DNA of 50,001 bases from an uncultured Clostridia bacterium (GTDB lineage: Bacteria; Bacillota; Clostridia; Oscillospirales; Oscillospiraceae): NCBI GenBank assembly GCA_947058885.1, contig CAMSIF010000006.1, positions 1 through 50,001 of the forward strand, given 5' to 3'. Shown here piece after piece: positions 1-50,001 of this stretch (positions are counted from its first letter, which is position 1; every line of letters begins with the position of its first letter). Made by a program: the position numbers and the translations under genes. The notes under the pieces are model-generated. The model was given only the letters and a program-made list of their open reading frames with translations, was not told where the DNA came from and made no database searches.

Positions 1-1414
1 CGGCGTAGCGGAAGGAGGGGTCGCTGGCGCACAGCAGGCGCACCGCCCGGGAGGGCGTCATCTCCGAGGGGATGAGGTTGACGCACTGCTCCTGCCGCCA
101 GACGTGGTTTTCCAGGGTTCTGCCAATAAGCTCCAGGGCCTTGGGCGTCCGGTCGCCGGAGGCGGCGGCGTTTTCGTCCTCATTGGGGCGGTAGAGGATG
201 GGGCGGGCGAAGGGAGGCGCGTCCACCCGCATGTGGTAGGGGGGAATGACGGCCTTCAGGCGCTTGCCCCGGACGTCGATTTCCACACAGTCGTCCTCCA
301 GGGTGTCGCTGTCCAGGATGGCGAGACCAATGGACCGCTTGGCGGTCTCCTCCAGGATGACGGTTTGCAGTCCCTCGCCCTCGTGGCGGTAGTAGGGGAC
401 CATGGTGCCGCTGGTGACAAAGCCGATGGGCTTCTCCCCCTTGTACACCGGCATCCCCGCCCGCATGACGCCTTTATCCAGCAGGGTGATGGGCAGGATG
501 CGCCGGGGCAGGTCCGCCGTGCTGGAGAAATCCCGGTTCTGAATGCGCTTGAAGGCTTCGTACTGCTTGGTCAGAGGCTCCTTGCCGATGAAATCACCCT
601 TCTGCTCGGAAAAGCTGACGGCGAACTTCGCCAGTGGTACGGCGAAAATGGGGATTTCCTTCCCCTCGGGGTCCGCGCCCATCTCATGGCCGTACAGGGG
701 CAGGCATGCCTCCAGACGAAGGGTATCCCGGGCCCCCAGTCCGGCGGGCTTTGCCCCCAGCTCAACAAGCCGGTTCCAAAGCCAGGCGGCCTCCGCGCTC
801 TCGATGTAGACCTCGTAGCCAATGGGCTCGCCGGTGTAGCCGGTCTTGGCCACCCGGACGGTGCGGCCCTCGAATTGCAGGGTGTTCAGGGCGTTTTTCA
901 CCGGCTCGGTGATGGCCGCGCCGCCGGAGAGAATTTGCAGGGTTTCCTTGGCCTTGGGGCCCTGGACGGCGATAGCGGCCCAATCGCTGGTAATGACCGT
1001 CATCTTGGCGTTGTAGTTTTTGATTTGCTCGTTGAGATGGGCCAAATCCTTGTCTGTGTTGGCGGCGTTGACCACCAGCAGATACCGGTCCTCTTCAAAA
1101 CGGTAGAGGTAGGCGTCGTCCACCGCGCCGCCGTTTTCGTTGGGGATGATAGCGTACTGGGCCTGGTTGAGGTCCAGGGCCATCACGTTGCTGGAGAGCA
1201 CGTGCTGGAGGAAGGGGACCATCTCCGGCCCCTCCACCAGGATACGGCCCATGTGGGATACGTCGAAGAGACTGCACGCGTGGCGGGTGTACAGGTGCTC
1301 GGCCACGATTTTGGTGGGATACTCGATAGGCATCTCCCATCCGCCGAAGTCCACCATAGCAGCTCCTGCGGCCACGTGGACGTCGTAGAGTTGGGTGCGC
1401 TTCAAATCGCTCAT
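1..1414 (-). CDS. gcvT: Aminomethyltransferase GcvT fused to serine hydroxymethyltransferase (partial)
   Basis: T protein of the glycine cleavage system: it releases ammonia from lipoyl-bound aminomethyl and passes the carbon to tetrahydrofolate. I translated the frame from ATG 1414; it stays open to the window edge, about 470 residues. Residues 1-403 are GcvT-like, with the N-terminal FGGWEMPIEYP motif, FDVSHMGR at 50-57 and TGYTGEPIGYEVY near 191-203. GcvT normally stops near residue 365-400, but here a short Asn/Ala-rich linker (404-430) leads into HVWRQEQCVNLIPSEMTPSR (435-454), which matches the start of serine hydroxymethyltransferase (the EELIASEN region). The frame is continuous, so this is a fusion and not two genes. 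The SHMT catalytic lysine lies outside the window. Its expression follows a glycine riboswitch just upstream. The GcvT part is certain; the fusion is probable, limited by the truncated view. Confidence 0.88.
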   Translation of the reverse strand, partial: MSDLKRTQLYDVHVAAGAAMVDFGGWEMPIEYPTKIVAEHLYTRHACSLFDVSHMGRILVEGPEMVPFLQHVLSSNVMALDLNQAQYAIIPNENGGAVDDAYLYRFEEDRYLLVVNAANTDKDLAHLNEQIKNYNAKMTVITSDWAAIAVQGPKAKETLQILSGGAAITEPVKNALNTLQFEGRTVRVAKTGYTGEPIGYEVYIESAEAAWLWNRLVELGAKPAGLGARDTLRLEACLPLYGHEMGADPEGKEIPIFAVPLAKFAVSFSEQKGDFIGKEPLTKQYEAFKRIQNRDFSSTADLPRRILPITLLDKGVMRAGMPVYKGEKPIGFVTSGTMVPYYRHEGEGLQTVILEETAKRSIGLAILDSDTLEDDCVEIDVRGKRLKAVIPPYHMRVDAPPFARPILYRPNEDENAAASGDRTPKALELIGRTLENHVWRQEQCVNLIPSEMTPSRAVRLLCASDPSFRYA

Positions 1415-1518
1415 CGGGTTGTTACCTCCTGTTACAATATAATTTATGCCCAGATCAGGCGGAAAAACAGTCTTTTGCTGAGTGCGCTCCCATTGCCCCA
1501 TGGAAACCTAAAGTACTG

Positions 1519-1551
1519 AAAAAAAGCCAGGCCACACTTTCGTATGACCTG
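1519..1551 (-). terminator. Riboswitch-controlled intrinsic terminator in the gcvT leader
   Basis: Read on the minus strand, the arm CAGGTCATAC (1551-1542) pairs with GTGTGGCCTG (1537-1528) across a GAAA loop, with a few G-T pairs, and seven T residues follow two bases later (1525-1519). It lies between the glycine aptamers and gcvT. Its 5' arm shares CAGG with the alternative antiterminator stem, so the two structures exclude each other. Confidence 0.85.
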
Positions 1552-1587
1552 TTTCTTCGCAGTACCGCTGCGGGGCAAAAAAACAGG
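1548..1587 (-). promoter_or_regulatory. Antiterminator hairpin of the glycine riboswitch
   Basis: On the minus strand CCTGTTTTTT (1587-1578) pairs with AAGAAACAGG (1557-1548), and a smaller nested stem CGCAG/CTGCG caps it. Formation uses the CAGG at 1548-1551 that the terminator needs. This is the expected expression platform for an ON-type glycine riboswitch acting at transcription. Confidence 0.7.
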
Positions 1588-1604
1588 GCGCGACAAATAC
1601 TATC

Positions 1605-1772
1605 ACGCCTCTGTTCATGAAAACCTGAGAGATTCCCGGAGGAAGATTCCGGTTGCCCCGTCGGTGCGCCGCAGCGCTTTCCAGATTTCGTCCCGGCCCA
1701 GTCCCTTTTACCTGAGAGAGAATGGCAGTTGCTCCTTCGGCGCCGCTTTTGCGGACTCTCCTAGGCCGTTCA
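1605..1772 (-). promoter_or_regulatory. Tandem glycine riboswitch (two aptamers)
   Basis: The minus strand carries two copies of the glycine aptamer core. Aptamer 1 (about 1765-1700) has GGCGCCGAAGGAGCAA followed by CTCTCAGGTAAAAGGGACTG. Aptamer 2 (about 1695-1610) has CACCGACGGGGCAACC followed by AATCTCTCAGGTTTTCATGA. The paired order, spacing and position ahead of gcvT match the known class that switches glycine cleavage genes on when glycine is abundant. Aptamer boundaries are approximate. Confidence 0.93.
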
Positions 1773-1784
1773 TCCGAATATTCA

Positions 1785-1861
1785 ATTATAGGAATACAAA
1801 ATGTTGCAGACCAATTGCCTATGTCTATAACTAAAATATATCAAACTCATCGATTTGTCAA
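1785..1861 (-). promoter_or_regulatory. Promoter region for the riboswitch-gcvT transcript
   Basis: Two sigma-A-like candidates on the minus strand. One is TTGACA (1861-1856), 17 bp, TATTTT (1838-1833). The other is a perfect TATAAT (1790-1785) with a weak TTGGTC 18 bp upstream, which would start transcription right at the first aptamer. The first has the better -35, the second the better -10; both may be used. Confidence 0.6.
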
Positions 1862-1896
1862 CAAGTATTTTTACATCTTTTTCTTTTTGTGCGTTC

Positions 1897-1980
1897 CTAT
1901 AATTTCTCGTGGAAATTTTGGAGATATTTCACAGAGGGCTTCCGCAGCTGTGACGCTGTTTTCATTTTGATTTTAGCCAT
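1897..1980 (-). CDS. Possible 27-residue basic small protein
   Basis: ATG at 1980 is preceded by AAGGAG with 8 bases between, and the frame encodes 27 residues rich in Lys (it starts MAKIKMKTASQLRK) before TAG. It lies upstream of the gcvT promoters, in a stretch (1862-2070) where I see no other gene. An imperfect inverted repeat (about 1987-2022, CTTGATTT / AAATCAAG) sits just upstream. The good ribosome site argues for translation, but the product matches no family I recognise; the start resembles ribosomal protein L35 only superficially. It may be a chance frame. Confidence 0.25.
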   Translation of the reverse strand: MAKIKMKTASQLRKPSVKYLQNFHEKL

Positions 1981-2071
1981 TTTTAGCACTCCTTGATTTG
2001 TCAAATATTTTTGAAAAATCAAGCGTTCTACGCAGGCAGGTGCTGAATTACAACTCTGAACAAATCAAAAG

Positions 2072-2106
2072 AAAAACCGTCGTAATCGTAAGATTACGAC
2101 GGTTTT
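2072..2106 (-). terminator. Terminator after tRNA-Ala
   Basis: A nearly perfect palindrome, AAAACCGTCGTAATC against GATTACGACGGTTTT, with a four-base loop. The flanking A and T runs make it a candidate terminator on both strands; the tRNA on the minus strand ends 20 bases before it. Confidence 0.8.
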
Positions 2107-2126
2107 CGGTTCCCTTTTCGGGTGAT

Positions 2127-2202
<76 letters not shown>

Positions 2203-2230
2203 ATGATTCCCTGCACATATCATTGAGTTC

Positions 2231-2259
2231 AGTATAGCGCAAAATAGAAGATTTGTCAA
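2231..2259 (-). promoter_or_regulatory. Promoter of tRNA-Ala
   Basis: Minus-strand TTGACA (2259-2254), 17-bp spacer, TATACT (2236-2231), placing the start about 25 bases ahead of the tRNA. Confidence 0.8.
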
Positions 2260-2304
2260 GGGGGATTTCACCCAACAGATGAAATCTCTCCGATAAATAC
2301 AAAT

Positions 2305-2745
2305 TTATGCTAATGTAAACTCAATCTCGTCAAGTCCATCAGCAATAGAATGAATTCTCCCGGTTTTTTTAAACCCCATTCGACGATACAGCCTTTCTGC
2401 GTTGACATTATTCTCAAGTATCCATAGAGTAGGGATATCTGTACATTCTTCGATAGCATATCTGAGCAATTTTGTTCCATAGCCCATATTCTGTTTGTCA
2501 GGAAGCACATAAAGGTCTGCGATCAAATTGCCTGTTACAGAGACAATCCCTATCGGCTTTTCTTCGACAAGTATATAGAACTTGCTCCCATCGGTCAGCT
2601 TATTGCTTAGGTATATCTGCTGATGTTCTGGAGTATGCCGCTCTACGAATTCCGGCGAACAGAAAGAACTATGCGATTCTTTCCATGATATTGAATGTAT
2701 GGTTGCGGCTTCAAAAAGATTTGAATTATCTACAGCAATAATCAT
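2305..2745 (-). CDS. GNAT-family N-acetyltransferase
   Basis: 146 residues, the size of a single GNAT domain, which moves an acetyl group from acetyl-CoA to an amine. The acetyl-CoA loop is visible as QNMGYGT at 85-91 (Q-x-x-G-x-G/A pattern), followed by a helix and then ENNVNAERLYRRMGFKKTGR (111-130), the usual C-terminal strand-helix of the fold. ATG at 2745 follows AGAGAGG. It is monocistronic, between tRNA-Ala and rnmV. Its bases and codons are visibly richer in A and T than the neighbours, which suggests later acquisition. The substrate cannot be told from sequence; small-molecule or peptide acetylation are both possible. Confidence 0.88.
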   Translation of the reverse strand: MIIAVDNSNLFEAATIHSISWKESHSSFCSPEFVERHTPEHQQIYLSNKLTDGSKFYILVEEKPIGIVSVTGNLIADLYVLPDKQNMGYGTKLLRYAIEECTDIPTLWILENNVNAERLYRRMGFKKTGRIHSIADGLDEIEFTLA

Positions 2746-2859
2746 ACTAACCTCTCTACAAACTGAGATTTGTCGAATTGAGTAGCAGGTGGTGAAACCG
2801 CCCTTTATACATTACATCCCAATATTTTCGACAGACCTGCGTCTCATCCCCATCAAGAT

Positions 2860-3456
2860 TTAACTGGTATATACAAAGGCCACCTCCTGAAAAAACTCCT
2901 CTCTGGAGTACAGAATATTCACCGCCTCCAGCAGGGCGTTAGCGGTCATACGCTCCGGAAGCCCCAGTTTTTTCAGCAAATCCGCCCGCCTCGCCCCGCT
3001 GTCCGGCCCGCCTGTAAGTCCCAGCTCATAAAAATCCGACTTGGTAACGGCCTGCCGCCTCTCCCGGTCCCCGCTGTCCTCAAAGGTGGCGCCCGCCTTC
3101 TCCAACGCCTCCACCAGCGTCTCCGGCGGCATACCTTCCACCCCCAGCTTGCCCTCCCGCCCCGGGGCGGTCTTTCGCCGCTCCTTACCGTAGACATCTG
3201 GGATATACGCCTGCTTCAGCTGGTTTTTAGGAATCGCGCCTTTCAGAAAGTTCCGGATGACAAACCCGGCCCCATCGCTGTCAGTCAGCAGAATCAGCCC
3301 GCGTTCCGCCGCCAGCCGCCGCAGCAGCGCCAGCCGTTCCCGGTCGTTAAATACACCAAACCCCTTTGTCTCCACCACCGTGGCGTCCACCGCCTGGCGA
3401 AGGGCGTTTTTGTCGTAGCGGCCCTCTACCACGATAACCTCCCGGACCCGTCTCAT
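2860..3456 (-). CDS. rnmV: Ribonuclease M5 (5S rRNA maturation)
   Basis: 198 residues; the Bacillus enzyme has about 186. RNase M5 cuts double-stranded ends of 5S rRNA precursor with help from ribosomal protein uL18. The N-terminal Toprim domain shows VVEGRYDKNAL with the catalytic Glu at 11, and TDSDGAG with Asp59 and Asp61, all as required for metal-dependent cleavage. A lysine/arginine-rich stretch KERRKTAPGREGKLGVEGM (91-109) corresponds to the family's conserved segment after the Toprim core, and the C-terminal part is the DUF4093-type helical region. It lies 26 bases after holA on the same strand, so probably the last gene of the comEC-holA-rnmV unit. Usual partners ksgA and tatD are not in the window. 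Confidence 0.9.
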   Translation of the reverse strand: MRRVREVIVVEGRYDKNALRQAVDATVVETKGFGVFNDRERLALLRRLAAERGLILLTDSDGAGFVIRNFLKGAIPKNQLKQAYIPDVYGKERRKTAPGREGKLGVEGMPPETLVEALEKAGATFEDSGDRERRQAVTKSDFYELGLTGGPDSGARRADLLKKLGLPERMTANALLEAVNILYSREEFFQEVAFVYTS

Positions 3457-3482
3457 AGGTTTCCTCCCTGACAGTCAAATGC

Positions 3483-4532
3483 TTATATATCCGGCTGTGC
3501 CAGCTCCATCAGCAGCAGCTTCAGCTCTCCAGCCCCGTCCACGCCGCTGACGCTCTTAATCCGCAGGTCCTCCTCGTAGCACCGCCGTACCGCCCTGGCG
3601 CACCAAGGCCGGGTTACCCGCCTGGCGTTCTCCAACAGCAGCTTGGCCCCGTAATCCGAGCGCATATTCCACTGTTCCATTAACCAGAAACGGTCCCGCC
3701 CCGTATCCAGCGCAATCCGGGCGGATTGCAGCTTGCGCAGCTCCGTACCCATCAAGGACAGCAGCAGAAACGGCTCCTCCTGCAATTTCAGCAGAGACCC
3801 TAATACTTCCGCCGCCCGGTCAAAGTCTCCCTTGGAAACCGCCCTGGTCATCTCAAATACCTGAGCCTCCAGCACCGGGGCCGCCACCGCGTCAATATCG
3901 GCCTTTGTAATCCGTTCCCCCTTGGCGTAAGCGGAAATTTTTCCAATTTCCGGAATCAGCCCGTTCATCAAGCTGCCGCAGGTAAAAATCAGATGCTCCG
4001 CCGCTGGCACATCAATAGTGTGTCCGGCGGCCTTGAAGCGTTTTGAAATCCATTTTAGAATTTCATTCTGGCTCTGTTCCTTGAACTGCACAGCCTGTAT
4101 ATATTTTTCTACAGCGGCATTCAGCTTTTTATAGGTCTTATTCGGTTTGTACGCAATCTGGTCATAGACAAATACAAGACAGCAATACTCCGGAAAATCC
4201 TCCAACAGCGCGATAAGGCCATTCCGCTGCTCCTCGTTCAGCTTGAACAAATCCCAATCCGTAACCTGCACCATCGTCCGCAGAGCCATCATGGGCATAG
4301 CCTCCGCCGCATCCGTCAACGCCTGCGCGGTCAGCCCTTTGCCTTCCAGCCGGTGATAATTGAACTCCTCAAACCCCTCCGGAACCAACTGCTTACGCAT
4401 TTCCGACAGATAGTGTTCCCGTAAATAGCTCTCCTCACCGTAGAAGATGTAGACGGTCCCCAGCGTCCCCGCCGCCAAATCAGACCGCAGCTTCTGGTAA
4501 CCGGAACTGTCTGTTTTTTTTCTTTCTGCCAT
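3483..4532 (-). CDS. holA: DNA polymerase III subunit delta
   Basis: Clamp-loader subunit that opens the beta sliding clamp at replication forks. It has 349 residues when started at ATG 4532, which follows GGAGGG with five bases between; an earlier in-frame ATG at 4586 lacks a ribosome site and would add a tail derived from an intergenic repeat. The N-terminal strand TVYIFYGEESYLREHY and the following FNYHRLEGKG are typical of the HolA AAA-like domain 1; domain III is the helical C-terminal part. As usual for delta, there is no functional P-loop. It sits directly after comEC, the normal arrangement in Firmicutes. The 61-bp gap between the two genes is filled by a dispersed palindromic repeat. 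Confidence 0.93.
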   Translation of the reverse strand: MAERKKTDSSGYQKLRSDLAAGTLGTVYIFYGEESYLREHYLSEMRKQLVPEGFEEFNYHRLEGKGLTAQALTDAAEAMPMMALRTMVQVTDWDLFKLNEEQRNGLIALLEDFPEYCCLVFVYDQIAYKPNKTYKKLNAAVEKYIQAVQFKEQSQNEILKWISKRFKAAGHTIDVPAAEHLIFTCGSLMNGLIPEIGKISAYAKGERITKADIDAVAAPVLEAQVFEMTRAVSKGDFDRAAEVLGSLLKLQEEPFLLLSLMGTELRKLQSARIALDTGRDRFWLMEQWNMRSDYGAKLLLENARRVTRPWCARAVRRCYEEDLRIKSVSGVDGAGELKLLLMELAQPDI

Positions 4533-4545
4533 GCTGCCCTCCAGT

Positions 4546-4595
4546 GCCATTCGGCATACATACTTTTCTTGAAAGAAAAGTATCAAAAGAACTTT
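4546..4595 (-). repeat. Dispersed hairpin repeat, copy A (comEC-holA gap)
   Basis: On the minus strand the unit begins with the stop codon of comEC (TAAAGTTCTTTT), forms the hairpin ATACTTTTCTT / AAGAAAAGTAT with a TC loop, continues with ATGCCGAA and ends in CACTGGAGG just ahead of holA, giving it the Shine-Dalgarno site. A second copy with the same order of parts lies at 10095-10161. Confidence 0.85.
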
Positions 4596-6870
4596 AATCG
4601 CCGTGTACTTGAATCAGGATATTCCCCTGTAAATCTGTACGGTACAGCGTCATACCAGCCTCCCGCATCCGGTCCATAGCCTCCTGCGCCGGATGCCCGA
4701 AGGTATTGCCCGCCCCTACGCTGATGATTCCTACCTCCGGCGTCACCGTTTCCAACAACTCCACAGAAGTAGAGTTCTTACTCCCATGATGTCCTGCCAC
4801 AAGCACCTCAATATCCGGCAGCTCATAGGTTTCCACCAGCTTCCGTTCCGTATCCGCACCCATGTCTCCGGTCACCAGAATGTCGAACCTTCCCGCGCTG
4901 CACAACGCCGTCAGCCCCTCTTCGTTGACCCCGCCAACCGACAGCGGCGGATAAACCTGCAACCGCGCCGTTCCCAGCTCCAGCGACTCCGCGCTTTCCA
5001 CATAACGCACCGGTACACCGTACCGTTCCGCCAAAGCCAGGACCTCCTCCTGTAGCGCGGCCTGATCCTCGCTTCCCAACAGCTGAGGAAGAAGAAACAT
5101 CCCAATATTTACTCTCGCCAGCAGTTCAGCCAACCCGCCGGCGTGGTCCTCATGATAGTGGGTCAAAATGACATAGTCGAGCCCATCCCAGCCGTAAGCC
5201 TCCATGGTATTTGCCACAGCGGCGCCCGGCCCCGTTCCTGTCCCCAGCGTTCCGCAGTCCACCAACGCGGTTATTCCATCGGAATGCAGCAGCGTGGCCG
5301 AACCCTGCCCCACGTCCACTGCGGCCGCCGTCAGTTCCCCGCCCCGCAGGGCCATCACCGGCAACGCCTTTGCCGCCGCCAGGCAAACCGCTGCAATCAC
5401 TGCCGCAAACAGATATTTTCTCCGCCTGTCCCGGCTCACCGCGCACACCGCCAGCAGCGTATACGACAGCAACAGCCACAACGTTACCGCCGGTCCCGTA
5501 AAATGGATACAGTGCCCCGGTATCTCCGTCATGATTCCCGCTGTCCGCAGCACGTACCGCGCCATCGCCTCCGGCAGAAACGCCGCCGCGTCGAATCCCG
5601 GCCATAGCGCACACCCGGCTGTCACCGCCAGCGCGGCAGTAAACAATACCGGCATCATCCATAACACCAGCAGGTTAGACAACACAGAAATCAGCGTCAG
5701 CGTACCAAAATACACAGCCGTCAACGGCGCGGTCAAAACCATCACGCCCAGACTGCTCGCCACCGTACCAACCGCAAAGTTCCATACCAAACCCAACGTC
5801 CGCCCCATGGAAGGACGGCGCGCGTTCAGCACGGCATAAATTTTGGGCGCGGCCACCAGCAATCCCGTCACCGAGGCAAAGGAGAGTTGTAAACTCACCG
5901 ATGCCGCCGCAAACGGATTTGCCGCCAAAATTACCAACAGGGCTCCCGCCAGGGACGTAGGCGTATCCTGTTCCCGTCCCACCAGCGGCGCAAGCAGGAA
6001 AAATCCTACCATTACGCAGGAGCGTACCACCGACGGCGTACATCCCACCATGACCATATACGCCAGGAGCACGGGGTATCCTGAAAATGCCGTCAGCTTC
6101 TGCCGCCGGAACACCAGCAGACCCAAACAGCCAATCAAAATTCCGCAGTGCAGTCCAGAGACAGCGGTGATGTGAATTAACCCGCTCTCCGTAAGGTCCA
6201 TAGAGCTTTGCACATCCAGCCCGTCCCGTTCCCCGGTCAGCAGAGCCGTAAGAAATCCTCGGGCCGGTTCACCGTAGATACGCTCCGCTGTCTGCCGCAG
6301 ACTCCAAGCCACCCGCTGGGGCAGATACCGCAGGCTTCCCGCGCCGCCTGGCTCCACAAGAGCCTCGCCCTTGCCGTAAAGCCGCAGAAAAATCCCCTGA
6401 GAGGTGAAGCTTGTCCGCTTTTCCCCTGCCAAATTGACCGCGCTGTAGAATTTCGCCGTAGTTGTAATCCGGTTCCCAGGCTCCAGGTCAAGAAGATCAT
6501 ATCCGCCGTAATACATCACCTTGCCCCGTAAACCGCGGTCCAATACCCGCACTACACAGCGGCCGCCGTGTCCGGCCTCCTCGGGGTAATCCATCAACTC
6601 CAGCGTCACGACGTCTTCCGTTCCTGCCAGGGCTTCCGCCGGTGACAGATAGAGAGCCGCGTAACCGGAAAACCACAGGATTCCCGCCACAAGTCCGCTG
6701 GCGGCAATGCCCGCCGCCAAACGCCTCCTCCCCTTGAGGAGCATCGCCCCAATCCCGCCGCACGCCAAAACCGCAAGCGCGGCCCAGGTCCGCCAGATTT
6801 CAGGCAGGATATATTGGCAGAGCAGTATTCCGGCGGCAAAGGGGACAGAAAATAAAAGCAGCTTTCTCAT
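4594..6870 (-). CDS. comEC: ComEC/Rec2 DNA-uptake channel with metallo-beta-lactamase domain
   Basis: Competence protein forming the inner-membrane channel through which single-stranded DNA enters the cell. It has 758 residues, the usual length. Order: N-terminal membrane segments (about 1-75), a soluble DUF4131-like region (75-190), the multi-helix Competence domain with the signature GLIHITAVSGLHCGILIG (about 230-247) and PSVVRS, and a C-terminal metallo-beta-lactamase domain with HYHEDHAGG near residue 570 and GHHGSKNS near 695. ATG 6870 overlaps the stop of the XRE gene upstream (ATGA), implying translational coupling. No other com genes lie in the window, so competence itself is not shown. 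The HxHxDH motif is intact. Confidence 0.95.
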   Translation of the reverse strand: MRKLLLFSVPFAAGILLCQYILPEIWRTWAALAVLACGGIGAMLLKGRRRLAAGIAASGLVAGILWFSGYAALYLSPAEALAGTEDVVTLELMDYPEEAGHGGRCVVRVLDRGLRGKVMYYGGYDLLDLEPGNRITTTAKFYSAVNLAGEKRTSFTSQGIFLRLYGKGEALVEPGGAGSLRYLPQRVAWSLRQTAERIYGEPARGFLTALLTGERDGLDVQSSMDLTESGLIHITAVSGLHCGILIGCLGLLVFRRQKLTAFSGYPVLLAYMVMVGCTPSVVRSCVMVGFFLLAPLVGREQDTPTSLAGALLVILAANPFAAASVSLQLSFASVTGLLVAAPKIYAVLNARRPSMGRTLGLVWNFAVGTVASSLGVMVLTAPLTAVYFGTLTLISVLSNLLVLWMMPVLFTAALAVTAGCALWPGFDAAAFLPEAMARYVLRTAGIMTEIPGHCIHFTGPAVTLWLLLSYTLLAVCAVSRDRRRKYLFAAVIAAVCLAAAKALPVMALRGGELTAAAVDVGQGSATLLHSDGITALVDCGTLGTGTGPGAAVANTMEAYGWDGLDYVILTHYHEDHAGGLAELLARVNIGMFLLPQLLGSEDQAALQEEVLALAERYGVPVRYVESAESLELGTARLQVYPPLSVGGVNEEGLTALCSAGRFDILVTGDMGADTERKLVETYELPDIEVLVAGHHGSKNSTSVELLETVTPEVGIISVGAGNTFGHPAQEAMDRMREAGMTLYRTDLQGNILIQVHGD

Positions 6871-7082
6871 TTGATAGGTTCCCTGCGGTCAGTACGGCCC
6901 AAAATGTAGTCGGTACTGGTATGGTAGAAGTCGGCCAGCTTGACGAGAGCCCAAACGGGAATTTCACGTTCTCCGCTTTCGTACCTCTGATAAACGCCGC
7001 GTTTCATAATAAGATACTCCGCGACCTCCTGCTGCGTTTTATCGTTATCCTCACGCAAATCCCGTATTCGATGGTATGTCAC
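6867..7082 (-). CDS. Small XRE-type DNA-binding protein (paralogue 1)
   Basis: 71 residues from GTG 7082; a GTG three codons earlier (7091) is in frame, but GAGG lies 8 bases ahead of 7082, so I prefer that start. The protein is a single Cro/CI helix-turn-helix: TQQEVAEYLIMKRGVYQRYE, then GEREIPVWALVKLADFYHTSTDYILGRTD, the typical end of XRE domains. It is closely similar to the neighbouring protein at 7154-7369, so the pair arose by tandem duplication. Its stop overlaps the comEC start by four bases, so the two are translated together. Regulation of comEC or of itself is an inference from context; an imperfect 20-bp palindrome lies directly upstream. Confidence 0.88.
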   Translation of the reverse strand: MTYHRIRDLREDNDKTQQEVAEYLIMKRGVYQRYESGEREIPVWALVKLADFYHTSTDYILGRTDRREPIK

Positions 7083-7100
7083 GCAAATCACCTCAGTGAA

Positions 7101-7120
7101 ATGCTACCATTTGGTATCAT
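7101..7120. promoter_or_regulatory. Candidate operator upstream of XRE paralogue 1
   Basis: ATGCTACCA-TT-TGGTATCAT: 9-base arms matching at 8 of 9 positions, 19 bp ahead of the chosen start. The same TACCA/TGG core recurs upstream of the second XRE gene. Autoregulation by one or both XRE proteins is a guess from position. Confidence 0.45.
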
Positions 7121-7153
7121 TTTGCTGAGGTTCTGCCACTAAACGGTGGCGGA

Positions 7154-7369
7154 TTATTTCTCAAGGGTTCTCTGGTCCGACAGTCCTAAAATGTAGTCGG
7201 TGCTGGTATTATAAAATTTGGCTAACTTGATAACAGCCCAGACAGGGATTTCACGGGTTCCTTTTTCATATCTTCGATATACCTCCAAATGCATATGAAG
7301 GTATTCCGCGATATCCCGCTGGCGAAGGTCGCTGTCAACCCTCAAGTCTTCTAAACGTGGAAATGTCAC
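7154..7369 (-). CDS. Small XRE-type DNA-binding protein (paralogue 2)
   Basis: 71 residues from GTG 7369; ATG 7375 and GTG 7378 are alternatives, but GCGGG lies 8 bases ahead of 7369, the same arrangement as in the paralogue. It has a single helix-turn-helix domain, RQRDIAEYLHMHLEVYRRYE, followed by GTREIPVWAVIKLAKFYNTS and TDYILGLSD. It shares most residues with the 6867-7082 product, the largest difference being in the recognition helix (IMKRGVYQ against HMHLEVYR), so the two may read different sites. It is first in a run leading to comEC, holA and rnmV. An 11-bp inverted repeat covers its ribosome site. Confidence 0.87.
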   Translation of the reverse strand: MTFPRLEDLRVDSDLRQRDIAEYLHMHLEVYRRYEKGTREIPVWAVIKLAKFYNTSTDYILGLSDQRTLEK

Positions 7370-7377
7370 TTTCATCA

Positions 7378-7415
7378 CCCGCCTTTATCCTATTGTTTGG
7401 CAGAATAAAGGCGGG
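7378..7415 (-). promoter_or_regulatory. Hairpin that can hide the ribosome site of XRE paralogue 2
   Basis: Perfect 11-bp arms, CCCGCCTTTAT and ATAAAGGCGGG, with a 16-base loop. In the minus-strand transcript the second arm contains the GGCGGG Shine-Dalgarno of the gene, so folding would block initiation. It could also be a DNA operator. Confidence 0.5.
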
Positions 7416-7418
7416 GAT

Positions 7419-7438
7419 ATCACGCCATATGGTAGTAT
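7419..7438. promoter_or_regulatory. Second TACCA/TGG dyad upstream of XRE paralogue 2
   Basis: ATCACGCCA-TA-TGGTAGTAT, 9-base arms with three mismatches; it shares the ACTACCAT-TGG core with the site at 7101-7120. A weak candidate operator. Confidence 0.3.
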
Positions 7439-7566
7439 TTGGACCAGGAAAAAGGCAGACACTTCCTCTGTCCCACAACAAAAAAATTAAAGAATCCCAC
7501 CATTGCATCAGAAAAGCGGATATGTTACAATGAAGAGAAATAAGCAAGCTGTTACGGAGGGACTTC

Positions 7567-9318
7567 ATGAAAAAACGAGATTTCCAGAACCAAAGCCTGA
7601 TGCGCATTTTCCTCAGCTATTTCCGGCCTCATCTGGGCCTCTTTACGCTGGATATGGCCTGTGCGCTGCTGATTTCCTTGATTGATCTGACTTTTCCCTA
7701 TGTCTCCCGAATGTGTCTCTACGAGTTGATTCCGGAGAGCAAATATCAGGCGTTTTTTGTGGTGGTCGCTCTTCTGCTGGGGGCGTACCTGATTCGGTCG
7801 TGCCTGCAATACGTAGTCTGCTACTGGGGCCACACCTTCGGAGTGCTGGTGGAGGCGGATATCCGTAAGGACCTTTTCAGCCATCTGCAAACGCTGTCTT
7901 TTGGCTTCTACGATAAAAACCGTACCGGCCACCTTATGAGCCGGATGACGGCGGAGCTGTTTGACATCACGGAGCTGGCTCACCACGGCCCGGAGGACGT
8001 GTTCATCTCCGGCGTGACGGTGGTGGGCGCAATTGCGATTATGTTTACCATCCAATGGCGGCTGGCCCTGGTGATGCTGATGATGATTCCTATTTTCCTG
8101 ATAGTGGTGAATCTCAACCGCCGGAATATGTCCCGGGCGTCCAAGCGGGTGAAGCAGACCACGGCGGGCATCAACGCGGACATTGAGTCCAGTATTTCCG
8201 GTATGCGCACGGCGAAGGCGTTTTCCAACGAGAACGCGGAGAGCCGGAAGTTCGAGGGCGCCAACGAGCGGTTCAAGGTGTCCAAGGGGGAATTTTACCG
8301 GGCCATGGCGCGGTTCAATTCCTCTATGGAATTTTTCCTGTGCATTCTGCCTGTTACGGTGATTGCCGTGGGCGGACTGCTGATTATGGATGGGAAAATG
8401 ACGTACGTTGACCTTATTACGTTCAGTCTCTACACCAGCACGTTTATTAACCCCATGCGCAAACTCTCCACCCTTTCGGAGATGCTGGCGAACGGTTTCG
8501 CCGGACTGGGGAGGTTTGCGGAGCTGATGCGGATTGAGCCGGATTTGAAGGATAAGCCGGACGCTCTGGAGCTGAAAAAGGTCAAGGGTAAGATTGATGT
8601 GGAGAGCGTCAGCTTTTCCTATGAGCGGGACGATACGGAGGTTCTGCACCATGTTTCCCTCCATGTACAGCCGGGGGAGACGATTGCGGTGGTGGGGCCG
8701 TCCGGGGGCGGGAAGACTACCCTTTGCAGCTTGATTCCCCGGTTTTACGACGCGGTAGAGGGCAGTATCGCGATTGACGGACATGACGTGCGGGATGTAA
8801 CGCAGCAAAGTTTGCGGCGGAACATCGGCGTGGTGCAGCAGGACGTGTTTCTCTTCGCGGCGAGCATTATGGAAAATATCCGATATGGCCGTCCCGGGGC
8901 CAGTACCGACGAGGTGATTGCGGCGGCGAAGCGGGCGGAGATTTATGATGATATTATGGCTATGCCGGAAGGGTTTGACACCTACGTAGGCGAGCGGGGG
9001 GCGCTGCTCTCCGGCGGGCAGAAGCAGCGGATTTCCATTGCCCGGATTTTCCTGAAAAATCCTCCGGTGCTGATATTGGACGAAGCCACGTCCGCGCTTG
9101 ACAGTGTGACGGAGGCGAAGATTCAGCGGGCTTTTGACGAGCTGGCGAAGGGCCGTACCACCTTGATTATCGCCCACCGGCTATCTACGGTCCGCAGCGC
9201 GAGCCGTATTCTGGTGGTTCGTGACGGGGTGATTTCTGAGGAGGGAACCCACGAGGAATTGCTTTTGAGAGACGGGGATTACGCGCAGCTGTATAAGACG
9301 CAGAATTTGCATGGATAA
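7567..9318 (+). CDS. ABC exporter, fused permease and ATPase (MsbA/LmrA type)
   Basis: 583-residue half-transporter that would act as a homodimer, using ATP to move a hydrophobic compound out of the cell or across the membrane. Residues 1-320 hold the six membrane helices of a type I exporter, including the coupling-helix region SSISGMRTAKAFSNENAESR. The ATPase domain shows Walker A GPSGGGKTT near 378, the signature LSGGQKQR near 481, Walker B VLILDEATSALD near 500 and the switch histidine in IIAHR near 537. All catalytic motifs are intact. ATG 7567 follows GGAGGG. It overlaps the next gene by 8 bases. Substrate unknown; lipids, peptides and drugs are all possible for this family. Confidence 0.93.
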   Translation: MKKRDFQNQSLMRIFLSYFRPHLGLFTLDMACALLISLIDLTFPYVSRMCLYELIPESKYQAFFVVVALLLGAYLIRSCLQYVVCYWGHTFGVLVEADIRKDLFSHLQTLSFGFYDKNRTGHLMSRMTAELFDITELAHHGPEDVFISGVTVVGAIAIMFTIQWRLALVMLMMIPIFLIVVNLNRRNMSRASKRVKQTTAGINADIESSISGMRTAKAFSNENAESRKFEGANERFKVSKGEFYRAMARFNSSMEFFLCILPVTVIAVGGLLIMDGKMTYVDLITFSLYTSTFINPMRKLSTLSEMLANGFAGLGRFAELMRIEPDLKDKPDALELKKVKGKIDVESVSFSYERDDTEVLHHVSLHVQPGETIAVVGPSGGGKTTLCSLIPRFYDAVEGSIAIDGHDVRDVTQQSLRRNIGVVQQDVFLFAASIMENIRYGRPGASTDEVIAAAKRAEIYDDIMAMPEGFDTYVGERGALLSGGQKQRISIARIFLKNPPVLILDEATSALDSVTEAKIQRAFDELAKGRTTLIIAHRLSTVRSASRILVVRDGVISEEGTHEELLLRDGDYAQLYKTQNLHG

Positions 9319-10096
9319 GAATACGATAATTGCGAAAATAGCCCAGGAGCCGGAGGACCGGCTTCTGCTGGCGAAAATATGGGACAAACATGGACAGATG
9401 GAGCGGCGGTGCGTTCCCGCCGCCACGGAGTTTCTCAGTCCCAGGGAGCAGAGGATGGCGGAAGCGCTGCTGAATACCGCCGGGATTCGGTCCGGGTATG
9501 CCTTTGACGGCGGGTATGAGGAGGCGGAGCGGAAAATTCTGGTATTTCTTCCGGACTGGGCGGAGGAGGCGGAAGGAGAGCTGGCTTTCTTGCGGGCGGC
9601 GTTTCACGGCGCGGACAGCGCGCTGAGCCACCGGGACCTTTTGGGGAGTCTTATGGGTCTTGGCGTAGCGCGGGAACGGGTGGGGGACATTCTGGTGTCG
9701 CCCCACAGCGCGGATATTGTGGCGTCGCCTGGGCTGCGGGAGTTTTTCTTGCGGGAATGGTCCGGCGCGGGACGGGTGAAGCTGACGGTTTCGGAAATCG
9801 GGCGGGAAGAGCTGCTGGTTCCGGAAGCGAAGGTGAAAACGATTCGGGATACGGCGGCGTCTCTGCGGTTGGATGCGGTAGCCGCCGCGGCGTTTTCCCT
9901 GAGCAGGGGACGGGCGGCGGAATTGATTGAGTCGGGACGGGTTAGTTTAGACCATATGCCGTGTCTCAAGCCGGACCGGGCTGTGACGGAGGGATGTGTG
10001 ATTAGCGTCAGGGGTCTGGGGAAGGCGAAGCTGACGGAGGTTGGCGGGCTGACAAAAAAGGGCCGGACCGCAGTAACAATAGAGCGTTATATATAA
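9311..10096 (+). CDS. ylmH: YlmH-family S4-domain RNA-binding protein
   Basis: 261 residues, the normal size. YlmH proteins bind ribosomal particles and act in ribosome rescue and rRNA-linked functions; in many Firmicutes the gene sits near division genes, but here it follows an ABC exporter. The N-terminal half carries the conserved block RMAEALLNTAGIRSGYAFDGGYEEAERKIL and then LLGSLMGLGVARERVGDILV (about 106-125). The C-terminal S4 domain (about 180-245) is seen as LRLDAVAAAAFSLSRGRAAE, LIESGRVSLDHM and GCVISVRGLGK. The start overlaps the exporter stop by 8 bases, so the two are probably cotranscribed. Its TAA stop begins a dispersed repeat. Confidence 0.9.
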   Translation: MDKNTIIAKIAQEPEDRLLLAKIWDKHGQMERRCVPAATEFLSPREQRMAEALLNTAGIRSGYAFDGGYEEAERKILVFLPDWAEEAEGELAFLRAAFHGADSALSHRDLLGSLMGLGVARERVGDILVSPHSADIVASPGLREFFLREWSGAGRVKLTVSEIGREELLVPEAKVKTIRDTAASLRLDAVAAAAFSLSRGRAAELIESGRVSLDHMPCLKPDRAVTEGCVISVRGLGKAKLTEVGGLTKKGRTAVTIERYI

Positions 10097-10161
10097 AGTT
10101 CTTTTTGATACTTTTTCTTTCAAGAAAAAGTATGGATGCCGAAAAACACCGCACTGGGAGG
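10095..10161 (+). repeat. Dispersed hairpin repeat, copy B (ylmH-DUF896 gap)
   Basis: Same build as 4546-4595: it starts inside the preceding stop codon (TAAAGTTCTTTTT), has the stem ATACTTTTTCTT / AAGAAAAAGTAT with a TC loop, then ATGCCGAA, and ends with CACTGGGAGG, the ribosome site of the next gene. The stem differs from copy A by one extra compensating pair. Confidence 0.85.
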
Positions 10162-10169
10162 CGCATACA

Positions 10170-10382
10170 ATGGAACAGGAGAAGATTAACCGGATAAACG
10201 AGCTGGCCCGAAAGCAGCGGACGGAAGGTCTGACGGCGGAGGAATTGGCTGAGCGCGACGCGCTGCGGCGGGAATATATTGATTCCTTCAAAGACAGTCT
10301 GCGGGGCCACCTGGAGAACACCTACATTGTGGACGGGCAAGGCAATAAAACCAAGCTCCGGAAAAAGGGAGGACAGCCATGA
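10170..10382 (+). CDS. DUF896 (YnzC/UPF0291) small protein
   Basis: 70 residues. Members of this family are short helical-hairpin proteins of unknown function, in Bacillus linked to the SOS-regulated yneA region. The family pattern is visible at the N-terminus: EKINRINELARKQRTEGLTA, then EELAERDALRREYIDSFKDS and L-x-GHLENTYIVDGQGNK. GGGAGG sits 9 bases ahead of the ATG, inside the dispersed repeat. Its stop overlaps the next start (ATGA), so the two are coupled. No SOS box was seen. Family assignment is firm, function open. Confidence 0.9.
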   Translation: MEQEKINRINELARKQRTEGLTAEELAERDALRREYIDSFKDSLRGHLENTYIVDGQGNKTKLRKKGGQP

Positions 10383-11938
10383 GCGATTACTACGACAGGG
10401 ACAAATTCACAGGAGGGGGTTCGGGGGGACAGCAGAACCCGCCGCCCCCGCCTCCCCATAAAAAGCCGGACAATAACGCGGGCTGGTACATGTGGCCGCT
10501 TATCATCATACTTTTTGCTACCGGCGTGTGGCCGGTGGCGCTGATTCTGCTGTTTGTAAATATCTTTGGCGGCGAAAAAAGCAAGGGGTATGCTGGATAC
10601 CAGGGAGCCGTATCGGCGGCGGAGCGGGCGGCCCGGCAGGCGGCAAACGCAATGGAGAAAGCGGGCCGCCGCGCGGGCCAGCAGGCGGAGTCCGCCGTGG
10701 AGAAGGCCATGCGGCGGGCGGAGGAGCGGATGGCGGAGGCTACCCGTGCCGCAGAGCGCATGACCGGTCAGCCGATGACGATTGATGAAATGGCGAAAGC
10801 CTTGGACGAGGCTCTGGACCGCGCCAAGGCCCGCGCGGCCCGGGAGAGGGAGCTGGCGCGGACGGCGCAGCAGTCCAGCGGGACGCCAAACCGCAGCGGC
10901 TATGCCGATGCGCGGCCCGCCGGAGGTCCGCCTCCCAAACCGGTGAATCCCGGCAGGAAGGAAAACGCAAAGCCGGCGAAGGAAAAAAAGCCGAAGAAGC
11001 AAAAGCTGCCTGGAAAGGGCCTGCGGAATATGGGGCTTATCCTCCTGGCGTTGGGCGGTATTATGATGCCGAGTTTTCTGGCGGAGGCGGCGCGGGGCTG
11101 GGTTGATTACGATCTTTTCTTCACGGCCCTGAGCTTCCTGGCGGGCGGCGGCATCATGTTCGGCAGAGGAGGGTATCTGGTGAATATGACCCGCCGGAGC
11201 CAGCGGTATATTCTGGCTATCGGCAATGTGGACGCCATGCCCATGGACGAGATTGCCAAGCGGGTCAACCGTAAGCCTGCTCAGGCCGCCAAGGAGCTGC
11301 AAAAGCTTATTGATAAGGGCTATCTGGGCGAGGATGCCTACATTGACCGGGAACGGGGATATTTTCTGCGGTTCGGGGCCACGCTGGAACAGGATCCGGA
11401 CCCCCAGCCCGTGGAGGAGGAAGCGCCCTTCGGGCCGCCGGAGACGGACGGCGAGGAGGGGTACGCGACGGTACTGCAAAATATCCGCAGGGCCAACCAG
11501 CGTATCGCCGACCCGGAGCTGAGCCGGAAAATTGCCCGTATTGAGCAGGTGACCGAGCGTATCTTCAAGGAAGTGGAGGAGCATCCGGAGAAACGGGAAC
11601 GTATTCATACGTTCTTCGATTACTACCTGCCCACCACGCAGAAGCTGCTGGACGCCTATGTGGACTTTGAGGCCACCGGGGTGGAGGGAGCCAACCTGCG
11701 TCAGGCAAAGGCGCGGATTAAGCAGACTATGGACGCGATTGTAGACGGCTTCGAGCGGCAGCTGGACCACCTCTACAGCTCCGACGCCATGGACGTAGTA
11801 ACGGATATCAAGGTGATGGAGGCCATGCTGAACCGGGATGGCGCGTCTGCCTCCAGGGATTTTGGCTATCATGAGACCCTGAGAGACGGGGAAGAGGACG
11901 ACGAGGAGGACGGCGGATTCCGTCCCTTGCAGCTGTAA
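10379..11938 (+). CDS. XpaC-like membrane protein (halogen-hydrolase family)
   Basis: 519 residues. Order: Gly/Pro-rich start with six prolines (21-26); two close membrane segments (36-63); an Ala/Glu/Arg-rich helical stretch (75-165) likely to form a coiled coil; a Pro/Lys linker (180-215); two more hydrophobic segments (about 217-262); a winged-helix-like part (MPMDEIAKRVNRKPAQAAKE, about 287-306); and a C-terminal domain with KIARIEQVTERIFKEVEEHP and THTFF-type DYYLPTTQKLLDAY (about 385-430) that matches the XpaC / 5-bromo-4-chloroindolyl phosphate hydrolysis family. That name comes from an old plasmid phenotype and the true role is unknown; such genes often pair with TelA, which is absent here. 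The C-terminus is acidic. It overlaps the DUF896 gene by four bases. Confidence 0.82.
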   Translation: MSDYYDRDKFTGGGSGGQQNPPPPPPHKKPDNNAGWYMWPLIIILFATGVWPVALILLFVNIFGGEKSKGYAGYQGAVSAAERAARQAANAMEKAGRRAGQQAESAVEKAMRRAEERMAEATRAAERMTGQPMTIDEMAKALDEALDRAKARAARERELARTAQQSSGTPNRSGYADARPAGGPPPKPVNPGRKENAKPAKEKKPKKQKLPGKGLRNMGLILLALGGIMMPSFLAEAARGWVDYDLFFTALSFLAGGGIMFGRGGYLVNMTRRSQRYILAIGNVDAMPMDEIAKRVNRKPAQAAKELQKLIDKGYLGEDAYIDRERGYFLRFGATLEQDPDPQPVEEEAPFGPPETDGEEGYATVLQNIRRANQRIADPELSRKIARIEQVTERIFKEVEEHPEKRERIHTFFDYYLPTTQKLLDAYVDFEATGVEGANLRQAKARIKQTMDAIVDGFERQLDHLYSSDAMDVVTDIKVMEAMLNRDGASASRDFGYHETLRDGEEDDEEDGGFRPLQL

Positions 11939-11953
11939 GAGGAAGAGCTATTC

Positions 11954-12433
11954 ATGGAAATCTTGAAAATCCGGGAACACCGGGAGCTGTCCAGCCGTGC
12001 GGCGGCATGGTTTCATGCCAAATGGGGCGTCCCGCTGGAGGCATACGAGGAGAGTATACAGGCGTGTGTCAATGGCGGAGCGGTTGTTCCGCAGTGGTAT
12101 ATTGTGGTAGAGGGGGGCGAAATAACCGGCGGCGCGGGCGTGATTGAAAACGACTTCCACGACCGCAAGGACTTGACGCCCAACGTTTGCGCGGTATACG
12201 TGGAGGAACATTGCCGCTGTCAGGGCATCGCCGGCAAACTGCTGGAGTTCATTTGCGGCGATATGAGCCGTCTGGGGGTGGATACGCTCTACCTTGTTAC
12301 GGACCATACCTCTTTTTATGAGCGGTACGGCTGGCAATTCCTGTGCATGGCGCAGGGGGACGGAGAGCCCGGTATGACCAGAATGTATATCCACAAAAAT
12401 GAAACAGACGTCAACACGGCGGTCCTTCCATAG
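11954..12433 (+). CDS. GNAT-family N-acetyltransferase
   Basis: 159 residues. The central strand NVCAVYVEEHCRCQGIAGKL holds the acetyl-CoA loop (C-R-C-Q-G-I-A-G; Q/R-x-x-G-x-G/A variant), and TLYLVTDHTSFYERYGWQFL is the C-terminal strand-helix with the conserved Tyr. It starts at ATG 11954, 15 bases after the XpaC-like gene, preceded by GAGGAAGAG, so it is probably the last gene of the 7567-12433 run. The stop lies inside the terminator. It is unrelated in detail to the GNAT at 2305-2745. Substrate unknown. Confidence 0.87.
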   Translation: MEILKIREHRELSSRAAAWFHAKWGVPLEAYEESIQACVNGGAVVPQWYIVVEGGEITGGAGVIENDFHDRKDLTPNVCAVYVEEHCRCQGIAGKLLEFICGDMSRLGVDTLYLVTDHTSFYERYGWQFLCMAQGDGEPGMTRMYIHKNETDVNTAVLP

Positions 12434-12450
12434 AAGGACCGCCGCTCTTT
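12417..12450 (+). terminator. Terminator between convergent GNAT and kbl
   Basis: Stem CGGCGGTCCTTC / GAAGGACCGCCG with a CATA loop, followed by CTCTTT. Since kbl runs toward it from the other side, it may serve both strands; the plus strand has the better T run. Confidence 0.75.
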
Positions 12451-12460
12451 GCAGCAAAGA

Positions 12461-13648
12461 CTAAATTCCCATTTCCGCCTTGACGGCCTTGAAGCACTCC
12501 ACAGCGAAATCCAAATCCTCTTTGGTATGTCCAGCGGATACCTGCGTACGGATTCTAGCCCTGCCCTGGGGCACCACGGGGTAGCTGAAGCCTACCACAT
12601 ATACGCCCTTTTCCAGCATCCGGGCGGCAAACTCTGCCGCCACCTTGGCATCGTAAAGCATCACGGGCACGATGGGGTGACTGCCCTCCAGCACGTCAAA
12701 GCCCAGCTTGCTCAGCTTCTCACGGAAGTAGGCGGTATTCTCGTGAACCCGGTCCCGGAGCTCGGTAGAGGCTGTAAGCAGCTCCAGGGTCTTCAGCGTA
12801 GCGGCGCAGATGGCCGGAGCCACAGTGTTGGAGAAGAGGTAGGGACGGCTGCGCTGGCGCAGAAGGTCTACAATCTCCTGCCGGGCAGCGGTGTAGCCGC
12901 CGGACGCCCCGCCCAGGGCCTTGCCGAAAGTGCCGGTGATAATGTCCACCCGGTCCTGAACGCCGCAGTACTCGGGGGTACCCCGGCCTTTGTCGCCCAT
13001 GAACCCGGCGGCGTGGCTGTCGTCCACCATAACCAGGGCGTCAAACTCGTCGGCCAAATCGCAGATACCCTGGAGGTTGGCAATATAGCCGTCCATGGAA
13101 AACACGCCGTCGGTGGCGATGAGCTTTACCTGGCACCCGGCGGCCTGAGCGGCCTCCAGCTGCGCGCGCAGGTCCTCCATATTGTTGTTCTTATAGCGGA
13201 ACCGCTTGGCCTTGCACAGCCGCACGCCGTCGATAATGGAGGCGTGGTTCAGCTCGTCGGAGATGATAGCGTCCTCTGGACCCAGCAGGGTTTCAAAGAG
13301 ACCGCCGTTGGCGTCGAAGCAGGAGGAGTACAAAATGGCGTCGTCCATGCTCAGAAATTCTGACAGCTTTTTCTCCAGCTCCTTGTGGACGCCCTGGGTG
13401 CCGCAGATGAAACGCACGGAGGAGAGGCCGAAGCCCCATTTGTCGTAGCTCTCCTTGGCGGCCGCGATGAGGGCCGGATGGTTGGACAGTCCCAAGTAGT
13501 TGTTGGCGCACATGTTTACCACCATCTTGGCCTCGGTGGTGTCGATGCGGGAACGCTGAGGAGTGGTGATTACCCGCTCCCCCTTCCAGGTCCCTGCCTC
13601 CCGGATGGTTTCCAGTTCCTTGCGGTATTTTTCCAGTGCCTGTTTCAA
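12461..13648 (-). CDS. kbl: Glycine C-acetyltransferase (2-amino-3-ketobutyrate CoA ligase)
   Basis: PLP enzyme that splits 2-amino-3-oxobutyrate with CoA into glycine and acetyl-CoA, the second step of threonine breakdown. 395 residues (E. coli Kbl has 398). It starts with TTG at 13648, eight bases after GAGGAGG; no better start is in frame. Motifs: [12 protein letters not shown] (substrate and PLP region, about 48-59), the [10 protein letters not shown] aspartate segment, and the PLP lysine in [15 protein letters not shown] near 243. tdh lies upstream on the same strand and supplies the unstable substrate, so they form one pathway. A 299-bp gap with a palindromic repeat separates the two genes. 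Confidence 0.95.
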
Positions 13649-13947
13649 TGTAAAAGCCTCCTCAAATTATTCTATCCTGCCGTCAGGCAAGGGGAGTTCC
13701 GCGCCCCGGCGCGGGTTACTTTGCCTACAGCGGCAAAGTAACCAAAACGCCGCTGGACCTACGGTCCAGACCCCCTTTGTTTTACGGGGGAATGAAGGAC
13801 ACTTCCGGCATATACAAGACAGGCGAAGCCTCCGAATGACCCGCGCCCTCCTGTTAGCTTGGCGCTTATCCTTCTCCGCCTGCCGGCCTTTTGACCCGAT
13901 GGTCCCTGCCATAACAGCCCTGCCGCACAATATCCTATCCTAAAAAA
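13649..13947 (-). repeat. Repeat-bearing gap between tdh and kbl
   Basis: No coding sequence is seen in this 299-bp gap. It holds a stack of hairpins: GGTTACTTTGCC / GGCAAAGTAACC (13714-13743), CTGGACC / GGTCCAG (13753-13769) and CCCCC / GGGGG around 13772-13790. The 26 bases at 13697-13722 recur with one change, in inverted orientation, at 32445-32470. This marks a dispersed repeat family, here between two genes of one operon. Confidence 0.8.
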
Positions 13948-14985
13948 TTACTTGCTCCAGTCGAAAATTACCTTGCCGGATTTTCCGCTGTTCATTGCGG
14001 CAAATCCTTCCTCAAACTGCGTGTAATGGAACCGGTGAGTAATCACAGGAGTCAAATCTAAACCACCCTGTACCATATAACTCATCTGATGCCAGTTGTC
14101 CATCTTACGGCCATAAATGCCCTGCATCATCAGTCCCTTGGTGATAACCGTATTCATATCCATAGGCACCGGCGTGTTGGAAATCCCCAAAAGACTAATC
14201 TTGCCGCCGTTGCGCATAACAGAAATCATCTGCTGGAGACCCGCGCCATTCCCGCTCATCTCCAAACCAATATCAAAACCTTCCACCAATCCCTGCTTCT
14301 GCATAACGCTGGGCAGATCCTCACTCGTAACATTCACCGCAGCGTCAGCACCCATCTTCCGCGCCAGCTCCAAACGGTAGTCGTTCACGTCAGTTACCAC
14401 TACCCGCCGTGCCCCAGCATACTTGCAGATACCCGCAGCAATAATGCCAATCGGACCCGCGCCAGTGATAAGCACATCCTCGCCTACCATATTCCACATA
14501 AGCGCAGTGTGGGTGGCATTTCCAAACGCGTCAAAAAACGCCACCACATCCTCAGGCAAGCTCTCGTCAATAATAATCACGTTGCTCTGGGGAATACATA
14601 CATACTCCGCAAATGCGCCGTCCCGGTCTACACCTACGCCCTTCGTATCCTTACACCACTGAATATTACCCGTGTGGCAGTTGCGGCAGCGGCCGCATGT
14701 AATATGCCCCTCGCCGCTCACCCGCTGGCCAACATGCAGTCCACTAACGCCCGCGCCCAACTGAGCCACTTCACCCACATACTCATGACCAATCACCATC
14801 GGAGGCCGGATATGCTCCCGCGCCCAGGGGTCCCAGTTATAGATATGTACATCCGTGCCGCAAATGGCGGTCTTGTGGATCTTAATGAGCACCTCGCCAG
14901 GACCAGGCTCGGGTACCGGAACTTGACGAAGCTCCAAGCCGGGACCTGCTACCGGCTTGACCAATGCGTCCATTAACTGTGCCAT
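13948..14985 (-). CDS. tdh: L-threonine 3-dehydrogenase
   Basis: Zinc- and NAD-dependent enzyme that oxidises threonine to 2-amino-3-oxobutyrate. 345 residues from ATG 14985, which follows AGGAGG; the open frame extends further upstream but that part covers the promoter. Catalytic zinc ligands: Cys in KTAICGTDVHIYNWD (about 38), GHE in VIGHEYVGEV. Structural zinc: CGRCRNC plus WC about seven residues later. The Rossmann motif is GAGPIGI (about 172). The NWDPWA stretch and MSGNGAG are typical of true threonine dehydrogenases rather than other medium-chain alcohol dehydrogenases. Together with kbl it makes glycine and acetyl-CoA; the riboswitch-controlled glycine cleavage gene lies 12.5 kb away. 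Confidence 0.95.
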   Translation of the reverse strand: MAQLMDALVKPVAGPGLELRQVPVPEPGPGEVLIKIHKTAICGTDVHIYNWDPWAREHIRPPMVIGHEYVGEVAQLGAGVSGLHVGQRVSGEGHITCGRCRNCHTGNIQWCKDTKGVGVDRDGAFAEYVCIPQSNVIIIDESLPEDVVAFFDAFGNATHTALMWNMVGEDVLITGAGPIGIIAAGICKYAGARRVVVTDVNDYRLELARKMGADAAVNVTSEDLPSVMQKQGLVEGFDIGLEMSGNGAGLQQMISVMRNGGKISLLGISNTPVPMDMNTVITKGLMMQGIYGRKMDNWHQMSYMVQGGLDLTPVITHRFHYTQFEEGFAAMNSGKSGKVIFDWSK

Positions 14986-15039
14986 AATCGTCCTCCTGTT
15001 AAATACATTTTTTAGCTGTTTAGTTTGCCTGATATGGAC

Positions 15040-15068
15040 AGTATAAAACATGCGGAATAAAAAGTCAA
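15040..15068 (-). promoter_or_regulatory. Promoter of tdh
   Basis: Minus-strand TTGACT (15068-15063), 17 bp, TATACT (15045-15040). Start site about 48 bases ahead of the tdh ATG. It is divergent from, and separated by 13 bp from, the blaI promoter. Confidence 0.75.
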
Positions 15069-15081
15069 CGAAAAATTTGTG

Positions 15082-15133
15082 TTGACAAGTAGATTCTACT
15101 GTGATAGAATCCAGGTATTCTATCGCGATAGAA
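15082..15133 (+). promoter_or_regulatory. blaI-type promoter with two palindromic operators
   Basis: TTGACA (15082-15087), 17 bp, TAGAAT (15105-15110). Operator 1, GATTCTA-6-TAGAATC (15092-15111), covers spacer and -10. Operator 2, TTCTATCGCGATAGAA (15118-15133), is a perfect 16-bp palindrome over the expected start site. Both share TTCTA/TAGAA half-sites with centres 24 bp apart, as expected for two dimers of a BlaI/MecI repressor. Confidence 0.85.
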
Positions 15134-15155
15134 CAATTTGCAAGGAGCATCGCCT

Positions 15156-15515
15156 ATGGAAACCAAAATTTTTGACAGCGAACTCAAAATTATGGATATC
15201 CTCTGGACCGCCGGAGAACTCCCCGCCCGCGAAATAGCCGCCCTGGCGGCGGATCAGGTGGGCTGGAGCAAAACCACAACCTATACAGTCCTGAAAAAAT
15301 GCGTGGAAAAAGGCCTCCTGGAACGCCGCGACCCCGGATTCCTCTGCCGCCCCCTGCTCACCCGCCAGGACGCGCAGCGCCGGGAAACCCGCGACCTCAT
15401 TGACCGCATGTACGGCGGCTCCACTGACCGGCTGGTAGCCTCCCTCCTGGAAGGCAAAACCCTCTCCACCCAGGAACTCCAACGCCTGCGCCAGCTGGTG
15501 GAGGAACTCCAATGA
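15156..15515 (+). CDS. BlaI/MecI/CopY-family transcriptional repressor
   Basis: 119-residue winged-helix repressor. Start ATG 15156 follows AAGGAG with 8 bases; an earlier ATG at 15138 lies too near the operator and lacks a site. The N-terminal pattern ETKIFDSELKIMDILWTAGE and KTTTYTVLKKCVEKGLLERR is characteristic, the second part being the recognition helix and wing. The C-terminal part is the dimerisation helix cleaved in the family by the paired M56 protease. It overlaps the protease-sensor gene by four bases, as in classical blaI-blaR1 pairs. It very probably represses its own operon through the two palindromes upstream. Confidence 0.93.
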   Translation: METKIFDSELKIMDILWTAGELPAREIAALAADQVGWSKTTTYTVLKKCVEKGLLERRDPGFLCRPLLTRQDAQRRETRDLIDRMYGGSTDRLVASLLEGKTLSTQELQRLRQLVEELQ

Positions 15516-17614
15516 CCGGCCCGTATCTGGAGACTTTGGGCCGCGTCTCCTTCTCCGCCGCCATCATGATATTGGCAGTGCTGGCCCTGCGGCTCCGCTT
15601 CCGCCGGCAAACACCCCAGCGGGTATTCTGCCTGCTCTGGGATATCGTGCTCGTCCGCCTATTGCTGCTGGCGGACATCCCCTCCCCGCTCAGCGTACAG
15701 CAGCTGCTGAAAAATTGGCGCGTCAGTGCCCAGAACGCCGTACCATACACCTCCATACAAACAAAAGACGCGCTCGCATTCGGAGAAGTGTATCTGGTAG
15801 ACGGCGCGGATTACGCCTTCGCGGTGGAAAATGCCGGATGCGCAGTTTCCGGAACAGGTCCCGCCCTGTCCGCCAATACGCTGCTGACATTCCTATGGCT
15901 GGCGGGAGCCTTGGCCTGTCTGACATGGCTGCTGTGGGGACACCTGCGCAGTAAACGCGTTTACGCCGCCTCCCTCCCTGTGTCCAGCGCGGCCGTACAG
16001 GACTGGCAGGCCCACAACCCCCTTCGCCGCCCAGTCCAGGTCCGCTGTAGTGACCGGATTGCTTCCCCCTTGACCTACGGCGTGCTGTACCCCGTGGTAC
16101 TGCTGCCCAGCGGCATGGACCTCTCGGACGCCGAAGCCCTCTCCTACGTTCTGGCTCACGAATACACCCACATCCGGCGTTTCGACGCTCTCCGGAAGGG
16201 ACTTCTGGCCCTGGCTCTGTGTCTCCACTGGTTCAACCCTATGGCCTGGGTCATGTACTACCTGGCGGGCCGGGACATGGAGTTGGCCTGTGACGAGGCG
16301 GTTATCCGCTCTGGCGCGAACCGCCGGAGCTACGCCCTTGCCCTCCTGCGATTGGAGGAGGAGCGGGGCCGGGGCTTCCTCAGCGGAAACTCCTTTAGCC
16401 GCAGTGCATTGGAAGAAAGGATTGAAGCTATCATGAAAATCAAAAAATTATCCCTATCCGCCCTGGTCGCGGTTCTGGCGGCAATGTGCATTGCTACCAC
16501 CGTGTTTGCCACCAGCGCACCCCAGGCGTCTGACCGCAGTTCCGCCAACGGGGGAGAGGTTTTGGAACTGCTGGACGGCGAAAAAACCTGGATGACCGAG
16601 GACCGGCTTCACGCGCAATATGGTAATGACTGGGGCGACGGCTGGCAGGTAGAATGGTGGACAGCCGATGAGTACGCCGCCTGGCTGGAGCAGGAGAAGC
16701 AGGACTTGCAGGATCTTATCGGCGGGCGGGCCTACACCGGCGGCGACGGCTGGTTCGTCTGGGACCAGCAGAGGGTGGATGAAACCATCGCCCTCTATGA
16801 AAGCATTCTGGAAGACATCAGAAACGGTGCGCTGTACTCCAGGACCATCCGGGACCAGAACGGCAACCTGGTGGAGGACGCCTCCTTGGGAAGCGGCGGA
16901 ATGCTGGTCTCCAGCGTAATTGACGGCGCGGAGGACATGGAGCAGGACGTTTCGGCCCTGCTGAGGGAGTATACGGCCTTCGGCCTCAGCGGCACGGAAC
17001 AAGACGGCCTCTTCTACAACGGCCAGCGGGTCCGGTACTTTGTGGACGGGGTGTCCGTAGGAGATGGATGTTACGGAATCCGCTATCACCACGAGGACCC
17101 GTCCGGCACAGTGGACGTTCACACCCTGCGGGCAGTGCGCTGCAACTCTGATGGTTCCTACGACCCCATGGGGGATCTGACGGGGCTGGCCGCAAGAGGG
17201 GATGAACACTTTGACCCGGATCTTATCAGCACGCTCCACTCCGCCAGCGGCAGTACCCAGAACGCCATAGCCGGTGAGGAGATAGAAATCCCCCCCTATA
17301 TGGAAGACCTTTTGGAGCTGGGAGAGGAGATGCTTTCGCTGACGCGGCAGGACCGCGCCTCCGGCGGCGGTAAGACCCTCGCGGAGATTTTCGCCCAATT
17401 TGCGCCCTACGGCCTTACCTGTACTCCCGGACAAAACGGCTTTGTCAACCTCTCCTATAACGGAGAGACAGTCCGCTTTTTCGCGGATTGTAAGCCTGAC
17501 GGTTCCATCTTCACTTACGAAAATCCCTATGCATCGGAAGGCAGATCATTCTACACAAATTATAATGAGGATGGCATGATCATCGGCTTGACCGATGAAA
17601 TGCTTGCGCCATAA
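15512..17614 (+). CDS. BlaR1-type M56 membrane metallopeptidase with unusual ectodomain
   Basis: 700-residue sensor-protease expected to cleave the adjacent repressor after an extracellular signal. Residues 1-320 form the M56 part: membrane helices, the zinc motif HEYTH at 216-220, and ELACDEAV about 40 residues later with the third ligand Glu. A further membrane helix (about 313-333, LSLSALVAVLAAMCIATTVF) leads to about 365 outside residues. That part lacks the S-x-x-K and KTG motifs of penicillin-binding sensors, so beta-lactams are not the likely ligand. It contains two copies of a short motif, GLFYNGQRVRYFVDG (about 500) and NLSYNGETVRFFADC (about 650), each after a [YF]-x-x-[YF]GL segment. 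The signal is unknown; cell-wall or envelope stress is a reasonable guess. Confidence 0.88.
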   Translation: MTGPYLETLGRVSFSAAIMILAVLALRLRFRRQTPQRVFCLLWDIVLVRLLLLADIPSPLSVQQLLKNWRVSAQNAVPYTSIQTKDALAFGEVYLVDGADYAFAVENAGCAVSGTGPALSANTLLTFLWLAGALACLTWLLWGHLRSKRVYAASLPVSSAAVQDWQAHNPLRRPVQVRCSDRIASPLTYGVLYPVVLLPSGMDLSDAEALSYVLAHEYTHIRRFDALRKGLLALALCLHWFNPMAWVMYYLAGRDMELACDEAVIRSGANRRSYALALLRLEEERGRGFLSGNSFSRSALEERIEAIMKIKKLSLSALVAVLAAMCIATTVFATSAPQASDRSSANGGEVLELLDGEKTWMTEDRLHAQYGNDWGDGWQVEWWTADEYAAWLEQEKQDLQDLIGGRAYTGGDGWFVWDQQRVDETIALYESILEDIRNGALYSRTIRDQNGNLVEDASLGSGGMLVSSVIDGAEDMEQDVSALLREYTAFGLSGTEQDGLFYNGQRVRYFVDGVSVGDGCYGIRYHHEDPSGTVDVHTLRAVRCNSDGSYDPMGDLTGLAARGDEHFDPDLISTLHSASGSTQNAIAGEEIEIPPYMEDLLELGEEMLSLTRQDRASGGGKTLAEIFAQFAPYGLTCTPGQNGFVNLSYNGETVRFFADCKPDGSIFTYENPYASEGRSFYTNYNEDGMIIGLTDEMLAP

Positions 17615-17623
17615 CCTCCCGGC

Positions 17624-17652
17624 TTGCGTTTTTGGCCGCGCTGTGGTACAAT
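17624..17652 (+). promoter_or_regulatory. Promoter for the small membrane-anchored protein
   Basis: TTGCGT (17624-17629), 17 bp, TACAAT (17647-17652), right after the M56 gene stop. The small gene thus may be transcribed alone as well as by read-through. No TTCTA/TAGAA operator is seen here. Confidence 0.6.
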
Positions 17653-17688
17653 GCTCCCCAAGCGGTACCGCCGCGCAAGGAGGTCCCT

Positions 17689-18204
17689 ATGGAAGAGAGA
17701 AAACGCCCTTTCCCCACATTTGTACTCTGGCTGCTGGTATTTACAATATCGCTGCTGTTCCTGATGGTGCGCTGTTCCAGCGATATTTTTGCCAAGGAAC
17801 CTCCCACGCTGTCTGTTGCGGCGGACGGCGCGCCGCTGAATTGGGTCATGGTCCGGAACGTCTGGAACGGAGAGACCTCCGCGCCGGAGGACCCCTTCCT
17901 CCTTTACGGACAGAAAATCGAGACGCCCTCCCACGCGGCGGCGGGTGAGACCGTCACCGTTACCATCGGCGGCGACATCCCCGATAAGGTGGTATTGGAG
18001 GAGTACGCCCTCGCCCCCAACGGCCAGTCAGTCTATGGCGAACGCCAGCTCCTGGGCGAATATCCCTTCTACTTCAACCGGAAGTCCGGGACCTTTACCC
18101 TGCCGGAGCCGGGGGAACACCCGGTTCGCGGGTATGTACTGCGCTGCTTCTGGGGGGAAAATAACTGCGACTACGGCATGATAGTACAAATTCTGCCGGA
18201 GTAA
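17689..18204 (+). CDS. Membrane-anchored extracellular protein of unknown function
   Basis: 171 residues from ATG 17689, preceded by AAGGAGG. A basic start (EERKRP) and one hydrophobic segment (about 9-27) give a signal anchor; the cysteine right after it (MVRC) does not fit a lipobox. The outside part has no family I recognise. It looks beta-rich, with the phrase AAGETVTVTIGGDIPDKVVL resembling an Ig-like or cupredoxin-like strand pair, and two cysteines near the end (RCFWGENNCDYG). It follows the BlaI-BlaR pair by 74 bases, so it may be part of the same response, but it has its own promoter and is followed by a strong terminator. Confidence 0.7.
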   Translation: MEERKRPFPTFVLWLLVFTISLLFLMVRCSSDIFAKEPPTLSVAADGAPLNWVMVRNVWNGETSAPEDPFLLYGQKIETPSHAAAGETVTVTIGGDIPDKVVLEEYALAPNGQSVYGERQLLGEYPFYFNRKSGTFTLPEPGEHPVRGYVLRCFWGENNCDYGMIVQILPE

Positions 18205-18220
18205 CAGAGAAACAGGAAAG

Positions 18221-18252
18221 CGGCCCTGACGGAGAAAATTCCGTCAGGGCCG
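18221..18252 (+). terminator. Terminator between convergent small protein gene and larE
   Basis: Stem CGGCCCTGACGGA / TCCGTCAGGGCCG with a six-base A-rich loop, then TTT. It lies between convergent genes and could stop both; the larE stop codon is six bases beyond it. Confidence 0.75.
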
Positions 18253-18257
18253 TTTAC

Positions 18258-19016
18258 TTATGTCTCCCGGCTCTGCCGGGGAACGGCGTCCAAAAAGACG
18301 CGGGCAAAATCCTTGGCAAGCTGGTTTTGTATCTCCGGCAGGAGCTGTTCCGCCAGGGCCGTCTGCTCCTCCCGGACCTGAAGCAGAGCGTTCCCGTCCC
18401 GGAGCCGGAGCCGGAAATCAGAAAATCCCAACGCCATCAGCGCCGCCTCCCCCCGGGCTATCCGGTCCAGGGCTTCGGCGGTAATGGGCGTCCCGGCGGG
18501 CACGCGGGTGGCAAGACAGGCGTAGGAGGGCTTGTCCCACACAGGAAGCCCCGCTTCCCGGGCCAGCCGCCGGATTTCCGCCTTGGTCACGCCGCACTCC
18601 CGCAGGGGGGAGCGGACGCCTAATTCCGCCAAGGCCCGCATACCGGGACGGTCTGAGGCGTCGTCCGAGGCGTTGCCGCCGTCCAGAACCACTGGGAAGC
18701 CGTCCTGGGCCGCCGTTTTCAGCAGAAGGGTAAAGAGGGCTTTTTTGCAGTAATAGCAGCGGTTGGCCGGGTTAGCCGCCGCCTCCGGCACGTCGAGAAT
18801 ATTAAACTCCAGCACAGTCAGCTTCGCCCCCAGGCGGCGGGCGGTATCCTCTGCGTCCTCCCGCTCAAAATCCGGTTGGAACGGGGTCTGGACAAAGTAG
18901 GCGGCAGTACTCCGGCAGAGCCGGACCGCCTCGTGGAGCAGCCACGCGGAGTCCACGCCGCCGGAGAAAGCCACTGCGGCGTCTGGGGTTTTTTGGAAAA
19001 ATTCTTCAATGGTCAT
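18258..19016 (-). CDS. larE: LarE-type sulfur-inserting enzyme (nickel-pincer cofactor)
   Basis: 252-residue PP-loop ATPase of the LarE family, which activates a pyridinium carboxylate with ATP and inserts sulfur to build the nickel-pincer nucleotide of lactate racemase and related enzymes. The ATP pyrophosphatase loop is AFSGGVDSAW (16-25). Three cysteines stand where the Fe-S type of LarE has them: Cys87 and Cys90 in NRCYYCKK, and Cys167 in KPSYACLATRVP. The one-cysteine LarE gives up its own sulfur; the three-cysteine type carries a [4Fe-4S] cluster and can turn over, which is what this sequence suggests. larB, larC and larA are not in the window. It runs in the same direction as the deacetylase gene, 15 bases downstream of it. 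Confidence 0.9.
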   Translation of the reverse strand: MTIEEFFQKTPDAAVAFSGGVDSAWLLHEAVRLCRSTAAYFVQTPFQPDFEREDAEDTARRLGAKLTVLEFNILDVPEAAANPANRCYYCKKALFTLLLKTAAQDGFPVVLDGGNASDDASDRPGMRALAELGVRSPLRECGVTKAEIRRLAREAGLPVWDKPSYACLATRVPAGTPITAEALDRIARGEAALMALGFSDFRLRLRDGNALLQVREEQTALAEQLLPEIQNQLAKDFARVFLDAVPRQSRET

Positions 19017-19031
19017 AGGGGGTCCTTTCGC

Positions 19032-19904
19032 TTATCGGACGACAAGGTTCAGCCGGTCCGCCAGTCCCCTGCCGCTCATGGTGTTGGTGACGTTGAACCG
19101 CCCCATTTTCCGAAGCGTGTTCCAATCCCCAGTATACAACGTGTTGCAGTATTCGTCAATTGTAAAGGTCATTAGAATGCCCCCGGCTTGCAGCGTCTGG
19201 TCGGCCTGCTCGCTCCAGTAGCCGAAGGGGTAGGCCAAAGCCACCAGGTCCGTAGAGAGCCGGCCCTCCCGCCTTTCCCGGGTGAGGCGCAGATCCTCTT
19301 GCAGGGCGAGAACATAGTCCGCGTCCGATTCCCCCTCCAGCTGAAGCACGCCCTCCCGTCCGCTGAAGCCGTAGCTGGCCAGCTGGTGCATATCATAGGT
19401 ATGGGATTGAATCTCAATAACGCCCTTTTCCACCCAGGGTACCGCCTCCTCATAGGCAAACCGGGCCTGCCAGAAAGGCTGGCCGTCGTGGACATAAGCC
19501 GCTTCTCCCTCGTTGATGCCGATAACGAACACGGTGGCGCACATGCCCAGCTCCTCCAAAATAGGAGCGGCAATTTCCAGATTACTGGTATATCCGTCGT
19601 CCATGGTAATCAGGACCGGCTTGTCCGGCAAAGGCGTACCGTTCTCCACGAAGTCAATGACCTGAGCCAGATGCACCGCCTCAAACCCCTCTTCCTTCAG
19701 AGCGGTAAGCTGTTCCCGGAACCGGTCCCGGGATACGATGGTGTCCAGCAGGTCCTCCTTGTCCTCTTCCACAAAATGGTGGTACATCAAAACCGGCAGC
19801 CGGCAGCGTGCGCCGGTGAAAGTACCGTAACAGATATCCAGCCACAGACACGCCGCAACAAGAGCGAACAGAATCAGTACGGCGGGCTTCGCAATTTTTT
19901 TCAA
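19032..19904 (-). CDS. Membrane-anchored polysaccharide deacetylase
   Basis: 290 residues from TTG 19904, nine bases after GGAGG; the frame stays open for another 1.9 kb upstream but that is antisense to the next gene and past the promoter. An N-terminal hydrophobic helix (about 8-26) anchors it. The NodB domain shows PVLMYHHF (about 38), the metal and base Asp pair in TMDDGYT (about 100), and SHTYDMH (about 168), matching motif 2 (H-x-x-x-H). It would remove acetyl groups from peptidoglycan or another cell-surface sugar. The arginine/aspartate motif 3 is seen as ALAYPFGYW. Target sugar unknown. Confidence 0.9.
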   Translation of the reverse strand: MKKIAKPAVLILFALVAACLWLDICYGTFTGARCRLPVLMYHHFVEEDKEDLLDTIVSRDRFREQLTALKEEGFEAVHLAQVIDFVENGTPLPDKPVLITMDDGYTSNLEIAAPILEELGMCATVFVIGINEGEAAYVHDGQPFWQARFAYEEAVPWVEKGVIEIQSHTYDMHQLASYGFSGREGVLQLEGESDADYVLALQEDLRLTRERREGRLSTDLVALAYPFGYWSEQADQTLQAGGILMTFTIDEYCNTLYTGDWNTLRKMGRFNVTNTMSGRGLADRLNLVVR

Positions 19905-20006
19905 AATATATAACCTCCATAAAATGGTATAGCAAGGCGGCCGGAAGCGGGGGCTTTCTCCAGCCGTCCGATGACAGGATACCCGCAATCCGGCAATTTC
20001 ATAATC

Positions 20007-20035
20007 AGTATACCACTCAGTTCTACAAATGTCAA
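20007..20035 (-). promoter_or_regulatory. Promoter of the deacetylase gene
   Basis: Minus-strand TTGACA (20035-20030), 17 bp, TATACT (20012-20007), leaving about 95 bases of leader before the TTG start. Confidence 0.8.
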
Positions 20036-20085
20036 CCTGTTGTTTGCTCAAAGTCGAGGGCACAGCCCCCACCGCAATTTCCTTC

Positions 20086-20114
20086 TTGCGTATTAGCCTG
20101 AATTGGTGCATAAT
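20086..20114 (+). promoter_or_regulatory. Promoter of the four-gene operon
   Basis: TTGCGT (20086-20091), 17 bp, CATAAT (20109-20114), about 25 bases before the first start codon. It is the only sigma-A-like site I find ahead of the operon. Confidence 0.6.
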
Positions 20115-20138
20115 ATTACCAGAAAAGGGGGGACCGCT

Positions 20139-23100
20139 ATGAACAAAAAGAGAATCCGCCAGATGAGCGCAAGCCTTCTGCGCCGTCTGACCACGCAGCC
20201 AGCTGTCCGCTGGCTGGCGCCCCACAGGGACATGCTGGTCCGGCTGCTGGAGGAACAAAATTTTATACAGCGTTTCGTGCCGCTGTACGACGGCACAAGA
20301 CTGAAGTGCGCCAATATTCTCATGCTGTGCCGGGAGGAGCTGGATTGCCTCGCCCCGGAGCCGGAGGAGGGCTGGCTGGCCTTTGCCTACGATTTTGCCC
20401 GGAAGTCCATGTTTCCCGACCCGGCTTTTGAGCCCCGGCGGGAGCGGTATGGGGCGGGGGCGGCGTTTCTGCTGGCCCTCCTGCAAGTGCTGCTGGACGC
20501 GGAGCGGGCCAAGCTTCCGGCGGATCCCCTCTGGCAGCTGGAGCTGCTGGAAGACGGCGAGCTGGAGGGTCTGGCCCATCAGGACAGCTACCGCCTGTTT
20601 CTGCGCAGCTACCGCCGGGAGTACGTCTATGAGATGATGCGTCTGGGGCTGGAGGCCACCCCCTTCCGTACTCTGGAGCATATTGCCGGAGTCCATCATG
20701 TGGCTCTCAGCGTGGCGCGGGACTTGAAGGCGGCGGGAGTGCCCATTGATTTGGCTCTGGTGTCCGCCAGCGCGGCGGGGCACGACATCGGCAAGTTTGG
20801 CTGCCGTCCCGGCGAACGGGTGCCATACCTGCACTACTATTACACCGACCTCTGGTTCCGCAGGCGGCACATGGAGGACATCGGCTACGTAGCCGCCAAC
20901 CACTCCGTCTGGGATTTGGAGCTGGACTACCTGTCTGTGGAATCCCTGGTTCTCATTTATGCCGACTTCCGCGTCAAGCAGGAGCGCGGCCCCGCTGGAC
21001 AGGAGATAACCAAAATATCTACCCTGACAGAGGCGTTCGACGTGATCCTTTCCAAACTGGACAACGTGGACGACGCCAAGCGTACCCGCTATACCTTTGT
21101 TTACGCCAAGCTGAGAGATTTTGAACGCTACATGGTGAGCCTGGGGGCGGACACATCTCTGGGCGGCGGGGCGCGGAGCGGTCCCTCCGGACGAAAAGAC
21201 GTGGCCCTTATGGACCCGGCGGAGGCGGTGGAGGCACTGCGGCTTCTGGGCGCGGAGCACAATATCGCCCTGATGAGCCGCCTGACCAACCAGCGAAGCT
21301 TTGCGGGCCTGCTGGAGCTGGCCCGGGGCGAGACCGACTGGCGGCGCCTGCGGGCCTATCTGGGCGTGTTCAACTCCTATTCCGTCTACCTCAGCGCGCC
21401 CCAGAAGGTGCAGACGCTGGCGTTCCTCTACGAATTGCTGATGCACCGGGAGGGGGATATCCGCCGCCAGGCCGCCGCGCTGATAGGGGAAATTATCGCC
21501 CGGTTCCAGGCGGGATATGTGAAGGAAAAGCCCGCCAATTATGTGCCGGACAGCCGGGCTTCCATGGATTTGGACCAGTGGAAGCTGTACCTGGAAAAGG
21601 TCGTTTGTCCAGATGCCAAGCTGATGGCCCAGCACCGGCGTTGGATCAGCTATCAGCTGAAGACGATTGTCAATTCCCTTCTGGAGAAATGCGGAGCGGA
21701 CCGCCGGGGGCTGTTCCTCAAGGCGTTTCTCCGCTATTACCGCCATCCGGACCGCCTGGAGGACGAGGTGGCCTTCCAGCTGCTGGAGACCGCCACCGCC
21801 CTGCCCCGGGATGTGCTGGAGGACCGCCAGCGCAGTTCCCTGCTGGCCTTCGCCCACGCGCTCTCTGACCGGGAGACGGAGGAGGTGCGGGTAGCGGCAG
21901 GCCTGCTGATGGAATATCTCTCCCGGCGGGCCGTTCCGGCGGAGAAGGCCAAAACCGCGTCCGCTCCCGGCTTAAAGCTGGAACAACACCTCACGGATGA
22001 GGAGGTCTCGGAAATTTTCCTGGATAATCTCAAGGCCGCCACGCCCTGGATTGTCAAACAGGTCAATATCCGCCGTCTCACCCGCTTCGCCCAGGACGGC
22101 GGCGGCCGCCTCCTGCACATTGCCACCCATCTGACCAATCTGGTAAAAGTCAGCGGGCAGGTGGCTGTCCGGCAGAGCGCGGGGGACGCCCTGCTGGACA
22201 TCGCCCCGCAGCTCACCGCCGAGGAGCGCAATGAGGTGGCGGTGGAGCTGGGCCGGGGCCTGGAAATCGGCCAGCTGGAATTCTCCAAATATATCCCCGA
22301 CTGTTTGGGCAGGTTCTGCCTGTGGCTGCCGCCGGACCTGCTGGAGGAGATGCTGGACGACCTGGACGAAACCCTCTGCTCCTCCAATGGACGGGTAATT
22401 TCCCTGGCTCTGGATACTGCCGCCGTTATTTACGAGGAGTACGATACCTACCGGGTCCGGTTTCCGGAGGAGGACGAAATTTACCGCCGCCGCCGGGAAC
22501 GGCTTCTGGGAATGCTGCTCAAGGGCCTGGCCGGTATCCAGCCCGAGGTACGCCAGGAGGCCCTGTTTGTTCTGGGCCGCCGTGTGTTCGGTTCCAAAAC
22601 CCTGGGCCGTCACGAAAAACGGCGGGCGTTCCTGCTGACCCTGAAAAAAATTCTGGCCCTTGTGGGGGAGATGCCCGGGGATGAGCTGACCTTCTACTAC
22701 CGGGCCGCTATGTTGGGCAGGCTCTACCGCTTTGTCACCGAGGAGGAAATTCTGCACGGCGGCTTCCAGTTTGAGGAACCCCGGCCCGTGGCCTTCTTCC
22801 CCGGCACCTTCGACCCGTTTACGCTCTCCCATAAGGGGATTGTTCGGGCTATCCGGGACTTGGGCTTTGAGGTGATGCTGGCTATTGACGAATTTTCCTG
22901 GTCGAAAAAAACCCAGCCTCACCGGACCCGCCGCCGTATCGCCGCCATCTCCACGGCGGATGAGTTCCACGTGTCTATCTTCCCGGAAAATTTCTCCGTC
23001 AACATTGCCAACCCCCAAAATCTTGCCGCCCTTCGCGCCGCCTTTCCGAACCGGACAACCGCCATTGTGGTGGGCAGCGACGTGGTGGCTAACGCCTCCT

Positions 23101-24884
23101 CCTACCGCAAGCCGCCGGAGGAGAATTCTATCCACACCTTTGACCATATCATCTTCCGCCGCGACCACGGAGACGTCCCGCCGGACTACGGAGCTATTAC
23201 CGGACATGTAGTGGAGCTGAAGCTGCCCACTCATCTGGAGGCTATCAGCTCCACCCGTATCCGGGAGGCGGTGGACCAGGGCCGGGATATCTCCAACCTC
23301 ATCGACCCGGTGGCGCAGGAATTCATCTACCTCCACGGCCTCTACCTGCGGGAGCCCCAGGACAAACCTCTGCTGCGGATGGAAGATATGTCCTTCCAGC
23401 GGCGGCTGGAGCTGACGGAGGAGACGGAAGCTCTGCTGCGGCCCGCTGTTCTGGCGGGCCACCCGGACCCGGACGGCCTGTTTGCCAGACTCCGGCAGCT
23501 GAAGGACCATGTTTATGTTCTGCGCCAGGAGGAGAGCGGTACGGCCCTTGGCTTTGCCAGCTTCCGGTGCCTGGATTCCCACCAGCTGTTCTCCCGTCTG
23601 GGCAGCGCGGAGCTTACCGCCTTCGTCCGCCAGCAGACGGGAGGCCGGGCCCTGATTATCAGCGGCATCTACGTGCCCCGGGGCCCGAATCAGCTGGATT
23701 TGTGCCAGCTGCTTCTGACGGAAGTCATTACCCTAGCCCTGCGGCAGGAGTACGCCTACGCCCTCTTCTGTCCGGCGGAGCCTGTGGCCGCCTATGTGCG
23801 GGAGATCCTTATTCTACAGGGCTTTGTCACCGCGCCGGTGGCCTCGGGAGAACAGGAATTGCTGGCAGTGGATATGCGCCGTCCCATTGTCCTCACCCGA
23901 AATGTGGAGACCTCCATTAAAGCGCCCTTCGCGTCCAATCCAGCGGTGCTCGCCGCCGTTTCCGCCGCCCACAGAAAACTCCAGCGTTCCCTGACAGAGC
24001 TGTACCCGGGCTGTCTGGTGCTTTCCATGTCGGCGGGGGTGATTTACCAGCGGCTTCTGCGGAAAATCGCCGCCTGCAACGGAGTCCCGGCGGAGCCTGC
24101 CGGTGTGCTGGGGGACTGCATCTGCGTGCCCTTCGGCAAAATCCTCCGTGGGGTGGCGGTGCCCAATACCGTCACCAAGACCCTCCACACCGACAAGGTT
24201 TACGAGCCGGATCTCTCTTCCTATTCCATTGAATCCTACCCCTTCTATCCGCCCCTGCCGGACCAGGTACGGATGATTCAAAGCTTTAACCGCCCGGTAA
24301 TCCTGGTGGACGATATGCTCCACGACGGAAAACGTATCCGCCGTATCGCCCCTCTTCTGGCGGAGAGCGGCGCGCAGGTGCGGCAGGTGCTGGTGGGTTA
24401 TCTCACCGGCGTGGGCCGGGACACGATGGAGCTTCTGGGCTGCCCGGTGGACAGCGTGTACTATCTGCCCAACCTGCGGATGCGGTTTGTGGAATCTACC
24501 CTGTATCCCTTCATCGGCGGCGACACGGTGCGCCGGAGCGAGCCTATGGCCGGAGGTCTCCAGCCAGCGGTAAACCGGATTTTCCCATACGCAGCCCCGG
24601 ATTTCAGCGAGGACTGTGCCGACGGCTCTACCTACCGGCTGTCCCTGTGCTGCCTGGAGAACGCCCGGGATATCCTGCTGGCCCTGGAGACGGAGTACCG
24701 CGCCCTCTACGCCCGGAATCTGACCCTCAGCCGGTTAGGGGAGGCAGTGATTCTGCCGCTGTGTCCGGACAAGGGCAGCTGCATGGTCTATGATCTCAGC
24801 CGCGCCGCGTCCGCATATCTGGATAATGATATTGAGATGCTGCGGCGGCTGCAAGCCAGCGTGAAAATTGTCATTGGAGGGTAA
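20139..24884 (+). CDS. 1581-residue HD / helical-repeat / nucleotidyltransferase / PRTase protein
   Basis: Start ATG 20139 follows GGGGGG; an ATG at 20103 lies inside the promoter. Order of domains: an HD domain (about 180-290) with His186/187, His215-Asp216, His255 and Asp276, a metal phosphohydrolase set; a long helical region without obvious motifs, resembling HEAT-type repeats (about 380-870); an adenylyl/cytidylyltransferase domain (about 885-1070) with FFPGTFDPFTLSHKG (889-900 core) and ISSTRIREAV from 1036, closest in look to NadD; a GNAT-like segment (about 1085-1250); and a phosphoribosyltransferase-like domain with VILVDDMLHDGKR at 1387-1399, the PRPP loop. A helical tail follows. 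The set suggests cleavage and rebuilding of a nucleotide or its precursor. The whole protein is known to me only as 'cytidyltransferase-related'; function not established. One base separates it from the next gene. Confidence 0.85.
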   Translation: MNKKRIRQMSASLLRRLTTQPAVRWLAPHRDMLVRLLEEQNFIQRFVPLYDGTRLKCANILMLCREELDCLAPEPEEGWLAFAYDFARKSMFPDPAFEPRRERYGAGAAFLLALLQVLLDAERAKLPADPLWQLELLEDGELEGLAHQDSYRLFLRSYRREYVYEMMRLGLEATPFRTLEHIAGVHHVALSVARDLKAAGVPIDLALVSASAAGHDIGKFGCRPGERVPYLHYYYTDLWFRRRHMEDIGYVAANHSVWDLELDYLSVESLVLIYADFRVKQERGPAGQEITKISTLTEAFDVILSKLDNVDDAKRTRYTFVYAKLRDFERYMVSLGADTSLGGGARSGPSGRKDVALMDPAEAVEALRLLGAEHNIALMSRLTNQRSFAGLLELARGETDWRRLRAYLGVFNSYSVYLSAPQKVQTLAFLYELLMHREGDIRRQAAALIGEIIARFQAGYVKEKPANYVPDSRASMDLDQWKLYLEKVVCPDAKLMAQHRRWISYQLKTIVNSLLEKCGADRRGLFLKAFLRYYRHPDRLEDEVAFQLLETATALPRDVLEDRQRSSLLAFAHALSDRETEEVRVAAGLLMEYLSRRAVPAEKAKTASAPGLKLEQHLTDEEVSEIFLDNLKAATPWIVKQVNIRRLTRFAQDGGGRLLHIATHLTNLVKVSGQVAVRQSAGDALLDIAPQLTAEERNEVAVELGRGLEIGQLEFSKYIPDCLGRFCLWLPPDLLEEMLDDLDETLCSSNGRVISLALDTAAVIYEEYDTYRVRFPEEDEIYRRRRERLLGMLLKGLAGIQPEVRQEALFVLGRRVFGSKTLGRHEKRRAFLLTLKKILALVGEMPGDELTFYYRAAMLGRLYRFVTEEEILHGGFQFEEPRPVAFFPGTFDPFTLSHKGIVRAIRDLGFEVMLAIDEFSWSKKTQPHRTRRRIAAISTADEFHVSIFPENFSVNIANPQNLAALRAAFPNRTTAIVVGSDVVANASSYRKPPEENSIHTFDHIIFRRDHGDVPPDYGAITGHVVELKLPTHLEAISSTRIREAVDQGRDISNLIDPVAQEFIYLHGLYLREPQDKPLLRMEDMSFQRRLELTEETEALLRPAVLAGHPDPDGLFARLRQLKDHVYVLRQEESGTALGFASFRCLDSHQLFSRLGSAELTAFVRQQTGGRALIISGIYVPRGPNQLDLCQLLLTEVITLALRQEYAYALFCPAEPVAAYVREILILQGFVTAPVASGEQELLAVDMRRPIVLTRNVETSIKAPFASNPAVLAAVSAAHRKLQRSLTELYPGCLVLSMSAGVIYQRLLRKIAACNGVPAEPAGVLGDCICVPFGKILRGVAVPNTVTKTLHTDKVYEPDLSSYSIESYPFYPPLPDQVRMIQSFNRPVILVDDMLHDGKRIRRIAPLLAESGAQVRQVLVGYLTGVGRDTMELLGCPVDSVYYLPNLRMRFVESTLYPFIGGDTVRRSEPMAGGLQPAVNRIFPYAAPDFSEDCADGSTYRLSLCCLENARDILLALETEYRALYARNLTLSRLGEAVILPLCPDKGSCMVYDLSRAASAYLDNDIEMLRRLQASVKIVIGG

Positions 24885-24885
24885 A

Positions 24886-26589
24886 ATGGGATACTATTTG
24901 TATAAAAATCACGTATTATACGGAGAAGGGGCGCCGGGAAAACCTCTGGACCGCCTTCCGGAAGAGGAGGAAATCCTGTGCCTCTTCCGCCGGAAGCCCC
25001 TTACAGGACGTGAAACCTTTCCCGTCACCGCTTCCGCTCAGCTGACCGCCGCCGAGGGGCCGGAATCCCTGACGGCCAATGGAGAAAGTGTTCCGGGCAT
25101 CCCGGCGGATTTGGAGGAAGCTGTCCGTCAGGGCAGGGCGCGGGCAGTGAATGCCGACCATCCCCGCTGGGAGGAGCTGCTGGACCTGCCCCATCCGCCG
25201 GAAAAGCGCCGGGTCCATCTGCTGGCCCTGGGGGATGTGGGCAGTACGCTGGCCCTGGGGCTGCGGCTTCTGGGCGGGGATGTGCTCTCCGCTATCGGTA
25301 TCTGCGACCTGCGGCCCAACGTGGCGGAACGGTGGGAGTTCGAGCTTAACCAGATTAACACCCCGGCGGGCGCGGGATTACCCCCGGTAGAAATTGTCGA
25401 TATCCATCACATATTTGACTGCGATGTATTCCTCTTCTGCGCGTCCCGGTTCGTGCCGGACACGGCGGTAAAAACCGGAGACGTGCGCATGGCCCAATAT
25501 GAGCTTAACCGGGAGCTGGCCGCCAGCTATGGCCGCATGGCCCGGGAAAACCATTTTCAAGGGCTGTTCTGCGTGGTCAGCGATCCGGTGGACCCCCTGT
25601 GCCGGGCAGTGCTGCTGGAAAGCAACAAAAACGAGGCCGGAGAGCTGGACGGCCAGGGGCTTTTCCCCCACCAGGTCCGAGGGTTCGGGCTGGGCGTGAT
25701 GAATGCCCGGGCGGCTTACTACGCCCAAAAGGACCCGCGCTTCGCGGACTTCCTCACCGACGGACGGACCTTTGGTCCCCACGGCGAGGGGTTGGTAGTG
25801 GCCAATTCCATTCGCCGCTACGACGGCGCGCTGTCCAGAGAACTGACGGAGAAGACCAAACACGCCAATCTGGACATGCGGGAATTGGGCTATAAGCCCT
25901 ACGTGGCTCCGGCGTTGTCGTCGGGAGCGCTGAGCCTGCTGCTGTGTTTGCGGGGGGAATGGCATTGTTCGTCGGTTTTTCTGGACGACATCTTCATGGG
26001 TGTCCGCAACCGCTTGACAGAAAAAGGCTGTGAAGTGGAACAGCTTGCCATGCCGGACGCTCTGCTGGACCGCATTCGGGAGACCATGGCGGAGCTGAAA
26101 ATGGTCGAATTGGACGTTGCCGCCGGAGACGCGGATAACGCGATTACCGTTATGCGGGAGGTGTCCCGGTGGGGACGGGAACGGGGCCTGCGGCTCTGGC
26201 CGGAGGAGTGTTTGACGAGAGAAGCCCTGGTAACAGAGGAAGCCGGACCGGAGAGCTTCTGCGTGGGGGCTTTTGGCGGGGAAACGGCCTGCGCGTTTAT
26301 TTTGCAGTGGCAGGACCGGGAGTGGTGGCCTAACGCCCCCGCGGGAGAGGCGGCTTATCTCCACAAGCTCTGCGTCCGGCGGGATTTTGCCGGGAAAAAT
26401 GTCCCGGCGAAGGTCCTGGATTATATCAAGCGGGAGTGTAAAAAGCGGGGCGCGGCGGCAATTCGGCTGGATACTGCCTGGGATGAGGAGACTGTGAAAA
26501 ATATATATTTGCGTCTTGGATTTGAGATTGCAGGCAGGAAGGAACTGCCCAATGGACGGGTTATGGCGTTGTATGAAATGAAGGTTTAG
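24886..26589 (+). CDS. Lactate/malate dehydrogenase-like protein fused to GNAT domain
   Basis: 567 residues from ATG 24886, after GGAGGG at the end of the giant gene. After about 105 residues of unclear type comes a Rossmann start, HLLALGDVGSTLALGLRLLG (from about 110). Features of the lactate/malate dehydrogenase superfamily follow in order: a VKTGDVRMAQYELNREL segment (substrate arginine region), VVSDPVDPLCRAVL near 228 (the N-P-V-D motif, here DPVD), RGFGLGVMNARAAYY, and GPHGE at 297-301, whose His299 stands at the catalytic histidine. The last 130 residues are a GNAT domain: EAAYLHKLCVRRDFAGKNVP, then EETVKNIYLRLGFEIAGRKE. It is therefore a probable 2-hydroxyacid or similar oxidoreductase joined to an acyltransferase. 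Substrates unknown. It lies one base from both neighbours. Confidence 0.8.
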   Translation: MGYYLYKNHVLYGEGAPGKPLDRLPEEEEILCLFRRKPLTGRETFPVTASAQLTAAEGPESLTANGESVPGIPADLEEAVRQGRARAVNADHPRWEELLDLPHPPEKRRVHLLALGDVGSTLALGLRLLGGDVLSAIGICDLRPNVAERWEFELNQINTPAGAGLPPVEIVDIHHIFDCDVFLFCASRFVPDTAVKTGDVRMAQYELNRELAASYGRMARENHFQGLFCVVSDPVDPLCRAVLLESNKNEAGELDGQGLFPHQVRGFGLGVMNARAAYYAQKDPRFADFLTDGRTFGPHGEGLVVANSIRRYDGALSRELTEKTKHANLDMRELGYKPYVAPALSSGALSLLLCLRGEWHCSSVFLDDIFMGVRNRLTEKGCEVEQLAMPDALLDRIRETMAELKMVELDVAAGDADNAITVMREVSRWGRERGLRLWPEECLTREALVTEEAGPESFCVGAFGGETACAFILQWQDREWWPNAPAGEAAYLHKLCVRRDFAGKNVPAKVLDYIKRECKKRGAAAIRLDTAWDEETVKNIYLRLGFEIAGRKELPNGRVMALYEMKV

Positions 26590-26590
26590 T

Positions 26591-27628
26591 ATGTCGATTG
26601 TTGCTATTTTACCACAGAATGATTACAGCGAGGAATTAAAAGCTGTCCTCCAGCCCCTCCTTCCCGAGGACGCTCTCTGGCGGGACCCGGCGGACGGTCT
26701 GGAGGGCCTTCGGGGCAGGAAGCTTCTCTTCGCCGTGGCCCTGGACCGGGGAGGCTGCAACCTCAGCTACTACCGAATGCTCTCGGTACTCCGCCTGGGA
26801 GACGGCCTTTTGGAGGGATGCCTGGCCGTAGTGGTGGTTACCGGCGTGGGGGAGCTCTACACCAAGGACGTGGCCCGGGATATGGTGCTGGCGGCCAATC
26901 TGGCGGGATGCGCCTTTCTGGGGCGGCCGCTGGTGGAGGCTACCGGGTCCCTGCGGAATTTCCAGGTCCAGGCGCAAATCCACGGCACCGACGAGCCTAC
27001 AGCTTTCCGTATCGCTCTGGCGGAGCTGGCGGGACGGCTTCTGGACTGGGAACCCCTGCCGCCGCCCCGGCGCGTGCTGGCCCTCCACGCCTCCGCCCGC
27101 GCCACCAGCAATACCCTTGCGCTGTGGGAACTGGTGAAATCCAGCTTGCCGGAGGAAGTGGCGGTGCAGGAGGTCTGCCTGCAAAACGGTACGCTGGCCG
27201 ACTGCATTGGGTGTACATACACCACATGCCTCCACTTCGGCCAGGGAGGCGGCTGTTTCTACGGCGGGCCTATGGTGGACGAGGTGTTTCCGGCGGTCCG
27301 GGACTGCGACGCCCTGGTAATGCTCTGCGCCAACTACAACGACGCCCTGGCGGCTAATCTGACGGCCTTTGTCAACCGCCTGACGGCCCTCTTTCGCCAG
27401 AGCAGGTTTTATGATAAGCGGCTTTACGGCCTTATTGTCTCCGGCTACTCCGGCGGAGATTTAATTGCCCGGCAGCTGATATCGGGGCTGAATATGAACA
27501 AGAGCTTTTATCTGCCTCCCCGGTTCTGTATGCTGGAGACGGCTAACGAGAAGGGAAGTCTGGTGAAGCTTCCGGGTATCGCGGAGAGGGGGGCGGCGTT
27601 TGCGGCCCGGATGATGTCCGGAGAGTGA
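26591..27628 (+). CDS. Flavodoxin-fold NAD(P)H-dependent FMN reductase-like protein with N-terminal extension
   Basis: 345 residues. Residues about 1-150 are an unrecognised alpha/beta domain with LLFAVALDRGGCNLSYYRML and a VVVVTGVGELYTKDVARDM segment. From about 157 a flavodoxin-like reductase domain begins: VLALHASARATSNTLALWEL (flavin phosphate loop), then ADCIGCTYTTCLHFGQGGGC (C-x-x-C-rich turn seen in iron-sulfur flavoproteins), DALVMLCANYNDALAANLTA (second flavin loop) and GLIVSGYSGGDL. It would carry FMN and perhaps a cluster at the four cysteines. It follows the dehydrogenase-GNAT gene with a single base between. Electron transfer within the operon's pathway is inference. Confidence 0.78.
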   Translation: MSIVAILPQNDYSEELKAVLQPLLPEDALWRDPADGLEGLRGRKLLFAVALDRGGCNLSYYRMLSVLRLGDGLLEGCLAVVVVTGVGELYTKDVARDMVLAANLAGCAFLGRPLVEATGSLRNFQVQAQIHGTDEPTAFRIALAELAGRLLDWEPLPPPRRVLALHASARATSNTLALWELVKSSLPEEVAVQEVCLQNGTLADCIGCTYTTCLHFGQGGGCFYGGPMVDEVFPAVRDCDALVMLCANYNDALAANLTAFVNRLTALFRQSRFYDKRLYGLIVSGYSGGDLIARQLISGLNMNKSFYLPPRFCMLETANEKGSLVKLPGIAERGAAFAARMMSGE

Positions 27629-27638
27629 GGAGAATTCT

Positions 27639-28166
27639 GTGCGTAAGATTATTCTGGATAAAGATGAGCTGTCCGGGACAATTCTGGATTTGGGCGGCGG
27701 AGGCGAGGGCGTTATTGGACGGATTTGCGGAGGGCGGGTGACTGCCATCGACAACCGGCAGGAGGAGCTGGACGAGGCCACAGCCGGGGCACGAAAACTG
27801 CTGATGGATGCCCGGAAGCTCCAGTTTCCGGATGAGGCGTTTGACTGCGTCACCAGCTTTTACACCCTCATGTATATCCAGCGGGAGGACCACGGGGCGG
27901 TGGCCCGGGAGGCATACCGGGTGCTGAAGTCCGGCGGAATATTCCATGTCTGGGATGGGGAGATTTTCTCAGCATACCCGGAGCCGTATCTGGCAGAGCT
28001 GGATATTGATGCGGCTGGAGAGGCAATACATACTACCTACGGCATTATTAAGGAGAACGCCGCACAGGATGCGGATTGGGTGACGGAGGTCTGTGTCAGG
28101 GCTGGTTTCACCCCGGTACAGCGGGTTGAGGAGGCAGGGCATTTCCGTCTGGCCTTTCAAAAATAA
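27639..28166 (+). CDS. Class I SAM-dependent methyltransferase
   Basis: 175 residues from GTG 27639, ten bases after the previous stop and preceded by GAGGAG. SAM-binding motif I is ILDLGGGGEGVIGRICGG (16-33); the acidic end of strand 2 is VTAIDNRQEEL; motif for adenine MDARKLQFPDEAFDCVTSFY; and the post-motif helix REAYRVLKSGGIFHVWDG is standard for small-molecule methyltransferases of the UbiE/Methyltransf_11 type. No nucleic-acid-binding extension is present, so a small-molecule substrate is likeliest. It ends the four-gene operon, right before a strong hairpin. Confidence 0.88.
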   Translation: MRKIILDKDELSGTILDLGGGGEGVIGRICGGRVTAIDNRQEELDEATAGARKLLMDARKLQFPDEAFDCVTSFYTLMYIQREDHGAVAREAYRVLKSGGIFHVWDGEIFSAYPEPYLAELDIDAAGEAIHTTYGIIKENAAQDADWVTEVCVRAGFTPVQRVEEAGHFRLAFQK

Positions 28167-28168
28167 AA

Positions 28169-28201
28169 AGCGCCCCTGGAGAATGGTTCTCCAGGGGCGC
28201 T
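28169..28201. terminator. Shared terminator between convergent operons
   Basis: Perfect 15-bp stem AGCGCCCCTGGAGAA / TTCTCCAGGGGCGCT with a TGG loop. Minus-strand transcripts get a T-rich tail (CTTTTTATTTTT) and so stop well here; for the plus-strand operon the T run is poor and the hairpin may mainly end the mRNA. Confidence 0.8.
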
Positions 28202-28208
28202 GTGATAT

Positions 28209-29468
28209 TCATGACCAGATAACCGTTGCGAAATAGTCCTCTGGGGTCTCGGCCCGGCGGATGAGCCGGACGGAGCCGTCCTCGCGCAGAAGCAGTTCGG
28301 CGGAACGGAGTTTGCCGTTGTAGTTGTAGCCCATGGAGTGACCGTGCGCGCCAGTGTCGTGGATGACCAGCAGGTCCCCCCGGCGGATTTCCGGCAGCAT
28401 ACGGTCAACGGCGAACTTGTCGCAGTTCTCGCAGAGGGCGCCGGTGACGTCGTATTGATGGTCGTGGGGGGCGTCTTCGCGGCCCGCCACGGTAATGTGG
28501 TGATAGGCCCCGTAGACGGCGGGACGCATGAGGTCGGCGGCGCAGGCGTCCACGCCCACATACTCCTTGTAGATGTGCTTGAAGTGGAGGACCTTTGTCA
28601 CCAGACAGCCGTAGGGACCCAGCATAAACCGTCCCAGCTCCCCGCAGAGCCGCACATCGCCCATACCGGCGGGCACGAGAATTTCCTCGTAGCTGCGCCG
28701 CACACCCTCGCCGATGACGGCGATGTTGTTGGCCTCCTGGTCCGGGCGGTAGGGGATGCCGATACCGCCGGAGAGGTTGATATATTGGATGTGACAGCCT
28801 GTCTCGGACTTCAACTCCACCGCCAGTTGAAACAGAATGGCCGCCAGGGCGGGGTAGTAGTCGTTGGAGATGGTGTTGGAGGCCAGGAAGGCGTGGATGC
28901 CGAAGTGCTTTGCGCCTTTGGCGGCCAGACGCCGGAAGGCCTCGGCCAGCTGGGGGCGGGTCATGCCGTATTTGGCGTCGCCGGGGGTGTCCATGACCTG
29001 GAAACCCTCCTTGCTCTCCCCAAGGGTAAAGACGCCGCCGGGGTTGTAACGGCAGAAAATGGTCTCGGGGATGTGACCGATGGATTCCTCCAGGAAGTCC
29101 ACGTGGGTCAGGTCGTCCAGGTTGATGACAGCCCCCAGGCGGTCCGCCAGCTGGTATTCCTCCGCCAGAGTGTTGTTGGAGGAGAACATAATCTCGCTGC
29201 CCTGGAAGCCGCACTTTTCCGCCAGCATTAGCTCGGTGAGGCTGGAGCAGTCCGCGCCGCAGCCCTCCTCCCGGAGGATTTTCAGGATGGTGGGGTTAGG
29301 GGTGGCTTTGACGGCAAAATACTCCTTGAAGCCGGGGTTCCAGGAGAAAGCGCGGCACAGATTCCGGGCGTTTTCCCGGATACCCTTTTCGTCGTAGAGG
29401 TGGAAGGGGGTGGGGTAGGTCTCCGCGATTTTATCCAGCTGTGCCTTGGTTACAAAGGGACGTTTCAT
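28209..29468 (-). CDS. PLP-dependent decarboxylase of the LysA/diaminopimelate family
   Basis: 419 residues from ATG 29468 (AGGA nine bases upstream); longer in-frame starts would run into asnS. Fold type III: the PLP lysine is Lys54 in EYFAVKATPNP, followed by GCGADCSSLTELMLA, the His of FGIHAFLAS, the glycine loop NLSGGIGIPY and GELGRFMLGP (equivalent of E-P-G-R). The usual CESxD motif of the family appears as LCENCDKF, and the end carries HDTGAHGHSMGYNYN. It may be true diaminopimelate decarboxylase (last step to lysine) or a relative acting on another amino acid; the altered motif keeps this open. It follows asnS by 17 bases, so the two share a transcript, unlike classical lysA. Confidence 0.82.
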   Translation of the reverse strand: MKRPFVTKAQLDKIAETYPTPFHLYDEKGIRENARNLCRAFSWNPGFKEYFAVKATPNPTILKILREEGCGADCSSLTELMLAEKCGFQGSEIMFSSNNTLAEEYQLADRLGAVINLDDLTHVDFLEESIGHIPETIFCRYNPGGVFTLGESKEGFQVMDTPGDAKYGMTRPQLAEAFRRLAAKGAKHFGIHAFLASNTISNDYYPALAAILFQLAVELKSETGCHIQYINLSGGIGIPYRPDQEANNIAVIGEGVRRSYEEILVPAGMGDVRLCGELGRFMLGPYGCLVTKVLHFKHIYKEYVGVDACAADLMRPAVYGAYHHITVAGREDAPHDHQYDVTGALCENCDKFAVDRMLPEIRRGDLLVIHDTGAHGHSMGYNYNGKLRSAELLLREDGSVRLIRRAETPEDYFATVIWS

Positions 29469-29485
29469 TGGTTTATCCTCGTTTT

Positions 29486-30880
<1,395 letters not shown>

Positions 30881-30932
30881 ATGATTTCACCTGCAATTTC
30901 ATAGAATTGGCGCATTTTTATAGATTAGGAGT

Positions 30933-30961
30933 ATTATACCGCCCGAAGAGAATTTTTACAA
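30933..30961 (-). promoter_or_regulatory. Promoter of asnS
   Basis: Minus-strand TTGTAA (30961-30956), 17 bp, TATAAT (30938-30933), about 50 bases ahead of the start codon. Confidence 0.8.
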
Positions 30962-31035
30962 GTGGTTTTGTTAGGTTTCGGAGAAAGTTCATCTGGCAAA
31001 ACATCCAAAAATTTTGTTTCAGCAACATTTTTCTC

Positions 31036-31064
31036 TTGACATTTTGTGAAGTTCTCTATATAAT
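31036..31064 (+). promoter_or_regulatory. Promoter of psuK
   Basis: TTGACA (31036-31041), 17 bp, TATAAT (31059-31064): a full consensus sigma-A promoter, expected to be strong unless repressed. A GTG start follows 46 bases later. Confidence 0.9.
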
Positions 31065-31110
31065 TAAGCATACGATTACGCAATAAACTTTTATTTATGG
31101 AGGTGAGATT

Positions 31111-32217
31111 GTGACCCAGCGGGAGAGGCAGATTCTGCGCTGGATTGAGGAGAACCCGATGATCAGCCAGCAGGAGTTGGCGGAGAAAGCGGGGATTACC
31201 CGGTCGTCGGCGGCGGTGCATATCTCTAATCTGATGAAGAAAGGTCATATAGCGGGGCGGGGATATATTGTACGGACGGCACCGTATGTCGTAGTAGTGG
31301 GCGGGGTGAATATGGACGTGGGAGGGCGGTCGAAGGGGCCGTTGATTCCCCGGGATTCTAACCCCGGACCAGTGCGGATGAGTTTGGGCGGTGTAGGGCG
31401 GAATATAGCTCACAATCTGGCGTTGCTGGGGGTGGAGACCCATTTGTTGACCGCGTTTGGAGATGATGTTTCGGCGCAGAAGCTTGCGGCGTCTTGTGGG
31501 GAGTTGGGGATTGATATCAGCCATGCACTGCAAGTGCCGGGAGGGGCTACGTCAACGTATCTCTATATTGCGGGTCCGGATGGAGATATGGAACTGGCGG
31601 TGTCGGATATGGATATTTATGAGCATGTGACACCGGCGTTTTTGAGTGGGCGGTCCGCGCTGCTGAATAACGCGCAGTTGGTGGTTGTGGATACCAATAT
31701 TCCGGAGGACTCAATTGGATGGCTGGCGGAGAACTGTAAGGCGCCTATTTTTTCGGACCCTGTGTCCACAACTAAAGCGGAGAAGCTTCGGGGTGTTTTG
31801 GGAAAGCTGCACACGCTTAAACCGAACAGGATTGAGGCAGAACTTTTGAGTGGAGTAGCGATTACAGACATAAAGAGCGCGGGAGAGGCGGCAACTAAGC
31901 TGTTGGAGACCGGGCTGAGGAGAGTTTTTATCAGCATGGGTGGAGACGGCGTTTATGCGGCTGACCATAATGGACAGATTCAAGTGCCGTGCGGGCCTGC
32001 GGAGATGGTAAATACTACCGGGTGCGGGGACGCTTTTATGGCGGCGATAGCGTGGGCTTACCTGGAGGGAACGGACTTGGAGGGTACCGCTAAGGCAGGG
32101 TTGGCGGCAGGCGGGATTGCAATGGAGAGTATGGAGACTATCAATCCGGCTATGTGCGAGGAAGAAGTACGCCGCCGCCTGCAATCAGGTTGGACAGCAG
32201 TTGACAGCAATTGTTAA
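31111..32217 (+). CDS. psuK: Pseudouridine kinase with N-terminal winged-helix domain
   Basis: 368 residues from GTG 31111, after GGAGGTGA. Residues 1-55 are a winged helix-turn-helix (RERQILRWIEENPMISQQEL, then ITRSSAAVHISNLMKKGHI). Residues 60-360 are a PfkB/ribokinase fold: VVVVGGVNMDVGG, the di-Gly region MSLGGVGRNIAHNLALLG, and the anion hole with catalytic Asp in NTTGCGDAFMAAI (Asp near 308). Next to psuG this marks it as pseudouridine kinase, making pseudouridine 5'-phosphate from ATP. The DNA-binding part could let the enzyme regulate its own promoter, as an inference. A 326-bp gap with a palindromic repeat separates it from psuG. Confidence 0.92.
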   Translation: MTQRERQILRWIEENPMISQQELAEKAGITRSSAAVHISNLMKKGHIAGRGYIVRTAPYVVVVGGVNMDVGGRSKGPLIPRDSNPGPVRMSLGGVGRNIAHNLALLGVETHLLTAFGDDVSAQKLAASCGELGIDISHALQVPGGATSTYLYIAGPDGDMELAVSDMDIYEHVTPAFLSGRSALLNNAQLVVVDTNIPEDSIGWLAENCKAPIFSDPVSTTKAEKLRGVLGKLHTLKPNRIEAELLSGVAITDIKSAGEAATKLLETGLRRVFISMGGDGVYAADHNGQIQVPCGPAEMVNTTGCGDAFMAAIAWAYLEGTDLEGTAKAGLAAGGIAMESMETINPAMCEEEVRRRLQSGWTAVDSNC

Positions 32218-32543
32218 GGCCCCCGGGGTAACAGAATCTTAGGGACTTGAAGCCAATGAGGGCAATAGCACCCAGAAGCCAGATTGTAGGGCAAGGCGCG
32301 CCAGAGATTCGCCTGGCATCGGCCCAGGGAACTGGCGCAGAAAGGTCAGTCTTTCACATCGCAGCGTAAAATAAAATTCCCCCGTAGTAATTAAGGGGTC
32401 CGGGCACAGCCCGGCGGTTTTTGGGTTACTTTTTGGGCGTCCAAAAAGTAACCCGCGCCGGAGCGCGGAATATCCTGTCCCGCGCCCAGTGGGCGCGTTA
32501 CCCAACTAACAAATTAGAATAATTTTTAAGGAGGAACCTAAAA
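32218..32543 (+). repeat. Gap between psuK and psuG with palindromic repeat
   Basis: 326 bp without a gene. It contains CCGGGC-ACA-GCCCGG (32400-32414) followed by GTTTTTGG, and the long stem GGGTTACTTTTTGG / CCAAAAAGTAACCC (32423-32454) with a four-base loop. Positions 32445-32470 match 13697-13722 in inverted orientation with one difference in 26 bases. The part 32218-32390 shows no structure I can name. Confidence 0.8.
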
Positions 32544-33461
32544 ATGAACAAGTATCTCGATATTTCCGCTGAGGTTTCAGAGGCGTTGGCTTCCGGCAAG
32601 CCGGTAGTAGCTTTGGAATCGACCATCATCTCCCACGGGATGCCGTACCCGAAGAACGTAGAGACCGCGCTGGAGGTAGAAAAAATCATACGAGAGAACG
32701 GGGCAGTTCCCGCTACCATCGCGATTATCGGGGGAAGGCTGAAAGCCGGTTTGAGCGCAGAAGAAATAGAATACTTTGGGAAGAAGGGCGCAGAAATCGC
32801 CAAGGCCAGCCGCCGGGATTTGCCGGTGCTGATTGCCCGGGGACAGGACGGGGCCTGTACCGTCACAACCACGATGATGATAGCCCATATGGCCGGGATT
32901 TCCGTATTCGCCACCGGCGGCATCGGAGGCGTACACCGGGGCGCGGAAACTACGATGGATATCTCCGCAGACTTGGAAGAGCTGGGCCAGACTCCGGTTA
33001 TGGTTATCTGCGCAGGGGCAAAGTCTATCTTGGACCTGGGGCTGACGCTGGAATACCTGGAGACTAAGGGCGTGCCCGTTATCGGTTATGGTACGGAGGA
33101 GCTGCCCGCTTTCTATACCCGCAAGTCCGGTTTCGGAGTAGACTACCGTTTGGATACCCCGAAGGAACTGGCCGCCGCTTTCCACGCAAAACAGGAAATG
33201 GGCCTTAAGGGCGGCATGCTGGTGGCAAACCCCATCCCTGAGGAGTACGCGATGGACGCGGATACGATTAATAAGGCCATTGACCAGGCTGTCGCGGAGA
33301 GCCGGGAGCAGGGAATTCATGGCAAGGCAACTACCCCCTTCCTGCTGGCTCGGGTGAAGGACCTTACCGGCGGGGACAGCTTGGAGAGCAATATTCAGCT
33401 GGTGTTTAATAACGCCAGAGTGGCGGCGAAAACCGCTGTGGAACTTGCTGGGATGAAGTAA
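32544..33461 (+). CDS. psuG: Pseudouridine-5'-phosphate glycosidase
   Basis: 305 residues, the normal size. It breaks the C-C glycosidic bond of pseudouridine 5'-phosphate to uracil and ribose 5-phosphate. Motifs of the family: PVVALESTIISHGMPYPKN (about 20-38, Glu near 25), QDGACTVTTTMMIAHMAGI with the catalytic-site region, VFATGGIGGVHRGAETTMDI (about 114-133), CAGAKSILDLGLTLEYLETK (with the active-site Lys), and IHGKATTPFLLARV near 260. ATG 32544 follows AAGGAGG. PsuK upstream supplies the substrate. DUF1294 gene begins in the very next base after its stop. Confidence 0.97.
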   Translation: MNKYLDISAEVSEALASGKPVVALESTIISHGMPYPKNVETALEVEKIIRENGAVPATIAIIGGRLKAGLSAEEIEYFGKKGAEIAKASRRDLPVLIARGQDGACTVTTTMMIAHMAGISVFATGGIGGVHRGAETTMDISADLEELGQTPVMVICAGAKSILDLGLTLEYLETKGVPVIGYGTEELPAFYTRKSGFGVDYRLDTPKELAAAFHAKQEMGLKGGMLVANPIPEEYAMDADTINKAIDQAVAESREQGIHGKATTPFLLARVKDLTGGDSLESNIQLVFNNARVAAKTAVELAGMK

Positions 33462-33800
33462 GTGAAGGCATTTTATGAACCGGAGGCAACCGGCAGTACG
33501 GTCTGGCTTTTCGTGGGTGCGCCGCTGCCACTGCTGGCGGGTTACCTGGCAGCGGTAAACCTGTGGGCTTTCGGCCTGATGTGGTTCGATAAACGACGGG
33601 CTAAGCGTCCGGGGGCCCGGCGGGTGCGGGAGAGAACCTTGTTTCTCTCCGCACTGCTGGGCGGCGGACTGGGAGCTGTAGCGGGCATGTGGTCCTTCCG
33701 GCACAAGACAAAGCACTGGTATTTTGTCTGGGGAATGCCGCTGATATTACTGGCGCAGGTTGCGCTGGGGGCTTGGGCGGTATACCGGTTCCTTTTATAG
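33462..33800 (+). CDS. DUF1294 membrane protein
   Basis: 112 residues from GTG 33462, directly after the psuG stop. Small inner-membrane protein with hydrophobic segments at about 14-41, 60-75 and 90-110. The family pattern is clear: F-x-x-MWFDKRRAKRPGARRVRE, then LFLSALLGGGLGAVAGMWSF and RHKTKHWYF. Function of DUF1294 proteins is not known. The tight junction implies cotranslation with psuG, which might hint at nucleoside handling, but DUF1294 genes occur in many contexts. A long-stem terminator follows its stop. Confidence 0.88.
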   Translation: MKAFYEPEATGSTVWLFVGAPLPLLAGYLAAVNLWAFGLMWFDKRRAKRPGARRVRERTLFLSALLGGGLGAVAGMWSFRHKTKHWYFVWGMPLILLAQVALGAWAVYRFLL

Positions 33801-33852
33801 AAAACAGCGGCGTCAAGGCTGCCTTCCTGGGGGCCTTGCGCCGCTGTTTTGC
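33801..33852 (+). terminator. Terminator of the psuK-psuG-DUF1294 unit
   Basis: AAAACAGCGGCG (33801-33812) pairs with CGCCGCTGTTTT (33839-33850); an inner CAAGG/CCTTG pair extends the stem, and the 3' arm ends in TTTT. Confidence 0.8.
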
Positions 33853-33883
33853 AGTATTTTACGCTGGAGGGTTTTTGCTCCGT

Positions 33884-33912
33884 TTGACGGGCTTCCGGAA
33901 ACGTGGTATACT
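33884..33912 (+). promoter_or_regulatory. Promoter of the DUF5662 gene
   Basis: TTGACG (33884-33889), 17 bp, TATACT (33907-33912), 29 bases before the start codon. Confidence 0.8.
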
Positions 33913-33940
33913 GGCGGTATATGAGAGAGGGGGCCGGTTT

Positions 33941-34480
33941 ATGTCCAATTGGCTGGGACACCTGCAAACCATCACCGCCCATAAGCTGCGGGTAATGAAA
34001 TACTGCTTCCGGGTGGGCTTGTACCGTCAGGGGCTGCTCCACGATCTTAGTAAGTACGGCCCTACGGAATTTTTAGTGGGCGCCAAATACTACCAGGGCG
34101 ACCACAGCCCTAACGAAGCCGAACGGCTGGAACGGGGATATTCTTCGGCCTGGCTGCACCATAAAGGGCGTAATAAACACCATTTAGAGTATTGGATTGA
34201 CTACGCCCCGGAAAAGAACTACCAAATGGGCGGTATGGAGATGCCCGTGCCGTATGTGGTGGAGATGTTCTGTGACCGGATTGCCGCCTGTCAGACCTAC
34301 CAAAAGGACCGCTATACTGACGCCTCGCCTTGGGAATATTACGTCAGAAGCTTGGGCCATTATATCATTCATCCCAATACCCAAGCCCTGCTGGAACGGC
34401 TTTTGCTGATGCTCCGGGACGAGGGGGAGGAGAGGACAGTGGCCTATATCCGCCGGGAGGTGTTGAAAAACGCCCGGTAG
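33941..34480 (+). CDS. DUF5662-family protein
   Basis: 179 residues from ATG 33941; the frame is open further upstream but a promoter lies there. A His/Asp-rich pattern resembles a short metal-binding helix bundle: HKLRVMKYCF, GLLHDLSKYGPTEFLVGAKY, then AWLHHKGRNKHHLEYWIDY and MPVPYVVEMFCDRIAACQTY. The HDLSK and HHKGRNKHH groups recall HD-type phosphohydrolases, but the order is not a standard HD domain. I recognise it as the family annotated DUF5662 in Firmicutes; its role is not known. It has its own promoter and sits alone between the psu unit and rlmH. Confidence 0.8.
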   Translation: MSNWLGHLQTITAHKLRVMKYCFRVGLYRQGLLHDLSKYGPTEFLVGAKYYQGDHSPNEAERLERGYSSAWLHHKGRNKHHLEYWIDYAPEKNYQMGGMEMPVPYVVEMFCDRIAACQTYQKDRYTDASPWEYYVRSLGHYIIHPNTQALLERLLLMLRDEGEERTVAYIRREVLKNAR

Positions 34481-34540
34481 GCGGGCATAGCGGGAGAACG
34501 GGATCCGCTGGGCGGGCGGCTCCGATAAGTGAATCCAGCG

Positions 34541-34580
34541 GAAAAGCCTCCGAACGGCGTGAATCCGCCGCCCGGAGGTT
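34541..34580 (-). terminator. Terminator after rlmH
   Basis: Minus-strand stem AACCTCCG..CGGCG / CGCCG..CGGAGG (34580-34547) followed by CTTTTCC. It ends the murA/WalJ/rlmH direction. Confidence 0.7.
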
Positions 34581-34584
34581 CGCT

Positions 34585-35061
34585 TTATTTATGGTATTTT
34601 CCGCCCTCGTTAATTTGGAATCCCCGATAGATTTGCTCCAATAACATCACACGGGCCAGATGATGGGGAAACGTCATGGGGGACATGCTCAGCCGGGCCT
34701 GGGCTTCGCTTTTGAGCGCGGGGTGGAGACCAAAGGAACCGCCGATAAGAAACGCCAGCCGCTTCTCCCGGCCCCAATCCGCCAAAAAGCCTGCAAGCTC
34801 CTGGCTGGAACAGGTGCGGCCCTCAATGCACAGAGCCGTTACCCAGGCTCCCGGCGGCAGTTTTCCACGAATAGCCTCCGCTTCACGGGCCAGCGCGCGA
34901 TCCACCTCCGCCGAAGATGGATTTTCCGGAAGACGCTGCTCTGGAAGCTCTATGAGCTCCAGCTTGCAATAGCGGCTTAGACGCTTGGCGTATTCCGCCG
35001 CCGCTTCGGCGTAGAATTTTTCCTTCAGCTTGCCGACGCAGATGACAGTCACTCTCTGCAT
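34585..35061 (-). CDS. rlmH: 23S rRNA (pseudouridine-1915-N3) methyltransferase
   Basis: 158 residues from ATG 35061. SPOUT-class enzyme that methylates pseudouridine 1915 of 23S rRNA on assembled ribosomes using SAM. Motifs: VTVICVGKLKEKFY at the start, ELPE, the knotted SAM site LAFLIGGSFGLHPAL (about 103-117), and the signature end MSPMTFPHHLARVMLLEQIY with C-terminal YHK. The start lies 13 bases inside the end of the WalJ-type gene, the usual coupling of these two genes in Firmicutes. Confidence 0.97.
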   Translation of the reverse strand: MQRVTVICVGKLKEKFYAEAAAEYAKRLSRYCKLELIELPEQRLPENPSSAEVDRALAREAEAIRGKLPPGAWVTALCIEGRTCSSQELAGFLADWGREKRLAFLIGGSFGLHPALKSEAQARLSMSPMTFPHHLARVMLLEQIYRGFQINEGGKYHK

Positions 35062-35846
35062 GGCGTTTTCTCCAAAATACAGGCCTCGCTGAGCGAGTCG
35101 CGGGGGGCTACGGCCAGACGTCCGGTCCAACCGGCCTCCTCCAGGGCGGCGGAAGCGGTCTCCAGGGCGAGCTGGGGGCGGTTATTCTCCTGACTCAAGT
35201 GGGCCAGAAGGATTGTATGGGTGCCCGCCCTCGCGCTGGCGGCGGCGTACTGAGCGGCAGCGGCGTTGCTCAGATGGCCGAAATCCCCGAGAACCCTCTG
35301 CTTCAAGGCGTAGGGATAGGGGCCCGCCCGGAGAAGCTCTGCGTCATGGTTGCTCTCCAGTACCAGAAGGTCTGAACCCAGCAGGCGGCGGCCTGTTTCT
35401 TCCAGGATATAACCTGTGTCGGTGAGAATGCCCACCGCGCCGTCCGGCGTGGCGAGATGATAGGCTGTGCCCTGGCCGCAGTCGTGGCTGGTAGGCAACA
35501 GCGTAACGGTGATGGCTCCAACGGGGAGGGATGTCCCTAACGGGGCAGAACGCAGCAAAGAATCAACCCCCGCCAGACGATAGCTCAGCTGCCGGGAAGT
35601 ACCTGGGGAGCAGATGATGGGGGTGGCGTATTTCTTTATGTAAGTGGCAAGGCCGCTGATGTGGTCGGAGTGCTCGTGGGTAATAAGCACCGCCGTCAGG
35701 TCCCCGGGCGTCAAGCCCAGACTTGCCAGGGTCTGACAGAGACGGCGGCAGGAAACGCCCATGTCGATGAGAAGCCGGGTTTCCCCGGATACAAGCAGCG
35801 ACGCGTTGCCGGAGGAGCTGCTGGCGATGGTGTGAAAGGTGGTCAT
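35049..35846 (-). CDS. walJ: Metallo-beta-lactamase-fold hydrolase (YycJ/WalJ family)
   Basis: 265 residues from ATG 35846. The family has a 5'-3' exonuclease-like metallo-hydrolase fold and is linked in Bacillus to the WalRK cell-wall regulon. It starts with the family phrase IASSSSGNASLLVSGETRLL IDMG; the metal motif is ITHEHSDHISGL (about 53-64) with further ligands in LPTSHDCGQG, TDTGYI, ESNHD and GHLSN. All positions needed for two metals are present. It overlaps rlmH by 13 bases and lies 67 bases after murA in the same direction. walR and walK are not in the window. Confidence 0.9.
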   Translation of the reverse strand: MTTFHTIASSSSGNASLLVSGETRLLIDMGVSCRRLCQTLASLGLTPGDLTAVLITHEHSDHISGLATYIKKYATPIICSPGTSRQLSYRLAGVDSLLRSAPLGTSLPVGAITVTLLPTSHDCGQGTAYHLATPDGAVGILTDTGYILEETGRRLLGSDLLVLESNHDAELLRAGPYPYALKQRVLGDFGHLSNAAAAQYAAASARAGTHTILLAHLSQENNRPQLALETASAALEEAGWTGRLAVAPRDSLSEACILEKTPCRE

Positions 35847-35913
35847 AAGATGTCCTCCGCAAGGATAATTTCGCCGCCACGCGGCGGCGAAATGTCCCAC
35901 GCGTTTTCAGGTG

Positions 35914-37209
35914 TCAGCAGGCGCTGGCCGCCAACTCCTCCTCCGGGGATTCCAAGGCGCGGATGCTGCCGCCTATGCCCCGGATTTTGCCAATCACATC
36001 CTCATAGCCGCGCTCAATATACTGAACATTCGTAATCTCGCTGATACCGTGGGCGGCCAGAGCGGCGATGAGCATCGCGGCGCCCGCCCGCAGGTCACAG
36101 GCCTCCAGCTGGGCTCCGGTGAGCCGCTCGACACCCTCAATAATGGCCAGATTCCCGTTTACTTGAATCTGTGCGCCCATACGCATGAACTGGTCCGCGT
36201 AGCGGAAGCGGCTGTTCCAGACGTTGTCCGTAATAACGCTGGTGCCTTGGGCCAGGCACAGCGCCGCCGCAATCTGGGGCTGCATGTCTGTGGGGAATCC
36301 GGGGTATGGCATGGTTTTGATGTTGGCCCGGACCAGGGGGCCGATGCGGCTGACCAGAAGGCTGTCCTCCACCTCCTGGATCTCAACGCCCATTTCCGAC
36401 ATTTTCGCGCTCATGCAGTCCATATGCTTGGGGATAATATTGCAGAGCTTAATCTCTCCGCCACAGGCGGCCACGGCGGCCATGTAGGTACCGGCCTCAA
36501 TCTGGTCTGGGATGATGGAGTAGCTGCCGCCCCGCAGGAGGTCCACGCCCCGGACCTTGATGACGTCGGTACCCGCGCCCATGATGTTGGCGCCCATGGA
36601 GTTCAGGAAATTGGCCAGGTCCACGATATGGGGTTCCTTGGCGGCGTTTTCAATAACGGTCATGCCTTCGGCCAGGGTAGCGGCGAGCATGATATTGATG
36701 GTGGCTCCCACGGAGACCTTATCTAAAAAGATACTGGTTCCCCGCACCCGGCCTCCGGCGGCCTCCGCGATGACAAAGCCGCTCTGGGTGTCCACCTGGA
36801 TGCCCAAAGCCCGGAAACCCTTCAGATGCTGGTCAATGGGGCGGGTGCCGCCGAAGTCACAGCCACCAGGCAGGGCCACGTCCGCGGCTCCAAAGCGGCT
36901 CAGTAAAGCCCCCAGCATATAGTAGGACGCCCGGCAGCGGCTGGCGGTCTCATAGGGTACGCGTCCGTTGTGCAGCCGGGAACAGTCAATTTCTACAGCG
37001 TGGGGGTTGACATAACGCACTTTTGCGCCTAAATCCTGCAAAATTCCCAAGAGCAGGGTCACATCGCTGACCAGGGGAACGTTTTCAATACGGCAGGGGC
37101 CGCTGACCATCAGGGCAGCGGGGATGATGGCGACTGCGGCATTTTTCGCGCCGCCGATATGGATTTCTCCAAACAAGGGACGTCCGCCCTCAATTATATA
37201 CTTGGTCAA
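35914..37209 (-). CDS. murA: UDP-N-acetylglucosamine 1-carboxyvinyltransferase
   Basis: 431 residues. First committed step of peptidoglycan synthesis: transfer of enolpyruvate from PEP to UDP-GlcNAc. It begins with TTG 37209, after AAGAGGTG. Lys22-Asn23 in GGAKNAAVAIIPAAL, the fosfomycin-target Cys117 in LPGGCDFG with TRPIDQH after it, and the late IPDQIEAGTYMAAVAACGG and GFPTDMQPQ motifs with the catalytic Asp are all present. The cysteine means fosfomycin sensitivity is expected at the enzyme level. Firmicutes often have two copies; which of MurAA or MurAB this is cannot be settled. Leader of about 110 bases with a small AGCCTG/CAGGCT hairpin. Confidence 0.96.
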   Translation of the reverse strand: MTKYIIEGGRPLFGEIHIGGAKNAAVAIIPAALMVSGPCRIENVPLVSDVTLLLGILQDLGAKVRYVNPHAVEIDCSRLHNGRVPYETASRCRASYYMLGALLSRFGAADVALPGGCDFGGTRPIDQHLKGFRALGIQVDTQSGFVIAEAAGGRVRGTSIFLDKVSVGATINIMLAATLAEGMTVIENAAKEPHIVDLANFLNSMGANIMGAGTDVIKVRGVDLLRGGSYSIIPDQIEAGTYMAAVAACGGEIKLCNIIPKHMDCMSAKMSEMGVEIQEVEDSLLVSRIGPLVRANIKTMPYPGFPTDMQPQIAAALCLAQGTSVITDNVWNSRFRYADQFMRMGAQIQVNGNLAIIEGVERLTGAQLEACDLRAGAAMLIAALAAHGISEITNVQYIERGYEDVIGKIRGIGGSIRALESPEEELAASAC

Positions 37210-37321
37210 AGATTTGCACCTCTTTGTTAATATATCAGCCTGTACCTACAGTTTACCCAGGCTGGAACACTTCATACCGAAAATTTGCGGCAATCAGTGG
37301 GCATAATCACAGATGTTAAAT

Positions 37322-37349
37322 AGTATACCAGATTTTTTTGTAAAAGCAA
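37322..37349 (-). promoter_or_regulatory. Promoter of murA
   Basis: Minus-strand TTGCTT (37349-37344), 16 bp, TATACT (37327-37322). Confidence 0.6.
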
Positions 37350-37431
37350 TGGGGAGGCCGCAAATAACTTCATAAATTTTTAATAATTTCACCGCCAGTT
37401 TTTGGAACTCTGCTGAGTTGAAATACGTCTA

Positions 37432-37478
37432 TATAAAGAGGCGGTCCGGAGGAATTTCCTCCGGACCGCCTCTTTATA
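37432..37478. terminator. Terminator after queT
   Basis: Long, nearly perfect palindrome, TATAAAGAGGCGGTCCGGAG against its complement, ending in a TTTATA run on either strand; it lies six bases past the queT stop (minus strand). Confidence 0.85.
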
Positions 37479-37483
37479 CTGCT

Positions 37484-37996
37484 TTACATCATTTTTTGAG
37501 GGGATTTGGGGAAAACACGCGCCTTTTCCAGCAAAGTCAGCAGGAACATCCCCAAGACATAACAGGCCAGGGCTTCGCCCAGGGCCACGGTAAAGCCGTT
37601 GAAGGCGAAAGCGGCGGGGAAAGCGCGGGTAAAACCGGTCTCCTGAAAGGAAATCATTCCCCCCACAATGATTCCGTTGCAGAGTACCGGCGGAAGAGGG
37701 GCCAGCCACTTGTTTTTACACCGGGCGGTCATCAGGCCCGCCAGAAGCGTAGCCAGGGAGCCGAAAATCAGGTCCAGGGGACCGTAGGGGCTCAGGACGT
37801 TGGAGAGGATACACCCCGCGAAAAGGCCCCAGGTGGTAATCGGACTCAAAAAGGGCAGTACGGTCAGGGCTTCGGAGAAACGGCACTGGATGGGACCGTA
37901 GGTCAGACCGAAGATGTTGCCGTAGTAGCTGAGGGCTACGTACAGAGCCCCTACCAGGGCGGCGGCGGTGATGTGGCGGATGTTTGGTTTGCGCAT
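37484..37996 (-). CDS. queT: QueT-family queuosine-precursor transporter
   Basis: 170 residues, very hydrophobic with about five to six membrane helices. QueT is the substrate-binding S component of an ECF transporter for preQ1 or another queuosine precursor. The family phrase is present: NIRHITAAALVGALYVALSY, GPIQCRFSEALTVLPFLSP (conserved R-F/S-E-A-L region), and LSNVLSPYGPLDLIFGSLATLLAGL. The ECF energising parts are shared in the cell and not next to it. It has a promoter and a structured leader, so regulation in the RNA is plausible. Confidence 0.93.
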   Translation of the reverse strand: MRKPNIRHITAAALVGALYVALSYYGNIFGLTYGPIQCRFSEALTVLPFLSPITTWGLFAGCILSNVLSPYGPLDLIFGSLATLLAGLMTARCKNKWLAPLPPVLCNGIIVGGMISFQETGFTRAFPAAFAFNGFTVALGEALACYVLGMFLLTLLEKARVFPKSPQKMM

Positions 37997-37999
37997 GTT

Positions 38000-38115
38000 T
38001 TTGTACCTCCATTTTTTGTTTAGAGAACACAGCTGCGCCGTTTTTCACGGCTTGGCTGTGAACGAACACGGACATTTTGCCCGTGCTTGGACTGGGTGTG
38101 GAAACCAGTCGGGAG
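38000..38115 (-). promoter_or_regulatory. Structured leader of queT (candidate riboswitch, class unknown)
   Basis: About 115 bases between start site and queT. Minus-strand stems: GACTGG/CCAGTC, CACGGGC/GTCCGTG with an A-rich loop, and a nested stem CACAGC..CCGT / ACGG..GCTGTG with a GAAAA loop. preQ1 riboswitches commonly precede queT, but I cannot fit the type I, II or III consensus here, so this is only a candidate. Confidence 0.35.
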
Positions 38116-38117
38116 GG

Positions 38118-38146
38118 ATTATAACACAATGGAGGGGACCTGTAAA
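38118..38146 (-). promoter_or_regulatory. Promoter of queT
   Basis: Minus-strand TTTACA (38146-38141), 17 bp, TATAAT (38123-38118). Confidence 0.8.
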
Positions 38147-38205
38147 GGGAAAAGATAGCCGGAACGGAGAGAGGACCGCGCCATGAACGGCGCGGCCCTC
38201 CTGAT

Positions 38206-40395
38206 TTATTCCTCCGCTTGCAGGTACAGCTGGACAGATTGATAATCTCCCCGCATGGGGGGAAGCAGATATCCGGCGTTCATCAGAACGTCGCCGCCGT
38301 AGAGGCCGCCGCCGTTTACCCGGTATTGCAGCGCCGGGTCCAAACCCTTGAGGCGCAGCGGCGGGAACACATTCCCCGTGCTGGCGCAGCCGGTGACCAG
38401 GGACACCAGGGCTTCCCGCTTGTCCCGGGAAACCTGCTCCCAGGCGGTAAAGGGTCCCGGCTGGAAGGGATCGCTGAGGCGGTAGTAATCGCCGTAGTGC
38501 AGGAGGTTGCAGCGGGCTTTGTAGGTCTCAATTTGCCCCCGGATGATTTCCCGCTCCTCCTCTGTACACTTGCCAAGGTCCATCTCGTAACCGAACGCGC
38601 CGCTCATAGCTACCACGCCACGGGTTTCCAGCGGCGTTACCCGGCCATTCTGCTCGTTGGGTACGGCGGACACATGGGCCCCCATGGCGCAGACCGGGTA
38701 GCAGAAGGAGGTGCCGTATTGGATACGCAGGCGGTCAATGGCATCCGTGTTGTCGCTGCACCAGATTTGGGGGGTATAATAGAGCATTCCGCCGTCAAAC
38801 CGGCCGCCGCCGCCGCAGCACCCCTCAATGAGAATATGGGGATAATCCTGGCGAATCCGCTCCAGCAGGTCATAGACGCCCAGAACAAACCGGTGGTAGA
38901 CCTCGCCTTGCCTGCCGGCGGGCAGGGCGGCGGACCAGACGTCTGTAAGACTGCGGTTCATGTCCCATTTGACATAGGTCACCGGCGCACTGGACAATAC
39001 GGCTTTCAGCTGGCTGTAGATGTGGTCGCGGACCTCCTGGCGGGAGAAATCCAGCACCAGCTGGTTACGGCCTCTGGCCGGTTCCCGGCCCGGCACGCGG
39101 AGAGCCCAGTCCGGGTGCTGCCGGTAGAGCGCGCTGTCCTCGTTGACCATCTCCGGCTCCACCCAGATGCCGAAGGACATACCCAGCCGGTTGATTTGCG
39201 GAACCAAGGCGCCCAGGCCGCCGGGGAGCTTCTTCTCGTTGACCTGCCAATCTCCCAGACCGCTGTTGTCGTCGTCCCGGACGCCGAACCAGCCGTCGTC
39301 CATCACAAACAGCTCCACCCCCAGAGACGAGGCTTCCTTTGCGATATTTACCAGCTTTTCGGCGGTAAAATCAAAGTAGGTGGCCTCCCAATTGTTGACC
39401 AGCACAGGCTTGCGCTTGTGCTGGAAGGGGTCCCGGCGCAGGTGGTCCAGAATCGCGCGGTGGAACTGGCGGCTCATCTGTCCCAGCCCGTTGGGGGAGC
39501 AGACCAGGGCCGCTTCCGGGGCGGTGAAGTCCTCGCCTGGGGCCAGCGTCCAGCGGAAGTGGTAGGGATGGATCCCCATAACCAGCCTGCCGCTCTCATA
39601 CTGGCTGCGCTCTGCCGCCGCCTCGAAGTTTCCGCTGTAAAGCAGCATCGCGCCGTAGCACAGTCCGGCATCCTCGGTGGCGTCCGGCTCGCAGAGGATT
39701 ACAAAGGGATTTTGCTGGTGGCTGGACGCTCCCCGGGTACTGCCGGCCGCCTGTACGCCGTGGCGCAGGGGGGCCCGTTCCGGGCAGCGTTCCAGGGTAT
39801 GGCGGCCATGGAAGGTGACGAAGTCCAGATTGGCATGGGGGAAGTCCAGGCACAGGGACGCGCACCGGCAGAGGACCACATTCCCGCTCCCCTGGTTGAT
39901 TACCCGGACAGCCCGGGTGATAAGGTCGAATTCCTCAAATACGCCGTAGTACAGCTCCACCGCCACCCCGGCGGCGGCATCCTCCAGGGTGAGGACCAGC
40001 GTATCCGCCTCCTCCGCAGTTCCGTAGAAGGCGGGCAGGCCCGGCAGGGTATACTTCCCCTTCCGAATCTCCCAGCCCGCAAAGCGCAGGCTGGCGGTGT
40101 GGCTTCCGCCGGGCAGCTCCAGCTCCAGAGAGGGCAGGCGGAAGTCCCCCACCCCGCAGGTAGAATATTCCTGGGGAAGGAAGTCCAGGGAGTAGTCGCG
40201 GCGGTTCCCCGCCGCGTGGGGGTTGGGGGAGAAGCCCATATCGGCGTATGGAATCAGACAGGACATGTCGCAGTCACGGATACGCGGACCGTAGTAGGTG
40301 TGCAGCAGCGTCTGGTAACCGTCTGCCTTCATCTGATAGGTTGTGCTGCGGGTATGCAGCGTGAAGGTCATTGTTTGCTGGTTGTGAATGATCAT
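38206..40395 (-). CDS. aga: Alpha-galactosidase, glycoside hydrolase family 36
   Basis: 729 residues, the length of GH36 group I enzymes. It removes terminal alpha-galactose from melibiose, raffinose and stachyose. N-terminal beta-sandwich to about 330, then a TIM barrel: PVLVNNWEATYFDFTAEKL, LFVMDDGWFG, the nucleophile Asp in TYVKWDMNR (near 478), GCCGGGGRFD and the acid/base Asp in CSDNTDAIDR (near 545). No signal peptide, so it acts in the cytoplasm on imported sugar, which fits the sugar ABC importer genes directly upstream on the same strand. It has its own promoter as well. Confidence 0.96.
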   Translation of the reverse strand: MIIHNQQTMTFTLHTRSTTYQMKADGYQTLLHTYYGPRIRDCDMSCLIPYADMGFSPNPHAAGNRRDYSLDFLPQEYSTCGVGDFRLPSLELELPGGSHTASLRFAGWEIRKGKYTLPGLPAFYGTAEEADTLVLTLEDAAAGVAVELYYGVFEEFDLITRAVRVINQGSGNVVLCRCASLCLDFPHANLDFVTFHGRHTLERCPERAPLRHGVQAAGSTRGASSHQQNPFVILCEPDATEDAGLCYGAMLLYSGNFEAAAERSQYESGRLVMGIHPYHFRWTLAPGEDFTAPEAALVCSPNGLGQMSRQFHRAILDHLRRDPFQHKRKPVLVNNWEATYFDFTAEKLVNIAKEASSLGVELFVMDDGWFGVRDDDNSGLGDWQVNEKKLPGGLGALVPQINRLGMSFGIWVEPEMVNEDSALYRQHPDWALRVPGREPARGRNQLVLDFSRQEVRDHIYSQLKAVLSSAPVTYVKWDMNRSLTDVWSAALPAGRQGEVYHRFVLGVYDLLERIRQDYPHILIEGCCGGGGRFDGGMLYYTPQIWCSDNTDAIDRLRIQYGTSFCYPVCAMGAHVSAVPNEQNGRVTPLETRGVVAMSGAFGYEMDLGKCTEEEREIIRGQIETYKARCNLLHYGDYYRLSDPFQPGPFTAWEQVSRDKREALVSLVTGCASTGNVFPPLRLKGLDPALQYRVNGGGLYGGDVLMNAGYLLPPMRGDYQSVQLYLQAEE

Positions 40396-40428
40396 AGGGC
40401 GTCTCCTTGCGCAAAAATTACTTCGAAG

Positions 40429-40457
40429 ATTGTAAGGTTTTTTCGCCGGGTATGCAA
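40429..40457 (-). promoter_or_regulatory. Promoter of the alpha-galactosidase gene
   Basis: Minus-strand TTGCAT (40457-40452), 17 bp, TACAAT (40434-40429). A CTTCGAAG palindrome (40421-40428) adjoins the -10 box and could be an operator. Confidence 0.6.
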
Positions 40458-40511
40458 GGGACGAAACCGCACAAATCTGCGGAGGCCCGGCGGGGTGTCG
40501 TTATATAATTT

Positions 40512-40549
40512 GACGGCCCCGGCAGGGCGGATGCCTCGCAGGGGCCGTC
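40512..40549 (-). terminator. Hairpin between sugar permease and alpha-galactosidase genes
   Basis: GACGGCCCC / GGGGCCGTC with an inner GGCA/TGCC pair, followed on the minus strand by AAATTATA rather than a clean T run. A weak terminator or processing site after the importer genes. Confidence 0.5.
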
Positions 40550-40586
40550 GGAAGGAGAGAGGAATTGGATGAGAGAAATGAAAGGT

Positions 40587-41426
40587 TTATTTACCGCCGG
40601 TCATAGCGATACCCTCAATGAACTGCCTCTGGAAGAAGAGGTAGAGCACCACCATGGGCAGCATGGCCAGCAGGGAGCCGGCCATCAGCACCGGGAAGTT
40701 GGTGGAGAACTGGCCCCGCAGGGTGGCAAGGCCGGAGGAGAGGGTCATCATGTTCAGGTCGGAGTTGACCACCAGGGGCCACATCAGGTCGCTGTAGGCA
40801 AACACCGCCGTGAACACGGTCAGGGCCGCCACCGAGGAGCTGGTGAGGGGGAACATGACCTTGGTAAAGGTCTGCCACTGGTTGCAGCCGTCCAGGAAGG
40901 CCGCTTCCGCCACCTCGTTGGGGATACCCAGGTACGACTGGCGAAGGAAGAAGGTGCCGAAGGCGCTGACAAGGCCGGGGAATACCAGCGCGGCGATGCT
41001 GTTGGCAATGCCCAGCTTAGCCACCATCTGGTACTGGGGGATAATGAAAATCTGGCTGGGCAGCATCATCTGCATGAGGACGATGCCGAAGAGAATGTTC
41101 TTGCCCTTAAAGTGCAGCTTGGCGAAGGCGTAGCCCGCCATGGAGCTGAAGGCCACCGCGAAGATGACGCGGAAGATAATCATCAGGATGGTGTTGGCGT
41201 ACATGCTGAAGAAGGGCAGGCTCGCCACGGCGTCTGAGAAGTTTTTCAGCAGGAAGCTGCTGGGGAAAATCACGGGCGGGATTTTCATGCTCTCCGCCTG
41301 CGTCTTGAAGCTGGTGAGGATCATCCACACAAAGGGGAAGATCATGATGATGGAGCCGAGAATCAGGGCGCCGTAGGTGACAATCTGGCCCATCCGCTTG
41401 GAGCGTTCTAACGATGTTGTTTTCAT
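40587..41426 (-). CDS. Sugar ABC transporter permease (MalG/MsmG type)
   Basis: 279 residues with six membrane helices. The EAA loop of carbohydrate permeases is NEVAEAAFLDGCNQWQTFTK (about 170-189), which contacts the ATPase. The N-terminal part shows the family's W-M-x-LTSFKTQAESMKIPPVIF and the end carries QRQFIEGIAMTGGK, typical of the CUT1 family (di- and oligosaccharides). ATG 41426 after AAGGAGG. It pairs with the permease 13 bases upstream and the binding lipoprotein; no ATPase gene is present, so a shared MsmK-type ATPase elsewhere is likely. Confidence 0.94.
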   Translation of the reverse strand: MKTTSLERSKRMGQIVTYGALILGSIIMIFPFVWMILTSFKTQAESMKIPPVIFPSSFLLKNFSDAVASLPFFSMYANTILMIIFRVIFAVAFSSMAGYAFAKLHFKGKNILFGIVLMQMMLPSQIFIIPQYQMVAKLGIANSIAALVFPGLVSAFGTFFLRQSYLGIPNEVAEAAFLDGCNQWQTFTKVMFPLTSSSVAALTVFTAVFAYSDLMWPLVVNSDLNMMTLSSGLATLRGQFSTNFPVLMAGSLLAMLPMVVLYLFFQRQFIEGIAMTGGK

Positions 41427-41438
41427 GATTATCCCTCC

Positions 41439-42332
41439 TTATACCTCGTAGTTGACCCACTTCTTCTGACCCCAGAACTGGAAGAGGGTGGCCACGCCGA
41501 TGAGCAGAACCGTCCAGACCGCGATGGCAGAGCCGGAGCCGCGGCTGCCGGCCACGAAGCTCTCCCGGTAGAAGAGGTAGATAAGGCTCTGAACATTCGT
41601 GAGGGCCGGGTTCGTCTCCTCCACCATCATGTAGATGAGGTCGTAGACCTTCAGGGAGGCCATCAGGCGCATAATCATGGTCACGAACAGGGTGGGGGAG
41701 ACCATGGGCAGGGTGATTTTGAAGAATTGGGTTACCTTGCTGGCCCCGTCGATGGAGGCCGCCTCGTAGTAGCTCTTGGAGATGTTCTGGAGGCCGGAGA
41801 GCAACAGCACCGCGTCGTAGCCGATGGCGCTCCAGATAGCCACAACGGCGCAGGAGACAAGGGCCACGTTGGGGTCGGTGATCCAGGCCACATGGGAGCC
41901 GAAAATCTGGTTGAGCACGCCGTAATCGGCGTTGAAAATCCAACGCCAGACCATGGTGACCGCCGCCGGGGCGCAGACCATGGGCAGGAAGAAGATGGTG
42001 CGGAAGCCGCCCTTGAACTTCACCTTGGCGTTGAGCATCACCGCCACCAGCAGGGAGAGGAAGATGCCCACAGGCACAGTGAGGACACAGAAGAGCAGGG
42101 TATTGCCGGTGGCCTTCCAGAAGTCGGCGTTCTGGAACATGTTGACGTAGTTGCCCAGGCCGATAAATTTGTAGTTGCCGAAGCCCAGGTGCTCGCAGAA
42201 GCTGGCGTAGATGGTCTGGATGAAGGGCCAGACATTCAGCACCACAAGGCCGATGATGGTGGGGGCCACCATGAACCAGCCCCAGTTCTGCTCAATGCGG
42301 GCGGCCCGGGAAATTTTATTCTTTCCGTTCAC
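41439..42332 (-). CDS. Sugar ABC transporter permease (MalF/MsmF type)
   Basis: 297 residues from GTG 42332, after GAGAGGAGG. Six membrane helices, starting WGWFMVAPTIIGLVVLNVWP, typical of MalF-like CUT1 subunits. The EAA loop is KSYYEAASIDGASKVTQFFK (about 191-210) followed by ITLPMVSPTLF. The next gene gives the MalG-type partner and the previous one the binding protein. With the GH36 gene downstream, an alpha-galactoside (raffinose, melibiose) is the likeliest cargo, by context. Confidence 0.94.
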   Translation of the reverse strand: MNGKNKISRAARIEQNWGWFMVAPTIIGLVVLNVWPFIQTIYASFCEHLGFGNYKFIGLGNYVNMFQNADFWKATGNTLLFCVLTVPVGIFLSLLVAVMLNAKVKFKGGFRTIFFLPMVCAPAAVTMVWRWIFNADYGVLNQIFGSHVAWITDPNVALVSCAVVAIWSAIGYDAVLLLSGLQNISKSYYEAASIDGASKVTQFFKITLPMVSPTLFVTMIMRLMASLKVYDLIYMMVEETNPALTNVQSLIYLFYRESFVAGSRGSGSAIAVWTVLLIGVATLFQFWGQKKWVNYEV

Positions 42333-42346
42333 GAAATAACCTCCTC

Positions 42347-43621
42347 TCAGTTTTGAACGTAGCTGTCAGCGATTTCCTGCATCTTCGCCAGGCTCTCGTC
42401 GATATTGGCGCCATTATAGATGCGGACCATCTCGTCGGCTACGACTGCCTTCCACTTGCGGCGGGAGGAGTTGTTAATGTACTGGACCACGTAGTCGAAC
42501 TGGTCATAGCACTGCTGGACATCAATCATGTAGTCAAAATTCTGGAACACGGTGGACCAGGTTTCCTCCAGGCCCAGGTAGGCGGGGATAGCCGCGCCGG
42601 ATTCGCCCTGGATACGCTGGCCCTCCTCGCTGCCGAAGAAGCGCAGCACGTCCTTGACGGTTTCCAGGTTCTTGCCCTTGGCGGCGGTGGCGTAGCAGAG
42701 GCCGTTGGAGATGGCGGCCTGGCCGTCGCCGCTGGCGGGATTGGGGCACTTGGGCAGCTTGGCGATGTCCCACTTGCCCACCATGTCGGGGTAGTTGTTC
42801 AGCTCGCTGAGCAGGTTCCAGTTGCCCTCCAGGAACATGGCCCCCTGCTCGGAGAAGAAGGCGGTGCCGGGAGAAGTTTCCGCGAAGTAGGCCTGGTCCG
42901 GGCACCAGTCGTTCTGCTGGAGGCCCACATAGTATTTGATGGCGTCTGCGGTGGCGGGCTGGGTGTAGCCGGCGTAGACATTATTTTCATCCAGTATGTA
43001 GCCGCCGTTCTGGTAGACAAAGTTCCAGTAGCCCAGCTGTTCGTCGTTGTAGGCCATATAGCCGTACTTACCGGTTTTGTCGTAGATGGCCTGAGAAGCG
43101 GACTCCATATCGTCCCAGGTCCAGTTGTCGTTGGGGTACTCCAGCCCGGCCTGGTCAAACATCTCCTTATTATAGACCAGGAGGATGTTGTCCTTGTCCT
43201 TGGGAACGCCGTAAATCTTGCCGTCGGAACCGCTGGCGTTGCCGATGGAGATTTCAGAGTAGTGGTCCTGGTAGAAATTGGGGTCGTCGTAGAGGTCCGT
43301 CAAATCCGCCAGAATGCCGAAGTCGGCGTAGTAGAGGATTTGGTCGGTGTGCATCCAGTAGATGTCGGGCATGGTATTGCTCTCGGCGGCCGCTTCCAGC
43401 TTGGTCCAATATTCGCTCCAGCTGGTGACCTGGACCTCAATAACCACGTCGGGGTTCTTTGCGGTGTAGGCGTCGCACATAGCCTGCATACCGTCCCGCT
43501 GGGCAACGTCCCAAATCTGGAAGGTCAGGTGCGTCTTGCCGTCGGAAGAGCCGCACCCGGTAATTGACAGCAGCAGCACCAGAGCCAGGACCGCCGCTAT
43601 CCTGCGGGGAAATTGTTTCAT
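42347..43621 (-). CDS. Sugar-binding lipoprotein of an ABC importer
   Basis: 424 residues. The signal peptide ends in a lipobox LSITGC with Cys23, so the protein is anchored outside the membrane. The mature part is an extracellular solute-binding protein of family 1: THLTFQIWDVAQRDGMQAMC, YGVPKDKDNILLVYNKEMFD near 145 and FSEQGAMFLEGNWNLLSELN near 270, all standard. Start ATG 43621 after AAGGAG. First gene of the importer operon, 14 bases before the MalF-type gene. Aromatic residues throughout (Trp, Tyr) fit sugar stacking. Confidence 0.95.
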   Translation of the reverse strand: MKQFPRRIAAVLALVLLLSITGCGSSDGKTHLTFQIWDVAQRDGMQAMCDAYTAKNPDVVIEVQVTSWSEYWTKLEAAAESNTMPDIYWMHTDQILYYADFGILADLTDLYDDPNFYQDHYSEISIGNASGSDGKIYGVPKDKDNILLVYNKEMFDQAGLEYPNDNWTWDDMESASQAIYDKTGKYGYMAYNDEQLGYWNFVYQNGGYILDENNVYAGYTQPATADAIKYYVGLQQNDWCPDQAYFAETSPGTAFFSEQGAMFLEGNWNLLSELNNYPDMVGKWDIAKLPKCPNPASGDGQAAISNGLCYATAAKGKNLETVKDVLRFFGSEEGQRIQGESGAAIPAYLGLEETWSTVFQNFDYMIDVQQCYDQFDYVVQYINNSSRRKWKAVVADEMVRIYNGANIDESLAKMQEIADSYVQN

Positions 43622-43720
43622 AACTCCACTCCTTTTTAATGATATATATATTTACGGCCAAGCGCGAAAAGGGAACGCCGGGTGACCTTTTTCGCGCAAA
43701 TGCCGTTAGAACTGCATAAA

Positions 43721-43749
43721 AGTATAATTCAGGGGAACATTTCTGTAAA
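43721..43749 (-). promoter_or_regulatory. Promoter of the sugar importer operon
   Basis: Minus-strand TTTACA (43749-43744), 17 bp, TATACT (43726-43721), about 93 bases ahead of the lipoprotein start. The 452-bp gap 43622-44073 holds this promoter and the acsB promoter; I see no gene in it. Confidence 0.7.
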
Positions 43750-43973
43750 TTAGCTGGTGTGAACAAAATATATTCAGAAATTCAAAGAAGTCACATTTTA
43801 TAATAATTCCGTATGGTCTGCGTATGTTTGGCAGCGTTTTTGTTATATCTGTATATTATTTTATTCTGTTTTTTGGCGAAAATGCTTAAAACCCGAATCC
43901 TCCCCAACAATTTGTCCCACTTGCCCGCCCCCGCGCCGCCCCGGGCTTCCTGCTCCGGAGAAAGAAAATTTCT

Positions 43974-44002
43974 TTGCCAAAACCACCTAAAAAGACTATA
44001 CA
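43974..44002 (+). promoter_or_regulatory. Promoter of acsB
   Basis: TTGCCA (43974-43979), 17 bp, TATACA (43997-44002), leaving about 65 bases of leader before the ATG. Confidence 0.6.
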
Positions 44003-44073
44003 AATCCAACCTTTTTTGATATATTGATAGATACAGATACTGCCAATACCAAATTTGCAGGAGGTTATTTCCT

Positions 44074-46203
44074 ATGAGCGCATTGACTGATCTCATCTAT
44101 GCCGGTTCCAACGCTGTAGCGGGGCTGGCCGAGGGCGCGGTGAACGACGCCATCGCAAAGCATGGCGCGGACGCCCCCGTAACCTTCCCTGACACCGCCT
44201 ATTTCTTCCCCACCATCTACGCCGCTACTGGCGTGAAGGTCAAGACTCTCGGGGACCTGCCCGCCTGTGTGGGCGTACTCAAGAGCCTTATTACCAACCA
44301 GGACGATCTGGGCCAGGCTCTCAACGCGGGACTGGCCACCGCCGTGGGCGCGGAAATTATTGAGGGTTTGAAGTACGCGGGCGGCGGCAGCCCCTACGAG
44401 TCGGATTCCGGCATCGGTTTTGTTCCCGACCCCATTATTCGCTCTCTGGGCGTGCCTCTGGTAACCGGAGATATCCCCGGCGTGGCTGTGATTTTGGGCA
44501 AGGCGGACGATGCCGCCGCTGTGGCCAAGGTGGTGAAGGACTATCAGTCCAAAGGCATTTTGACCTTTATGATTGGCGACTGCATTGAACAGGCCCTGGC
44601 GGAGGGCGTGAAGATGGGCTTGGAGCTGCGGGTGGTGCCCCTGGGCCACGACGTCACCAGCGTTATTCATGTGGTCACGGTAGCCATCCGGGCGGCATTG
44701 ATTTTCGGCAACGTCCAGCCTGGCGACCTGGCGGGACTGCTGGCCTACACCAAGGAACGCGTTCCCGCGTATGTCAACACCTTCGGACCGCTGAACGAGG
44801 TGGTTGTCTCCGCCGGGGCGGGGGCCATCGCGCTGGGCTTCCCTGTGGTGGTGGACCAGGATATTGGAGACCTTCAGGTTCCCGGCGCGCTGGAGGCCGT
44901 TCTGGACCACGAGGAGACCGCCAAACGGTCTTTGGCTCTGCGGAATATCAAAATCAAGGTGAAAGAGCTGCCCATTCCCGTGGCCTTTGCCGCCGCCTTT
45001 GAGGGCGAGATTATCCGCAAGGCGGACATGAAGGTGGAGTTCTGGTCCAGCAAGAACACCACCTGCGAGCTGGTGACCATGCGGGACATGGACCAGGTGG
45101 AGGACCACAAAATCACCATTGATGGCCCAGACATTGACAGCGGCGAAATGGAGTACGCCCTGGCCACTTATATTGAAGTCGCCGGCGCCAAAATGCAGAA
45201 GGATTTTGAGTCCGTTATTGAGCGGAAAATCCACGCCTGGTTCAACTATATGGAGGGCGTTATGCATACCGGCCAGCGCAACCAGTTCCGCATCCGCGTG
45301 TCTAACGACGCCTATGACAAGGGCCTGCGGATGCAGCACTTCGGCGAGGTCCTCTACAACATGATTATGGACGAATTTGACGCGGTGGTGGATAAATGCC
45401 AGGTCACCTTGGTTACCGACCCCGAAAAGGCCGCGCGGATTCTCAACGAGGAGGCTATGCCCGCCTATAACGCCCGCGACGACCGTCTCAACTCCCTCAC
45501 CGATGAGAGCGTAGATCAATTCTATACCTGCATCCTCTGCCAGTCCTTCGCCCCCAGTCACTGCTGTGTGGTCACGCCGGAGCGGCTGGGCCTGTGCGGC
45601 GCGGTGAGCTGGCTGGACGCCAAGGCCACCAAGGAGCTCAACGACGCCGGTCCCTGCCAGCCCATCAGCAAGGAGGGCTGCACCGACGAGGTGAAGGGCT
45701 ACTATCCCGACGTGGACCGGATGGTTCATGCCGCTACCCAGGGCGCGGTGGAGCACGTGAGCCTGTACTCCATCATGGAGGACCCCATGACCTCCTGCGG
45801 CTGCTTTGAGTGTATCTGCGGCATTGAGCCGATTTCCAACGGCCTGGTTATCTGCAACCGGGAGTTCAAGGGGATGACCCCTACGGGCATGACCTTCGGC
45901 GAGCTGGCCTCCATGACCGGCGGCGGCGTGCAGACCCCGGGCTTTATGGGCCACGGCAGGCACTTCATTGCATCCAAAAAATTTGCCGCCGCCGAGGGCG
46001 GTATCGCGCGTATCGTCTGGATGCCCAAGGAGTTGAAGGACGATGTGGCTCTCCGTCTCAACGCCACCGCCAAGGAGCTGCTGGGCATTGAGAATTTCTG
46101 CGACATGATTGGCGACGAAACCATCACCGCCGACCCGGAGGAGCTGATGAGCTTCCTGACGGAGAAGGGCCACCCGGTTCTCCAGCTGGAGCCGTTGATG
46201 TAA
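44074..46203 (+). CDS. acsB: Acetyl-CoA synthase (CODH/ACS beta subunit)
   Basis: 709 residues. It joins CO, a methyl group from a corrinoid protein and CoA to acetyl-CoA, the key step of the Wood-Ljungdahl pathway. The A-cluster ligands are complete: Cys486, 489, 498 and 508 (in YTCILCQSFAPSHCC and GLCGAV) and Cys575 and 577 (SCGCFECICG). Their spacing is the same as Cys506/509/518/528 and 595/597 of the Moorella enzyme, offset by 20. The shorter N-terminal region fits a bacterial AcsB that may lack part of the CODH-contacting domain. GGAGG precedes ATG 44074. acsC, acsD, acsE and cooS do not flank it, so the gene is a lone member of the complex here. Confidence 0.96.
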   Translation: MSALTDLIYAGSNAVAGLAEGAVNDAIAKHGADAPVTFPDTAYFFPTIYAATGVKVKTLGDLPACVGVLKSLITNQDDLGQALNAGLATAVGAEIIEGLKYAGGGSPYESDSGIGFVPDPIIRSLGVPLVTGDIPGVAVILGKADDAAAVAKVVKDYQSKGILTFMIGDCIEQALAEGVKMGLELRVVPLGHDVTSVIHVVTVAIRAALIFGNVQPGDLAGLLAYTKERVPAYVNTFGPLNEVVVSAGAGAIALGFPVVVDQDIGDLQVPGALEAVLDHEETAKRSLALRNIKIKVKELPIPVAFAAAFEGEIIRKADMKVEFWSSKNTTCELVTMRDMDQVEDHKITIDGPDIDSGEMEYALATYIEVAGAKMQKDFESVIERKIHAWFNYMEGVMHTGQRNQFRIRVSNDAYDKGLRMQHFGEVLYNMIMDEFDAVVDKCQVTLVTDPEKAARILNEEAMPAYNARDDRLNSLTDESVDQFYTCILCQSFAPSHCCVVTPERLGLCGAVSWLDAKATKELNDAGPCQPISKEGCTDEVKGYYPDVDRMVHAATQGAVEHVSLYSIMEDPMTSCGCFECICGIEPISNGLVICNREFKGMTPTGMTFGELASMTGGGVQTPGFMGHGRHFIASKKFAAAEGGIARIVWMPKELKDDVALRLNATAKELLGIENFCDMIGDETITADPEELMSFLTEKGHPVLQLEPLM

Positions 46204-46244
46204 GCGGGTTCAGACAAAGGAAGGGGCTTGGGGAAAATAAACTG

Positions 46245-46273
46245 TTGACAATCCCCAGGGCCGGTGATATAGT
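46245..46273 (+). promoter_or_regulatory. Promoter of the thrS T-box transcript
   Basis: TTGACA (46245-46250), 17 bp, TATAGT (46268-46273), 40 bp after the acsB stop. Confidence 0.8.
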
Positions 46274-46279
46274 AGCTGA

Positions 46280-46585
46280 TATCAAAATTGGCTTTGACGG
46301 AGAAGAAACCGCTGCGAAACGCTCCAGAGAGGGACGCGCTTGCTGTAAGCGTCCTGCGCGGACGGCGGCCGTACCACTCCCGAGCCGCCCGGGACGACCG
46401 GGACGGGCCCGCCCGTTACAGCGGTCACGAGCGACGGCCTGCCCCAGGTCGCGGCATTTTCGTACCGGGCGTAAAGCCTGGATAGGAGAAGCTGCTGGAC
46501 GCGGGGGAAAAGGGCCGTAAGCAGGGTGGAACCGTGGAGTTTTTGCTTCACCCCTGACATGTAGGCAGGGGTGAAGTTTTTCTTT
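46280..46585 (+). promoter_or_regulatory. T-box leader of thrS with terminator
   Basis: The T-box sequence AGGGTGGAACCG lies at 46523-46534; its UGGA reads the free 3' end of tRNA. Stem I has the conserved AGAGAGG (46327-46333) and GCTGTAAGC. ACC at 46373-46375 is a plausible threonine specifier, not certain. The terminator is CTTCACCCCT / AGGGGTGAAG (46546-46576) followed by TTTTTCTTT. Uncharged tRNA-Thr should favour read-through into thrS. Confidence 0.9.
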
Positions 46586-46611
46586 GCCCCCATGTAGAAA
46601 GGAGCTTTTGT

Positions 46612-48369
46612 ATGAGCGAAGAAAACCTGTATTCTTTTGAAAACGAGGCGTACCGCAAGACGTATTGGCATACCTGTTCCCATGTGCTGGCCCAGGCTAT
46701 GAAGCGTCTGCATCCGGAGGTGAAGCTGGCTATCGGCCCCTCTATTGATAACGGCTTCTATTACGACTTCGATACCCCGCAGCCCTTCTCCGAAACCCAG
46801 CTGGAGGAGCTGGAGGCTGAAATGCGGAAAATCTGCAAGGAGAAGCTGAAGCTGGAGCGGTTCGAGCTGCCCCGGGAGGAGGCCGTCCGGTACATGGAGG
46901 AAAAGGGCGAGCCCTACAAGGTGGAGCTGATTAACGACCTCCCTGAAGACGCGGTTATCAGCTTCTATAAGCAGGGGGAGTTTGTGGACCTCTGCGCCGG
47001 TCCCCACGTGGACTCCACCGGGCGCGTTAAAGGCAACGCCATCAAGCTTACCGCCTGCAACGCCGCCTACTGGCGCGGCGACTCCAGCCGCCAGACCCTC
47101 CAGCGGATTTACGGCGTGGCTTTCCCCAAGAAGGACGAGCTGGATGAATATCTGGCCCGTATCGAGGAGGCAAAAAAGCGGGACCACCGCAAGCTGGGCA
47201 AGGAGCTGGGACTCTTTATGCTGGCGGAGGAGGGACCCGGATTCCCCTTTTTCCTGCCCAAGGGAATGACGCTGAAAAATACGCTGCTGGACTACTGGCG
47301 GGAGTGCCACAAGCGCTACGGCTATGTGGAAATCGCTACGCCCATTATCCTGAACCAGGAGCTGTGGCACCGCTCCGGCCACTGGGACCACTACAAGGAT
47401 AATATGTATACCACTGTCATTGACGGGGAGGATTTTGCCGTCAAGCCCATGAACTGCCCCGGCGGAATGCTGGTCTATAAGTCCGAGCCCCATTCCTACC
47501 GGGACCTGCCCCTGCGGGCGGCGGAGCTGGGGCTGGTCCACCGCCATGAGATGAGCGGCGCGCTCCACGGGCTCTTCCGGGTCCGCTGCTTTACCCAGGA
47601 CGACGCCCACATCTTCATGACCAGGGAACAGATGAAGGACGAAATTATCAACGTGGTAAAGCTCTTTGACGAGATGTACTCCACCTTCGGCCTCACCTAT
47701 CAGATTGAGCTCTCCACCATGCCGGAGGACCATATGGGAGACGAGGAGGTCTGGCGGTTCGCTGAGAACACCCTCCAGGCCGCCATTGAGGAGATGGGCA
47801 AGCCCTTTGTCATCAACGCCGGGGACGGCGCCTTCTACGGCCCCAAGCTGGACTTCCATCTGGCCGACAGTCTGGGCCGGACCTGGCAGTGCGGCACCAT
47901 CCAGCTGGACTTCCAGATGCCCGAGCGTTTTGAACTGGAGTATATTGGCGCGGACGGCGAGGCCCATAGGCCCGTTATGATTCACCGGGCTCTGCTGGGT
48001 TCCATTGAGCGGTTCATCGGCGTTATCACCGAGCATTTTGCCGGGGCTTTCCCCACCTGGCTGAACCCTGTGCAGGTGAAGGTGCTGCCCGTTACCGACC
48101 GGGCCGCGGAGTACGCCGCCCAAATCTCACGGAGTCTGGAGGCCCAGAACTTCCGCGTGGAGGTAGACGGCCGAAACGAGAAAATCGGCAAGAAAATCCG
48201 GGAAGCCCAACTGGAAAAGATTCCCTATATGCTGGTGGTGGGAGACCGGGATATGGAAGCGGGCACCGTCTCTGTCCGCCACCGCGCGGAGGGAGACTTG
48301 GGCGCGATGAGCCTGGAGAATTTCACCGCCATGCTCCGGCAGGTAGTCGACAATAAGGAGCGGAAATAA
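46612..48369 (+). CDS. thrS: Threonyl-tRNA synthetase lacking the TGS domain
   Basis: 585 residues; E. coli ThrRS has 642. The protein begins almost at once with the editing domain: HTCSHVLAQAMKRL (His20, His24) and later DLCAGPHVDSTG, whose Cys and His complete the site that clears Ser-tRNA-Thr. Catalytic core: zinc ligand Cys in KPMNCPGG, His in QDDAHIF and His in MIHRALLGS, plus class II motifs (FRVRCFTQDD and GSIERFIGV). The C-terminal anticodon domain starts near VKVLPVTDRAAEYA. The N-terminal TGS domain of about 60 residues is absent; ATG 46612 with GAAAGGAGC is a good start and upstream is the T-box, so the loss is real. Confidence 0.96.
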   Translation: MSEENLYSFENEAYRKTYWHTCSHVLAQAMKRLHPEVKLAIGPSIDNGFYYDFDTPQPFSETQLEELEAEMRKICKEKLKLERFELPREEAVRYMEEKGEPYKVELINDLPEDAVISFYKQGEFVDLCAGPHVDSTGRVKGNAIKLTACNAAYWRGDSSRQTLQRIYGVAFPKKDELDEYLARIEEAKKRDHRKLGKELGLFMLAEEGPGFPFFLPKGMTLKNTLLDYWRECHKRYGYVEIATPIILNQELWHRSGHWDHYKDNMYTTVIDGEDFAVKPMNCPGGMLVYKSEPHSYRDLPLRAAELGLVHRHEMSGALHGLFRVRCFTQDDAHIFMTREQMKDEIINVVKLFDEMYSTFGLTYQIELSTMPEDHMGDEEVWRFAENTLQAAIEEMGKPFVINAGDGAFYGPKLDFHLADSLGRTWQCGTIQLDFQMPERFELEYIGADGEAHRPVMIHRALLGSIERFIGVITEHFAGAFPTWLNPVQVKVLPVTDRAAEYAAQISRSLEAQNFRVEVDGRNEKIGKKIREAQLEKIPYMLVVGDRDMEAGTVSVRHRAEGDLGAMSLENFTAMLRQVVDNKERK

Positions 48370-48457
48370 GACTGGCGGTATATATGTGGCCGGGTGTCCG
48401 TAAAACAGCGTTCACCAACTTTACGGCGTCTCTCAGGCTGGTCTGAATATAGGAAAT

Positions 48458-48490
48458 GGGCGGGGAATGGAGTAGCTCCATTCTCCGCCC
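48458..48490 (+). terminator. Terminator after thrS
   Basis: Stem GGGCGGGGAATGGAG / CTCCATTCTCCGCCC with a TAG loop; the following GTTTGGCTCTT is only moderately T-rich. The rest of the 314-bp gap 48370-48683 has no gene; a TATACT lies at about 48649 without a convincing -35. Confidence 0.7.
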
Positions 48491-48683
48491 GTTTGGCTCT
48501 TGTACAGCTTCCGGCGCGCCGAAGTTTCAGAGGCGCGTTTCCGCCGGGTCCCAGGGGAGCCAAAAATCGTTGAAAATATAGGGGGTGCAACCGTTGGTTG
48601 TCAAATTTCCTACTACTTTTGGTAGCCGTCTGGGACCCGCGTGTGGTATACTTGGGCCATCAACTCAAAGGAGGTTCATAACA

Positions 48684-49490
48684 GTGGAGTTTCGTGAACG
48701 GCTCAACCAGCTGCGCCGGGAAAAAGGACTCAGTCAGGAGCAGTTGGCGGAAATGGTGGGCGTTACCCGCCAGGCGGTACAAAAATGGGAGGCCGGTACT
48801 TCGCGCCCGGATATGGATAATTTAGTCACTCTGGCCCGCTATTTCGGCGTGAGTTTGGACTATCTTATCACGGGAACAGAGTCCGCCCAGATGAACCAAG
48901 CCCATACGGTATCCGGCCAGGCGACTCAGAACCCAACTATTGTCAAGTGCTGCTGCCGCTGGGAGTACGAATACAAAAGCAAACGTACTCTCTGGGGCCT
49001 GCCCCTGATACATATCCATCTGCGAGAGAACGGATTTGCCCGGGCCAAGGGGATCATCGCTATCGGAAACGTTGCCACGGGGCTGATATCCATAGGCATT
49101 ATCTGCGTAGGGCTGGTCAGTTTGGGAGTGATTTCCTTGGGACTGCTGCTGTCCATCGGCTGCCTTTCCCTGGGACTGCTGTCTATTGGTGGTTTTGCCG
49201 CTGGAGCTGTAGCGATAGGCGGCTTTGCCTTCGGCTGGCTGGCTCTGGGCGGCATCTGCTACGGAGTTTACGCCGCTGGAGGTGTAGCAGCGGCAGCGGA
49301 AATCGCCGCCGGAGGCGTGGCGCAGGCTCCTCTGGCTATCGGGGCAGCGGCGGAAGGTGCGAAGACTTTCGTTATCGACCCGGGAGGAACTGTCTCGCCG
49401 GAGACCAGGGCGGCCATCCGGGAGGCTGTCTCCGCCGTCTTTGCTGGCCGTCACCCCTGGCTGGAGGCATTTTTCGAGAGCCTTTTTTGA
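48684..49490 (+). CDS. XRE regulator with C-terminal glycine-pentad repeat domain
   Basis: 268 residues from GTG 48684, nine bases after AAAGGAGG; an earlier GTG at 48585 lacks a site. Residues 1-63 are a Cro/CI helix-turn-helix (GLSQEQLAEMVGVTRQAVQK, then RPDMDNLVTLARYFGVSLDY). A linker with three cysteines (89-91) leads to WEYEYKSKRTLWGLPLIHIH. From about 123 to 221 glycine returns roughly every fifth residue with small or aliphatic residues between (GLVSL GVISL, GCLSL GLLSI, GGFAF GWLAL). That may be a membrane-buried helix set or a pentapeptide-like beta-solenoid. I know this extension from other Firmicutes proteins of unknown role. The end (240-268) is a helical tail. A membrane-tethered regulator is inferred. 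Confidence 0.82.
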   Translation: MEFRERLNQLRREKGLSQEQLAEMVGVTRQAVQKWEAGTSRPDMDNLVTLARYFGVSLDYLITGTESAQMNQAHTVSGQATQNPTIVKCCCRWEYEYKSKRTLWGLPLIHIHLRENGFARAKGIIAIGNVATGLISIGIICVGLVSLGVISLGLLLSIGCLSLGLLSIGGFAAGAVAIGGFAFGWLALGGICYGVYAAGGVAAAAEIAAGGVAQAPLAIGAAAEGAKTFVIDPGGTVSPETRAAIREAVSAVFAGRHPWLEAFFESLF

Positions 49491-49540
49491 TATGATGGCG
49501 TAACCGGCTTCCGCATAATAAATAGCCGCCAAATTTCTTG

Positions 49541-49569
49541 TTGCGTTGACCGTTCATATGTGGTATACT
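49541..49569 (+). promoter_or_regulatory. Promoter of ssrA
   Basis: TTGCGT (49541-49546), 17 bp, TATACT (49564-49569), ending 15 bases before the RNA start. Confidence 0.75.
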
Positions 49570-49584
49570 ATCTTATGTTCATAA

Positions 49585-49951
49585 GGGGGTGTACCGGTTT
49601 CGACGGGGATGAGGAAGCGGGACCAGCGGGCGGTGGCGCCTGACCACCTCAAAACGGGCAACCTTTATAAATTAAAGAACAACGATTCTTTGCTTATTGC
49701 TGCCTAATTAACGGCAGCCGTCCGACTTAAGAGTACTGCGGCTTAAGAAGGGCGTCGTTTAGCAGTGAACGTGAGTACGGTAAGCTTTGCCCGTACCATG
49801 CATCATGAAGCTCACCTGACCTGTAGGCGTGACGGCTTGCCTGCTGGGAGGGGAACAGGGCGGTAACGCCGTCCAGAATAACCGCCTGCGCCCGGAGAAA
49901 GTCCCGTGAAATTGTTTTCGGACAGGAGTTCGACTCTCCTCACCTCCACCA
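49585..49951 (+). ncRNA. ssrA: Transfer-messenger RNA (tmRNA)
   Basis: 367 nt. It frees stalled ribosomes and tags the unfinished protein for breakdown. The 5' end GGGGGTGTACCGGTTTCGACGG pairs with the 3' CACCTCC, which carries an encoded ACCA. The tag frame resumes at GGC 49657 and runs to TAA 49705-49707, giving the tag (A)GNLYKLKNNDSLLIAA, with the resume codon and layout like Bacillus (GGC start, ending in AA). The T arm GGAGTTCGACTCTCC is standard. smpB and rnr are not seen. No clear terminator lies in the remaining 50 bases. Confidence 0.97.
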
Positions 49952-50001
49952 GAAAAAGAGGTCAAAAAAGATTTTTGGTGAAAAAACCGAGAGATTTCAA
50001 G

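Follow-up and report, generated by a model that had tools for sequence, protein, structure and literature searches.

The Ter stress-response module uses a phosphoribosyltransferase (PRTase) and is thought to make a nucleoside-like metabolite. PRTases of the NadV type have another fold than those of type I. In NAD salvage, a PRTase is paired with an adenylyltransferase, e.g., the phage enzyme NadV with NadM or NadR, as described in PMC9503650. The products of NadD are edited by YqeK, for which NaAD, NaCD, NaUD and 8-oxo-GTP are given as substrates in PMC9426524. Here, we analyzed a stretch of 50,001 nucleotides (the window) from an uncultured clostridial bacterium. The conserved unit consists of three genes, coding for a giant multidomain protein, a lactate/malate dehydrogenase (LDH/MDH)-like protein and an FMN-reductase-type flavoprotein. 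No account naming this gene set appeared in the open-access literature, judging by titles and abstract beginnings among the matches listed.

The locus and its gene order

The window is one contig (C6) of a 2.40-Mb assembly that is 76% complete and made up of 178 contigs. The four ORFs reported in the preliminary description, with gaps of 1, 1 and 10 bp, are indeed there, all on the plus strand and at the coordinates claimed. The features of the locus are as follows:

20139 to 24884, plus strand: gene 1, giant multidomain protein, 1581 aa
20556 to 21173, plus strand: HD phosphohydrolase domain of gene 1, residues 140 to 345, motif invariant in 20/20
21174 to 22778, plus strand: helical (HEAT-type) repeat region, residues 346 to 880, with HEAT matches
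22779 to 23372, plus strand: NadD-like nucleotidyltransferase domain, residues 881 to 1078, GxFDP...H and SSxxIR invariant in 20/20
23373 to 23873, plus strand: GNAT-fold domain, residues 1079 to 1245, 3 of 167 positions invariant
23874 to 24548, plus strand: type I PRTase-fold domain, residues 1246 to 1470, with an altered PRPP loop
24886 to 26589, plus strand: gene 2, LDH/MDH-like protein with a C-terminal GNAT domain, 567 aa
24886 to 26109, plus strand: LDH/MDH-like part, residues 1 to 408, the conserved core of gene 2
26110 to 26589, plus strand: C-terminal GNAT domain of gene 2, accessory
26591 to 27628, plus strand: gene 3, FMN-reductase/flavodoxin-type protein with an extra N-terminal part, 345 aa
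27639 to 28166, plus strand: gene 4, class I methyltransferase, 175 aa, GTG start
28169 to 28201, minus strand: 15-bp hairpin with its T run on this strand

The regulatory signals assigned earlier to the operon did not hold up. Instead of a single promoter driving the four genes, the sole strong promoter-like site points away, and the hairpin thought to end the operon, whose T run belongs to the minus strand, fits the terminator of a convergent gene. Near the ends of the window there are a tmRNA gene (49585 to 49951, plus strand) and a tRNA-Ala(GGC) gene (2127 to 2202, minus strand). A LarE gene (TIGR00268, 236 bits, with a cutoff of 150) is located one gene from the module (18258 to 19016, minus strand). 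The nickel-pincer cofactor served by LarE starts from NaAD. A tblastn search of 133 loci recovered LarE from the flank of the window and from no other locus, and the link was discarded.

The three-gene unit and its spread

The giant is present in all 25 genomes of the window's genus (its own included, and some only as pieces at contig ends) and in none of the 35 other genomes of the family and order in the same draw. A weak NadD-like match in one of the latter (G058, E 1.3e-4, 24% identity) resembles a plain NadD stretch and was excluded before counting. Searching with a profile of the giant, we recovered it in 3 of 295 genomes from the order and in 8 of 398 from the phylum Bacillota (the window's own included in both counts). 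Profiles of genes 2 and 3, run on the same 398 genomes, gave eight carriers each, and the three lists are identical (G000, G420, G468, G525, G642, G652, G702 and G704). If genes were independent, two equal sets of 8 among 398 would arise by chance with a probability of 7e-17, which is only a rough guide because the module genes are linked in most carrier genomes. At eight of the nine distant loci (the exception being L072), genes 1, 2 and 3 are adjacent and in the order of the window, with giants 36 to 48% identical. One carrier, Acetoanaerobium noterae, has a species name, and its three ORFs are likewise consecutive.

The phylogeny of the giant hints at transfer between families, an inference made unsure by the long branches. 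G107, which belongs to the window's family, stands apart from the window's genus and groups with G204 and three loci labelled Lachnoclostridium, Lachnospiraceae and Clostridiaceae (support 84/94, below the threshold for a star), and in family f55, G468 and G702 are separated from G642. The pairwise distances of the three core genes correlate (r of 0.88 to 0.91), and the tree of gene 3 is poorly resolved, with 2 of 15 inner branches starred. A scan of the whole collection with exact 8-residue words of the window's giant retrieved 26 loci, all with Bacillota-type names, a kind of search that leaves room for carriers in other phyla. No match was found in phages, and the 10 pattern matches in viral contigs included no relatives. 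Among plasmids there was a single record, the 2.63-Mb A. noterae replicon NZ_CP154629.1 (L106). This replicon is labelled plasmid pTPELB2 and by its size appears chromosomal.

The three core genes are all kept even where they are unlinked, i.e., in G652 and in eight genomes of the window's genus. In G652, contig C1 carries the giant, and C29 carries genes 2 and 3. In seven of the same-genus genomes (G006, G007, G008, G011, G012, G017 and G018; loci L033, L045, L048, L035, L032, L049 and L037, respectively, assigned by identical contig coordinates), no gene 3 follows within 3.8 to 9 kb past gene 2, and it sits on a separate contig. In the eighth (G014), contig C76 has genes 2 and 3 at a distance of 1.7 kb, and the giant is on C50, without a gene 2 across the 1.5 kb downstream. 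Overall, gene 3 was detected in 26 of 27 carriers. The exception, G021, is a poor assembly (67% complete) with a piece of the giant containing two stop codons. Linkage cannot account for this joint retention, which makes it the strongest evidence of a shared function, and the genes of the giant, the LDH-like protein and the flavoprotein almost certainly serve a common one. Their linkage at most of the distant loci, together with the hints of transfer, might be read as three genes that simply travel together and share no function. This is contradicted by their retention when unlinked and by their invariant active sites (see below), and we find it barely credible.

The expectation that the genes would stay together in relatives thus applies to genes 1 to 3 and fails for the methyltransferase, and the proposed four-gene unit was rejected. 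Of 34 carriers, two have the methyltransferase at an E value of 1e-15, namely the window and G004. The latter rules out a gene unique to the window: its methyltransferase (L116, 3143 to 3700) is 44% identical and also adjoins gene 3, on a contig that lacks the giant and is short, so a break is possible. Similarly, the dehydrogenase-GNAT fusion described for gene 2 is real in the window but is no general feature, since of 14 rows only those of the window and L053 have the GNAT domain. The gene 4 product is a methyltransferase, as had been supposed, and of class I, but both it and the gene 2 GNAT domain are accessories and not part of the core. A four-step pathway having acylation and methylation as its basic function would suit the tight packing of the four genes in the window and the methyltransferase after gene 3 in G004. 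Given how rarely either accessory is found, this pathway is for the most part refuted at the level of the whole family and highly improbable; as an elaboration confined to two species, it could apply. Of the cofactor-like compound suggested in the preliminary description to be made, salvaged or modified and then oxidized, acylated and methylated, what stands is a function shared by three genes, with acylation and methylation outside its core.

The neighborhood of the module varies. At L072 (1381 to 12871, in G652), the gene facing the giant in convergent orientation codes for a C-C bond lyase, and beyond it lie YceG, a gene that looks TelA-like by eye and a trio of TerD genes. This vicinity to Ter-type genes, together with the patchy distribution and a weak ShosT match (0.0016) in the PRTase part of the L106 giant (one of three giants scanned), would be compatible with an anti-phage or stress system producing a nucleotide signal. 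However, TerD is present in just 2 of 10 carriers, the three core proteins of the window had no PADLOC match at 0.01, no effector-like partner was seen, and the presence of the giant in every genome of the genus is unexpected for a defense island, all of which makes such a system very unlikely. The Ter link itself was dropped, since in addition the Pfam matches of 20 giants included neither a PRTase of the Ter type nor a TRSP family. In the window's own genome (G000), contig C31 carries a cluster of Ter type (L089, 6956 to 11462) that lacks the giant and gave five matches to TerD. Genes for GltS and a glutamate-type dehydrogenase adjoin the module at L046 (10675 to 18299), L051 (14882 to 23523) and L069 (2167 to 8146), as identified by Pfam, and at L054 (14906 to 23785), by eye. 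In L046, L051 and L054, a histidine kinase and a response regulator with a YcbB domain are located past gene 3 (by Pfam in the first two; in L054, the regulator was scanned and the rest assigned by eye). The glutamate link was not seen at other loci and was not adopted as a function. At L051, a 2-hydroxyacid dehydrogenase then follows, and at L075 (12773 to 14327) the genes for serine dehydratase alpha and beta share the strand of the giant and lead into its start.

Active sites and the proposed pathway

Giants of this family have ca. 1,580 aa, and the HD, helical-repeat, NadD-like and PRTase make-up reported for the one in the window proved right, with a GNAT-fold domain found besides. Pfam and NCBIfam scans contained no family corresponding to the whole protein. 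Conservation is very uneven along the chain, with 18% of the positions invariant in both the HD and NadD-like domains, 8.9% in the PRTase fold, 8.1% in the tail, 4.9% in the helical region (26 of 535), 1.8% in the GNAT fold and 0 in the N-terminal stretch. The HD signature H..HD..H..H..D (H181, H215, D216, H232, H255 and D276) is invariant in all 20 giants, 11 of which match HD in Pfam. HEAT matches were obtained in 12 of 20, with E values up to 0.5. The GNAT-fold domain does have the acetyltransferase fold, evolves fast and is probably not catalytic; no R/QxxGxG/A motif was seen in it by eye.

The NadD-like domain has the NadD fold and its ATP-side motifs (GxFDP, the second His of HxGH, and SSxxIR), and G889, F891, D892, P893, H898, S1037, S1038, I1041 and R1042 are invariant in 20/20. 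However, the giants score 36 to 59 bits against TIGR00482, under the curated cutoff (112.45 bits) in all 10 carrier genomes, each of which has a separate NadD above it. When 12 giants were aligned with the 10 carrier NadDs, the PPHK, SYTxDT-type and Trp motifs, which we take to be the NaMN side of NadD, were absent from all 12, while the Trp was present in every NadD. At these places the giants have DE[FY]SWSK, [PS][VI]N[IL] and A[ST]xY, nearly invariant. Read from these motifs, the domain is not an ordinary NadD, its NaMN grip being swapped for another, nearly fixed motif. By eye, the motifs of the HD domain come in an order like that of YqeK, and the alignment of this domain by hhalign with the YqeK-type domains of five carriers was weak (probability 5%, E 0.007) and located at the HD motif.

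Such a combination could also repair or salvage the NAD pool, as a second system of the NadD/YqeK type that handles damaged or reduced pyridine nucleotides while the redox proteins restore their oxidation state. The NadD fold, the two redox proteins tied to the giant and the precedent of YqeK proofreading (PMC9426524) speak for it. Nevertheless, the NaMN-side residues are not kept, all 10 carriers examined already possess a NadD, which is fused to a YqeK-type HD domain in three of the five inspected (G000, G107 and G652), and presence in 8 of 398 genomes is ill-suited to a general repair system. We consider this role quite unlikely.

The type I PRTase fold of the domain at residues 1246 to 1470 is supported by the predicted structure, with a mean pLDDT of only 62. 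The PRPP motif DDxxxTGxT is altered: DD is found in 18 of 20 giants and changed in two, and TGxT is replaced by xGxR in 18 of 20. The neighboring PNTVTK motif has each position invariant or at least 90% kept. PDB sequence searches with profiles of the PRTase and HD domains returned nothing firm, and a likeness to ComF was rejected, as it aligned at the PRPP motif region only, with a probability of 1.8%. Given the altered PRPP motif, PRTase catalysis by the giant is not assured. The NadD-like and HD domains might instead adenylylate and deadenylylate an existing nucleotide or sugar phosphate, with the PRTase fold as a non-catalytic nucleotide sensor and no new base involved. The altered loop, the two rows with a changed DD and an invariance half that of the HD and NadD-like domains are in line with this arrangement. 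The persistence of DD in the other 18 and of PNTVTK, seemingly beyond what a loose sensor needs, are not, and overall it seems unlikely.

In gene 2, Ldh_1_N exceeded the Pfam cutoff in 6 of 10 genomes, fell under it in two and gave no match in another two. R201, R275 and H299, presumably the LDH-type active-site residues (roles and numbering being our assumption), are invariant in 19/19. The Asn of the SNPVD motif (position 233) is Asp in 19/19, and the Asp partner of the catalytic His is seemingly missing (by eye), so the chemistry may differ from that of LDH. Active-site conservation among homologs is found in the HD domain, the ATP side of the NadD-like domain and the LDH-type Arg and His; the PRTase loop is altered. 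Gene 3 of the window is the predicted flavodoxin-fold reductase with an extra N-terminal domain (FMN_red, 56.7 bits; cutoff 24). Its C205, C208, C213 and C222 are invariant in 18/18, and it is probably an Fe-S protein; no PDB sequence matched it at 0.01. At L107 (5192 to 7472), L110 (5028 to 7242) and L114 (7921 to 11108), gene 3 is away from the giant and preceded by a DUF1538 membrane protein (by Pfam for L107) and a 225-aa protein with no Pfam match.

The best explanation includes the giant, the LDH-like protein and the flavoprotein as one obligate metabolic module. In the pathway we propose, the PRTase-fold domain would turn a free base (or similar acceptor) and PRPP into a mononucleotide, and the NadD-like domain would join this with ATP into an AMP-joined dinucleotide other than ordinary NaAD. 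The HD domain would hydrolyze dinucleotides that are wrong or in excess, a task performed for NadD by YqeK. The scaffold would be formed by the helical-repeat and GNAT-fold domains, and the LDH-like protein and the flavoprotein would oxidize or reduce the product, or use it. We infer both the reactions and the product, and hold this scheme tentatively, in its general form (base to mononucleotide to edited dinucleotide, with two redox proteins), at slightly less than an even chance. No gene for making a base belongs to the three-gene module. A bolder version, for which the prospects are slim, is a private redox coenzyme, i.e., an NAD-like dinucleotide with a non-nicotinamide base, built and edited by the giant and served by two dedicated oxidoreductases. 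It would work alongside NAD, and the module would have spread through the Bacillota by gene transfer. The identical distribution of the three genes in the sample, and their joint retention at scattered sites as well, point to a whole undescribed pathway. Its enzyme types are those for assembling and proofreading a dinucleotide, yet the nicotinate-recognizing part appears to be replaced. If the product were new, anaerobes, many of them sampled from the gut to judge by their record titles, would have a novel nucleotide metabolite or coenzyme.

Comparison with known systems

The known systems closest to the giant are NadD and the NadD-YqeK fusion, with which it has in common the fold, the motifs on the ATP side and the coupling of a NadD-type domain to an HD hydrolase, in the giant a putative one, for editing dinucleotides. 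It differs in its score below the cutoff, the replaced NaMN-side motifs, the HD domain coming first in the chain and the additional helical, GNAT-fold and PRTase-fold domains. Ter modules resemble it in the use of a PRTase, and one giant lies beside Ter genes (G652), but TerD is absent from 8 of 10 carriers and the giants have no Ter-type PRTase or TRSP match in Pfam. Gene 2 shares with lactate/malate dehydrogenases (Ldh_1_N) the NAD-binding fold and the Arg and His of the active site, and departs from them by the Asp in SNPVD, the seemingly absent catalytic Asp, an extra N-terminal part and by never occurring without the giant in the 398-genome draw. The iron-sulfur flavoproteins have a Cys motif of different spacing from the C-x2-C-x4-C-x8-C found in gene 3 of the window. 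Gene 3 is similar to these and other FMN_red proteins in the FMN_red domain and the four-cysteine cluster, and is set apart by that spacing and the extra N-terminal part. Finally, the NAD salvage pairs (PMC9503650) follow the same succession proposed for the giant, a base plus PRPP followed by adenylylation to a dinucleotide; unlike these pairs, the giant has a type I PRTase fold, would carry out both steps with a single chain that also contains an HD domain, and is accompanied by two obligate redox partners. All the parts are known enzyme folds (PRTase, adenylyltransferase and editor), and the system would be categorically new if its product were a new coenzyme.
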